A stretch of 40,779 nt of DNA from an uncultured Erysipelotrichaceae bacterium (GTDB lineage: Bacteria > Bacillota_I > Bacilli_A > Erysipelotrichales > Erysipelotrichaceae), in NCBI GenBank assembly GCA_949289855.1, contig CASEPS010000015.1:1-40779 (forward strand), in the 5' to 3' direction. Shown in pieces: positions 1 to 40,779 of this stretch (positions are counted from its first letter, which is position 1; every line of letters begins with the position of its first letter). Position numbers and translations under genes: made by a program. The notes below the pieces were generated by a model. It was not told where the DNA came from. It ran no database searches and saw nothing but the letters and a program-made list of their open reading frames with translations.

Positions 1-65
1 AGATAATGATACTGGAAGAAGAGTTCATGATTCGCTCAGTCGCAGTCAGGAAAGGAGTATTTGCA

Positions 66-314
66 ATGTGTACATTAGGAAAGAGCATAGCTTTGAAAAG
101 TGAAGTACTTGGTGAAGAAAGAGGAATCATCATTGGAGAAGCACTCGGTGAAAAAAGAGGCATTACCATCGGTGAAGAAATAGCTAACCGCTCAGCGGCA
201 ATCAACTTGTATCAAATGAAACTGCCAATAGAGAAAATTGCCTTTGCCGTCAATGAATCCATTGAAACAGTGCGCAAGTGGCTTACAGAAGCTAGCAATA
301 CGAACAAATCATAG
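66..314 (+). CDS. small protein with GEERG repeats and a C-terminal HTH-like end (copy 1)
   Basis: An 82-residue protein starts at the ATG at 66, eight bases after AAAGGAG (51-57). The frame is open to the left edge of the window, so it could instead be the end of a longer protein. It holds two consecutive 12-residue units, LGEERGIIIGEA and LGEKRGITIGEE, then a segment ending VRKWL that looks like a helix-turn-helix. Charged G-E-x-x-G repeats followed by such a segment are typical of the C-terminal region of Rpn/PD-(D/E)XK putative transposases (family knowledge), but no nuclease domain is visible here. A near-identical shorter copy follows at 372. Function is unknown. Confidence 0.55.
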   Translation: MCTLGKSIALKSEVLGEERGIIIGEALGEKRGITIGEEIANRSAAINLYQMKLPIEKIAFAVNESIETVRKWLTEASNTNKS

Positions 315-371
315 TAAAAGAGTCATCCTCAACATTGCCATAAAGTCGAAATTCTGAAAGGAGTATCAGCA

Positions 372-569
372 ATGTGTACATTAGGAAAAAGCATAGCTTT
401 GAAAAGTGAAGTACTTGGTGAAGAAAGAGGCATTACCATCGGTGAAGAAAAAGCTTACCGCTCCGTCGCCCTCAATCTCTTCAAACGAAACACGCCACTA
501 TCTGAAATTGCTTCTATTGTTAAAGAACCGGTAGACACTATCCGGAAGTGGCTTGATGAAGCCAAATAA
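372..569 (+). CDS. small protein, tandem paralogue of the preceding gene (copy 2)
   Basis: A 65-residue protein starts at 372 behind AAAGGAG (357-363), the same ribosome binding site and spacing as copy 1. The first 21 codons differ from copy 1 by a single base or so. Copy 2 then has one 12-residue GEERG unit where copy 1 has two, an exact 36-base difference. The C-terminal halves have diverged but keep the pattern I-x-x-I-A...T-x-R-K-W-L-x-E-A. This points to a recent tandem duplication followed by unit gain or loss. A terminator follows directly. Function is unknown; it resembles the C-terminal tail of Rpn-type proteins only. Confidence 0.6.
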   Translation: MCTLGKSIALKSEVLGEERGITIGEEKAYRSVALNLFKRNTPLSEIASIVKEPVDTIRKWLDEAK

Positions 570-596
570 AAACATGGATCACTCCATGTTTTTTAG
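568..596. terminator. bidirectional intrinsic terminator
   Basis: AAACATGGA (570-578), loop TCAC, TCCATGTTT (583-591) is a perfect 9-bp stem with a T run on the plus side and an A run before it, so it can work in both directions. It separates the small plus-strand genes from the convergent DUF454 gene, whose stop codon (593-595) lies in its T run. Confidence 0.85.
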
Positions 597-979
597 TATT
601 CTTCTGTTTTTGTCTTTACACCATAGGCAAAGTATAAGATGTGGAACACCCAGACAACAAAGAGAATCATACAGCCAATGTATACCTCTTTTGTCAACAT
701 GATGATAAATCCAATTGCCATGAGTGCACTGATCATGCCTACCACTCTCTTCTTTGCACTTTTGTGCATTCCTTCTCCTTTGACATAGGATTCCAGGTTG
801 TCCTTATACAGTTTTGTGGAACGGAACCATGCATCGAGTCGTTCAGAACTTTTGGCAAAGCAGAATGCTGCCAGCATCAGAAATGGAAATGCCGGAAGTA
901 ACGGCACAGCTGCACCTACTGCACCAAGACCAAGTCCGATACAGCCAACAATGATCAATATAGCTTTCTTAATTTGCAT
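593..979 (-). CDS. DUF454 (YbaN-type) small membrane protein
   Basis: This 128-residue protein has hydrophobic segments at about residues 5-42, 78-97 and 99-118. The signature GLGAVGAAVPLLPAFPFLML, followed by FAKSSERLDAW and a short basic loop, is characteristic of the DUF454/YbaN family of inner-membrane proteins. The molecular role is unknown. Its start overlaps the end of the YgbA-type gene by 11 bases, so it is the last, translationally coupled gene of the four-gene cydDC-like operon. A shared role in redox or nitrosative stress is an inference from that context only. Confidence 0.85.
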   Translation of the reverse strand: MQIKKAILIIVGCIGLGLGAVGAAVPLLPAFPFLMLAAFCFAKSSERLDAWFRSTKLYKDNLESYVKGEGMHKSAKKRVVGMISALMAIGFIIMLTKEVYIGCMILFVVWVFHILYFAYGVKTKTEEY

Positions 980-1313
980 TTTCTTTCTCCAGTCTTTTCT
1001 TTTCTCGAATTGTTTCTATAACATGCCGAATTGCCTGCACAGGATCAACAAACAACATTCTCCAGCCACTGTAGCGCATAACCCGTCTGATCTTTTCCTT
1101 CATTTCCGGTTTATAACAATGTACTTTGCAATTGGAACAGAATGTCTTCGTCTCCATGAATGGGCAATGGTCACTGCGCATATGGGCATATTTTGATAGT
1201 TCACTGCATTCTTTGCATAAACCATGTTTTGTTCTATGAACCCCATGACAATAAATCCGGATCATGCGGTCTACTGTCTTCTTTTCTCTTTCCCTTTTGC
1301 TTTCGACATCCAT
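969..1313 (-). CDS. YgbA family (nitrous-oxide-stimulated-promoter type) cysteine-rich protein
   Basis: The 114-residue protein has cysteines at 22, 33, 36, 50, 59, 62 and 66 and the block CPFMETKTFCSNCKVHCYKP followed by MRYSGWRML (79-87), the hallmark of the YgbA_NO family. Enterobacterial ygbA is induced by nitric oxide through NsrR (family knowledge). The cysteine pattern suggests metal or Fe-S binding, which is not proven. Its start overlaps the stop of the cydC-like gene as TGATG, and its end overlaps the DUF454 start, so the proteins are probably made from one transcript. The pairing with a thiol exporter fits a role in nitrosative or thiol stress. Confidence 0.85.
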   Translation of the reverse strand: MDVESKREREKKTVDRMIRIYCHGVHRTKHGLCKECSELSKYAHMRSDHCPFMETKTFCSNCKVHCYKPEMKEKIRRVMRYSGWRMLFVDPVQAIRHVIETIREKKRLEKENAN

Positions 1314-2950
1314 CAGCTCATCCTCCCGTTTTCTACACTATAGACAACATCCGTAATTGCCATGGTTGAAGGTCTGTGCGACACAAGAAGCACTGTCTTG
1401 TTTTCATGTTCTTCATGCAACGACTTCAGGATGACAGCCTCATTGAGACTGTCGAGATTACTTGTCGGTTCATCCAGCAGTATGAAGTCCGCATCATGGA
1501 GAAATGCCCTTGCTAGACCAAGTCTCTGCCGTTCTCCACCAGACAATGTATCTCCCAGTTCCCCTACTTCTGTGTCATAGCCATGTGGCAGAGAAAGAAT
1601 AAAGTCATGAATGGATGCCTTGCGGCAGGCTTTATAGAGTTCTTCCTCTGTCGCATCAGGCTTTGCAAGAAGGAGGTTGTTGCGGATGGAATCATGGTAG
1701 AGATATGTACTCTGGCTGACAAAGCTCTCCATATCTCTGAGATTTGCTGTATTGATGGCATTCACATTTTCTTCGCTGACAGTGATTTGTCCTTTATCCG
1801 TTTCATAAAAGCGCATAAACAGTTTCAACAATGTTGACTTGCCACTGCCACTTCGGCCATGAATACCAATGATTTTTCCATGCTTTGCATCAACAGAAAC
1901 ATTTTCCAATACCTTCTCTTCACCATAGGCAAACGAAACATGTTCTGCTTTTGCCCCCTGGAAAACAATATCTTTCTGTCCTTCAATTTCTTTGACAACT
2001 GGGTCTTCTTCAAGAATATCGAGAATACGATTGCCTGCCGCAAAGGTGTTCTGCAATGTTGAACCAAGTGCCGCAAGAGCAGTCACCGGTCCAAAGGAAC
2101 TCATGAAGGCAAGCACCGCAATCAGTGCATGGCTGAAATCCGTCACATGGATAGCAATGATGAGCATACCCACATCCATCAGAAGAATCAGCACATTGCT
2201 CAAGGTTGTATTCAAACCTGTTTTCATCTTCATCCGGTAATTGTCATGATTGAGGTCATCACTCATTGTTTCCATCTTCGCAATCCGTTCTCTGCCCATG
2301 CCATATTGCAATATTTCATCCATACCTCTCAGGTTTTCCAGAACAAACCCGGAAAGCTTTCCTGCCTTTGAACGATATTGCATACCATCATCCTTACTGA
2401 GGCGGGAAATGAATACCGGCATCGCAATACCGATAATCATCCAGCACACAAGGGCATACATTCCAAGGACAATCGCCTGACTGCCAATAAAGGCAAACAT
2501 GACAAGGGAATAGAGAATCGCAATACAGATCGGAGAAACCGTATGGGCATAGAACACTTCCAACAGTTCTGTATCTGATGTAATGACACTGATGAGGTCT
2601 CCCTTAGCTTTGCCATCAAGTTTTGCCGGCGCAAGCTTTCGCAATGCAGTAAATACCTTATCGCGGATCAATGCCAATAACCGGAAGGCAATATAGTGGT
2701 TGCATGCCTGCTCCCCATAGCGCAATATGCCTCTGAGCACTGCCAGGACTATGGCAGAAACAAACAACACAACAAGAGATATACCGCTCATCTTTAAGAC
2801 AGACAATATGCCATACCCACCAAGAATGGTAATAAAGGAAGCCGCAAGATTACCAGCAAGACCAAGCGTTACCGCAAGAACCATATAGCTGGACAATGGT
2901 CTGATAAGACCCGCCAGTTTCCGCATCACTGTAAATCCACTGCGCTTCAT
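1313..2950 (-). CDS. cydC: CydC-like ABC exporter subunit (membrane domain fused to ATPase)
   Basis: The 545-residue half-transporter has about six membrane segments in residues 1-315, then an ATPase domain with Walker A GRSGSGKS (365-372), signature LSGGERQ (469-475) and Walker B ILLDEPTS (490-497). It pairs with the upstream gene through an ATGA overlap at 2947-2950, giving the CydD-CydC heterodimer arrangement. CydDC exports cysteine and glutathione to the cell surface in Proteobacteria (family knowledge). The exact substrate here is not known, and no cytochrome bd oxidase gene is in the window. A general drug or peptide ABC exporter is the alternative. Confidence 0.8.
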   Translation of the reverse strand: MKRSGFTVMRKLAGLIRPLSSYMVLAVTLGLAGNLAASFITILGGYGILSVLKMSGISLVVLFVSAIVLAVLRGILRYGEQACNHYIAFRLLALIRDKVFTALRKLAPAKLDGKAKGDLISVITSDTELLEVFYAHTVSPICIAILYSLVMFAFIGSQAIVLGMYALVCWMIIGIAMPVFISRLSKDDGMQYRSKAGKLSGFVLENLRGMDEILQYGMGRERIAKMETMSDDLNHDNYRMKMKTGLNTTLSNVLILLMDVGMLIIAIHVTDFSHALIAVLAFMSSFGPVTALAALGSTLQNTFAAGNRILDILEEDPVVKEIEGQKDIVFQGAKAEHVSFAYGEEKVLENVSVDAKHGKIIGIHGRSGSGKSTLLKLFMRFYETDKGQITVSEENVNAINTANLRDMESFVSQSTYLYHDSIRNNLLLAKPDATEEELYKACRKASIHDFILSLPHGYDTEVGELGDTLSGGERQRLGLARAFLHDADFILLDEPTSNLDSLNEAVILKSLHEEHENKTVLLVSHRPSTMAITDVVYSVENGRMS

Positions 2951-4677
2951 GCTTCACCTCCTGCATATTGTTCAAGTTCCTGCTGCTTTGACCAGAGTGC
3001 AGCATATACACCACCCTGTTCAAGAAGGGCATCATGTGTTCCACTTTCAACAACCCTTCCTTCTTCCATAACATAGATATTATCTGCATGTACCACATTG
3101 AGAAGACGGTGGGAAATCACAATGACCATCTTTGTTCTGGCAAGAAGACCAATATTGTGCATGATGATGCTTTCACTATCCGCATCGATGTTGCTTGATG
3201 CTTCATCAAAAATATAAACAGCAGAATCATGTAATAAAGCTCTTGCGATGGCAAGACGCTGACACTGACCACCGGAAAGATTCCCAGCATCAGGCAATAT
3301 CAAAGTCTCAAGACCATTTTCTTCTTTAAGCCAGGCATCGAGCTTTACCTTGCTCAAAACATCCCACATCTCTTCATCTGTCGCATTTCTTTTTCCAACA
3401 AGCAGGTTATCTCTTACCGTACCGGCAAAAAGCGACGCATCATGACCAACATATGTCACATTCTCAAAAAGACTGCTTTCATCAATTTCCGCAAGTTCTC
3501 TCTCGCCTGCCATAATCTTTCCTGTATACGAACGATGACGACCCATCAGCAGAGAAGCTGTAGTAGACTTGCCACAACCACTTTCACCAACAATGGCAAA
3601 CATGCCATGTAGGGCAAATGTCATATTGACATCATGTAATACTTCCCGTTTTTCATCATAGGAAAAATGGACGGCTGAAAGGGTAACTGGTTCATCCTTT
3701 GGGAAAGAAGAACTGCCTTTTTGTTCTTCTTCCTTTGCCAGAAGGGCAAAGATCTTTCCTGAAGAAGCCATACCATTCATCGCAATATGGAAATAGGAAC
3801 CAAGCAAGCGCATAGGCAGGAAGTAATCTGCCGCAAGAAGAATGATCAAAAGACATCCATAGAGACTGACAGTCTCGTTGTTGAAAGCAGTAACAGCCAT
3901 GATCATTCCAAGAGCTGCCCCACCATATGCCAAGAGGTCCATAATGGAAACCGAATTCAACTGCATGGTCAGAACCTTCATTGTAATAATGCGGAACTTC
4001 TCTGCTTCTGCATTCATCTGTTTCTGCTTCATTTCATCTGCCTGGTATACTTTGGCCGTTGTCAACCCCTGCAGGTTTTCAAGAAATGTATCACCAAGCT
4101 GTGTATACTGACCCCAATACTTTGCCAGCAGCTTTTTGGCAGTCTTTTGCACAATGATGATCGTCATCGGGATCAAAGGTACACAGATAAACAAAATAAA
4201 AGCTGAAGAAAAACTGTACTGGGAAAGGAAGATAAACAATGTCAGCGGTGCAGCAAGTGCATAGATAAGCTGGGGAAGATAAGAAGAAAAATAAGTCTCC
4301 AGTTGTTCTACACCTTCTGTGGAAAGCTGTACAACCTCAGATGTAGGTACACTTTCCTTATAATTACCACCCATCCGCAGCATCTTTTCCATGATTTTTG
4401 TACGCAGTACATGCTTGACCGTACTGCTGGCAAGATAACTCATCTTTGATGCGCCCATCGTGCATAGTGCCCGCACAACAACCGCAGCAATCACACCACC
4501 AAGAAACAGAAAACTGCCTTCATGAGTGATATCTCCCGTCATAAATGAACAAAGCAGCCATGCCACAAGGGACATGATGACGATATTGCTCAAAAGCTGT
4601 ATCCATTGCAGAAAAGCTGTCGCAATGATGTATTTGCCACTGCCCCTGACAAGTTTCAAGAGTCTTGTATCAATCAT
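2947..4677 (-). CDS. cydD: CydD-like ABC exporter subunit (membrane domain fused to ATPase)
   Basis: The 576-residue first gene of the operon starts at an ATG behind CTGGAGG. Membrane segments fill residues 15-300, including the CydD-like YGGAALGMIMAV stretch. The ATPase domain has Walker A GESGCGKS (364-371), signature LSGGQCQ (467-473) and Walker B VYIFDEAS (487-494). It overlaps cydC by four bases. A short inverted repeat in its 5' leader (4692-4707) may be the operator for the whole operon. It probably forms a heterodimeric thiol or peptide exporter with CydC; the substrate is inferred only from the family. Confidence 0.8.
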   Translation of the reverse strand: MIDTRLLKLVRGSGKYIIATAFLQWIQLLSNIVIMSLVAWLLCSFMTGDITHEGSFLFLGGVIAAVVVRALCTMGASKMSYLASSTVKHVLRTKIMEKMLRMGGNYKESVPTSEVVQLSTEGVEQLETYFSSYLPQLIYALAAPLTLFIFLSQYSFSSAFILFICVPLIPMTIIIVQKTAKKLLAKYWGQYTQLGDTFLENLQGLTTAKVYQADEMKQKQMNAEAEKFRIITMKVLTMQLNSVSIMDLLAYGGAALGMIMAVTAFNNETVSLYGCLLIILLAADYFLPMRLLGSYFHIAMNGMASSGKIFALLAKEEEQKGSSSFPKDEPVTLSAVHFSYDEKREVLHDVNMTFALHGMFAIVGESGCGKSTTASLLMGRHRSYTGKIMAGERELAEIDESSLFENVTYVGHDASLFAGTVRDNLLVGKRNATDEEMWDVLSKVKLDAWLKEENGLETLILPDAGNLSGGQCQRLAIARALLHDSAVYIFDEASSNIDADSESIIMHNIGLLARTKMVIVISHRLLNVVHADNIYVMEEGRVVESGTHDALLEQGGVYAALWSKQQELEQYAGGEA

Positions 4678-4687
4678 ATTTCCTCCA

Positions 4688-4746
4688 GTTAGTTAGCGAA
4701 AACTAACATGTGGATTTTAACATATTCTTTCTACCTCTCGCAACAA
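4688..4746 (-). promoter_or_regulatory. candidate promoter and operator of the cydDC-ygbA operon
   Basis: On the minus strand TTGTTG (4741-4746) and TATGTT (4719-4724) are spaced 16 bases apart. Just downstream lies the inverted repeat GTTAG-CGAAAA-CTAAC (plus-strand 4692-4707), then the ribosome binding site. An operator placed directly after the -10 box is the same design as the MarR operon and the toxin-antitoxin operon in this window. The -10 box is weak, so the call is tentative. Confidence 0.4.
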
Positions 4747-4845
4747 ATGAGTCAGTTTGCACAAACTTTACAAAAACTGACCAGAAACACGCTTGGAGAA
4801 TCTGCTGGAATCCGGGACACTTATTATGTTTCAGGGAGTTTAGCA

Positions 4846-5694
4846 ATGCACATTGATCACAGAACGTTAGCCGACATCAACAGCCAGTTGCAGGATCTTG
4901 GAAAAGATCTGGATCTGACCACTTTCAGTGGCACAATGTTCTCTGCCGCTGCTATTCCCATCTTCCTCTTTCTTTACCTCTCCACAAAATGGACAGTACT
5001 CCTCATTCCCCTGTTTATCATCTTTGCCTTGTTTCTCTATTTTTCCTTTTTCTCTGACCGTCTCAAAAAGCGCATCCGCAGCCAGCAGTTAAACATGCTG
5101 TACAAAGAACTTCTCCCTTCCCTTCTGGAAAATGTCTGGGAAAGATATCATCCGCATCCCGAAAATGTCACTGGTGAAGAAAACACAACGCTGCTTGCCA
5201 TGCGCATGGAAGAAGAACATGATAGATGGAAACAGGAAATGCTCTACCGCATTGATGAAAACCAGCATTATCGCATTGAGAAAAAGCCTGCCATCCAGGA
5301 ATCCTTCACCATTGTGGTTCATACATCTGACACACTTGCCATCGATGGTTCATTTACCTTAAGTACCCGGAACACAACAGTTACGCTTGAGGACAGTGAA
5401 CTTGTCAATGACCCGGTATTTCTCAATACATTCGCCCTCACTGCTGAGCCAACTTCCAGAAACCGTGTATTCCTTTCAAAAAAACGCCGGGATGCTCTGA
5501 CTTCTATCCAGGAAATTGCCGGTGATGTGAAATTTGTCTATGAAAAGGACAGACTCTGCATAGAACTGCGTGACTTCTCCATCTTTCCACACATAAAAAA
5601 AGGAGGTCTTCCCCATGCAATATATGAGGAAGACCTGCAAAAAACCTGTCTTTGTCTTAACCTTCTTGCGGAGTTTCTGCCTCGTCTTCTCTAA
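4846..5694 (+). CDS. DUF3137-like membrane protein
   Basis: The frame is open from ATG 4708, but neither that codon nor ATG 4747 has a ribosome binding site. ATG 4846 has AGGGAG seven bases before it and leaves room for divergent promoters, so it is preferred (282 residues). Two hydrophobic segments lie about 30-57 residues in, and the C-terminal half has the DUF3137-like pattern DPVFLNTFAL...RNRVFLS...IQEIAGDVKFVYE...LCIEL. That family is of unknown function. Its last 38 bases overlap the larC stop region, and a minus-strand terminator lies inside its final codons. It is transcribed alone, divergent from cydD. Confidence 0.6.
   Translation: MHIDHRTLADINSQLQDLGKDLDLTTFSGTMFSAAAIPIFLFLYLSTKWTVLLIPLFIIFALFLYFSFFSDRLKKRIRSQQLNMLYKELLPSLLENVWERYHPHPENVTGEENTTLLAMRMEEEHDRWKQEMLYRIDENQHYRIEKKPAIQESFTIVVHTSDTLAIDGSFTLSTRNTTVTLEDSELVNDPVFLNTFALTAEPTSRNRVFLSKKRRDALTSIQEIAGDVKFVYEKDRLCIELRDFSIFPHIKKGGLPHAIYEEDLQKTCLCLNLLAEFLPRLL
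5595..5636 (-). terminator. intrinsic terminator of the DUF5688-larC operon, inside the convergent gene
   Basis: On the minus strand GGTCTTCC and GGAAGACC arms (5628-5636 and 5604-5612) form a perfect 9-bp stem around a 15-base loop, followed by seven T residues (complement of 5595-5601). It lies 20 bases past the larC stop codon, within coding sequence of the DUF3137-like gene. Confidence 0.8.
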
Positions 5695-6877
5695 GCACAA
5701 GGCTTGCTGCCTCCGCAAGGGAAATACCCTTTTCTCGGGCAATGCGGGCAAGATCTTCATATTCCATCTTTTCCCGCTTTGTACCAAAACCTTCAGAAAC
5801 CTTACGTCTCACCACACCATATGGTGTTTCCATGCTTTCCATTGTACGCTGCAAGGTATAGCGTCTTGAACGATGTTCCCGCACACCAATGGTTGTCGTA
5901 TGACGGAAAATCAGCCGCAGCATCTCATCCCTGTCCTTTTCCATACACATCACACAAAGCAATAGTCCCGGACGGGATTTTTTCATTCCTGCAGGCAATG
6001 TATAGACTTCCCTTGCACCATGGGCAAAGAACTGTTCCATGGCAAAGGAAACTGCCTCTGCTGTCATATCATCCACATTGCACTGCAACTCAATGACTTC
6101 TTCTCCAGCACCTTCAGTTTCACCAAGTACAGCCCGTACAACATTGGCTGCCTCAAGATCCTTTTTCCCTGCCCCATAACCAATGGCATGCACCTTCATC
6201 ACCGGCATATTACCAAACCGGTTCACAAAATACTTCAACAATGCTGCACCAGTTGGTGTGCATAACTCCATCTCTATGTTGTTATTGAAAATGGGAATAT
6301 CCTTTAACAACAAAGCTGTTGCAGGTGCTGGAACAGGCAGAATGCCATGGGCACAATGCACATGCCCAGAACCAGTATTGACCGGTGTTGCGATCACTTC
6401 ATCTACAGAAAGTTTATCCATCAGGTAACAGGCAGCTGACACATCTGCCACCGCATCCATCGTGCCAACCTCATGGAAATGGATTTCATTCACTGGCATG
6501 CCATGTACGGTACTTTCCGCCTGTGCAATCATGCCAAACACATGCATGATATCTTCTTTGACCTTCTCACTGACGACAAGATGTTCTACCACATGACCAA
6601 TCTCATGCATGCCGCTATGATGGTGATGGTGGTGGTCATGGTCATGGTCATGATGGTGCATGTGTTCACCTTCTTCTTCACCATTCACATACACATGCAT
6701 ATGGGTAGCACCAATGCCACATTTACTGACATGTTCCGCTTCATACGTAACTCCAGGCACATGCATCGCATTCAACTGCTTTACAACTTCTTCCTGATTT
6801 TCAAACAATTCCAACAGGGCTGCCGTCAACATATCACCTGCAGCACCCATACCACAATCGAGATACAATGTCTTCAT
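5657..6877 (-). CDS. larC: LarC, nickel insertion protein for the nickel-pincer (NPN) cofactor
   Basis: LarC inserts nickel into the pyridinium bis-thiocarboxylate mononucleotide, giving the nickel-pincer cofactor of lactate racemase LarA and relatives. The start at 6877 gives MKTLYLDCGMGAAGDM, the family N-terminus, behind an AAGGA-type site; an upstream in-frame start at 6937 would add 20 unconserved residues. A histidine tract of about 20 residues (72-91) with HDHDHDHHHHHH is a probable nickel store. NEIHFHEVG and CNVDDMTAE are further LarC blocks. The gene is one continuous frame, not split into larC1/larC2. No larA, larB or larE is in view, so the client enzyme is unknown. Confidence 0.93.
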   Translation of the reverse strand: MKTLYLDCGMGAAGDMLTAALLELFENQEEVVKQLNAMHVPGVTYEAEHVSKCGIGATHMHVYVNGEEEGEHMHHHDHDHDHHHHHHSGMHEIGHVVEHLVVSEKVKEDIMHVFGMIAQAESTVHGMPVNEIHFHEVGTMDAVADVSAACYLMDKLSVDEVIATPVNTGSGHVHCAHGILPVPAPATALLLKDIPIFNNNIEMELCTPTGAALLKYFVNRFGNMPVMKVHAIGYGAGKKDLEAANVVRAVLGETEGAGEEVIELQCNVDDMTAEAVSFAMEQFFAHGAREVYTLPAGMKKSRPGLLLCVMCMEKDRDEMLRLIFRHTTTIGVREHRSRRYTLQRTMESMETPYGVVRRKVSEGFGTKREKMEYEDLARIAREKGISLAEAASLVLREDEAETPQEG

Positions 6878-6937
6878 TCTGTTTCCATCCTTTTCCTTTC
6901 CATTGTACTGCATTCCGCAATTCAGGCAACCATTCAA

Positions 6938-7822
6938 TCAGCTGCGCATGCCATCCTCTTCCTCTTCATACACAATGCCAAAGGCATGGGTAAAGCGATG
7001 ATAGTAATACAGATGGTCTGACAGCTTCTCTTCACTGCTGACAAGACGTGTCCTGTTGAGCTCCTGTATCAGCTCTTCAAGATTCTCTTCATTTCCCACA
7101 TGTTCACTTGCCGGAAGTACAAGCATTTCATGGATGGAAGAAGGAACGATGAGTAAATCATCCTGAAGATAAGAAGCTATCCTGTCCAGCATGCCCTCAT
7201 AGAACAAAACCACGGCACCACGGATTGTCTCCCTGTTTGTCACAATCATCATTGTCGAAGAACCACCTTCTTCATATCCCATGCCATCTCTGACATATGT
7301 ATCCACCGGTGCAACAAGTGGCGGCATGAGCACCTCACTGTTCTTCAGGGCATCATGCATCAGCTGTTCTTTACTGACGCCAAACACATCCAGCAGCTCC
7401 TTCGATATCCGCATGCATTTCTGCCCACCGGCATATTTGTCCACCAGGAGAAAGAACAACATCCCAAAGTCACCTATCTCATAGCACAGGGCATCCTCAG
7501 GCACCGCATCCATGTAGCGCAACTGGGCAATCAGTCTCTTCTTTGCATCATCATACTGAAGATATTTATCCAGGAAGTCTCCAAAGCCATCATCCTCACT
7601 TTCCTTAATCATTTCCTCAACAAGTTTGTCATAGTCTTCTTTGTTGCAATACCGCTGGTAATACACATCGAGATTGATCACATAACCTGCGGACTGCTTT
7701 TTGCGCAATAGTGAAAGTCCGGTGTACTCTCCCCTGATGAGAGAAACTTCCACCGCTGCGTCCGGGAAACGCTTTTGCAATACCTGTTTTGTCCATTGTT
7801 TGAACATTTCGAAATTCATCAT
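6938..7822 (-). CDS. DUF5688 family protein
   Basis: The 294-residue soluble protein starts MMNFEMFKQW behind AAGGAGG; the second ATG (7819) is equally possible. Its organisation, an N-terminal FKQWTKQVLQ motif, a central DFGMLFFLL segment and a late NRETIRGAVVLFYEG...LLIVPSSIHEMLVLP stretch, matches DUF5688 proteins, which are widespread in Clostridia and Erysipelotrichia and have no known function. Its stop codon abuts the larC leader and both genes share a terminator, so they are cotranscribed. Whether it takes part in nickel cofactor assembly is untested. Confidence 0.75.
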   Translation of the reverse strand: MMNFEMFKQWTKQVLQKRFPDAAVEVSLIRGEYTGLSLLRKKQSAGYVINLDVYYQRYCNKEDYDKLVEEMIKESEDDGFGDFLDKYLQYDDAKKRLIAQLRYMDAVPEDALCYEIGDFGMLFFLLVDKYAGGQKCMRISKELLDVFGVSKEQLMHDALKNSEVLMPPLVAPVDTYVRDGMGYEEGGSSTMMIVTNRETIRGAVVLFYEGMLDRIASYLQDDLLIVPSSIHEMLVLPASEHVGNEENLEELIQELNRTRLVSSEEKLSDHLYYYHRFTHAFGIVYEEEEDGMRS

Positions 7823-7957
7823 GCATTATCCTCCTTGCATTTCTACCTTCTTTGTTCCCGGAAAATCGAAATTTCCTCACATTTTGTTGAAATTTCTTGA
7901 ATTTTTTCCTGTTTGGACAAAAAAAATCTGCGGCACACTAAACACAAGGAGAAAAAT

Positions 7958-8503
7958 ATGGAATATATCACACTTAACAACGGCATACAGATGCCCATTA
8001 TTGGTTTTGGCACATGGGCTGTCAGGGGAAAAGAAGGATACAACACACTGCTGGACGCCATTCATACAGGGTATCGCCTGTTTGATACCGCTGAAATGTA
8101 TGCAAACCAGGACATTGTTGGCAAAGCCATACAGGATAGCGGCATAGACCGCAGCGAATTCTTCATCACCACAAAACTATGCAGACCACATAGACCTTTT
8201 GTTAATCCATGAACCATACAAGACATCTTCCTCCATGTACAAAGCATTTGAAGAAGCATACGAACAAGGCATAGTACGCGCCATCGGTGTATCCAACTTC
8301 TCACAAGACTTCTATGATTCCTTTATCAAAACATGCCATGTCACACCTGCCATCAACCAGGTGGAATCCCATGTCTATTACCCACAATTGAAAGCACATA
8401 TGGAGAACTATGGCACACACATGCAGTCCTGGGGTTCATTTACCGAAGGAAGGAAAGACATCTTCCATGAACCATTGTTAATGGATATAGCAGAAAAATA
8501 TAT
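7958..8503 (+). pseudogene. broken aldo/keto reductase
   Basis: The gene starts at ATG 7958 after AAGGAG and encodes the normal AKR N-terminus with catalytic Asp43, Tyr48 and Lys73 (FFITTKL). About 60 bases are then missing, and the reading frame changes: the next AKR block, DLLLIHEPYKTSS with the catalytic His, continues in the +1 frame from about 8190 through IGVSNFS and INQVESH. Homology stops at DIAEKY near 8501, so the C-terminal ninety or so residues (the cofactor-binding part) are also missing. Two intact AKRs of the same family lie at 15.6-17.3 kb. It is not expected to make an active enzyme. Confidence 0.85.
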
Positions 8504-8528
8504 TCTACAAACCAGCTTTCTGAAAAGA

Positions 8529-8556
8529 AAAAGCCGGGAAATACGTTTTCCCAGCC
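8529..8556 (-). terminator. intrinsic terminator of thiMED
   Basis: On the minus strand GCTGGGAAAA, a short CGTA loop and TTTCCCGGC pair, followed by TTTTTC (plus-strand 8533-8555). It starts only a few bases after the thiD stop codon. Confidence 0.85.
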
Positions 8557-8558
8557 AT

Positions 8559-9362
8559 TTATTTTGCATATTTGCCATTTAATGCAAAGCCATGATGCAT
8601 TGGACCACTGCCCTGACCAAGGTCAAGCATTGCCAGTAAGGCATCGGAAAGATAGCTCTTTGCCCTTTCAACAGAAGTCACAAGGTCATAGCCTTTGGCA
8701 AGGTTAGAAGCAATGGCACTGGACAATGTACAGCCAGTTCCATGGGTATTTGGATTATCGATCCGCTTTCCTTCAAACCAGTGCATGCCACCTTCATAGA
8801 CAAGTAAGTCATTGGCATCATTGATGCGATGACCACCCTTCAACAGCACGGCACAATGCATTGTTTCATAGATCTTTGTGGCAGCTGCCTCCATATCCTT
8901 TGCATTCTGTATGTGCATACCGGAAAGCACTTCACCTTCCGGAATATTTGGGGTGATGACAGCCGCCATAGGAAATAGTTTTTCCTTGATGGCGGCGACC
9001 GCATCATCTTCCATCAGTGCAGAACCACTTGTCGCAACCATGACCGGGTCAACCACAATATTCTCTGCCTTCCAGAAAGAGAGTCTTTCGGCAATCGCTT
9101 CTACGAGTGCTGCCGAAGAAACCATACCGATCTTCACCGCATCAGGACGGATGTCTTCAAATACCATATCGATTTCCTGTTTCAGAAACTCTGGTGTCGC
9201 TTCAAGAATGGAACGCACACCAGTAGTATTCTGGGCAGTCAGGGCAGTAATGGCACTCATACCATATACCCCATTTGTGATCATTGTCTTCAAATCTGCC
9301 TGAATACCGGCACCACCACTGCTGTCACTGCCGGCAATTGTCAAAGCTGTCGCAAGTTTCAT
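8559..9362 (-). CDS. thiD: ThiD, hydroxymethylpyrimidine (phosphate) kinase
   Basis: ThiD phosphorylates HMP and HMP-phosphate to HMP-PP, the pyrimidine substrate of ThiE. The 267-residue ribokinase-fold protein begins TALTIAGSDSSGGAGIQADLKT, the ThiD signature, with GMSAITALTAQNT and the late anion-hole block NTHGTGCTLSSAIA. It overlaps thiE by four bases (ATGA), completing the riboswitch-controlled order thiM-thiE-thiD. Length and motifs are normal, so an active enzyme is expected. Without thiC in view, its HMP probably comes from salvage. Confidence 0.96.
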   Translation of the reverse strand: MKLATALTIAGSDSSGGAGIQADLKTMITNGVYGMSAITALTAQNTTGVRSILEATPEFLKQEIDMVFEDIRPDAVKIGMVSSAALVEAIAERLSFWKAENIVVDPVMVATSGSALMEDDAVAAIKEKLFPMAAVITPNIPEGEVLSGMHIQNAKDMEAAATKIYETMHCAVLLKGGHRINDANDLLVYEGGMHWFEGKRIDNPNTHGTGCTLSSAIASNLAKGYDLVTSVERAKSYLSDALLAMLDLGQGSGPMHHGFALNGKYAK

Positions 9363-10006
9363 TTCTCTTCTCCCTTCATTTCCAATACCAGTTTACGGAT
9401 GCGCTTCGTCGCTTCTGCTGGATCATCGCTGGCAAACAAAGCAGATACCACCGCAACACCATCTACACCACTTCCGGCTAATTGCATGATGTTATCTTCC
9501 TGTATACCACCGATTGCCACAACCGGAATATGAACATTTGCTGTGATATCCACCAGCGTTTCTTTGGATAGTGGTGTGACATCATCTTTTGTGCTTGTTA
9601 CAAATACCGCACCACAGCCAAGATAATCCGCACCATCCTGCTCAGCCTGCAATGCTTCCTGTCTGTTATGGCAGGAAGTACCGATGATCATTTCATCGCC
9701 AACAAGTTTTCTCACTTCTCTGGCATCCATATCATCCTGTCCAACATGTACACCATCTGCCCCAATGCGCATAGCTACGGAAACATCATCATTGATAATG
9801 AGTGGTACATGATACTTCTGACAGAGCTTTTGTACTTCCAATGCTTCTTTGACAAAGTCTTCTTCATCCAGATGTTTTTCCCGCAATTGAAATATGGTCG
9901 CACCATTTCGCAACACTGCTTCCACCACATCCAGAAACGGCATATGCTTGTTCATGCCACTGTCACTTACCGCATAGACAAGCATCATTTCCTTAGTACA
10001 TTTCAT
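9359..10006 (-). CDS. thiE: ThiE, thiamine-phosphate synthase
   Basis: ThiE couples HMP-PP and thiazole phosphate to thiamine phosphate. The start at 10006 (MKCTKEMMLVYAVSD), behind GGAG, gives 215 residues, the usual length. An upstream open frame is only the shadow of thiM. The TIM-barrel motifs are present: QLREKHLDE for pyrimidine binding, IINDDVSVA, DGVHVGQDDM, GTSCHNRQEA, and the phosphate loops TSTKDDVTPLS and VAIGGI. Its start lies 14 bases inside the end of thiM and its end overlaps thiD by four, so translation is tightly coupled. Confidence 0.96.
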   Translation of the reverse strand: MKCTKEMMLVYAVSDSGMNKHMPFLDVVEAVLRNGATIFQLREKHLDEEDFVKEALEVQKLCQKYHVPLIINDDVSVAMRIGADGVHVGQDDMDAREVRKLVGDEMIIGTSCHNRQEALQAEQDGADYLGCGAVFVTSTKDDVTPLSKETLVDITANVHIPVVAIGGIQEDNIMQLAGSGVDGVAVVSALFASDDPAEATKRIRKLVLEMKGEEK

Positions 10007-10808
10007 AGCGTGCTCCTTTCTCCAACACATTTCCATCCATGTTATACATCGCATCGATGAGATACATCCGATAGGACGCATTCCCATCTTCTGTCCGCAT
10101 CCTCTGTTCTGCAATTTCTCCACATAGTCCCATTGCACATACTGCGGAAACAGCAGCTTCCAAAGGAGAATCCTTCTTAACTGAAACATATGCCGCAAGC
10201 ACTGACGATAACATACAGCCTGTACCAGTGACTTTGCTCATCAAAGCACTGCCATTATGGACAACATATGCTTTTTCATCATCCGCAACGATATCCATCG
10301 CTCCACTGATAACAATCACCGCACCTGTCTTTTGGGACAACCGCTTCGCCAGAGAAACAGCATCTTTCAGATTTTGTTCAGTGACCTGCCGTGTGGAGTC
10401 CACACCTTTTTCTTCTACCATTCCAGAGGCAATCGCCCTGATCTCAGACAGATTTCCCCGGATGACAGAAAAGCGGACAGAGGATAACAATTGCTCAAGG
10501 GACTGTTTGCGAAACGATGAAGCACCTGCTCCTACCGGATCAAGGACAACCGGCTTGCCAAGACAATTTGCTTTTTGCCCGGCCTGTAACATAGCCGCAA
10601 GCTTATTCACTGTTAACATACCCATATTGAGGTTCAGTCCATCCGCAAGGGAAACAATGTCTTCTGCTTCTTCTATCGCTTCTGCCATGATCGGACTGGC
10701 CCCACAGGCAAGGGTAATATTGGCGCAATCATTGATTGTGACATAATTGGTCATATTGTGAACAAGCGGTGCTTTCTTTCTCACCGCATCCATCTTGTCT
10801 TTCAGCAT
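9993..10808 (-). CDS. thiM: ThiM, hydroxyethylthiazole kinase
   Basis: ThiM phosphorylates hydroxyethylthiazole (HET), the salvage route to the thiazole half of thiamine. The start at 10808 (MLKDKMDAVRKKAPLVHNMT), behind GGAGGG, gives 271 residues; upstream in-frame codons fall inside the attenuator stem and are rejected. Family blocks are visible: HNMTNYVTINDCAN, ASPIMAEA, LNLNMGML, KPVVLDPVGAGAS, and the catalytic GTGCMLSSV with its Cys. It is the first gene after the TPP riboswitch, so the operon is repressed when thiamine pyrophosphate is plentiful. Confidence 0.96.
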   Translation of the reverse strand: MLKDKMDAVRKKAPLVHNMTNYVTINDCANITLACGASPIMAEAIEEAEDIVSLADGLNLNMGMLTVNKLAAMLQAGQKANCLGKPVVLDPVGAGASSFRKQSLEQLLSSVRFSVIRGNLSEIRAIASGMVEEKGVDSTRQVTEQNLKDAVSLAKRLSQKTGAVIVISGAMDIVADDEKAYVVHNGSALMSKVTGTGCMLSSVLAAYVSVKKDSPLEAAVSAVCAMGLCGEIAEQRMRTEDGNASYRMYLIDAMYNMDGNVLEKGARYEMY

Positions 10809-10820
10809 ATACCCTCCATA

Positions 10821-10853
10821 CAAAAAGCGAAGATGACAAACTGCCACCTTCGA
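10821..10853 (-). terminator. attenuator terminator of the thiM riboswitch
   Basis: On the minus strand CGAAGGTGGC (10843-10852), loop AGTTT and GTCATCTTCG (10828-10837) form a 10-bp stem with two G-U pairs, followed by CTTTTT. It sits between the TPP aptamer and the thiM ribosome binding site, the position expected for the expression platform. Confidence 0.85.
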
Positions 10854-10861
10854 AAGAATAC

Positions 10862-10946
10862 ATATTCTCCCTGCGGCGGCATTACCCGCATCAGGTCAGA
10901 TGGTCGAAGGTTTCTCCTTCCTCTCAGCCGCCTGTGCAGCTCCCAT
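10862..10946 (-). ncRNA. TPP riboswitch (THI element) of thiMED
   Basis: On the minus strand the conserved THI boxes occur in order: GGGAGC, GGCTGAGAG, ACCTGATGCGGGTAATGCCG, then GCAGGGAG. These form the TPP-binding three-way junction. TPP binding should favour the downstream attenuator. The aptamer starts six bases past the stop codon of the recombinase-like gene, so its promoter must lie within or before that gene. No good promoter is visible between them. Confidence 0.95.
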
Positions 10947-10951
10947 GTCAT

Positions 10952-11446
10952 TTATTCTGCTTTCAAAGCCTTTTCCAACGTTGGATAGGAAATACCAAGC
11001 TGGGCTGCCATTTCCTTCTTTGTGATCGCTTTGGCAAGAAGCTTCTTGCGCAACAGCATAAACAATTCATGGTCAACTGCCTTCTGCTTTCTGCCACGCT
11101 TTTTTTCCACCACAACTTCTTCAACAGGTTGTTCTTCCACACATGTGACCAACGGCTCATCAAACAATGGTGTTACACCACCATCGAAATACAAAACATC
11201 ACAGGTAATGGAAATGACCTTTTCACGGAAAGCCTTCTGTTCCTCTATATCCATTCCACAATCCTGTTCAGATTGCATTAATACAACATCACCCATGCGT
11301 AAAGACGACAAAAGTGCTTCTTGTGCTGAACGATCTTCCCCATAGTCAATATACATTTCATCAATCTGTACAATATGTTCAAAAGCTGTCTTTACACTAT
11401 ACAGCTCCATTTCATCTTCATTTAATACTGCGTACCCAATTCTCAT
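10952..11446 (-). CDS. degenerate serine-recombinase-like protein with C-terminal HTH
   Basis: The 164-residue protein opens MRIGYAVLNEDEM, matching the resolvase opening MRIGYARVST but without the catalytic serine. The middle keeps the fold pattern of a resolvase (ALLSSLRMGDVVLMQSEQDC). The end KKRGRKQKAVD...ITKKEMAAQLGISYPTLEKAL matches the DNA-binding tail of invertases and resolvases. The active-site serine and the usual arginines are missing, so a DNA-binding role without recombination is the likely reading; this is an inference. The ribosome binding site is poor. It lies directly before the TPP riboswitch on the same strand. Confidence 0.65.
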   Translation of the reverse strand: MRIGYAVLNEDEMELYSVKTAFEHIVQIDEMYIDYGEDRSAQEALLSSLRMGDVVLMQSEQDCGMDIEEQKAFREKVISITCDVLYFDGGVTPLFDEPLVTCVEEQPVEEVVVEKKRGRKQKAVDHELFMLLRKKLLAKAITKKEMAAQLGISYPTLEKALKAE

Positions 11447-11458
11447 GTTTCAATCCAA

Positions 11459-11480
11459 TAAGAAAAATAATTTTTTTCTT
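11459..11480. repeat. AT-rich inverted repeat
   Basis: AAGAAAAA and TTTTTCTT arms face each other across TAAT-T in the leader of the recombinase-like gene. It could be a weak hairpin or operator; nothing else supports a function. Confidence 0.3.
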
Positions 11481-11555
11481 TCGTCTAGTATCATAGCAGG
11501 AATTGTAAATAATGGGGAATGAAATTATATAACAGAATACAAAAAAATTATTATT

Positions 11556-11588
11556 TTGAAAATCAAACATTTCATTTTCAGATATAAT
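11556..11588 (+). promoter_or_regulatory. candidate promoter of the esterase gene
   Basis: A perfect TATAAT (11583-11588) lies 30 bases before the start codon. The nearest -35-like box is TTGAAA at 11556, 21 bases away, which is too long for a standard spacer, so only the -10 box is well supported. Confidence 0.4.
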
Positions 11589-11617
11589 ATGAATAGCAGC
11601 GATACAGGAGAAACATC

Positions 11618-12556
11618 ATGGAAATCAAAAACTGGACGTATGAGGAATTCCCGGCATTTGATGAACCAGTAGAAGGCGCTGCCTTCCTGGAAACGACCGG
11701 CAACGAACAAAGCATTCTCTATCTCAATGATGTCGTCTATGCCACAATGGATGGCATAGAACTGACATTGCAGATACTGATACCCACAAGCCGCAACAAC
11801 CCGTATATCCCCGAGGCACAGCAACAGAACTTTGCCTTACCATGTTGTGTGTTTGTCAAAGGTTCTGCCTGGATGAAACAGAATGTGTACATCAATCTCT
11901 GTGATGTGGCAAAAGTAGCAGAAAGAGGCTATGTATGTGCCATTGTACAATACCGCCATTCTTTACAGGCACCATTCCCTGCCCAGGCAGTCGATACCCG
12001 CAATGCCATCCGTTATCTCAGAAAAAATGCCGCAAAGTATGGAATTGATCCAGCCCGCATGATTGTGGCAGGTGGTTCATCCGGAGGACATACTGCTATG
12101 TGGGCAGGCATGCGCCACAATGACGATACAGAAGAAAACATCTATCCTGGCATTTCTGGAGAAGTGAGTGGCATTATCAACTACTACGGTTCTGTCACTG
12201 TCATGTTAGAGGCAAGCAACCCAAGTACCCCAAACTACAAACTCCCAGATAGTCCGGAAGGGATGGAAATGGGATGTGTGAACCTTAGGGAAAGAGAAGA
12301 TCTTGCAAGAGCACTTTCTGTTGAAGAAAACATCGATGAAAATACCATCATTCCTCCAGTGCTCATCTTCCATGGCACAAAGGACCGCATTGTGAATACA
12401 AGGCAGAGTGTCGTCCTCTATGAGAAACTCAAAGCATGTCGCAAAGACGCAGCCCTGTATCTTTTGAAGGGTGCAGACCATGGTGGGGCAGAGTTCTGGA
12501 CGAAGGAAGTCATTGATATCGCAGACAAGTTCATCAAAGACTGCATTGCAAAGTAA
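11618..12556 (+). CDS. alpha/beta hydrolase, BD-FAE / esterase-lipase type
   Basis: The 312-residue cytoplasmic esterase starts behind CAGGAG. The nucleophile motif AGGSSGGH (151-158) places Ser155 in G-x-S-x-G. Asp256 in FHGTKDRIV and His288 in GADHGG complete the triad. An early strand, CCVFVKGSAW, replaces the usual HGGG oxyanion loop. The sequence up to the triad resembles bacterial feruloyl/acetyl-esterase relatives of carboxylesterase (BD-FAE). The substrate is unknown. It is a single-gene unit ending in a strong terminator. Confidence 0.88.
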   Translation: MEIKNWTYEEFPAFDEPVEGAAFLETTGNEQSILYLNDVVYATMDGIELTLQILIPTSRNNPYIPEAQQQNFALPCCVFVKGSAWMKQNVYINLCDVAKVAERGYVCAIVQYRHSLQAPFPAQAVDTRNAIRYLRKNAAKYGIDPARMIVAGGSSGGHTAMWAGMRHNDDTEENIYPGISGEVSGIINYYGSVTVMLEASNPSTPNYKLPDSPEGMEMGCVNLREREDLARALSVEENIDENTIIPPVLIFHGTKDRIVNTRQSVVLYEKLKACRKDAALYLLKGADHGGAEFWTKEVIDIADKFIKDCIAK

Positions 12557-12588
12557 AAGTCGTACAAATTCTGTACGACTCTTTTTCT
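12556..12588 (+). terminator. intrinsic terminator
   Basis: AGTCGTACA (12558-12566), loop AATTC, TGTACGACT (12572-12580), then CTTTTTC. It closes the esterase gene and also abuts the end of the convergent PHP gene. Confidence 0.9.
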
Positions 12589-13463
12589 TAGTCAACAATC
12601 GGATGGAAGGTTGGTACCATGTGGTCAAATGTACAGAACTCTTTGATACCGATCTCATCACGGACGATCTTTCTTGCGTCCGCAAAGTGATCACCGAGGA
12701 ATTCTGTCTTATGTGCATCTGAACCAAAGGTGAAAATCTTTCCACCAAGATCTTTATACAGCTTCAATATCTTACGGCATGGCTGTGTATCTTTAAGTCC
12801 ATAGTGCCAGGAAGAAGTATTGATCTCAATACCCTTGCCATCTTTGATCGCCAGCTTGAGAATTTCTGCAATCTTTTCTTCTTCCTTTTCAAATGGATAA
12901 ACACCAGCCGGATCATATCTTGCCAGCAAATCAAGATGGGCAAGTACAGAATAGTGTTTGAACTGCTGCTGTACCTTGTAAATCTCATCATAGTAAGCAT
13001 CATTGTATTCCTGCTGTGTTCTGCCCCTTGTGAAGTCACCTGTCCAGAATTCTTTGTTATCTACCTGATGCATAGATAACAGAACAAAATCAAGTTCATC
13101 TTCGTACTTTGCATACAGTTTTTCAAATGGATCAATGGTAATGGTCTGAATACCAAATTCCAATCCGGACTTGATCGTAATCTTTCCTGCATACTTTTTT
13201 TCCATTTCATGGAACTTCTTGAAAAATGCCGGATAGTCAACATTGGCAATCGGGTCCTGCTCATCCGCAGAAGAACTCATGCCATCTCCTCCACGGTATT
13301 CAATGCCCTTTGGATCATCCCAGTCACGTTTGATACCGTAGTCCACATGGTCTGTGAAACAAAGTTCATCAAGACCAAGTTCAATACCCCTCTCAATCTG
13401 GTTTTCCATCAATTCCCTGGAATCATCAGAAAATTCTGTATGAATATGATAATCTGCTTTCAT
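12588..13463 (-). CDS. PHP-domain phosphatase of the HisJ (histidinol-phosphatase) family
   Basis: The start at 13463 (MKADYHIHTEFSDDS), behind GGAGGACAG, gives 291 residues. Metal-binding PHP motifs appear in order: YHIHTEFSDDS, CFTDHVD, SGLEFG, SMHQVD, VLAHLDLLARY and FGSDAHKTE. These match HisJ, which removes phosphate from histidinol phosphate. No other histidine gene is near, so the call is family-level; some members act on other phosphoesters. The 136 bases to the next gene show no clear regulatory element. Confidence 0.88.
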   Translation of the reverse strand: MKADYHIHTEFSDDSRELMENQIERGIELGLDELCFTDHVDYGIKRDWDDPKGIEYRGGDGMSSSADEQDPIANVDYPAFFKKFHEMEKKYAGKITIKSGLEFGIQTITIDPFEKLYAKYEDELDFVLLSMHQVDNKEFWTGDFTRGRTQQEYNDAYYDEIYKVQQQFKHYSVLAHLDLLARYDPAGVYPFEKEEEKIAEILKLAIKDGKGIEINTSSWHYGLKDTQPCRKILKLYKDLGGKIFTFGSDAHKTEFLGDHFADARKIVRDEIGIKEFCTFDHMVPTFHPIVD

Positions 13464-13599
13464 AAGCTGTCCTCCTGCAAGAAGCGTATCACGTATCAGT
13501 CGAAACAAAATTCCAGTATCAAGTCAAACAATTCTTTGTAACAACAATCTCATTCCTTCTCATCCTCAGTCATGGATGATGAGAAATCCATCTCATTCA

Positions 13600-14034
13600 T
13601 CAAAGCTTCTTTGTCATATGCACATGGGGAATATGGGAAAACGGCAGTTCATATGCCTCCCCATCTGCCGCATAGCCATACTTTTCATAAAACTTCTCTG
13701 CACTGACACGGGCATCCATGGTCATCATGGCATAACCAGCTTCTTTTGCCCTTTTCTCCAATTCCTGTAACAGCAATGTACCAATACCACCGCGTTGCAC
13801 ATCTGTATCAATACAGAGTGTATCAATTTTGCACGCCTCACCATGATATGACATGACTGTCGTCCCTGTCAGAATACCATCTTCATAACAGGCAAGAATC
13901 AATGATTTCTTTTCATGACTGAGATCTTCATCATAGACACTTGTACCAAGAGGAAGTCTCATAATCCTGTTTCTGAGTTCCAATGTCTCCTGATAGGCAT
14001 CACTGCCATATTCAACCACTCTGATTTCTTTCAT
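13600..14034 (-). CDS. GNAT family N-acetyltransferase
   Basis: The 144-residue protein has the acetyl-CoA binding motif VQRGGIGTLLLQELE (motif A, Q/R-x-x-G-x-G/A), a following strand AMMTMDARVSAEKFYEKYGY and a C-terminal ELPFSHIPHVHM stretch, as in ElaA/YitI-like GNATs. The acceptor is unknown; amino groups of small molecules or protein are possible. It stands alone on the minus strand. Confidence 0.88.
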   Translation of the reverse strand: MKEIRVVEYGSDAYQETLELRNRIMRLPLGTSVYDEDLSHEKKSLILACYEDGILTGTTVMSYHGEACKIDTLCIDTDVQRGGIGTLLLQELEKRAKEAGYAMMTMDARVSAEKFYEKYGYAADGEAYELPFSHIPHVHMTKKL

Positions 14035-14139
14035 CCTAACCTCCAGAACAAATACTGTTTAATCTTCTTGCACATTCTTATTTTTGTCTACCATTTCTAT
14101 TAATCAAAAACATTTATATTCTTATATGAAATAAATGTA

Positions 14140-14145
14140 TATAAT
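14140..14145 (+). promoter_or_regulatory. -10 box of the metallophosphoesterase gene
   Basis: TGTATATAAT ends in a perfect TATAAT and carries an extended TGT-like element. It lies 25 bases before the start codon at 14171. No good -35 box is visible, which the extended -10 could make up for. Confidence 0.45.
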
Positions 14146-14170
14146 AGAAAGCAAAGAGAGGAGGTACACC

Positions 14171-14908
14171 ATGCTCTATATCACAGGTGACACACATGGC
14201 ATGTTTGAAAGGTTCAGCTCACGCAGCTTTCCAGAAGGAAAACATCTGACAAAAGATGATTATGTCATCATCCTTGGTGACTTTGGTGGTATATGGGATG
14301 TCAATAAAAGCAGTAAAGCAGAACTCTATGATCTGCAATGGCTGGAAGACAAACCATTTACCATTCTTTTCATCGATGGCAACCACGAAAACTTTGAGCG
14401 GCTGCACAACTTTCCCATCAAATCCTGGCATGGTGGCAAGGTACATGAAATACGTCCATCCATCCTGCATCTGATGCGTGGAGAAATCTATGAAATAGAT
14501 GGAAAGTCGTTCTTCACCTTTGGTGGCGCAGCCAGCCATGATATCAGTGATGGTATTCTTGAACCAGGTGACAAGCGCATAAAGCAATGGCAAAAAGAAA
14601 GAAGGTACTTCCGCATCAACCATGTTTCCTGGTGGAAAGAAGAAATGCCGACAAGAAACGAAATGGAATACGGTATTGCAAACCTTGAAAAACACGGCAA
14701 CCAGGCGGACTACATTCTCACCCATAGTCCCACTTCAGAGATGGCAGAAAAACTTGGCTATCACAATTTTGATGCACTGACTTCCTATCTACAGTTTCTT
14801 CACAAAACCATTGATTTCAACAAATGGTACTTTGGTCACTTGCATAGAGACATTGCTTTGCCAGAGTACAAAGCACATTGTCTGTACAAGAATATCATTG
14901 CCATATGA
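14171..14908 (+). CDS. metallophosphoesterase
   Basis: The start at 14171 (MLYITGDTHGMFERF), behind GAGGAGG, gives 245 residues; an earlier ATG at 14135 overlaps the promoter. Calcineurin-like motifs are complete: GDTHG (Asp7, His9), LGDFGG, DGNHE, ILTHSP and FGHLHRD. These bind two metal ions and hydrolyse phosphoesters. The FRINHVSWWKEEMP segment is shared by a Firmicutes subgroup often annotated only as metallophosphoesterase. The substrate is unknown. Confidence 0.9.
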   Translation: MLYITGDTHGMFERFSSRSFPEGKHLTKDDYVIILGDFGGIWDVNKSSKAELYDLQWLEDKPFTILFIDGNHENFERLHNFPIKSWHGGKVHEIRPSILHLMRGEIYEIDGKSFFTFGGAASHDISDGILEPGDKRIKQWQKERRYFRINHVSWWKEEMPTRNEMEYGIANLEKHGNQADYILTHSPTSEMAEKLGYHNFDALTSYLQFLHKTIDFNKWYFGHLHRDIALPEYKAHCLYKNIIAI

Positions 14909-14945
14909 AAAAGGAAGATGCCATGCAACATCTTCCTTATTTTGT
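14909..14945. terminator. bidirectional intrinsic terminator
   Basis: AAGGAAGATG (14911-14920) and CATCTTCCTT (14929-14938) form a perfect 10-bp stem. T runs follow on both strands (ATTTTG on plus, TTTTTC on minus). It ends both the metallophosphoesterase gene and the convergent redox operon. Confidence 0.9.
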
Positions 14946-15565
14946 TAACGGATGAAGTTTGTACGGGTGAATGTTTCCTTTTCTGGAAGTCCACTTCTTT
15001 CCTTTTCATTCCTGATGGCATTCATCAGGAATACCATATTCTTTGCAAGAACCCGCATCTGCTGCAGACCTTCTTCATCACCTGCTGCTTCTCCCGGTTC
15101 ACGACCATGAATACCATTCCAGTATTGTCCACTGGCAATTGGCATGCCAGAGATCGCAAAGTACTTGTTCAATTCATCATAGGTTGCGGACATGCCACCA
15201 CGTCTTGCGACAGCAATAGAAGCACCAACTTTCATCGTCTTGTCAAATGGTGTGCTGTAGAACAACCTGTCAAGGAAAGAGATCAATGTACCATTTGCTG
15301 AGCCATAGTAAACAGGTGAAGCAATGACCATGCCATCTGCTTCCGTGAATTTCTCTGCTGTTTCATTGACAATGTCATTGAAGATGCACTTGCCATTCTT
15401 CTTACAGGACATGCAGCCAATGCAGCCACGGATATCCATACTGCCAACACGCAATATTTCAGTTTCTACACCTGCTTCATGAAAAATCTTTTCCATTTCA
15501 TGCAGGGCAATGGCTGTATTGCCATTTTCATGCGGACTACCGCTGATCATCAATACTTTAGTCAT
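14945..15565 (-). CDS. iron-sulfur flavoprotein (NADPH-dependent FMN reductase family)
   Basis: The 206-residue flavodoxin-fold protein has the FMN phosphate loop SGSPHENGNTA (8-18) and the compact cysteine motif C48-x2-C51-x2-C54-x5-C60 (GCIGCMSCKKNGKC) that ligates a [4Fe-4S] cluster in Isf proteins. SPVYYGSANGTLISFLDR is the second flavin contact. It transfers electrons between NAD(P)H or ferredoxin and unknown acceptors, often oxygen or peroxide (family knowledge). Its start lies eight bases inside the end of the AKR gene, so it is the last gene of the flavodoxin-SnoaL-AKR-AKR operon. Confidence 0.9.
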   Translation of the reverse strand: MTKVLMISGSPHENGNTAIALHEMEKIFHEAGVETEILRVGSMDIRGCIGCMSCKKNGKCIFNDIVNETAEKFTEADGMVIASPVYYGSANGTLISFLDRLFYSTPFDKTMKVGASIAVARRGGMSATYDELNKYFAISGMPIASGQYWNGIHGREPGEAAGDEEGLQQMRVLAKNMVFLMNAIRNEKERSGLPEKETFTRTNFIR

Positions 15566-16427
15566 GGATATTTCTTCTCACACAGGCTCTGACAAATTCC
15601 GGATCGAAGTGCTTGATAGCAGTACCTGTATAACCCATATCAAGACTGCTGATTTCATTCATTTCTTCGTCTGTCAACGTGAAATCAAAGATATCCGCAT
15701 TTTCTTTGATTCTTTCCACATGGGTGGACTTTGGAATAACGACAACACCACGCTGTACATTCCATCTCAACATTACCTGACCAATGGTCTTGTTATGGTT
15801 TGTGGCAATCTTCTGCAGTGTTTCATTATCGAAAGCCTTGTATCTGCCTCCACCAAGTGGTGACCACGCTTCTGGAACAACATGGTAGAACTGCATTGTT
15901 TCCAAAGATTCCTTCTGGACAAAGAACGGATGTGTTTCAATCTGGTTGACCATCGGCTTGATGCGCACTGTCTCACAGAAGTTTGTCAGTGTATGGGCAT
16001 AGAAGTTGGAAACACCAATGGCACGCAGCTTGCCTGCTTCATAGGCATCTTCCATTGCCCGCCATGCACTGAAGTAGTCCTTCATTGCCTGATGGAGCAG
16101 ATAGAGGTCAAGGTAGTCAAGACCCATCTTTTCCAAAGAAGCATTTATTGCGGCAGATGCCATTTCATAGTTCTGCATATCCTGTACCCACATCTTGGAT
16201 GTGATGAACAGGTCTTCTCTTGTGCAGATACCATCCGCAATCGCTCTTTTGACAGCCTTGCCAACTGCTTCTTCATTTCCATAAGAAGCAGCTGTATCAA
16301 TCAGTCTGTAGCCAGCCTTGATGGCTTCATACACAACTGTTTCACATTCTGCAAGGTCTCTCACCTGGAAGACACCGAAGCCTTCCATCGGCATTCTCAC
16401 GCCATTCTGTAATGTTACGTATTCCAT
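15558..16427 (-). CDS. aldo/keto reductase (AKR5-like)
   Basis: The 289-residue NADPH-dependent carbonyl reductase has catalytic tetrad residues Asp44, Tyr49, Lys78 and His112 (IDTAASYG, TSKMW, LLHQAM), the substrate-loop block IGVSNF and the cofactor motif VVVIPKSTHVERIKENADIF. It resembles 2,5-diketogluconate-reductase-type AKRs. It directly abuts the next AKR (TAA followed at once by ATG) and overlaps the iron-sulfur flavoprotein gene. The two AKRs are clearly different in sequence, so they probably reduce different carbonyls. Substrate unknown. Confidence 0.93.
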   Translation of the reverse strand: MEYVTLQNGVRMPMEGFGVFQVRDLAECETVVYEAIKAGYRLIDTAASYGNEEAVGKAVKRAIADGICTREDLFITSKMWVQDMQNYEMASAAINASLEKMGLDYLDLYLLHQAMKDYFSAWRAMEDAYEAGKLRAIGVSNFYAHTLTNFCETVRIKPMVNQIETHPFFVQKESLETMQFYHVVPEAWSPLGGGRYKAFDNETLQKIATNHNKTIGQVMLRWNVQRGVVVIPKSTHVERIKENADIFDFTLTDEEMNEISSLDMGYTGTAIKHFDPEFVRACVRRNIHD

Positions 16428-17267
16428 TTATCTGTCCTCCCCAAGTTCCATATGCAGATAAGCATCAAGCTTATCTTCGGATGGTTCATAGTAACGCTTA
16501 TTCTGGTCGAGCTTTGCGATCTCTGCCATTTCTTCATCTGTCAGTGCAAAGTCGAAGATGTCATTATTGTCATGGATGTGCTGTGGATTGCGGGAACCCG
16601 GAATGACAATGTTGCCACTCTGTACATGCCATCTGAGAATGACCTGGGCATTTGTCTTGTTATACTTCTCAGCAAGCTTTGTGAATACCGGTTCATTGAT
16701 CAGGTTCTTGTCACCATGACCAAGTGGATACCATGCCATGAGCGCCATGTCATGTTCAGCAAGCAATTTCTTCAGTTCACCTTCTGGGAAGTAAGGATGT
16801 GCTTCAACCTGTACAGCCTGTGGCTTGATTTCCATTGTTTCAATCGCTTCTTTAATCTGTTCTTCACTGAAGTTGGAAAGACCGATGGACTTTGCCTTTC
16901 CTGCTTTGACAGCTTTTTCAATGTTCCTGTAACCTTCTCTCCAGTTGGAAGTCGGCTGATGCAGGAATAACATATCCACATAATCTGTACCAAGTCTTTC
17001 GAGCATTTCATCAACTGCTGTTTCCTTTTCGTAGACGGTTGGCCAGAGTTTGGACACAAGGAAGATATCCTCACGCTTCACACCACTCTTGCGCATGCCT
17101 CTGCCGGTTGCACTTTCATTGGCATAAGCATTCGCTGTATCCACAAGGCGGATACCATCTTTCAAAGCTGCCTCAACTGACTTCTCTGCTTCATCCGGTG
17201 TTAACATGAACACACCAATTCCAGAAACTGGCATTTTGATTCCATTGTTTAATGTTTTGTACTCCAT
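16428..17267 (-). CDS. aldo/keto reductase (second, divergent member)
   Basis: The 279-residue enzyme starts behind AAGGAGG and has Asp43, Tyr48, Lys73 and His103 (VDTANAYAN, VSKLW, FLHQPT), IGLSNFS and the NADPH-binding stretch IVIPGSRNPQHI. It is third in the operon, 15 bases after the SnoaL-like gene. Its middle (VQVEAHPYFPEGELKKLL) is typical of AKRs annotated as glyoxal or methylglyoxal reductases. The exact substrate cannot be read from sequence. Confidence 0.93.
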   Translation of the reverse strand: MEYKTLNNGIKMPVSGIGVFMLTPDEAEKSVEAALKDGIRLVDTANAYANESATGRGMRKSGVKREDIFLVSKLWPTVYEKETAVDEMLERLGTDYVDMLFLHQPTSNWREGYRNIEKAVKAGKAKSIGLSNFSEEQIKEAIETMEIKPQAVQVEAHPYFPEGELKKLLAEHDMALMAWYPLGHGDKNLINEPVFTKLAEKYNKTNAQVILRWHVQSGNIVIPGSRNPQHIHDNNDIFDFALTDEEMAEIAKLDQNKRYYEPSEDKLDAYLHMELGEDR

Positions 17268-17282
17268 GATTATTCCTCCTTC

Positions 17283-17645
17283 TTAGTACACAAGTGCTGT
17301 GAACGTAAACTGTACAAGTTTCCATTCCTTATCTTTTTCTGCATAGACTTCTGTCACCATGAAATGATGGCTTGTTTCTTTTCCATCCAGAAGCAATGCA
17401 TAATCACAATCGGTTAGCACAATTGCCGTATTGCCGTGCATATGCACTTCCCGGTTATGGAAAGTGATATTTGTTGGCTGGAATGCGCCAGATGTATAGA
17501 ATTCAATTTCCTTGTCGAGTCCGGCAGTTATGCCAATGTGGGTAAACATGCAGTCCTTATCCGCATATTTGCGCATACCTGCTTCATCTGCAGCTTCCAT
17601 TGCTGTCCAGAATGCTTTTGATACTTCTAAAACCTGTTCTTTCAT
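17283..17645 (-). CDS. SnoaL/NTF2-like small protein
   Basis: The 120-residue protein folds as the cone-shaped NTF2 barrel by pattern: an N-terminal helix (AFWTAMEAADEAGMRKYAD), DCMFTHIG, HNREVHMHGNTAIVLTDCDY, and a late strand WKLVQFTFTALVY. Such proteins may be isomerases, hydrolases or ligand carriers. It begins three bases after the flavodoxin stop codon and precedes two AKRs, as in many oxidative-stress or carbonyl-reduction operons. No catalytic residue can be assigned. Confidence 0.85.
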   Translation of the reverse strand: MKEQVLEVSKAFWTAMEAADEAGMRKYADKDCMFTHIGITAGLDKEIEFYTSGAFQPTNITFHNREVHMHGNTAIVLTDCDYALLLDGKETSHHFMVTEVYAEKDKEWKLVQFTFTALVY

Positions 17646-17648
17646 ACA

Positions 17649-18125
17649 TTATGCCTCCATTCCATTTTCCTTCAGCCATGTATCAAGTTGATCAATTTCT
17701 CTGTTGAAGAGTCCTCTTTTGACATCCGCATTTTTTGCATAGTGTCGTACATCCTGCAATGCTGTCACCATATATTGCGGATCATCCGTATAGGAGTTGG
17801 CGAATACATCGATTCGCTTTCCTTTCCAGTCAGTAACAGAAGAAAGGAAAGATGCGACAACCATCGGGAAGGTGTACCACCAGATTGGGAAGGCAAGAAT
17901 GACTCTGTCATATGCCATCACATCTGGTAACGGTGTCTTGAGTTCTGGCAGGATTACCTCATCATGTTCTTCCTTTGCCTCTTTATAGGCACATGTGTTG
18001 TAGTCAGTACTGTAGGGAATTCTTCTTTCCAGTCGAAATAGTGTCCCACCTGTTTTCACAGCGAGGGTGCGGGCAATCTTTTCGGTATTGCCGCTCCAGG
18101 AGAAATACACGATCAATGTTTTCAT
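17649..18125 (-). CDS. flavodoxin
   Basis: The start at 18125 (MKTLIVYFSWSGNTEKIA), behind AAAGGAGGT, gives 158 residues. YFSWSGNTEKIA is the FMN phosphate loop and AFPIWWYTFPMVVASFL the second flavin loop of long-chain Bacteroidales/Clostridial-type flavodoxins. It is the first gene of the five-gene redox operon and probably supplies electrons to its partners. An upstream in-frame ATG lies inside the 18138-18154 palindrome and is less likely. Confidence 0.92.
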   Translation of the reverse strand: MKTLIVYFSWSGNTEKIARTLAVKTGGTLFRLERRIPYSTDYNTCAYKEAKEEHDEVILPELKTPLPDVMAYDRVILAFPIWWYTFPMVVASFLSSVTDWKGKRIDVFANSYTDDPQYMVTALQDVRHYAKNADVKRGLFNREIDQLDTWLKENGMEA

Positions 18126-18137
18126 TGGACCTCCTTT

Positions 18138-18154
18138 CATAGATGCCATCTATG
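18138..18154. promoter_or_regulatory. 7-3-7 palindrome in the leader of the redox operon
   Basis: CATAGAT-GCC-ATCTATG is a perfect inverted repeat located just before the flavodoxin ribosome binding site, downstream of the predicted start point. It is a candidate repressor site or mRNA hairpin. Confidence 0.45.
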
Positions 18155-18167
18155 TTTTACAACTGTA

Positions 18168-18218
18168 TTATTATTGACATAAAGCAGTTTGTACAATTGA
18201 AGATAGACATGTTACTAT
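18168..18218. promoter_or_regulatory. back-to-back promoters sharing a palindromic -35 box
   Basis: TTGTACAA (18189-18196) reads the same on both strands. To the left, on the minus strand, TAATAA (18168-18173) follows after 17 bases and serves the flavodoxin operon. To the right, TACTAT (18213-18218) follows after 18 bases and serves lysR. Promoter calls are by eye; both -10 boxes are imperfect. Confidence 0.45.
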
Positions 18219-18232
18219 ACGTGTGACGTATA
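18216..18232. promoter_or_regulatory. candidate LysR operator
   Basis: TATACGT-GTG-ACGTATA is a perfect 7-3-7 palindrome containing the T-N11-A core (TACGTGTGACGTA) of LysR-type sites. It overlaps the lysR -10 box, the expected place for autorepression, and lies upstream of the divergent operon. Confidence 0.55.
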
Positions 18233-18245
18233 CCAAGGAGGCAAT

Positions 18246-19109
18246 ATGATCGAAATCTATCTGCTTGAGCAGCTTGTTTCATTTTCCCAATATAAAACCC
18301 TTTCCGCAACAGCAGAAGCACTCCACCTCACCCAGCCCACCCTCACCCGTTCCATGAAGAAAATTGAAGATGCTTTTGGCGTACCGCTCTTCACCCGTGA
18401 GCGCAACCGGCTCTATCTGAATGAACATGGTGAACTTGCCGCAAAACATGCGGCAATGGTATTGCAGGAAGAAAAGAGGATGCTGGAAACTGTACAGAAC
18501 CACTACCGGCAGCTCAACACCATATCCATTGGTTCCATTGCGCCTGGTCCTTTAATGGAAATCATTCCCCTTCTATCTGGAAGTTTTCTTTCCATGACCA
18601 TTTCTTCTGAAGTCAAAGGTGAAGAAGTATTATTAAAAGGTCTCTATGAAGGACAGTACCAGATGGTTATTCTCAACCATCCTGTGAATGATGAAGCGCT
18701 GACATCCATCTGTTGTGGAAGTGAACAGCTTTGCACTACCTTTCCGATGAATAATCCCAAGGCATTACAATCCTCTGTTTCCTTTCAGGAAATGAATGGA
18801 ACAGACTTCATCATGGCAAGTGAAGTCGGTTTCTGGGATGAAATTGTACGAACAAATATGCCTGATTCCCATTTCTTTCTGCAGACAGACCTGGATAGTC
18901 TGAAGGCAGTTTCCATCTCTTCAACCATCTGCGGTTTCTCCACCGACCTCACATTGCGTATCTTTGGCCCAAGAGGAAACCGTATTTCTGTGCCTTTCCG
19001 CAATAAAGAAGCCTATACTAAATATTATTGTGTCTATAACAAAAAAGACAGGGAAAAACTTTCCCCAGCACTTACCTTGTTCAAAAACAGATATCCACAA
19101 GACAAGTAG
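18246..19109 (+). CDS. LysR-type transcriptional regulator
   Basis: The 287-residue regulator starts behind AAGGAGG. Its winged HTH (residues 3-60) has the typical LSATAEALHLTQPTLTRSMKKIEDAFG pattern and FTRERNRLYLNEHG wing. The effector domain follows (ISIGSIAPGPLMEIIPLLSG). It is divergent from the flavodoxin-AKR operon with a palindromic T-N11-A site between, so it most likely controls that operon and itself. The ligand is unknown; related regulators in Firmicutes sit beside AKR and flavodoxin genes. Confidence 0.92.
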   Translation: MIEIYLLEQLVSFSQYKTLSATAEALHLTQPTLTRSMKKIEDAFGVPLFTRERNRLYLNEHGELAAKHAAMVLQEEKRMLETVQNHYRQLNTISIGSIAPGPLMEIIPLLSGSFLSMTISSEVKGEEVLLKGLYEGQYQMVILNHPVNDEALTSICCGSEQLCTTFPMNNPKALQSSVSFQEMNGTDFIMASEVGFWDEIVRTNMPDSHFFLQTDLDSLKAVSISSTICGFSTDLTLRIFGPRGNRISVPFRNKEAYTKYYCVYNKKDREKLSPALTLFKNRYPQDK

Positions 19110-19126
19110 TATTGAAAGAGATTGCT

Positions 19127-20011
19127 ATGATACATGTACGAAATATACAATTTCACCCAAACTCAAAAGAAGAACTTCTTCCTGACTTTGAAAATGGGTT
19201 TCCCTATATCTCTTCCGTTGCGGATATATCCCACTACCCGGGCGCTTTCGTTCCCTGGCATTGGCATAAAGCAGCTGAACTGTTCATTGTCAATAGTGGT
19301 ACGGTCACCTACTTCATTCCAGGAAAACAAATACAATTTCATGAAGGCGAAGCAGGTTTTCTGAATTCTGACATCCTGCATATGACAAAGACGAAGGATG
19401 AAAATACCACACAGATGCTGCATCTGTTTGATCCTGCCATCATTGCGGGCAGTACAACAAGCATTCTGTATCAGAAATATGTCTTTCCCGTGGTTTCTAA
19501 TCCCGCCTTTGAAATTTTACAGTTTCCCAAAGACAGCAAAATCACCCAGATGATTACAGAATCATTTACCATTCCAGAAAATGATGTCTTTGAAATTCAC
19601 ATACGCAATGCTTTGTCAGAAATATGGCTGGAAATGAGAGACTATGCACAAGCCAGCCCACAAACTGTTCATATAGAAGCGAAGACCGATATAAAGCTCA
19701 AAGAAATGATTGCCTGGATTTATGAAAACTATGCGCGAAACATCTCTGTGACAGATATTGCCCAGAGTGCATTCATCAGTGAACGGGAATGTTACAGGAT
19801 ATTCAAAGACTATCTGCATACCACCCCAAATGCATTTCTTACAAACTATCGCCTGGATGTGGCTGCAGAGATGTTGGTTGAGACTGACAAAACCATCGCT
19901 TCCATCGGTTATGAAACAGGACTTGGCACAAGCAGTCATTTCATCCAGCTTTTCCGCAAGGCAAAAGGCTGTACACCAGCAGCATATCGCACAAAAAGGA
20001 GAAGAGTATGA
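19127..20011 (+). CDS. AraC-family transcriptional regulator with cupin N-terminus
   Basis: The ATG at 19127 (MIHVRNIQFHPN) is preferred to the TTG at 19112, giving 294 residues. The cupin-like N-terminal half has PWHWHKAAELFIVNSGTVTYFIPG, a ligand-binding barrel, and the C-terminal hundred residues hold two HTHs (ISVTDIAQSAFISERECYRIF and IASIGYETGLGTSSHFIQLFRKAKGCTPAAYR). It follows lysR by 17 bases and overlaps the flavoprotein gene by four, so it probably belongs to the plus-strand operon it may control. Confidence 0.92.
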   Translation: MIHVRNIQFHPNSKEELLPDFENGFPYISSVADISHYPGAFVPWHWHKAAELFIVNSGTVTYFIPGKQIQFHEGEAGFLNSDILHMTKTKDENTTQMLHLFDPAIIAGSTTSILYQKYVFPVVSNPAFEILQFPKDSKITQMITESFTIPENDVFEIHIRNALSEIWLEMRDYAQASPQTVHIEAKTDIKLKEMIAWIYENYARNISVTDIAQSAFISERECYRIFKDYLHTTPNAFLTNYRLDVAAEMLVETDKTIASIGYETGLGTSSHFIQLFRKAKGCTPAAYRTKRRRV

Positions 20012-20595
20012 AAAAGATTCTGATTGTTTCTGGTGGCGGAAGACCAAATGGAAATACAGCACAGCTTGTAAATGCATTCATGAATGGCACAAAGGATGCA
20101 GGGCACAAAACAGAGCTGCTTTCCCTGCACAAATGGAAGGTCAATGGCTGTCTTGGCTGCAATCTCTGCCGCTATGGAAAGCCATGTATCCAGAAAGATG
20201 ATTTCAATGCAATTGTTCCAAAGATCAAAGAAGCAGATCTCATTGTATTTGCTTCACCGCTGTACTTCTGGACACTTTCATCAAAGATCAAAGCATTCAT
20301 TGAACGCTTCTATTGCATAGCAGAAGAAGATGACAATCCGCCACTTGGCAGATACGAAAAATATCCTGTACACGATTGTGCACTTCTCATGACCTCTGCC
20401 GATAACTATTTCTGGACATTTGAACAGGCTGTTTCTTACTACCAGTTTGCCATCGTCAACTATATTGGCTTTCATGACAAGGGAATGGTATTGGCAGGAG
20501 GTTGTGGTGACACAAACGGAAAACCACAAATAGAGAAAACCGATTACCTTGAACAGGCCTATCTGTTTGGCAAAACAATTTACAAAGAAAAATGA
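20008..20595 (+). CDS. iron-sulfur flavoprotein (flavodoxin-like NAD(P)H reductase)
   Basis: The 195-residue protein has the FMN loop SGGGRPNGNTA and the cysteine motif C48-x2-C51-x2-C54-x5-C60 (GCLGCNLCRYGKPC), identical in spacing to the flavoprotein ending at 14945. SPLYFWTLSSKIKAFIERFY is the second flavin region. It is a probable [4Fe-4S]/FMN electron-transfer protein. It overlaps araC by four bases, so its level is tied to that regulator. The two Isf-type proteins frame the divergent redox cluster. Confidence 0.9.
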   Translation: MKKILIVSGGGRPNGNTAQLVNAFMNGTKDAGHKTELLSLHKWKVNGCLGCNLCRYGKPCIQKDDFNAIVPKIKEADLIVFASPLYFWTLSSKIKAFIERFYCIAEEDDNPPLGRYEKYPVHDCALLMTSADNYFWTFEQAVSYYQFAIVNYIGFHDKGMVLAGGCGDTNGKPQIEKTDYLEQAYLFGKTIYKEK

Positions 20596-20687
20596 CAATG
20601 GCAGAATTGTGCAATCATCACGCAGAAATGAGATATATTGCATCAGCCAATGACCCTATGCTGTTAATAGAAAAGGAGGTCACTGGT

Positions 20688-20915
20688 ATGATCAAAATCA
20701 TTATTTTCAACACAAATGCATTTCTTGAAGTAGTGAACAAATGCAAAAGTGCTGTATATCTCATCCGTGAAAATGGTGGACGGGTTAACATCTGCCACAA
20801 TCCACATCTGCAGGAAGACCTGACCTATGAAGACACACCACTAAGACTGACCCTTGAAATTCCAAATGTTTCTGACTACATGAAAATTGTATGCTTCACG
20901 ACAGGAGAAATATGA
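20688..20915 (+). CDS. small protein of unknown function
   Basis: ATG 20688 (MIKIIIFNTNAFLEVVNKC) sits behind AAAGGAGGT and is preferred to ATG 20592, which overlaps the preceding stop codon as ATGA but lacks a ribosome binding site. The 75-residue product has a hydrophobic first strand, a K-C-x-S-A-V-Y-L-I segment and a late LRLTLEIPNVSDYMKIV strand, suggesting a compact alpha/beta domain. No function is recognised. It overlaps the HD gene by four bases (ATGA), so it is expressed with the flavoprotein and HD genes. Confidence 0.7.
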   Translation: MIKIIIFNTNAFLEVVNKCKSAVYLIRENGGRVNICHNPHLQEDLTYEDTPLRLTLEIPNVSDYMKIVCFTTGEI

Positions 20916-21511
20916 TACTGAATAAAGAAAACGCTGAAATGGAACTCAAAAAAGCAGAAGTCTCAAATCCTGGAGACTGGGTAAAACACAGTTATTATGT
21001 TGCCCTTGCATGTGAAACCATTACCGCACATACGGATGATCTTTCCAAAGATCTGGCATATTGTTATGGACTGCTTCATGATATCGGACGATACCCGGGC
21101 AGAACATCTGAAAAACATCTGATTGACGGGTACCGTTATTGCATGAATCTTGGCTGGGACAAGGCTGCCCAAATCTGCATAAGCCATGCCTTCATGATCC
21201 AGGACATCCATACTTCTATTGGAACATTTGATGTTTCCAAAGAAGACTATACCTTCATGGAACAATTCGTAAAGAATGCTGTCTATGATGACTATGACCG
21301 CCTTGTGCAGTTATGTGATTCTTTGGCTTTGCCAACCGGTTTCTGTATTCTTGAAAAACGATTTGTGGATGTGACCATGCGCTATGGCTTTCATCCATAT
21401 ACCATTGCAAGATGGAAGAAGATTCTTGCCATCAAAGACTATTTTGATGAGAAATGTCATTGTTCCATCTATGAACTGTTACCGGGCATCATTGAAAACA
21501 GCATGCGCTGA
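20912..21511 (+). CDS. HD-domain phosphohydrolase
   Basis: The start at 20912 (MILNKENAEMELKKAE), behind ACAGGAG, gives 199 residues. Metal-binding residues follow the HD pattern: His26 (WVKHSYYVA), His56-Asp57 (LLHDIGRYPG), His92 (ISHAF) and Asp136 (QLCDSLALP). It is a small HD protein of the tRNA-nucleotidyltransferase/YqeK-like kind that cleaves phosphate esters of nucleotides; the substrate is unknown. It is the last gene of the plus-strand operon, followed by a strong terminator. Confidence 0.88.
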   Translation: MILNKENAEMELKKAEVSNPGDWVKHSYYVALACETITAHTDDLSKDLAYCYGLLHDIGRYPGRTSEKHLIDGYRYCMNLGWDKAAQICISHAFMIQDIHTSIGTFDVSKEDYTFMEQFVKNAVYDDYDRLVQLCDSLALPTGFCILEKRFVDVTMRYGFHPYTIARWKKILAIKDYFDEKCHCSIYELLPGIIENSMR

Positions 21512-21550
21512 GAAAGCTTTTCCCAATACATACACATTTTCCATCTATAG

Positions 21551-21586
21551 AAATAATACCGGCATCATCCATGCCGGTATTTATAT
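21551..21586. terminator. intrinsic terminator between convergent genes
   Basis: AATACCGGCAT (21555-21565), loop CATCC, ATGCCGGTATT (21571-21581) is a perfect 11-bp stem followed by a short T-rich stretch on the plus strand and AT-rich bases on the minus. Confidence 0.8.
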
Positions 21587-21589
21587 GTT

Positions 21590-22444
21590 CTATTGTTTTG
21601 GCAGATCATTGTAGGTCATGTCTGTATCCACACCATATTCCTGTCCAATTTTGACAATTTCATCATAGGAAATACCATTTGCTGCAAATTGCCTGACCTG
21701 TTCATCGCTCAACAATACCACTGGTTTGTATGACTTCAATGGCGCATTGGTCGATAACTCATGCATTGTCCAGCCAAGATTTGTCCATATCCGCAAAGCT
21801 TTGGCATAGCGAAGCGCATATTTCTTCAATTGTGAAGTATTGACCGTTCTATGCAGTTGTTTCAATTCCACAATTATCTTTGACAGTGTCTCCTCAAGTG
21901 GAAGCTCAACAATCGTATCTGTGCCTATTTCAGAGACAATCCGTTCTGCTTCTGTCCTGTTTCCTGTAATCTGCTCTACATATTGCAAAAGGCGATCAGA
22001 TCCCTTTGCCTGCACCGGATCACGATTGTACGAAAGATATTCATCCAGTGTTTCTGGCAGATATCTTGGAAGATCAGATCTCTGTACCAATAGCAACCCT
22101 CTCACAAAGAAAAATCTGTCTTCTTCACCACCCTCCAATTCCTTTGTCATCAGGAAAACAAAATTGTCGGATTCAGTATCACCAGTGATTTCATTTGTTG
22201 TCGTCACAAGAATACCATCTTCCTCACCTGCAATTCTGACATACGAAAGCAGATGCCTTTTATGGAATACCGGTAGTTTTAACTGTTTGATATCTTTGCG
22301 ATACGTACGGAAGATTTCCCAAAAAGCATTAAGGGGAATATACCCATACAGATGCATGGCCGACACAAGCATCTGATGAATGAATTCAGCCATCTTTTCA
22401 TCAATATCCGCTTCTTTCAACGCTTGTAATGTTTCTTCTTTCAA
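21590..22444 (-). CDS. hypothetical protein
   Basis: The 284-residue soluble protein uses a TTG start with CAGGAA eight bases before it; no ATG lies upstream in frame. The N-terminal third has the block FIHQMLVSAMHLYGYIPLNAFWEIFRTY, and the middle is acidic with EEDRFFFVRGLLLVQRSDLPRYLP. The C-terminus carries DEQVRQFAANGISYDEIVKIGQEYG, a possible helical hairpin. No family is recognised with confidence. It stands alone between two terminated units, with a TATAAT box near its start. Confidence 0.7.
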   Translation of the reverse strand: MKEETLQALKEADIDEKMAEFIHQMLVSAMHLYGYIPLNAFWEIFRTYRKDIKQLKLPVFHKRHLLSYVRIAGEEDGILVTTTNEITGDTESDNFVFLMTKELEGGEEDRFFFVRGLLLVQRSDLPRYLPETLDEYLSYNRDPVQAKGSDRLLQYVEQITGNRTEAERIVSEIGTDTIVELPLEETLSKIIVELKQLHRTVNTSQLKKYALRYAKALRIWTNLGWTMHELSTNAPLKSYKPVVLLSDEQVRQFAANGISYDEIVKIGQEYGVDTDMTYNDLPKQ

Positions 22445-22463
22445 CGCAAATTCCTGTTTTACA

Positions 22464-22469
22464 ATTATA
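22464..22469 (-). promoter_or_regulatory. -10 box of the hypothetical gene
   Basis: The minus strand reads CTATAATTG, a perfect TATAAT about 20 bases before the TTG start codon. This short leader supports the TTG as the true start. No matching -35 box is clear. Confidence 0.4.
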
Positions 22470-22523
22470 GTTCAACCTCTTTTTCTCTATCATACAAGAT
22501 AGTGTGAAAGACTTCCACATCGA

Positions 22524-23750
22524 TCAGGCTTCACATTTCTTTGACAGATAGAAAAGAACTACCGCAATCAGCTGGGCAGCAACACTGACAATTACCATGG
22601 ATGTAATGTTGTAATCATAGAGTACACCCATCAGCCAGCTGCCAAGAAACCAGAAGATACCAAAAGACAGTTCAAAGATGCCATATCCTGTTGCCCTGCT
22701 GTTTTTGGGCACAATGGATGTCACTACCGCCTTAAGAATAGATTCTTCCGCACCCATACCTATACCCCATAGGGCAATACCAGCAAGCAATGCCCATTCA
22801 GAATGCATGGTGAAGACAAATACCGCAAAGAAACTGGACAAAACAGTAGAAATCATCAATGACTTTATGCCAATGCGGTCATAGAGATACCCAAAGAAGA
22901 GTGCTGAAAGTGCATCCACCAGCATTGCTCCGGCATAGAGCAAAGGAAGATTACCAGTAGTAACAATGGAACCCGTTTCCGCAAGCCCTGCACTAAGTCC
23001 TGTATAGGCTCTTGAAACATGCATGATAATCAATGAATAATCAATGAATCCAAAGGCAAACAGGCTGATACCAGCAATATAGAGCACAAAGTTTTTCTTG
23101 AGACGGAATGGTACATATTCCTTTGGCTCTGGTTCAAAGTTTTCCGGATTTGGAAATCTTTTTCTTGTATACAGGAGAAGCAGAATAGTAATGAAACCTG
23201 GAATAGCAAGAATACCAAAGCAGAATGCATAGGTATGGAAGAGGTCATCTCCACCTTTGCATAACATGACAAAGTACAAGAGCAGCGGTCCAAGGAAGGC
23301 ACCAATCTGGTCAAGCAGTTCCTGTAATCCAAAACTCTTTCCAACACCTGTCTGACTTGCCGCAAAGGACATGATTGTATCCTTTGCCGGTTTCTTGATC
23401 GCTTTGCCTGTTCTTTGAATAACAAGCAATATACATGCCCATATCCATCCACGTTCCCCAACCAGGGCAAGCGCAGGTACAGCAAGTACATCGAGAATGT
23501 AACCAATAATGGTCATCGGCCAATACTTCTTTGTTTTGTCCGCAATGAAACCAAAAATATAACGCAAAGAATATCCAACCAGTTCACCAAGACCGGAAAT
23601 AAAACCAATTACACCTGCTGAAGCACCCATCAATGTCAGATATGCCCCACGAATACTTGAAGCCCCTTCATGTGTCATATCCGAAAACAAACTGAGAATA
23701 CCAAACAGAATGATAAAAAGCATTGCTTCACTGATCTGTTTCTTCTTCAT
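22524..23750 (-). CDS. major facilitator superfamily transporter, MarR-controlled
   Basis: The start at 23750 (MKKKQISEAMLF), behind GAGGG, gives 408 residues with twelve predicted membrane segments. The loop 2-3 motif GYSLRYIFGFIADKTKKYW and the mirrored GYLYDRIGIKSLM in the second half are MFS signatures. The FSDMTHEGASSIRGAYL opening resembles a bacterial MFS group lacking a proven substrate. It overlaps the MarR gene by 23 bases, a usual arrangement for a MarR-regulated drug or metabolite exporter. Export rather than uptake is an inference. Confidence 0.88.
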   Translation of the reverse strand: MKKKQISEAMLFIILFGILSLFSDMTHEGASSIRGAYLTLMGASAGVIGFISGLGELVGYSLRYIFGFIADKTKKYWPMTIIGYILDVLAVPALALVGERGWIWACILLVIQRTGKAIKKPAKDTIMSFAASQTGVGKSFGLQELLDQIGAFLGPLLLYFVMLCKGGDDLFHTYAFCFGILAIPGFITILLLLYTRKRFPNPENFEPEPKEYVPFRLKKNFVLYIAGISLFAFGFIDYSLIIMHVSRAYTGLSAGLAETGSIVTTGNLPLLYAGAMLVDALSALFFGYLYDRIGIKSLMISTVLSSFFAVFVFTMHSEWALLAGIALWGIGMGAEESILKAVVTSIVPKNSRATGYGIFELSFGIFWFLGSWLMGVLYDYNITSMVIVSVAAQLIAVVLFYLSKKCEA

Positions 23751-24219
23751 GACGGTCACCCTCTTTCTCCATCCTTCTTCTCATTTCTACAAAACCAGAA
23801 CGGCTTTCCACTTTGGAACGCCAATACAATTTATCCAGTAATAATGCAAATTGTTTTTGCTCTTCTTCATCCAGTGCTTCCAGAAGAAAGTCATAGTACA
23901 TCGACTCAATATGTGCTTTGGAATGTTTCAGTTCTTCTGCCTTCTCTGTTGCATAAAGCAGAAAACGCCTGCCATCTGAAGGATCACTGTCCCGTATCAC
24001 ATAACCTTTCTTTTCCAATTGTTTGATCATTCTTGTAAGTGCACCTTTATCAATACCGAGCACTTCTACTATCTCATGCTGGGTTATACCAGGGTTTTTG
24101 CGTATGACATGTACCACATCAAATTCAGAAGAACCAACACCACTGTTTTTCATGGCTCTGGTTGTAAACTTTGTTGCTTCACGTGCAATCTTTGTGATCT
24201 GCCGGTTTGTTCTATCCAT
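23728..24219 (-). CDS. MarR-family repressor
   Basis: The start at 24219 (MDRTNRQITKIA), behind TGGAGG, gives 163 residues. An earlier in-frame start lies inside the operator and is rejected. The winged HTH is clear: ITQHEIVEVLGIDKGALTRMIKQLEKKG, then the wing RDSDPSDGRRFLLYAT. It cotranscribes with the MFS gene. A perfect 18-bp palindrome covers the predicted start point, so it very likely represses itself and the transporter until a ligand releases it. Confidence 0.93.
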   Translation of the reverse strand: MDRTNRQITKIAREATKFTTRAMKNSGVGSSEFDVVHVIRKNPGITQHEIVEVLGIDKGALTRMIKQLEKKGYVIRDSDPSDGRRFLLYATEKAEELKHSKAHIESMYYDFLLEALDEEEQKQFALLLDKLYWRSKVESRSGFVEMRRRMEKEGDRHEEETDQ

Positions 24220-24231
24220 TACAGCCTCCAT

Positions 24232-24249
24232 TAGTTGATATATCAACTA
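24232..24249. promoter_or_regulatory. MarR operator, perfect 18-bp palindrome
   Basis: TAGTTGATATATCAACTA is a perfect inverted repeat with the TTGATATATCAA core common to MarR-family operators. It begins at the predicted transcription start of the MarR-MFS operon. Confidence 0.8.
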
Positions 24250-24254
24250 TTTAC

Positions 24255-24283
24255 AGTCTAGTACCACTTCTCGCTGCTTTCAA
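24255..24283 (-). promoter_or_regulatory. promoter of the MarR-MFS operon
   Basis: On the minus strand TTGAAA (24278-24283), a 17-base spacer and TAGACT (24255-24260) form a fair sigma-70 type promoter. Its start point falls in the palindromic operator. Confidence 0.6.
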
Positions 24284-24377
24284 TATGGTTTTCCATCATT
24301 TGTCACAAAATGCACAACTCATTATTTCCCTGTACTTCTCTATCTGGTATTCTTTTCTTAGACAAAGGAAAAAAAGT

Positions 24378-24941
24378 ATGACCACAACATCAGAAAACAA
24401 AATTCTAACGATTCCAAATCTTTTATCATTCGTGAGAATTCTTCTCATCCCCCTCATCGTTTATCTCTACGTATTCCAAAAACAGGACATTGCGGCAGGT
24501 ATAGTCATCGTCCTTTCCGGAGCCACAGATATCATTGATGGATGGATTGCAAGAACATTCCATATGATCAGTAACCTTGGCAAAGTACTCGATCCCATCG
24601 CGGACAAACTGACCCAGGTCACCGTCATGGGATGTCTTGTCACCCGTTACCATCTCATGGTCATTCCACTTGTACTCATGGTCATCAAGGAAACATGTAT
24701 GACATTTACCGGAGCTGCTGTCATCCATAAAACCGGTAAAGTTCCCTATGCCGTATGGCATGGGAAGGTTGCTACAGCAGTCCTCTATGCCATGATGATC
24801 CTGCATGTATTCTGGCAAGACATACCTTCTACACTTTCTATCATTACCATCCTGCTTTCTGCTTTCCTCATCCTACTTTCCTTTGTACTCTATATGCAGA
24901 AAAATCTCACGCTCATTCGTACAGCAAATAACAACAAATAA
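24378..24941 (+). CDS. pgsA: CDP-diacylglycerol--glycerol-3-phosphate phosphatidyltransferase family protein
   Basis: The start at 24378 (MTTTSENKILTIPNLLSFVR), behind AAAGGA, gives 187 residues; the longer open frame to 24207 runs over the MarR operator. The CDP-alcohol phosphotransferase motif is exact: D54-G55-x2-A58-R59-x8-G68-x3-D72-x3-D76. Six membrane segments are expected. The opening TIPNLLSFVRILLIPLIVYL is typical of PgsA, which makes phosphatidylglycerol phosphate. A related enzyme such as cardiolipin synthase of this fold is the alternative. A nitroreductase gene follows by 12 bases. Confidence 0.87.
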   Translation: MTTTSENKILTIPNLLSFVRILLIPLIVYLYVFQKQDIAAGIVIVLSGATDIIDGWIARTFHMISNLGKVLDPIADKLTQVTVMGCLVTRYHLMVIPLVLMVIKETCMTFTGAAVIHKTGKVPYAVWHGKVATAVLYAMMILHVFWQDIPSTLSIITILLSAFLILLSFVLYMQKNLTLIRTANNNK

Positions 24942-24953
24942 AGGAGAACCACT

Positions 24954-25457
24954 ATGGAATTAATGGACATCATGCAAAACCGTCGCAGCATCCGCAAGTA
25001 TACTGGTGAACCAGTACCTGCAAAAAAGATTGAAAAAGTACTTGAAGCTGGCAGGCTTGCCCCATCTGCCCGCAATGAACAGGAATGGAAGTTTGTTGTG
25101 GTCAAAGGAAATATCCTTGAGCAACTCACAGAAGCCTGCTGCAACCAGGCAATGGTCAAAGAAGCTGGCACTGCTATTGCCATCTGTGCAACAGATGAAC
25201 ATATGATGAAATGCGGTCAAAACAGTGCAACCGTTGATTGTTCCATTGCCATGAGTTTCATGTTGTTAGAAGCGCATGTTCAGGGCCTGGGCATGTGCTG
25301 GCTTGGAAGTTTCTATGCTGACAAGGTAAAGGAACTACTGCAGCTTCCTGAAGAATGGACTGTTGTGGCTGTTTCACCACTTGGTGTACCAGATGAAACA
25401 CCAGCACCCCGTCCACGCAAAGCATTGGAAGAAGTAACTCTCTATATTGAGAAATAG
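24954..25457 (+). CDS. nitroreductase-family protein
   Basis: The 167-residue FMN protein starts behind AAAGGAG. It has the opening IMQNRRSIRKYTGEPVP, the PSARNEQEWKFVVV stretch and the late GLGMCWLGSF and VAVSPLGVPDE motifs, as in small monomeric-length nitroreductases of Clostridia. It reduces nitro groups, quinones or flavins with NAD(P)H; physiological substrate unknown. It shares a transcript with pgsA, although no functional link is obvious. Confidence 0.92.
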   Translation: MELMDIMQNRRSIRKYTGEPVPAKKIEKVLEAGRLAPSARNEQEWKFVVVKGNILEQLTEACCNQAMVKEAGTAIAICATDEHMMKCGQNSATVDCSIAMSFMLLEAHVQGLGMCWLGSFYADKVKELLQLPEEWTVVAVSPLGVPDETPAPRPRKALEEVTLYIEK

Positions 25458-25460
25458 CAA

Positions 25461-25492
25461 AGAAATCCTGTGAAACCAGGATTTTATTTTTA
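25461..25492 (+). terminator. intrinsic terminator
   Basis: AAATCCTG (25463-25470), loop TGAAAC, CAGGATTT (25477-25484), then TATTTTT. It ends pgsA-nitroreductase. Confidence 0.88.
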
Positions 25493-25521
25493 AGCCAGTT
25501 ATGAAAACAATCAAATTCAAG

Positions 25522-26859
25522 TCATAATACAGCAGCCATATAATATGGCAGCCATAAAGTATTTTCTTCCTGTTTGATTTCACCATGGTGCAGCACAATA
25601 CTCATTCCAACTTTTTTTCCAAATACTTCTTTGAACTTATCCAAAGATTTAGTACTTCTATTTGTCCCCGATTTAACTTCAATTGGTATGATTTTATTTT
25701 TCTGGCGAATTAAAAAATCGATTTCCATTTCTGTTTTCTTAGTATTTTTATCTGTCTTTTTGTAGTAATACGCATTATGTCCATTTGCTTTCAGGCATTG
25801 TGCTGTCATATTTTCCAGAATCATGCCTTCGTTCATATGTAATTTGTCCAAAAGAATAGATTTGTACAATTCGTTTTCAAGATATGAACCATCCTGATAT
25901 GCAAGAGTAATCAAAAGACCCGTATCCATCATATAACACTTGAATGAAGGATCAACAACAGATAGATTGAGTGCGACACTAGGGTCATCTACATTATTCG
26001 CAATATTAATAATCATTGCCTCAGAAAGCCATCTGATAGGTTCTTTGTAGTCCCTGACACGTGCATTTGGCTCAATGTGTGACAAGATATACCGTTTATC
26101 GTGTTTCGATAATTCGGAAGGAATTCTGTCAAAAAAATTCGTAACATACTCTGGATTTTCCTCTTGCTGATCTGTCATATCCTGGCGATAGAGGGAAAGA
26201 ATCTGCTGTTTGACAAAATCAACCTTTCCAAAATCTCTACTCTCCACGTATGCCGTTACAGCCTGAGGCATACCTCCCACAAGCATGTATTCACGAAAAG
26301 TCTTCATTATGTACGAATGTATCTTTCCCATTGGTTTCAATGTGGAAATATGTTCCTTCAATGCAGGGAATATCAAATCATTTTGCATTGCCCACAAATA
26401 CTCCTCAAAATCCATAGGAAGTACCTCAAGTGTATACTCTTCTGATGGAATCAAAATATCTTTGCTTTTCTTTGTGATAGAAGCAAGTGATCCAGTTTCA
26501 ATATAATCAAATCTTCCATCTTCAAGTAATGTTTTAATTGCCTGACGGGCTTTGGGAAACAACTGAATTTCATCCAGAATGATCAATGATTCCCGCGGAT
26601 ATAAGCGGGTCTGAAATGCGAATTGTAAAGTATTGAATAGTGTATCCAGATCCCGCAGACTGTTTACAAATAAACCCTCAATATCTTCACTTGTATTATC
26701 AAAACTGACACGAATATATGATCTATACTCTTCTCTTCCAATTTTCTCAGCTAATGTAGTCTTGCCTGTTCGTCTTGCGCCTTTCAAAAACAAAGCATAA
26801 TCAGGTGCCAATTCATTTTTCCAATGTAACATTTTCTGGTATATTTTTCTCTCAAACAT
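25522..26859 (-). CDS. AAA+ ATPase with C-terminal DUF4143 (PD-(D/E)XK-like) domain
   Basis: The 445-residue protein starts behind GGAGGTG. Walker A GARRTGKTT (27-35) and Walker B LIILDEIQ (92-99) form the AAA_14 ATPase part. The DUF4143 end keeps the nuclease-type residues Asp381 (EMEIDFL) and Glu394-x-Lys396 (PIEVKSG), the PD-(D/E)XK pattern. Members are widespread, often multicopy and of unknown role; links to mobile DNA or defence are suggested in the literature but unproven. Coding sequence is AT-richer than flanking genes. An array of four exact-period 33-bp repeats lies in its leader. Confidence 0.9.
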   Translation of the reverse strand: MFERKIYQKMLHWKNELAPDYALFLKGARRTGKTTLAEKIGREEYRSYIRVSFDNTSEDIEGLFVNSLRDLDTLFNTLQFAFQTRLYPRESLIILDEIQLFPKARQAIKTLLEDGRFDYIETGSLASITKKSKDILIPSEEYTLEVLPMDFEEYLWAMQNDLIFPALKEHISTLKPMGKIHSYIMKTFREYMLVGGMPQAVTAYVESRDFGKVDFVKQQILSLYRQDMTDQQEENPEYVTNFFDRIPSELSKHDKRYILSHIEPNARVRDYKEPIRWLSEAMIINIANNVDDPSVALNLSVVDPSFKCYMMDTGLLITLAYQDGSYLENELYKSILLDKLHMNEGMILENMTAQCLKANGHNAYYYKKTDKNTKKTEMEIDFLIRQKNKIIPIEVKSGTNRSTKSLDKFKEVFGKKVGMSIVLHHGEIKQEENTLWLPYYMAAVL

Positions 26860-26897
26860 AAGTAATAATCACCTCCACAAGACTAGCTCACCTATAT

Positions 26898-27014
26898 TTT
26901 CACAATTGCGCGTATAAATTTCAAGCCTTATTTCACAATTGCGCGTATATATTTCTAAACATTTTTCACAATTGCGCCCATAAAAATCGAGCTTCATTTC
27001 ACAATTGCGCCTAT
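26898..27014. repeat. four direct repeats of 33-bp period upstream of the DUF4143 ATPase
   Basis: The core CACAATTGCGC starts at 26901, 26934, 26967 and 27000, spaced exactly 33 bases apart and preceded by TTT (TTC in context TTTCACAATTGCGC). The 22 bases between cores vary. 33 bp is close to three helical turns, so bound proteins would face one side of the DNA. Read on the minus strand, TTGTGA of one unit and TATACG of the next are 16 bases apart, which also resembles a promoter in each unit. No such array is seen elsewhere in the window. Confidence 0.9.
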
Positions 27015-27042
27015 TCTGAATATGAAGTCGCTTTTTGCACAG

Positions 27043-27075
27043 TAAAAATCAGCCTGATTATTTAAACCAGGCTGA
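27043..27075 (-). terminator. intrinsic terminator of the AIM24 gene
   Basis: On the minus strand CAGCCTG (27068-27074), loop and CAGGCTG (27050-27056) form the stem, followed by ATTTTTA. It sits just after the AIM24 stop codon and before the repeat array. Confidence 0.85.
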
Positions 27076-27084
27076 CCAGATCTG

Positions 27085-27900
27085 TTACTCACTTTTGATG
27101 TTTTTTGTATTAGTTGCTGCATAGAGAGAAGAAGAATCATCCAGTGGACTGAGAAGTACTCTGCCTGTTCCTCTGAAAACATTCACGAGACCTTCTCCAG
27201 ATACCGCTGAGCCAAGCAATGTTTTCCCAGATCTTTCGACTGTAAAGTCAAGACTGCCTGACCAGCAGATCGCCTGGTTGCCATCTATTTTGAGAACATC
27301 ATCATCCAGTTCAATTTCAATCAACTGTTCACGTACAACATTGGATTCCAGTACAACAGTTCCACTGCCTTTGAGTTTCAGGTTGAACAAACCTTCATTA
27401 CCTGCCACAGCAGAAGATAATGACTTTCTTGATTGTACAGAAAGGTTAACGGTAGACTCTGACGCAAGATACATTCCATCCTGTACAACAAGTCCACCAT
27501 TCCAGTTTTCTACCTGTTCCAGAAGAATGAACTTGTAGGTAGGTTCAAGACACACAACACCTGTACCTTTGTATTCTGGTTTGATCGCTGATTCATTGGT
27601 CACCGCACCTTTCACAAGCTTGCCAAGCAGATCTCCTGCACCTTTGATACCGGTGGTCGCATGGACATTACCCGCCATCCACTGCATAGAACCAGCCTGC
27701 ATGGTAACACCAATTCTGCCATCCAGTTTACATACAACTTGTTTGCGTCTTACACCCATCTTGGACATGAAGTACTCACGCATAGCTGTATCTGGAGATA
27801 CTGTGAGATCCTGTACATATTCCACTACTGTGAAAATACCTTTTGAATCCTGAATACTGTAGTCAGGATCATTGAATAGTCCATTAATTCTAATAGCCAT
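27085..27900 (-). CDS. AIM24 family protein
   Basis: The 271-residue protein starts behind AGGAGACAAT-type spacing and consists of repeated beta strands. The block VTMQAGSMQWMAGNVHATT is the AIM24/TIGR00266 signature, and later GLVVQDGMYLAS and GLVNVFRGTGRVLLSP repeat the pattern of a two-lobed beta sandwich. Bacterial members have no known biochemical role; the yeast namesake is mitochondrial. It stands between the DUF4143 gene and a hypothetical gene, each with separate regulation. Confidence 0.9.
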   Translation of the reverse strand: MAIRINGLFNDPDYSIQDSKGIFTVVEYVQDLTVSPDTAMREYFMSKMGVRRKQVVCKLDGRIGVTMQAGSMQWMAGNVHATTGIKGAGDLLGKLVKGAVTNESAIKPEYKGTGVVCLEPTYKFILLEQVENWNGGLVVQDGMYLASESTVNLSVQSRKSLSSAVAGNEGLFNLKLKGSGTVVLESNVVREQLIEIELDDDVLKIDGNQAICWSGSLDFTVERSGKTLLGSAVSGEGLVNVFRGTGRVLLSPLDDSSSLYAATNTKNIKSE

Positions 27901-27973
27901 AATTGTCTCCTGTGCTCGTCATTGAGCAATATTTCTTTCTGTTTCACCAAACAGTTGAAACCGTGAACAAGAC

Positions 27974-28366
27974 TCATCTTTCCATCATCCTGTTCAATTC
28001 CTCAACTGTTTCAAGCAGATATGGTACATCCTTTGCCAATTGGATTTCCTGATATTTCAGACAGAGTTTTTCTATTTCGGGAGCGAAAAACTGCGCTGCT
28101 TTCAAATCTAGTTCATCAAAATCCGTAAGCGCAATAAATGGGACAATTCCACGATGGTAATTGTCTGTACCAAAGAGAAAGTAGAACGAAATCATTTCCA
28201 TTTCATCTGAATACAAAAAGAGAAATTGTGGCAATTGATCACGAGACGCATGCAACAAAACAGACTCCTTTCTTTCCGCAAAATACCCTGCTTTTGTTGG
28301 ATACGCAATCCAGTCACGAAGAATTCTATCCTGCTGTTTTGACGTATTATAGAGAACAACTTTCAT
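27974..28366 (-). CDS. hypothetical protein
   Basis: ATG 28366 (MKVVLYNTSKQQDRILRDWI) with GGTGAG before it gives 130 residues. The sequence is mixed alpha/beta, soluble, with FLFLYSDEMEMISFYFLFGTD near the middle and an acidic helical end (PYLLETVEELNRMMER). No family is recognised. It is 73 bases upstream of aim24 on the same strand and may be cotranscribed. Confidence 0.65.
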   Translation of the reverse strand: MKVVLYNTSKQQDRILRDWIAYPTKAGYFAERKESVLLHASRDQLPQFLFLYSDEMEMISFYFLFGTDNYHRGIVPFIALTDFDELDLKAAQFFAPEIEKLCLKYQEIQLAKDVPYLLETVEELNRMMER

Positions 28367-28395
28367 GCAACTCACCACCCTGTTTCATTATACAA

Positions 28396-28429
28396 ATATC
28401 CCCTGACACAACATTCTGTCAGGGGATGG
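28396..28429 (-). terminator. intrinsic terminator of the methionine-synthase-like gene
   Basis: ATCCCCTGACA and TGTCAGGGGAT (28417-28427 and 28398-28408) form a perfect 11-bp stem around an eight-base loop, followed on the minus strand by ATTTGTAT. Confidence 0.75.
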
Positions 28430-28443
28430 GATTCTATCAAAAC

Positions 28444-29559
28444 TCAGTTCCAGACTTCTTCAGCAATTTCCTTTACAAGTTTCAGTTTTGCCCACTGTTC
28501 CTCTTCTGTCAGTTTGTTTCCAATCTCACAGGACGCAAATCCACACTGTGGACTGAGGTAAAGACGATCCAGAGGAATATACTTTTCTGCCTCATGAATC
28601 CTTGCAATCACTGTTGCTTTATCCTCAAGTTCCGGGCTCTTGGTAGTAATCAGACCCAATACGACTTTCTTGCCATCAGAGACCTTGCTCAGGCATTCAA
28701 ATCCACCAGAACGTTCATCATCAAATTCGAGGTAATACGCATTTACATTTTCCTCACCAAAGAGAATATCCGCAACAGGGTCATAAGCTCCACTGTTTGC
28801 ATATGTGGAATGGAAGTTTCCACGGCAGACATGGGTATTGATAACCATGCCCTCCGGTGCTCCGGCAATGACACGATTGTTCAGATCTTTATGCACCTTT
28901 TGTACTTCAACCAGACCTTCTTGTGTAGTTCCATAAGCAAGGTGACCTGTTTTATCTGCCATCATACCCCATGTACAGTCATCAAACTGAACATTCCGGC
29001 AGCCAGCTTCATAAAGCTGATGCAGTACTGCAATATAGGCATCTGCTATATCAGATGCCAGTTCATTCACATCAGTGTAATAATTCTGTGTGATACTGCG
29101 TCCAAAAGGCATCCAGAACTGGGCAAGGGTCTGTGCAGGAGAAGGAATCGTCTGCTTTGCGACCGTTGTTTCATCTTCCAATGCCTTTACAAACCGGAAA
29201 TGTTCCACAAAAGGATGTTCACCTGTCAGATGAATTTTACCAGTCAGATATGTATCATCGAGCATTGCTGCCTCACCATGGAATGGAAGACCTGTCTCTG
29301 TTTTCTTATGGTCAATGCCATCAAATCCCCACATGAAGTCGAGGTGCCATGCTGAACGGCGAAACTCACCATCCGTAATCACATGATAGCCTGCAGCCTT
29401 CTGCTTTGCGACAAGTTCCGTAATACATGTATCTTCCACTGCCTTCAACTGTTCAGCAGTAATGGTACCTGCTTCATAGTCAGCACGTGCTTTCTTTAAT
29501 TCTGCCGGGCGAAGAAAACTGCCTACATAATCATAGCGAAATGGTGTTACTTTATTCAT
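28444..29559 (-). CDS. YxjG/YxjH-type cobalamin-independent methionine synthase-like protein
   Basis: The start at 29559 (MNKVTPFRYDYVGSFLRPAE), behind GCAGGAGG, gives 371 residues. This corresponds to the C-terminal catalytic barrel of MetE alone. Blocks include ITDGEFRRSAWHLDFMWGF, QFDDCTWGMM, INTHVCRGNF and LYLSPQCGFASC, with the zinc-binding His and Cys residues. Such proteins transfer a methyl group to homocysteine, using a folate or another donor. A LysR gene lies upstream on the same strand with an inverted-repeat site between, as expected for methionine control. Confidence 0.9.
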   Translation of the reverse strand: MNKVTPFRYDYVGSFLRPAELKKARADYEAGTITAEQLKAVEDTCITELVAKQKAAGYHVITDGEFRRSAWHLDFMWGFDGIDHKKTETGLPFHGEAAMLDDTYLTGKIHLTGEHPFVEHFRFVKALEDETTVAKQTIPSPAQTLAQFWMPFGRSITQNYYTDVNELASDIADAYIAVLHQLYEAGCRNVQFDDCTWGMMADKTGHLAYGTTQEGLVEVQKVHKDLNNRVIAGAPEGMVINTHVCRGNFHSTYANSGAYDPVADILFGEENVNAYYLEFDDERSGGFECLSKVSDGKKVVLGLITTKSPELEDKATVIARIHEAEKYIPLDRLYLSPQCGFASCEIGNKLTEEEQWAKLKLVKEIAEEVWN

Positions 29560-29592
29560 TTGAATATTCCTCCTGCAACATTTGCAGTTTTC

Positions 29593-29659
29593 AGTATACA
29601 TGGTTCATCTCTTTCTGTACCATATGAACATCTATGTGTTTGTCATAGGCAAAACCTAT
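29593..29659 (-). promoter_or_regulatory. promoter and candidate MetR/LysR box of the methionine-synthase-like gene
   Basis: On the minus strand TATACT (29593-29598) is a good -10 box with a poor -35 (GGTACA, 29616-29621). Twenty-three bases further up is ATAGG-CAAAA-CCTAT (29645-29659), an inverted repeat of T-N11-A form similar to Met-related LysR boxes. A poor -35 with an upstream site fits activation by the neighbouring LysR. Confidence 0.5.
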
Positions 29660-29675
29660 AGCAAACCCTAGCAAG

Positions 29676-30587
29676 TCAGTTTCCTTTTCCAGCGGTGTAT
29701 TGTTTCAAAGCCTGGATATAGCATTCCGCATATTCTCCCAGCACAATTTTCTTATGTGTCACATAGCCGATTTCCATATAATCATCCACATCCAGTGGAA
29801 CAGCAATGATGTGTTCACCATTCAATTCCGCATTGATCACACCACTGCATATCGTATATCCATTCAAACCGATCAGAAGATTGAACAAGGTTGCCCTGTC
29901 ACGGACAAGAATATTCTTTTTCATTTCCAATGTACTGAGAATTTCTTCAGAAAAATAGAAGGCATTATGATCACCCTGTTCATAGGAAAGACGTGGATAT
30001 GGCGCAAGATCGTCAAGTCTCACTACCTCTTTGTGTGCCAAAGGATTTTCAGCTCCTACAAATACATGTGGCTTTGCACGAAACAGTCTCTTAAATGCAA
30101 GATCATGTTCCTGAAACAGTTTGCGCAGTACTTTCTCATTAAACTGGTTCAGATAGAGAACACCCACTTCACTCTTTAATTTTGCAACGTCCTCAATTAT
30201 TTCGTAGGTCTGTGTTTCACGAATACAAAAGTCATACGCCTCTCCACCATATTCCCGTAAAAGTGCAACAAATGCTTCCACAGCAAAAGAATAGTGCTGT
30301 GTTGATACACAAAACTGATGACGAACCGGTGCAGTTCCAAAATAGCGTTCTTCCATCAATCGCGTCTGACTGATGACCTGCCGCGCATAGCCTAAAAACT
30401 CTTCACCAGCCGCAGTCAGCGTTACACCTTTATTTGTCCGTGTGAAAATGGTAATACCATATTCCGTTTCTAATTCTTTTATGGAAGCTGTAAGACTTGG
30501 TTGAGAAATAAACAGGTGTTCTGCCGCTTTACTGATTGAGCCGGTCTCTGCCACTTCCACCACATATTTCAATTGGGTCAAAGTCAT
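29676..30587 (-). CDS. LysR-type regulator, probable regulator of methionine metabolism
   Basis: The 303-residue protein has a clear winged HTH (SISKAAEHLFISQPSLTASIKELETEYG, then FTRTNKGVTLTAAG) and the effector domain from about residue 90. It has the local features of the LysR group that controls metE-like and cysteine genes in Firmicutes. It lies 116 bases upstream of the YxjG-type gene on the same strand, with an operator-like repeat between. The sensed ligand (homocysteine or O-acetylserine in relatives) is inferred. Confidence 0.9.
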   Translation of the reverse strand: MTLTQLKYVVEVAETGSISKAAEHLFISQPSLTASIKELETEYGITIFTRTNKGVTLTAAGEEFLGYARQVISQTRLMEERYFGTAPVRHQFCVSTQHYSFAVEAFVALLREYGGEAYDFCIRETQTYEIIEDVAKLKSEVGVLYLNQFNEKVLRKLFQEHDLAFKRLFRAKPHVFVGAENPLAHKEVVRLDDLAPYPRLSYEQGDHNAFYFSEEILSTLEMKKNILVRDRATLFNLLIGLNGYTICSGVINAELNGEHIIAVPLDVDDYMEIGYVTHKKIVLGEYAECYIQALKQYTAGKGN

Positions 30588-30636
30588 GCAATATCCTCCC
30601 TATTTGTCTGGTGTACAATTCGTGATGCCTTTAACA

Positions 30637-31725
30637 TCATATGTCCCATTCATACTTTTCTCTAGCATACCAGGGAATGAGATTGTCTTTCATCAGATGG
30701 CCAAGGACAATATAATCTTTGACCTGTTGTGTTTCAGCAAAGCGTCTGATTTCATCTGGGTTTGCATATCCCTCACCTTTGACAAATATTTGATATTCTT
30801 TTGGATCAATAAGAATATTCCCAGCCAATTGATCAGCTTTCTTTTCTACGCTTCCCCCTAAAGACTCAAAATCGACAAATACCGGTTTTGTATCTCCATT
30901 CAGGATATGGGCAACCTCATGAAATAATGTAAACCAAAAGGTATCTGCCCATTTATTACGCAATGTGAGACAGAGAATGAATCTTTCATCATTTGTTTTC
31001 CTGATAAACCCCTGCACTGGTGCCCCCTTAAAACATGGCACAACCCTGAATGCAATTCCACATGATGCAAATAGATCTGCTAACGTTTTTTGAATCTGAT
31101 TTTCCTGCATAAACATCACTTGTTTTATCTGTGGAATTATCTGCCGTAACTTTTCTATATCCATTTCATCTGTTATCTGCATATCCATTGTTAATAATTC
31201 ACACATCCTTTGCCATGCAAAAAGAACAAATGGATCTGCATTCGTATTTTTTCTTTGTATGCGGTATGCAGCAGAATAAGATAATTCAGGTACATCCAGC
31301 AAATTACTGACGCCAAGGAGTTTTCTATATTTCAGCACAAGTGTAACTATGTCAGAATCTTTCTCCAGCCACCCAAAAGACTGCCACTTTTCAGTGACTT
31401 CTTTCAGTCGTTTTAAAACAGCAGTTTCTTCTTCAGAAATATGATTCATTTCTTCAAGCTCAAGCAATTCACGGTCATAATTTGCCTGTAGATTAATCCA
31501 GAAAGAAGCCTCAATTCCCAATGCATATTCCAATTTTTTAGCAAATGCAACAGAAATACCTTTCTGTCCATGAATGACAGTACTGATATGCTTTTCAGTC
31601 ATGCCTGTTCTGATAGCAAGTTCTCTTTGTGTCATATTTCTGTCTTCAATGACTTCTGCTAATGTTTCTCCTGGATGAATAATGTATTCACGGGATAATC
31701 CTGATGTATTTATTTCCTTTACCAT
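30637..31725 (-). CDS. HigA-type antitoxin fused to ImmA/IrrE metallopeptidase domain
   Basis: The 362-residue protein begins with a HigA-like helix-turn-helix (HPGETLAEVIEDRNMTQREL, then ISTVIHGQKGIS) at residues 17-65. The C-terminal part has the zinc motif HEVAH (269-273) and the downstream ligand Glu294 (VEKKADQLAGN), typical of ImmA/IrrE peptidases. It is the second gene of a toxin-antitoxin type operon, following a HigB-like toxin frame that carries a stop codon. The peptidase might cleave a bound repressor or toxin. AT-rich codon use suggests acquired DNA. Confidence 0.88.
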   Translation of the reverse strand: MVKEINTSGLSREYIIHPGETLAEVIEDRNMTQRELAIRTGMTEKHISTVIHGQKGISVAFAKKLEYALGIEASFWINLQANYDRELLELEEMNHISEEETAVLKRLKEVTEKWQSFGWLEKDSDIVTLVLKYRKLLGVSNLLDVPELSYSAAYRIQRKNTNADPFVLFAWQRMCELLTMDMQITDEMDIEKLRQIIPQIKQVMFMQENQIQKTLADLFASCGIAFRVVPCFKGAPVQGFIRKTNDERFILCLTLRNKWADTFWFTLFHEVAHILNGDTKPVFVDFESLGGSVEKKADQLAGNILIDPKEYQIFVKGEGYANPDEIRRFAETQQVKDYIVLGHLMKDNLIPWYAREKYEWDI

Positions 31726-32062
31726 GGTAATCCATCACTCCTTCAATAATTAATGTGTCACACAATTTCAGACTATCTGTACTATGGTCTTTAACCTTTG
31801 GCTTTAGAATTAATCGATAGTTTGCAGAAAGATGCAAGGATTACGATCCTTTCAGGTCTCCTACAAGTGGTTCCATCTTTCCTATTCCTGACTGCAGCAA
31901 GGAAAGAAAAGAAGAAAATGCCAGCATCTGGTTATATCGCTTTTTCACAGCTTTTGTCAGTTCTGCTCCGATTTCCCTTTTCATCAGATTTTGGGAATGT
32001 CGGACATCATTCAGATCATCAAACAACTCTTTGACATCGTCGTTTTCAAATTCAATGTACAC
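31726..32062 (-). pseudogene. HigB/RelE-like toxin gene with a premature stop codon
   Basis: A GTG start at 32062, behind a poly-G ribosome binding site, opens a frame typical of HigB-like toxins (VKKRYNQMLAF...MEPLVGDLKGS). A TAA codon at 31841-31843 replaces the tyrosine expected in this position, and the same frame continues directly afterwards with SLHLSANYRLILKPKVKD, the conserved toxin C-terminus. One base change would restore the full protein. As it stands only 73 residues are made, without the C-terminal strand. The paired antitoxin gene downstream is intact. Confidence 0.8.
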
Positions 32063-32070
32063 TACATGCC

Positions 32071-32087
32071 CACCCCCCCTTTTTTTG
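32071..32087 (-). promoter_or_regulatory. poly-A/poly-G ribosome binding site of the toxin gene
   Basis: The minus strand reads AAAAAAAGGGGGGGTGGG seven bases before the GTG start. It is the only Shine-Dalgarno-like stretch here. Runs of seven A and seven G are prone to slippage, which would change spacing or strength. Confidence 0.45.
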
Positions 32088-32093
32088 AAAAAA

Positions 32094-32110
32094 CTTACCT
32101 ATCAGGTAAG
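32094..32110. promoter_or_regulatory. toxin-antitoxin operator
   Basis: CTTACCT-ATC-AGGTAAG is a perfect 7-3-7 palindrome placed just after the -10 box of the toxin-antitoxin promoter. The HTH of the HigA-like antitoxin is the obvious binder. Confidence 0.6.
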
Positions 32111-32113
32111 CCA

Positions 32114-32141
32114 ATTATGATATGTTATTCAGTTTTGTCAA
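32114..32141 (-). promoter_or_regulatory. promoter of the toxin-antitoxin operon
   Basis: On the minus strand TTGACA (32136-32141), a 16-base spacer and CATAAT (32114-32119) form a strong promoter. Confidence 0.7.
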
Positions 32142-32353
32142 TATTCCTAGTCCGCCAGTTTGTTGTACCTGCAGAAGCATCGATTATCGAAAATATGCGT
32201 ATCAATCATGCCAGGCGTCTTTTATTTCTTATTAAGAGGCAGACAATGCGAGTTAAGACTGTGCAAAATGAAATTAGTACCCCTGCTAAAAAGGGGACGT
32301 GTTCTCCACAACCCCATTCATCCATATTTCCTGGTCATCAGAAAATGTACCAG
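32142..32353. other. non-coding stretch, possible decayed mobile DNA
   Basis: No convincing gene is seen in these 212 bases. A segment near 32260-32285 (GTGCAAAATGAAATTAGTAC) looks like the internal terminal repeats of IS21-type elements as remembered, but only one partial copy is present. Base composition is AT-rich like the flanking accessory genes. Confidence 0.3.
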
Positions 32354-33580
32354 CTATTCTGCTTCTTCACTATCAGGTGCTTTAATTCTTCTGATCAGAA
32401 CAAATGCAGTGATAATAATAACAAATGTCAACGCTCCAACAACATGATACACCATGCCAAAACCAAGTCTGTCTATCCCCATACCAATAAATGGGTCTGT
32501 TAATACTGAAAACAGATCATCCAGCTGACTGCTGATGGACAACATGGTTGCTCTTCTTTGACTGGGAATGACCCTTTGCAGTTCACTCCCCAGCAGAATG
32601 TTAAATGGAGCATACAGGGCATTGATCATAAAGTAAGCAACAATCGTTCCTGGAATTGTATTGAACATACCCGAACAAAAGACAAACAAGGCAATGATAC
32701 CTGCAATACAGGTCATCAATGTTGTTATTCTGCATTTGTTTTTCACCTTGTCCACAAACTGTATGCCTACATATTCTCCAATACTGCTGGATGAAGTAAC
32801 AATGCCAAGGTAACCAACAGAAAAGCCAAGTCCTTCCAGATACGGACCGATGTATTGGCAATAGTTACTTACAGAAATCATGAGAAAAGATGAAAATAGC
32901 GAATATAAAATAAAAGATTTGTTAGAGACAAAATATGCAATCTTTTCCCTGACTACCGCAAACCAGTTTCCTGAAACAGACTTCTGTTCTTCCGTTTTGT
33001 CATTTTCTATAGAAAGAAGCGGTACGTACTGGTATGTCAGAATGACAATGCCAATATAGATGACTGCTGAAACAACAAAAGGAATTTCAGGTTTTAAGGC
33101 ATATAGAACAGGTGCCAGAAGGCGCACAACCATACGGATTAATGACTGACGGCTGCGGACAACAGAGATAACATCTGTATATGTCTCTTCTTTACCATCT
33201 TGTTTCAATGATTCATAAAGCAAGGCAGAATCTGTACCGGATTGTGCAGCTGCACCGAGTGAAAAACAAAACTCGGAAAGCAGAAATATCCAGAAATTGT
33301 TTGCAAAAAGCATAAACATTACGGCAAACACTTTTGCTATACTGCTGACCTTCAATATATTGGTATGTCCATACTTATCGGAAACCCAGCCAGTAGGCAC
33401 TTCCAATATAGCGGACATGATGGATCCAATACTCTGCAATGCAGCAATCTCAAAAAAGTTCAATCCCCTGTAAACATAGAAAAGTGTATTCAATGTCCAA
33501 AACAGAATGGATGAATTGAGATACCCAATCTTTTGATAAATACTGACATTTTTGGAAACTGTTGAAATTTGACGATTCAT
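32354..33580 (-). CDS. major facilitator superfamily transporter
   Basis: ATG 33580 (MNRQISTVSKNVSIYQKIGY), immediately after a run of eight G residues that serves as ribosome binding site, gives 408 residues. Twelve membrane segments are predicted. EVPTGWVSDKYGHTNIL is the loop 2-3 MFS motif. The YQKIGYLNSSILFWTLNTLFYVYRGL opening is typical of MFS proteins annotated as multidrug or macrolide-type exporters in Firmicutes; the substrate is unknown. A TTG in frame lies upstream of the G run and could start a longer product if the tract stays in phase. Confidence 0.87.
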   Translation of the reverse strand: MNRQISTVSKNVSIYQKIGYLNSSILFWTLNTLFYVYRGLNFFEIAALQSIGSIMSAILEVPTGWVSDKYGHTNILKVSSIAKVFAVMFMLFANNFWIFLLSEFCFSLGAAAQSGTDSALLYESLKQDGKEETYTDVISVVRSRQSLIRMVVRLLAPVLYALKPEIPFVVSAVIYIGIVILTYQYVPLLSIENDKTEEQKSVSGNWFAVVREKIAYFVSNKSFILYSLFSSFLMISVSNYCQYIGPYLEGLGFSVGYLGIVTSSSSIGEYVGIQFVDKVKNKCRITTLMTCIAGIIALFVFCSGMFNTIPGTIVAYFMINALYAPFNILLGSELQRVIPSQRRATMLSISSQLDDLFSVLTDPFIGMGIDRLGFGMVYHVVGALTFVIIITAFVLIRRIKAPDSEEAE

Positions 33581-33606
33581 TTCCCCCCCCTTCAACGTTC
33601 AACGAA

Positions 33607-33646
33607 AATCAACCGGGATGTCTTTCACTGCACATCCCGGTATTTT
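33607..33646. terminator. intrinsic terminator downstream of tenA
   Basis: ACCGGGATGT (33612-33621) and ACATCCCGGT (33632-33641) form a perfect 10-bp stem. On the minus strand GATTTTC follows, on the plus ATTTTC, so it may act both ways. It separates the thiW-tenA operon from the MFS gene. Confidence 0.8.
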
Positions 33647-33698
33647 CACATGGTCATCCTACAGATCTGCACTTTCTCAAAAGTATTACTCCACCCAC

Positions 33699-34361
33699 TT
33701 ATTTAGCCATCTTCCATGAAAAATCCCAGAACAAATACTCATATCTGGAACAGGCAACGAAAATATCAGTTAAGTGTTTTAACTGTTGTTCGGTGTAGTT
33801 TTCCGTCAGTTTGTTGAGCGCATTAATCAACACAACATTTCCACTGGCATACTCTTGTCCTGCATACCCAGAAATCCATTCACCATAGAATTCATGATTC
33901 ACACAATCCGGATTGTTTTTTACCATCTTTTTGGCAATCAGTTCATAACTGTATGCACAGGAAAGGATAGCAGTAAGAATTTCAGCCTCGCCTTCTTCAT
34001 AGGCTACACGCAGCATATACGATGTATATGACAGGTTATCCAAAGCTCTTGGCGTATTGTCGACCTCTTCCTGGCTGACACCAAATTTACCCATATAGCC
34101 ATGATGGATATTCATTTCACTTCCGGTCAGAAGGTTGATATAACCAGAGAATATCTGTGTTGTTTCGATGCTTTTGGCTTTGGCAATGCCAATCGCAAAA
34201 GATTTTGCATAGTCTTCCAGGTAGAGAAAATCCTGGATAATGTAGTAACGAAACTTCTCTTTATCCAGTGTTCCATCCTCAATGCCTTTTACAAATGGAT
34301 GTTCATTGTAGCTCTCCCAGATTTCTTTTGTTGCTTCAAGCAAACGTTCAACAGTTGTCAT
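33699..34361 (-). CDS. tenA: TenA, thiaminase II / aminopyrimidine aminohydrolase
   Basis: TenA hydrolyses aminomethyl-HMP from degraded thiamine to HMP, feeding ThiD. The 220-residue all-helical protein has the family blocks HPFVKGIEDGTL, FRYYIIQDFLYLEDYAKSFA with Asp44, and SCAYSYELIAKK with the catalytic Cys135. The C-terminal FVACSRYEYLFWDFSW holds the conserved Glu. It follows thiW by 48 bases and shares the TPP-controlled leader. Length and motifs are normal. Confidence 0.94.
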   Translation of the reverse strand: MTTVERLLEATKEIWESYNEHPFVKGIEDGTLDKEKFRYYIIQDFLYLEDYAKSFAIGIAKAKSIETTQIFSGYINLLTGSEMNIHHGYMGKFGVSQEEVDNTPRALDNLSYTSYMLRVAYEEGEAEILTAILSCAYSYELIAKKMVKNNPDCVNHEFYGEWISGYAGQEYASGNVVLINALNKLTENYTEQQLKHLTDIFVACSRYEYLFWDFSWKMAK

Positions 34362-34409
34362 ATCATTCTTCCTCCTTTGAAAATCCGTATGACAGAATTT
34401 ATATCGCTA

Positions 34410-34928
34410 TCATATCTCCAATCCGGCATGTGCATGTTTTAAAACGCCAGACTTTTGCAATGCCGCAATCAGTATAGTCGACAACAATGCACCAACTGAT
34501 GTAGAAACAAAGAACGGTACAATATACGCATAGAACGCAATATCACCTGCACTTTGTCCCATAAAGGCAATCGCAAGAGGATATGCGGATAAGCCACCTA
34601 ATACGGCTGTGCCAAATACTTCCCCAACACAGGCAGCCCAGATGTTTTTCGTATATTTGTAAGCCAATCCAGAAAGCAATGCGCCAAACATACTGCCGGG
34701 AAATGCAAGCAGACTTCCAAGTCCAAAAAGATTACGCAGAAAGGATGCCGCAATTGCGGCAACGAAACCGTAACCCGGTCCCAGCAAAATGGCACACAAT
34801 ACATTGACCATGTGCTGTACCGGTGCGCAACGACTCCCAAATACAGGAAATGACAACAGACTTCCTGCTACCGCAACAGATGTCAATATACCTGCCATAG
34901 CCATCTTTTTTACTTTGTTTTGTTTCAT
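34410..34928 (-). CDS. thiW: ThiW, energy-coupling-factor thiamine-precursor transporter subunit
   Basis: The start at 34928 (MKQNKVKKMAMAGILTSVAV), behind ATGGAGGAG, gives 172 residues with about five membrane segments. PVFGSRCAPVQHMVNVLCAI and AFPGSMFGALLSGLAYKYTK match ThiW, the membrane-embedded substrate-binding (S) unit of an ECF importer predicted to bring in the thiazole or another thiamine precursor. The ECF ATPase and T unit genes are elsewhere. It is the first gene after the second TPP riboswitch. Confidence 0.9.
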   Translation of the reverse strand: MKQNKVKKMAMAGILTSVAVAGSLLSFPVFGSRCAPVQHMVNVLCAILLGPGYGFVAAIAASFLRNLFGLGSLLAFPGSMFGALLSGLAYKYTKNIWAACVGEVFGTAVLGGLSAYPLAIAFMGQSAGDIAFYAYIVPFFVSTSVGALLSTILIAALQKSGVLKHAHAGLEI

Positions 34929-35134
34929 ACTGTTCTCCTCCATGATGGAAACGGCGTTGTATACAGCGACGTTTCCAAATTCAGGCATAGTTCTGCCCAA
35001 AAATGCGGTCGATGCTTACTGGCATCCTCTCACGCCGGAACACGGCTTCCCATCGCTGCTATACAAACCAAGGGCGCTCCCCCTCAGCCCGCCGTGGTTT
35101 GCCACGGAACCCATTTCCTCCTTTCCAGAGAAAC
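34929..35134 (-). other. GC-rich structured leader between the TPP attenuator and thiW
   Basis: About 200 bases without a supported gene hold several perfect hairpins: CCGTGG/CCACGG (35092-35107), GATGC/GCATC (35011-35026) and GGAAACG/CGTTTCC (34947-34976). GC content is clearly above the surroundings. A 32-codon frame at 35016-35114 has GGAGG only two bases before its ATG and is not convincing. The stretch is far longer than thiW translation needs, so a second regulatory RNA is possible. Its class is not recognised. Confidence 0.5.
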
Positions 35135-35158
35135 AAAAACAGGAGAAACCTGTTGCGG
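35131..35158 (-). terminator. attenuator terminator of the thiW riboswitch
   Basis: On the minus strand AACAGG (35149-35154), loop TTTCT and CCTGTT (35138-35143) pair, followed by TTTTG. It lies about 33 bases after the TPP aptamer and is short but well placed as expression platform. Confidence 0.7.
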
Positions 35159-35187
35159 TAACCTCCTTGTAAAAAATCCAATTCTCT

Positions 35188-35273
35188 CGACTTCCTACGA
35201 CGGCATTATCCGCATCAGGTTTTAGGGTCGAAGCTGCCTGCTTCCTCTCAGCCTGTCCAAACAAGCTCCCCTG
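35188..35273 (-). ncRNA. TPP riboswitch (THI element) of thiW-tenA
   Basis: The minus strand has GGGGAGC, GGCTGAGAGG, ACCTGATGCGGATAATGCCG and GTAGGAAG in order, the THI consensus. A short hairpin between GGCTGAGA and ACCTGAT replaces the longer P3 arm of the other copy. TPP should stop transcription at the following attenuator. Confidence 0.95.
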
Positions 35274-35288
35274 TTTTTATACTTTGTA

Positions 35289-35316
35289 ATTATACTCCTC
35301 TTACCGGAAAACACAA
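35289..35316 (-). promoter_or_regulatory. promoter of the thiW-tenA operon
   Basis: On the minus strand TTGTGT (35311-35316), a 16-base spacer and a perfect TATAAT (35289-35294) lie about 15 bases before the riboswitch, where its promoter is expected. Confidence 0.6.
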
Positions 35317-35429
35317 AAGCCTAATAGAAACACACACTTTGCTTTGATAGTAATGGATATGAACAAATTAGAACAATGAATTATCATTCACATAGAATGC
35401 TATTGCTTTCAATTTGCCTCATTTTGTAA

Positions 35430-35435
35430 TATAAT
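35430..35435 (+). promoter_or_regulatory. -10 box of the RelB-PIN operon
   Basis: A perfect TATAAT lies 30 bases before the antitoxin start. The -35 box is poor (TTTCAA, 35407-35412). A nearby TGAAT-TATC-ATTCA repeat may bind the antitoxin. Confidence 0.4.
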
Positions 35436-35465
35436 TAATTCAAATAAAGAATAGAGGTGTTCAAA

Positions 35466-35762
35466 ATGAAAACAATCAGTATCAGGTTAGAGGATTCAAT
35501 TTACGAGGAACTAAGTGCTATGCTTGATGCAATGGGTCAGACAAAGCAGACTTTTTACGAAACATTTACTAGAACTGCATTAAGAGAGAGAAGTATTCCG
35601 TTCATTATTCGGGCACCGCTTACGAATACGCACTCAAACAACAATAGTAAGTTAGAGGCTTTTGCAAGACTTGAAGCTTCCAGAAAAGCCAATTCAGAAG
35701 CAATTGATTATGATGCTGAGAGGGAGGAAGCGATGAATGAGAAATTCGGTAGTATTAATTGA
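35466..35762 (+). CDS. RelB/DinJ-family antitoxin
   Basis: ATG 35466 (MKTISIRLEDSIYEELSAML) with GAGGTG before it gives 98 residues. The N-terminal ribbon-helix-helix (residues 1-45: ISIRLEDSIYEELSAMLDAMGQTKQTFYETF) is typical of RelB/DinJ antitoxins, which bind DNA as dimers and block the toxin with their flexible C-terminus. It overlaps the PIN toxin gene by 26 bases in another frame, a normal toxin-antitoxin arrangement. Codon use is AT-richer than the core genes nearby. Confidence 0.88.
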   Translation: MKTISIRLEDSIYEELSAMLDAMGQTKQTFYETFTRTALRERSIPFIIRAPLTNTHSNNNSKLEAFARLEASRKANSEAIDYDAEREEAMNEKFGSIN

Positions 35763-36159
35763 TACAAATATCCTTCTGAATTACATCACAAACCGCGAGG
35801 ATCCATATCTTGAGCAGTCTGTGGAGATTGTTAGGAAGTGTGCAATTGGTGAATGTACTGGCTATATTGCATTCCATACACTTTCTACTTTATGGTATGT
35901 GTTGAGAAAACGCAGTGATAGTGTTCGTAGACAAAACCTAAAAGATATATGTGAGATTTTTACTGTTGCAACTGCGCCACAGATAGAGATACTTGATGCA
36001 ATCAGAAATGATTCCTTTGCAGACTTTGAAGATTGTCTTCAAGATAAATGTGCAAAGGATGTTGGTGCGGATTACATTATCACCTGCAATGTAAGAGATT
36101 TTGAAAATTCTGAAGTTCCAGCGATTACTCCAGATGACTTTCTAAAAAATAATAAGTAA
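35737..36159 (+). CDS. PIN-domain toxin
   Basis: The 140-residue protein starts at an ATG inside the antitoxin gene, with GGGAGG seven bases before. PIN hallmarks are present: LIDTNILLNYI (first acidic residue), the FADFEDCLQDKCAKDVGAD stretch (central Asp/Glu) and IITCNVRDFENS (last acidic pair). Such toxins are Mg-dependent RNases that cut tRNA, mRNA or rRNA. The pairing with a RelB/DinJ antitoxin rather than a VapB-type one is less common. The frame is intact. Confidence 0.9.
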   Translation: MRNSVVLIDTNILLNYITNREDPYLEQSVEIVRKCAIGECTGYIAFHTLSTLWYVLRKRSDSVRRQNLKDICEIFTVATAPQIEILDAIRNDSFADFEDCLQDKCAKDVGADYIITCNVRDFENSEVPAITPDDFLKNNK

Positions 36160-36173
36160 AGCACAAATAGAGA

Positions 36174-36209
36174 TTAAGGCATTGTCAAAGATGACAAATG
36201 CCTTTTTTA
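36174..36209 (+). terminator. intrinsic terminator of the RelB-PIN operon
   Basis: AAGGCATTGTCA (36176-36187), loop AAGA, TGACAAATGCCTT with one bulged A, then TTTTTTAT. A strong rho-independent signal. Confidence 0.88.
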
Positions 36210-36375
36210 TCTAATCCCCAGCAGAATACTCCCACCTCTACAAGCGCCCGCTTCCAGATCCCGTTTTCTACAACTGTGACCTCTGTCAACTTGATCCTCA
36301 AACATCAAAATCAACCACGCAACACTCCGTCATTTTTCCTGGCAAATCAGTTCCTGTTTACCTGTAAAAATGAAA

Positions 36376-36412
36376 AATCCGGGACCCGGAACCTGTCCTC
36401 TTGACAGGCACC
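36376..36412. repeat. candidate REP-like double hairpin
   Basis: CCGGGACCCGG (36379-36389) is an 11-bp palindrome, and CCTGTC-CTCTT-GACAGG (36392-36408) is a perfect hairpin 2 bases away. GC-rich paired hairpins of this kind recur as REP elements in many genomes; a single copy cannot prove it. The rest of 36210-36433 holds no gene or other signal that I can see. Confidence 0.4.
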
Positions 36413-36433
36413 AACTCCCAGAAATCCCATGTT

Positions 36434-37783
36434 TTACACTTTTTGGCTTTCCTGTTCTTTGACTTTGGACAATAATACCACAGTCTCCACATGTACTGTT
36501 CCTGGAAACATGTCCACTGGCTGTACCTTTTCCATATGATAGCCATTTTCTTCCAATATCTTCACATCCCTTGCCAGCGTTGCCGGATCACACGATACAT
36601 AGACAAGTCTCTTTGGAGAAATGCGTACTATCGCATCCAGTGTATCCCTTGTACAGCCTTTTCTTGGCGGGTCGACAATAACCACATCCACTTTAAGCTT
36701 GGACTTGAGAATGCGCTGTGCACCCTGGTTTGCATCTGCCGTGAGAAATTCAATATTTGTCACATTGTTAATTTCCGCATTCTTTCTTGCATCACGGATC
36801 GCATCCGGCACAATCTCTATGCCATATACTTTCTTTGCCTTATCAGAGGCAATCATGCCAATGGTACCTGTACCACAATACAAATCGACCAGTATTTCCT
36901 TACCTGTCAGCCCGCAATAATCAATCGCTGTCTGATACAGAAGTGGTGTGGTAAAAGGATTGATCTGGAAGAAAGATCTTGCACTGATGCGGAATGTCTT
37001 GCCAAGCAGTTCTTCTTCTATATATGGCTCACCCGCAAGATAGACATCCTTCCCATCAAGGATTACATTATCTGTACGTTTATTGATCAGGGCAGAAAGA
37101 CTTTTAATCATCGGATACTTTGCCATAATCCTTCTGACAAGTTCCTGCTCATTGTTACATGGCCATCTCTTCACAATGAAAACAACCATCACCTGTCCGG
37201 TGCGATGCGCATGCTTGATGAGCACATGGCGCATCACATCTGCACAATCAAGTTCTTCAAACCACTGTTTCAAATCACTGACAATGGCATTGGAAAGATC
37301 AGATTCCGCATGACATTCATCAAAAGGAATGATGCGGTTGGTATGTTTCTGATAAAAACCCATTTCCACTCTGCCATGGTTTACCTGCACCGGAATCTGT
37401 ACCTTGTTGCGGTAGTTTGTATACGGCTCTGCGGTAATGATAGGCAGTGGCTCAATTTCCATATTGGCATTGGCACGGAAGCACTGCTTCAGCTTTTCTT
37501 CCTTGAAGCGGCTTTGTTCAACTCTGTCCATATGCATAATCTGACAACCACCACATAACCGGTATACCTTGCATGCCGGTTCAGTACGGTGTTCTGACTT
37601 TTTGATGATTTTTACAATTCTTCCATATCCATAGTGGCGCTTCATTGCTATAATGCCAATTTCTGCTTCCTCACCTTCAAGAAGCCCCGGCACAAAGATA
37701 ACAACGCCATCAATTCTCACTACACCGCTGCCATCTTCGTTATACCCGGTGCAGACAGCTGTATATACTTCATTCTTTTCCAT
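36434..37783 (-). CDS. rlmD: 23S rRNA (uracil-5-)-methyltransferase, RumA/RlmCD family
   Basis: The 449-residue SAM-dependent enzyme methylates C5 of uridine in 23S rRNA. An N-terminal TRAM domain (residues 5-65) is followed by the [4Fe-4S] cysteine motif CKVYRLCGGC. The methyltransferase domain has ISARSFFQINPFT, the SAM loop LVDLYCGTGTIGM, VIVDPPRKGC, the catalytic Cys of YVSCDPATLARD and the base Glu of VHVETVVLLS. Gram-positive members often modify two sites (RlmCD); which ones here is unknown. It is followed on the other side by a plus-strand REP-like element. Confidence 0.94.
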   Translation of the reverse strand: MEKNEVYTAVCTGYNEDGSGVVRIDGVVIFVPGLLEGEEAEIGIIAMKRHYGYGRIVKIIKKSEHRTEPACKVYRLCGGCQIMHMDRVEQSRFKEEKLKQCFRANANMEIEPLPIITAEPYTNYRNKVQIPVQVNHGRVEMGFYQKHTNRIIPFDECHAESDLSNAIVSDLKQWFEELDCADVMRHVLIKHAHRTGQVMVVFIVKRWPCNNEQELVRRIMAKYPMIKSLSALINKRTDNVILDGKDVYLAGEPYIEEELLGKTFRISARSFFQINPFTTPLLYQTAIDYCGLTGKEILVDLYCGTGTIGMIASDKAKKVYGIEIVPDAIRDARKNAEINNVTNIEFLTADANQGAQRILKSKLKVDVVIVDPPRKGCTRDTLDAIVRISPKRLVYVSCDPATLARDVKILEENGYHMEKVQPVDMFPGTVHVETVVLLSKVKEQESQKV

Positions 37784-37795
37784 AGTTCACCTATC

Positions 37796-37820
37796 AAAAA
37801 AGGGGACAACGCCCCTTTGT
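37796..37820 (-). terminator. intrinsic terminator of the Ala-rich membrane protein gene
   Basis: AAAGGGG and CCCCTTT (37812-37818 and 37799-37805) form a 7-bp stem around CGTTGT, followed by TTTTG on the minus strand. Confidence 0.8.
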
Positions 37821-37825
37821 TTTCC

Positions 37826-38509
37826 TTATGCTTGTGGTTCAGCAGCCGCTGTTTCAACAGGAGCTGCACTGGCAGCTGCCTGTGCTGCAGCCTCTGCTTC
37901 CTCAGCCGCAATACGTGCAGCCACATCATCCCGCAACTGCTGGGCAAGTTCAGGGTACCGTGCCTCTGACACTGTCTGGTACTGCGGGTCAGTCATGTTC
38001 GAAGTCTTTGTGCCAATGACATAGACAAAAGTATCCGCTGTACGATCTTCTTCAGCACTCATATTGTAAACATGAATTTCCAGATCATACATCTTCTTGC
38101 CATCTGCCTGGGCAAAGTATACGGTTGGATCAAGTGTTGTCGTAACCGTGGAATAAATGTTCTGTGCCATCGCTGTTGCGTCTTCCTTTGTGGCAGTGTT
38201 GGCAACCTTTGCATAAATGCGCAATGTTGCGGTAGCCATGTTGGAAAACTCTGCTTCTACACCATCAATTGCCGCAACAGATGTATTGATCGTATCAATC
38301 TGTTCCTGGGTAATTGCCGGATCGAGGTCTCCCTCATAGCGGTTGCCAAGAACAGGTTTATGCGTATCCATTGCACTGGACACAAGCATCCAGCCAAGAA
38401 TGGCAATTGGTGTAATGACAAGAATCAGGCAGATCCAGAATACCGCAATGGTACGTCTGCTACGATGACTCTTTCTGATTTTTGTTTCTTTATTCATTTT
38501 CTGCGTCAT
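37826..38509 (-). CDS. membrane-anchored protein with Ala/Glu-rich tail
   Basis: The 227-residue protein starts behind GGAGATG. Basic residues precede one membrane helix (about 22-46, VFWICLILVITPIAILGWML), so the bulk lies outside the cell. The middle (EQIDTINTSVAAIDGVEAEF...LRIYAKVANTATKED) resembles small extracytoplasmic domains found beside cell-envelope genes of Erysipelotrichia; no family is sure. The last 35 residues are almost only Ala, Glu and Pro (AAEEAEAAAQAAASAAPV). It lies between gatB and the rRNA methyltransferase gene. Function unknown. Confidence 0.75.
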   Translation of the reverse strand: MTQKMNKETKIRKSHRSRRTIAVFWICLILVITPIAILGWMLVSSAMDTHKPVLGNRYEGDLDPAITQEQIDTINTSVAAIDGVEAEFSNMATATLRIYAKVANTATKEDATAMAQNIYSTVTTTLDPTVYFAQADGKKMYDLEIHVYNMSAEEDRTADTFVYVIGTKTSNMTDPQYQTVSEARYPELAQQLRDDVAARIAAEEAEAAAQAAASAAPVETAAAEPQA

Positions 38510-38560
38510 AATTTCATCTCCGCAAAATCTATTGTACCCTTTCGGACAGTATTTTACCAG

Positions 38561-39988
38561 TTATCTCTTACCAAGGGCTTCCCTGATCATCTTATTGACC
38601 ATACCAGGATTTGCCTGGCCTCTGGACTTCTTCATAACCTGACCAGTGAGGAAACCAACTGCTCTGTCCTTGCCATTCTTGAAATCTTCAATGGCCTGTG
38701 GATTAGCATCCAGTACTTCTTCAACCATAGAACGGATCGCACCTTCATCTGAAATCTGCACAAGACCCTTTTCCTTTGCAGAAACTTCCGGATCTTTGCC
38801 ATCCATCAGATCATCCACAAGCTTCTTGGCCTGGGCATTGGAAACCTTGCCTTCATCAATCATACCGACAAGCTTTGCCAGATGTTCTGGATTGAGCTTG
38901 CATTCTGTAATTGATACTTCATGCTTATTCAGCCATGCACTGATATCAGAAAGCAGCCAGTTACATACATTCTTGGCATCTTTGCCATATTGCATAACCG
39001 TTTCGAAGAACTCAGACATTTCCTTGTTGCCGATGAGAATGGAAATATCATGGTCGGAAAGGCCATATTCCTTTGCATAGCGTTCTTTGCGTGCTTCTGG
39101 AAGTTCTGGCATATTGTCCTGGATATCCTTGATCCATGCATCATCCAGTCTGATCGGGAAGATGTTTGGTTCTGGGAAGAACTTGTAGTCCACATTGCCT
39201 TCCTTGCGTCTCATGAGAATGGTTTCACCAGTCTTGTCATCAAAACGACGTGTTTCCTGGTGTACTTCTTCACCTGCTTCAAGCAGTTTCTTCTGTCTTT
39301 CTACTTCAAAGTCAACAGCCTTGCCAATATTGGAAATGGAGTTGATATTCTTGATTTCATTCTTTGTGCCAAGGTGGTCAGCACCAACAGGCGCAATAGA
39401 AACGTTGACATCGCAACGCATAGAACCTTCTTCCATACGGCAGTCAGAAACACCAATGTAATACAATGTCTGACGCAATGCTTCTACATAAGCCTCTGCT
39501 TCCTGACCATTTGTCATATCCGGCTTGGAAACAATTTCGATGAGTGGTGTACCGGCACGATTGAAGTCAAGCAGGGAGAACTTGGAAAGATGGTACTGCT
39601 TGGCAGTATCTTCTTCCATATGAATGCGCTCAATGCGGATCTTCTTCTTTCCTTCTGGTGTATCAATCACCACATAACCATCCTTGCCAATCGGATGAAA
39701 CTGCTGGGTAATCTGGAAACCCTTGGCAAGATCACTATAGTAGTAATTCTTGCGGTCAAACTTCACCAGCGGATCAATGGTCATGTGGAAAGCCGTACAA
39801 GCCTGAATGGCACGTCTTACCGCTTCCCGGTTGACTTCCGGCATAGCACCCGGATGACCGAGGTCAATTTCATTGACACATGTATTTGCCTTTCTGCCAA
39901 AGGAAGTTGGTGCACCAGAGAACATCTTTGTATTCGTCTTCAGCTGGCAGTGAATTTCAATACCAATCGTTACATTGTATTCCATCAT
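38561..39988 (-). CDS. gatB: aspartyl/glutamyl-tRNA amidotransferase subunit B
   Basis: GatB binds mischarged Glu-tRNA(Gln) or Asp-tRNA(Asn) and phosphorylates the side chain for amidation. The 475-residue protein begins YNVTIGIEIHCQLKTNTKMF, then HPGAMPEVN, FDRKNYYYSDLAKGFQITQ, MRCDVNVSIAP and TGQVMKKSRGQANPGMVNK, all GatB hallmarks; the tail domain contacts tRNA. The first ATG overlaps the gatA stop codon as ATGATG behind GGAGGTG; the second ATG may be used. It is complete and cotranscribed with gatA. Confidence 0.97.
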   Translation of the reverse strand: MMEYNVTIGIEIHCQLKTNTKMFSGAPTSFGRKANTCVNEIDLGHPGAMPEVNREAVRRAIQACTAFHMTIDPLVKFDRKNYYYSDLAKGFQITQQFHPIGKDGYVVIDTPEGKKKIRIERIHMEEDTAKQYHLSKFSLLDFNRAGTPLIEIVSKPDMTNGQEAEAYVEALRQTLYYIGVSDCRMEEGSMRCDVNVSIAPVGADHLGTKNEIKNINSISNIGKAVDFEVERQKKLLEAGEEVHQETRRFDDKTGETILMRRKEGNVDYKFFPEPNIFPIRLDDAWIKDIQDNMPELPEARKERYAKEYGLSDHDISILIGNKEMSEFFETVMQYGKDAKNVCNWLLSDISAWLNKHEVSITECKLNPEHLAKLVGMIDEGKVSNAQAKKLVDDLMDGKDPEVSAKEKGLVQISDEGAIRSMVEEVLDANPQAIEDFKNGKDRAVGFLTGQVMKKSRGQANPGMVNKMIREALGKR

Positions 39989-40779
39989 TTCACCTCCACA
40001 TGCAGATCTTTATAACCAGTAATCTCTTCAATCGCAAGACCGATATCAAACATCATTTCTTCCTCAAATGCCCGACATGTCAGATTCACACCCAGTGGGC
40101 AGCCTTCTTCAAAGCCCATCGGTACGGTCATGGAAGGATAACCGGAGAAGTTGGCCATAGCCATGTAGTTTTCAGAAACAAGATTTGCATCAGAAAGCTG
40201 ATCGAGGTCCGTATCGCCTTCGATCTTTGGGGCAATGTTGCCACTGGCCGGGGCAATGATGCAATCATAGTCCTTAAGACACTCTTCCATCGCTTCAACA
40301 ATCAGCCTTCTCACCTTCTGTGCCTTACGGAACAATCTTTCCTGGTTTTCTTCAAACAAACCATAAGAACCGATGACAAACCTTCTGCGGATCAATGGTC
40401 CAAATCCCTTTGTACGGGAATTGGTCATGATTTCCTGCATATCTGCACCTTCTTCACGTACACCAAAACGGATACCATCCAGGTTGGAATGGTTGCTTGT
40501 TGCCTCGCAATTGGCAATGATGAAGTACGCTGGCAGAATTGCCCGCATCAGCTTTTCATCAAATGTATAGGACACAACCTCAGCACCCTTCGCCTTCAGT
40601 TTGTCCATCAGGTCATTGAACATCGCAATCGTATGTTCATTCTGAATGCCATCGACCACATTCTGCAATACCGCAATCTTTTTGCCATGCATGTCGCTGT
40701 TCAAAAGAGAACTGTAGGAAGGCACAGGCAATGTACTGCTTGTCATATCCCGTTCATCTCTTCCGGCAAGCACTTCCAG
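39985..40779 (-). CDS. gatA: glutamyl-tRNA amidotransferase subunit A, C-terminal part (gene cut by window end)
   Basis: The last 264 or so codons of gatA are present; the gene continues beyond the right edge. GatA releases ammonia from glutamine for GatB. Visible blocks are the amidase C-terminal half: GRDERDMTSST, RFGVREEGADMQEI, FGPLIRRRFVIGSYGL, DYDCIIAPASGNIAP and NFSGYPSMTVPMGF. The Ser-Ser-Lys active site lies in the missing N-terminal half. The stop codon overlaps the gatB start. Confidence 0.95.
   Translation of the reverse strand: MEVLAGRDERDMTSSTLPVPSYSSLLNSDMHGKKIAVLQNVVDGIQNEHTIAMFNDLMDKLKAKGAEVVSYTFDEKLMRAILPAYFIIANCEATSNHSNLDGIRFGVREEGADMQEIMTNSRTKGFGPLIRRRFVIGSYGLFEENQERLFRKAQKVRRLIVEAMEECLKDYDCIIAPASGNIAPKIEGDTDLDQLSDANLVSENYMAMANFSGYPSMTVPMGFEEGCPLGVNLTCRAFEEEMMFDIGLAIEEITGYKDLHVEVK

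Follow-up and report, generated by a model that had tools for sequence, protein, structure and literature searches.

Direct repeats adjoining the gene of their own binding protein are a feature of plasmid Rep initiators, whose iterons comprise head-to-tail cores with a spacing near whole helical turns. In toxin–antitoxin operators, the promoter of the controlled gene is covered by several copies of a site, the whole forming a small unit that is spread horizontally. Here, we describe an array of direct repeats upstream of an ATPase–nuclease gene, within a 40,779-nucleotide stretch of DNA from an uncultured Erysipelotrichaceae bacterium (the window). It resembles the iterons in that the repeats adjoin the gene of their putative binder and have a near-whole-turn spacing, but there is no replicon, the period is longer (33 bp) in one clade, the adjacent gene encodes a nuclease-bearing AAA protein and the core is private to each subfamily. 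With toxin–antitoxin operators it has in common the presence of several sites over a promoter (here a predicted one) and the horizontal spread of a small unit, although only one gene is present, with no antitoxin to partner it, the product is an ATPase, and the period is strictly locked to the protein clade. On the basis of structural models, the protein may also be likened to Orc1/Cdc6 and to the archaeal ATPases SSO1545 (2fna) and PABY2304 (2qen), with which it would share an AAA/STAND core together with helical and winged-helix parts; it differs in having an additional C-terminal PD-(D/E)XK nuclease, and a private array in place of a chromosomal origin.

The protein family itself has been described as the candidate defence system PDC-S01 (AAA_14–DUF4143). 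The window ATPase matches the corresponding PADLOC model (PDLC04786) over its full length (residues 1–444; E = 2.5e-103), and has the ATPase plus PD-(D/E)XK architecture given in PMC12988326. PMC12988326 places PDC-S01 fourth among candidate defence systems in prokaryotes by frequency, and states that most PDCs still await experimental validation; in PMC13356809 it is the single locus found most often in cattle rumen genomes. The passages found in these two papers make no mention of 33- or 23-bp arrays, and the word 'promoter' is absent from PMC12988326. A search confined to open-access papers found no description of an array before these ATPase genes; the arrays appear to be undescribed, and we regard this novelty as provisional.

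Four identical cores precede the ATPase gene

Upstream of the ATPase start, a 14-bp core (GCGCAATTGTGAAA on the gene's strand (−); TTTCACAATTGCGC on the + strand) occurs in four identical copies with a step of exactly 33 bp (Table 1). The original prediction had placed cores at 26901, 26934, 26967 and 27000, between the terminator of the AIM24 gene (27077–27047, minus strand) and the ribosome binding site of the ATPase gene; both the starts and the location are correct, the identical 14-bp stretch beginning at 26898, 26931, 26964 and 26997. It had further proposed that selection acts on the core and on the phase, and the analyses below support a selected core and a fixed period; the location on one DNA face, part of one of its two readings, holds only approximately, as 33 bp corresponds to 3.14 turns at 10.5 bp/turn, giving a drift of ~51 degrees per unit.

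Tandem Repeats Finder assigns the array a period of 33 and a score of 141, the highest score elsewhere in the window being 52. When the window was scanned for sets of four 14-mers at equal spacing (period of 20–60 bp; no more than one mismatch between neighbours), this array was the single match, and 20 shuffles gave none. Throughout the draft genome, the 14-mer was found, with up to one mismatch, at the four array sites and at one unrelated site with a single mismatch at 7703. The sigma-70-like promoter that we predict across the core nearest to the gene has 9/12 consensus matches and a TG before the −10 element, and is weak evidence alone, with two sites found in the region versus 1.2 expected; it is a better match than TTGTGA-16-TATACG, the promoter that had been proposed originally.

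The genes neighbouring the ATPase gene encode a nitroreductase and an AIM24 protein; they are housekeeping-like and do not form a defence island. The genome contains two AIM24 paralogues with 81% identity, one adjoining the ATPase unit in the window (27085–27900) and the other at 39486–40298 of contig C4.

Table 1. Features of the ATPase–nuclease locus (positions refer to the window)
Feature	Position	Strand	Details
ATPase–nuclease CDS, 445 aa	25522..26859	−	AAA_14, residues 22–155; DUF4143, residues 227–398
ATPase–nuclease parts			Modelled helical/winged-helix part, ~residues 178–292; PD-(D/E)XK nuclease, E349, D381, E394, K396
Ribosome binding site of ATPase	26870..26876	−	GGAGGTG; read from sequence
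Predicted sigma-70-like promoter	26896..26924	−	TTGAAA-17-GAAAAT; spans last core; consensus scan
Core 4 (nearest to gene)	26898..26911	−	GCGCAATTGTGAAA; overlaps predicted −35/−10 promoter
Core 3	26931..26944	−	GCGCAATTGTGAAA
Core 2	26964..26977	−	GCGCAATTGTGAAA
Core 1 (farthest from gene)	26997..27010	−	GCGCAATTGTGAAA
Intrinsic terminator of upstream AIM24 gene	27047..27077	−	Marks the outer limit of the intergenic region that holds the array

The period of the array is locked to the protein clade

Of 80 homologues (76 to 39% identity; many phyla), nearly all have two to five upstream cores at 32–34 bp, with core sequences that differ among them; arrays also precede relatives at 28–34% identity. 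In a lag spectrum of the 330 bp upstream, a lag of 33 was seen for 103/182 genes, versus 10/144 downstream regions and 5/182 shuffles, and a second discrete peak was present at a lag of 23 (28 upstream regions, versus one downstream region and seven shuffles).

In a tree of 249 members of the AAA_14–DUF4143 family, the clade with a GPKWCGKT-type Walker motif (35 leaves; support 1.0) has 23–24-bp arrays in 35/35 cases. The clade containing the window protein (165 leaves; support 0.90) has 32–34-bp arrays in 149/163, with modes of 33 (110 members), 32 (20 members) and 34 (16 members), and several of the 14 exceptions carry arrays that by eye are degenerate or masked. In the remaining short clades, 33 of 49 members are without an array. 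For comparison, the rule used to call arrays yields '33' in 11/247 and '23' in 19/247 shuffles. The association of clade with period gives a Fisher p-value of 8e-35, with related genes treated as independent, and both clades occur in the same hosts. Indeed, the rule is kept inside single genomes, namely those of an archaeon, a Bacteroidales, Gardnerella and a Spirochaetales, and also in further archaea, while all 12 of the relatives on IMG/VR contigs have 33- or 34-bp arrays. Because the rule holds across different hosts, the period is set by the protein, or by a factor that travels with it, and not by the host. The array is a family trait, near-universal in two clades and present in both Bacteria and Archaea, and its period is locked to the protein clade independently of the host. 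Homologues lacking any array, which the original prediction had envisaged as evidence against it, did not turn up as such, since homologues almost always carry one.

In three members of a short GVRRCGKS-type clade without direct arrays (L133, L134 and L139), seemingly palindromic sites lie before the gene instead. The family has also accumulated strongly in two archaeal genomes, G292 and G272, which have, respectively, 32 and 20 DUF4143 matches in 1.5 and 1.7 Mb.

The cores are private and inherited with the ATPase

The best 11-bp core match is 9.8/11 for ATPases of 70–85% identity and ~7.2 for those below 45%, the null value being 6.0. Core similarity tracks ATPase identity above ~60% and is near background below 50%, and the tracking persists when the hosts belong to different phyla. 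Moreover, paralogues within one genome carry different cores; the window genome itself encodes two paralogues of the window protein, L120 and L121, each having an array and its own core. The core sequences are private and are inherited with the ATPase. They are no family signature at all, a point that the original prediction had not anticipated: the core changes from subfamily to subfamily, and within a clade the period alone is common.

In 620 kb of fetched loci, there were 57 array calls upstream of ATPases and three elsewhere, two of which proved to be upstream of ATPases overlooked by the gene finder, so that the array is specific to the ATPase gene, as had been suggested. A core scattered through the genome, which would have spoken against this, was seen neither in the window genome nor in the single-contig genome G050, where one core occurs five times, always in its own array. 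Viral contigs contained no decoy arrays with the window core.

Two other descriptions of the arrays were considered and rejected, namely, a family-wide core motif, given the near-background similarity of distant cores, and a CRISPR-like array, since the fillers are conserved among close relatives and not acquired.

The ATPase–nuclease

The window ATPase exceeds the gathering cut-off for both Pfam AAA_14 (PF13173) and DUF4143 (PF13635). The Walker residues (G27, G32, K33 and D96) and those of the nuclease listed in Table 1 are invariant across 73 homologues, which bears out the earlier reading of intact Walker motifs and PD-(D/E)XK-like residues. A sequence-profile search for PDB relatives returned none. 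The AF2 model (pLDDT 88.6) aligns with 2qen (Z 16.8) and 2fna (Z 15.5) over 262–270 residues, with CED-4 and plant NLRs (Z ~14–15) and with archaeal Orc/Cdc6 proteins (Z ~11; 10.8 for 2qby, which contains origin DNA); its C-terminal domain aligns modestly with the nucleases Can2, McrC and Card1 (Z 7–7.7). The model is thus that of a STAND/Orc-type ATPase, comprising helical and winged-helix parts as well as an intact PD-(D/E)XK nuclease. NLRs and CED-4, the nearest PDB relatives of such an architecture, are not known to bind DNA through the winged helix.

Covariation between the core and segments of the ATPase is marginal: r reaches 0.205 in the best window (residues 195–207), the 95% null maximum being 0.17; for the winged-helix window (residues 257–269) the value of ~0.13 is below that maximum. 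A scan of six proteins at the window locus and around it revealed no cognate methyltransferase. No paired antitoxin gene or RNA was found: the neighbours are the nitroreductase and AIM24 genes, there is no Rfam RNA, and the array and ORF travel partnerless.

Proposed role of the array

It is likely that the ATPase binds the array, which would constitute a private, iterated DNA-binding site of the adjacent ATPase–nuclease. Binding may be head to tail, with one protomer or dimer per unit; the winged helix would read the core, and the step, 33 or 23 bp depending on the clade, would be fixed by the geometry of the oligomer. The array usually overlaps a predicted promoter: a core falls within the best −40 to +4 promoter footprint in 96 of the 120 arrays with a promoter score >8, a score that is also reached in 71% of shuffles, which makes promoter scores weak evidence. 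Given this overlap, an oligomer assembled on the cores would repress the ATPase's own gene, and it could at the same time hold the nuclease in check; autorepression by the ATPase is, in our estimation, moderately likely. The protein, together with its nuclease, might then be set free or activated by a change in nucleotide state or in the DNA (e.g. upon infection by a phage or other element); array and gene would in that case amount to a self-addressed switch made of one gene, with a plausible part in defence or addiction. We consider the overall reading, in which the ATPase binds its own array, represses itself and acts as a self-addressed nuclease switch, to be fairly probable, while a nuclease output in defence or addiction is put forward tentatively.

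More generally, such one-gene ATPase–nuclease switches may be widespread, with lineages that co-evolve with a private promoter address, a step of 33 or 23 bp set by the clade, orthogonal copies that coexist, and a unit of ~1.5 kb that spreads across phyla and domains; we hold the case for and against this wider proposal to be evenly balanced. The private address before nearly every member of two clades offers a handle on the binding target of the ATPase and on its control. If the proposal is true, it would supply many orthogonal protein–DNA pairs of known sequence, and genomes would contain many mutually orthogonal copies; one archaeon has as many as 32 members of the family.

The array and ORF as a transferred unit

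The array and ORF together are a transferred unit. Where homologues with at least 80% identity lie in different contexts, the DNA homology often sets in at about the first core and gives out no more than ~30 bp from the stop codon; L061 and L062, for example, are 93.6% identical in DNA between −136 and the stop. In some pairs the shared flank is longer. Close ATPase relatives occur in different phyla, and whole units of the array have been gained or lost in phase (three copies in L018 versus four in L021; three in L062 versus four in L061). A comparison aimed at an empty site for the window unit gave alignments of the AIM24 paralogue and of homologues from the genus that were confined to the AIM24 gene and so did not define the edge of the array.

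The homology edges and the spread across phyla would also be consistent with the main rival to self-binding, namely, that the array is the recognition end of a minimal one-gene mobile element, the ATPase–nuclease of which recombines array and ORF to new places. Array copies that flank the gene in L006, L007 and L068, the tandem ATPases with arrays in L008, and flanking direct repeats scoring at least 13 in 9/157 loci (the 99.9% null being 12) point in the same direction, as does an 18-bp inverted repeat at both edges in L018 and L021. However, inverted repeats rise above the null in this one pair of related loci only, and family-wide terminal inverted repeats were accordingly rejected; core copies after the gene are rare (8/127, versus three for the reversed-core control). 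Furthermore, the position of the array beside the promoter and start codon suits an operator, and ordinary transfer with selection on array and ORF would also give sharp edges. We regard the mobile element as unlikely, and prefer the array as a binding site of its own ATPase.

The inverted repeat of L018 and L021 (TGATATTTTGATAAAAAC / GTTTTTATCAAAATATCA) lies at the array edge and the stop-codon edge, much as the ends of a very small transposon would. At L008:3001-5912, each of the two tandem ATPases has its own 33-bp array, the cores being unrelated, and a lone core of the first array is left just after the first gene. In L121 (contig C76 of the window genome), a second copy of the terminator and array follows the gene (77% over 239 bp), and a third, partial one is present; the arrangement looks like tandem amplification of units with loss of genes.

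Promoter, transcript and origin as alternatives

The original prediction offered two readings of the array, iteron-like sites and a ladder of promoters. In part these merge, as in some subfamilies each unit holds its own −35/−10 pair (e.g. the 33-bp unit TTGAAAAAACTGCACATTTTTGATAAAAT of L071, which is a full −35/17/−10 set), but a 23-bp unit leaves no room for a promoter, so that this cannot apply to the clade with that period; the protein, rather than RNA polymerase, therefore best explains the period. That the array is a promoter ladder or the operator of a host regulator, which would raise or time expression with something other than the ATPase as its reader, also sits poorly with a period and core that follow the ATPase clade, and not the host, across phyla and domains, and with the different cores of paralogues in one genome. 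We judge it improbable.

An action of the array as RNA or peptide, be it a leader RNA, a small RNA or a leader peptide with 11-residue repeats, is suggested by the divisibility of 33 by three and by L124, in which the longest ORF traverses the array. It seems very improbable, as periods of 23, 32 and 34 break the reading frame, there is no Rfam match, and most arrays contain or precede the predicted promoter, the transcript of which would thus lack much of the array. Least credible is an iteron origin with the ATPase as the Orc/Rep-like initiator of a degenerate replicon: the head-to-tail cores, the Orc-like fold of the model and the near-whole-turn spacing would fit, but there are up to 20–32 family copies per genome, several occur in a single-contig genome of 2.65 Mb, the neighbours of the window copy that were scanned include no replication genes, and the ATPase is fused to a nuclease.

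The L124 ORF, which runs upstream through the array as 11-residue repeats, is likely to illustrate a trap for start-codon annotation in this family.
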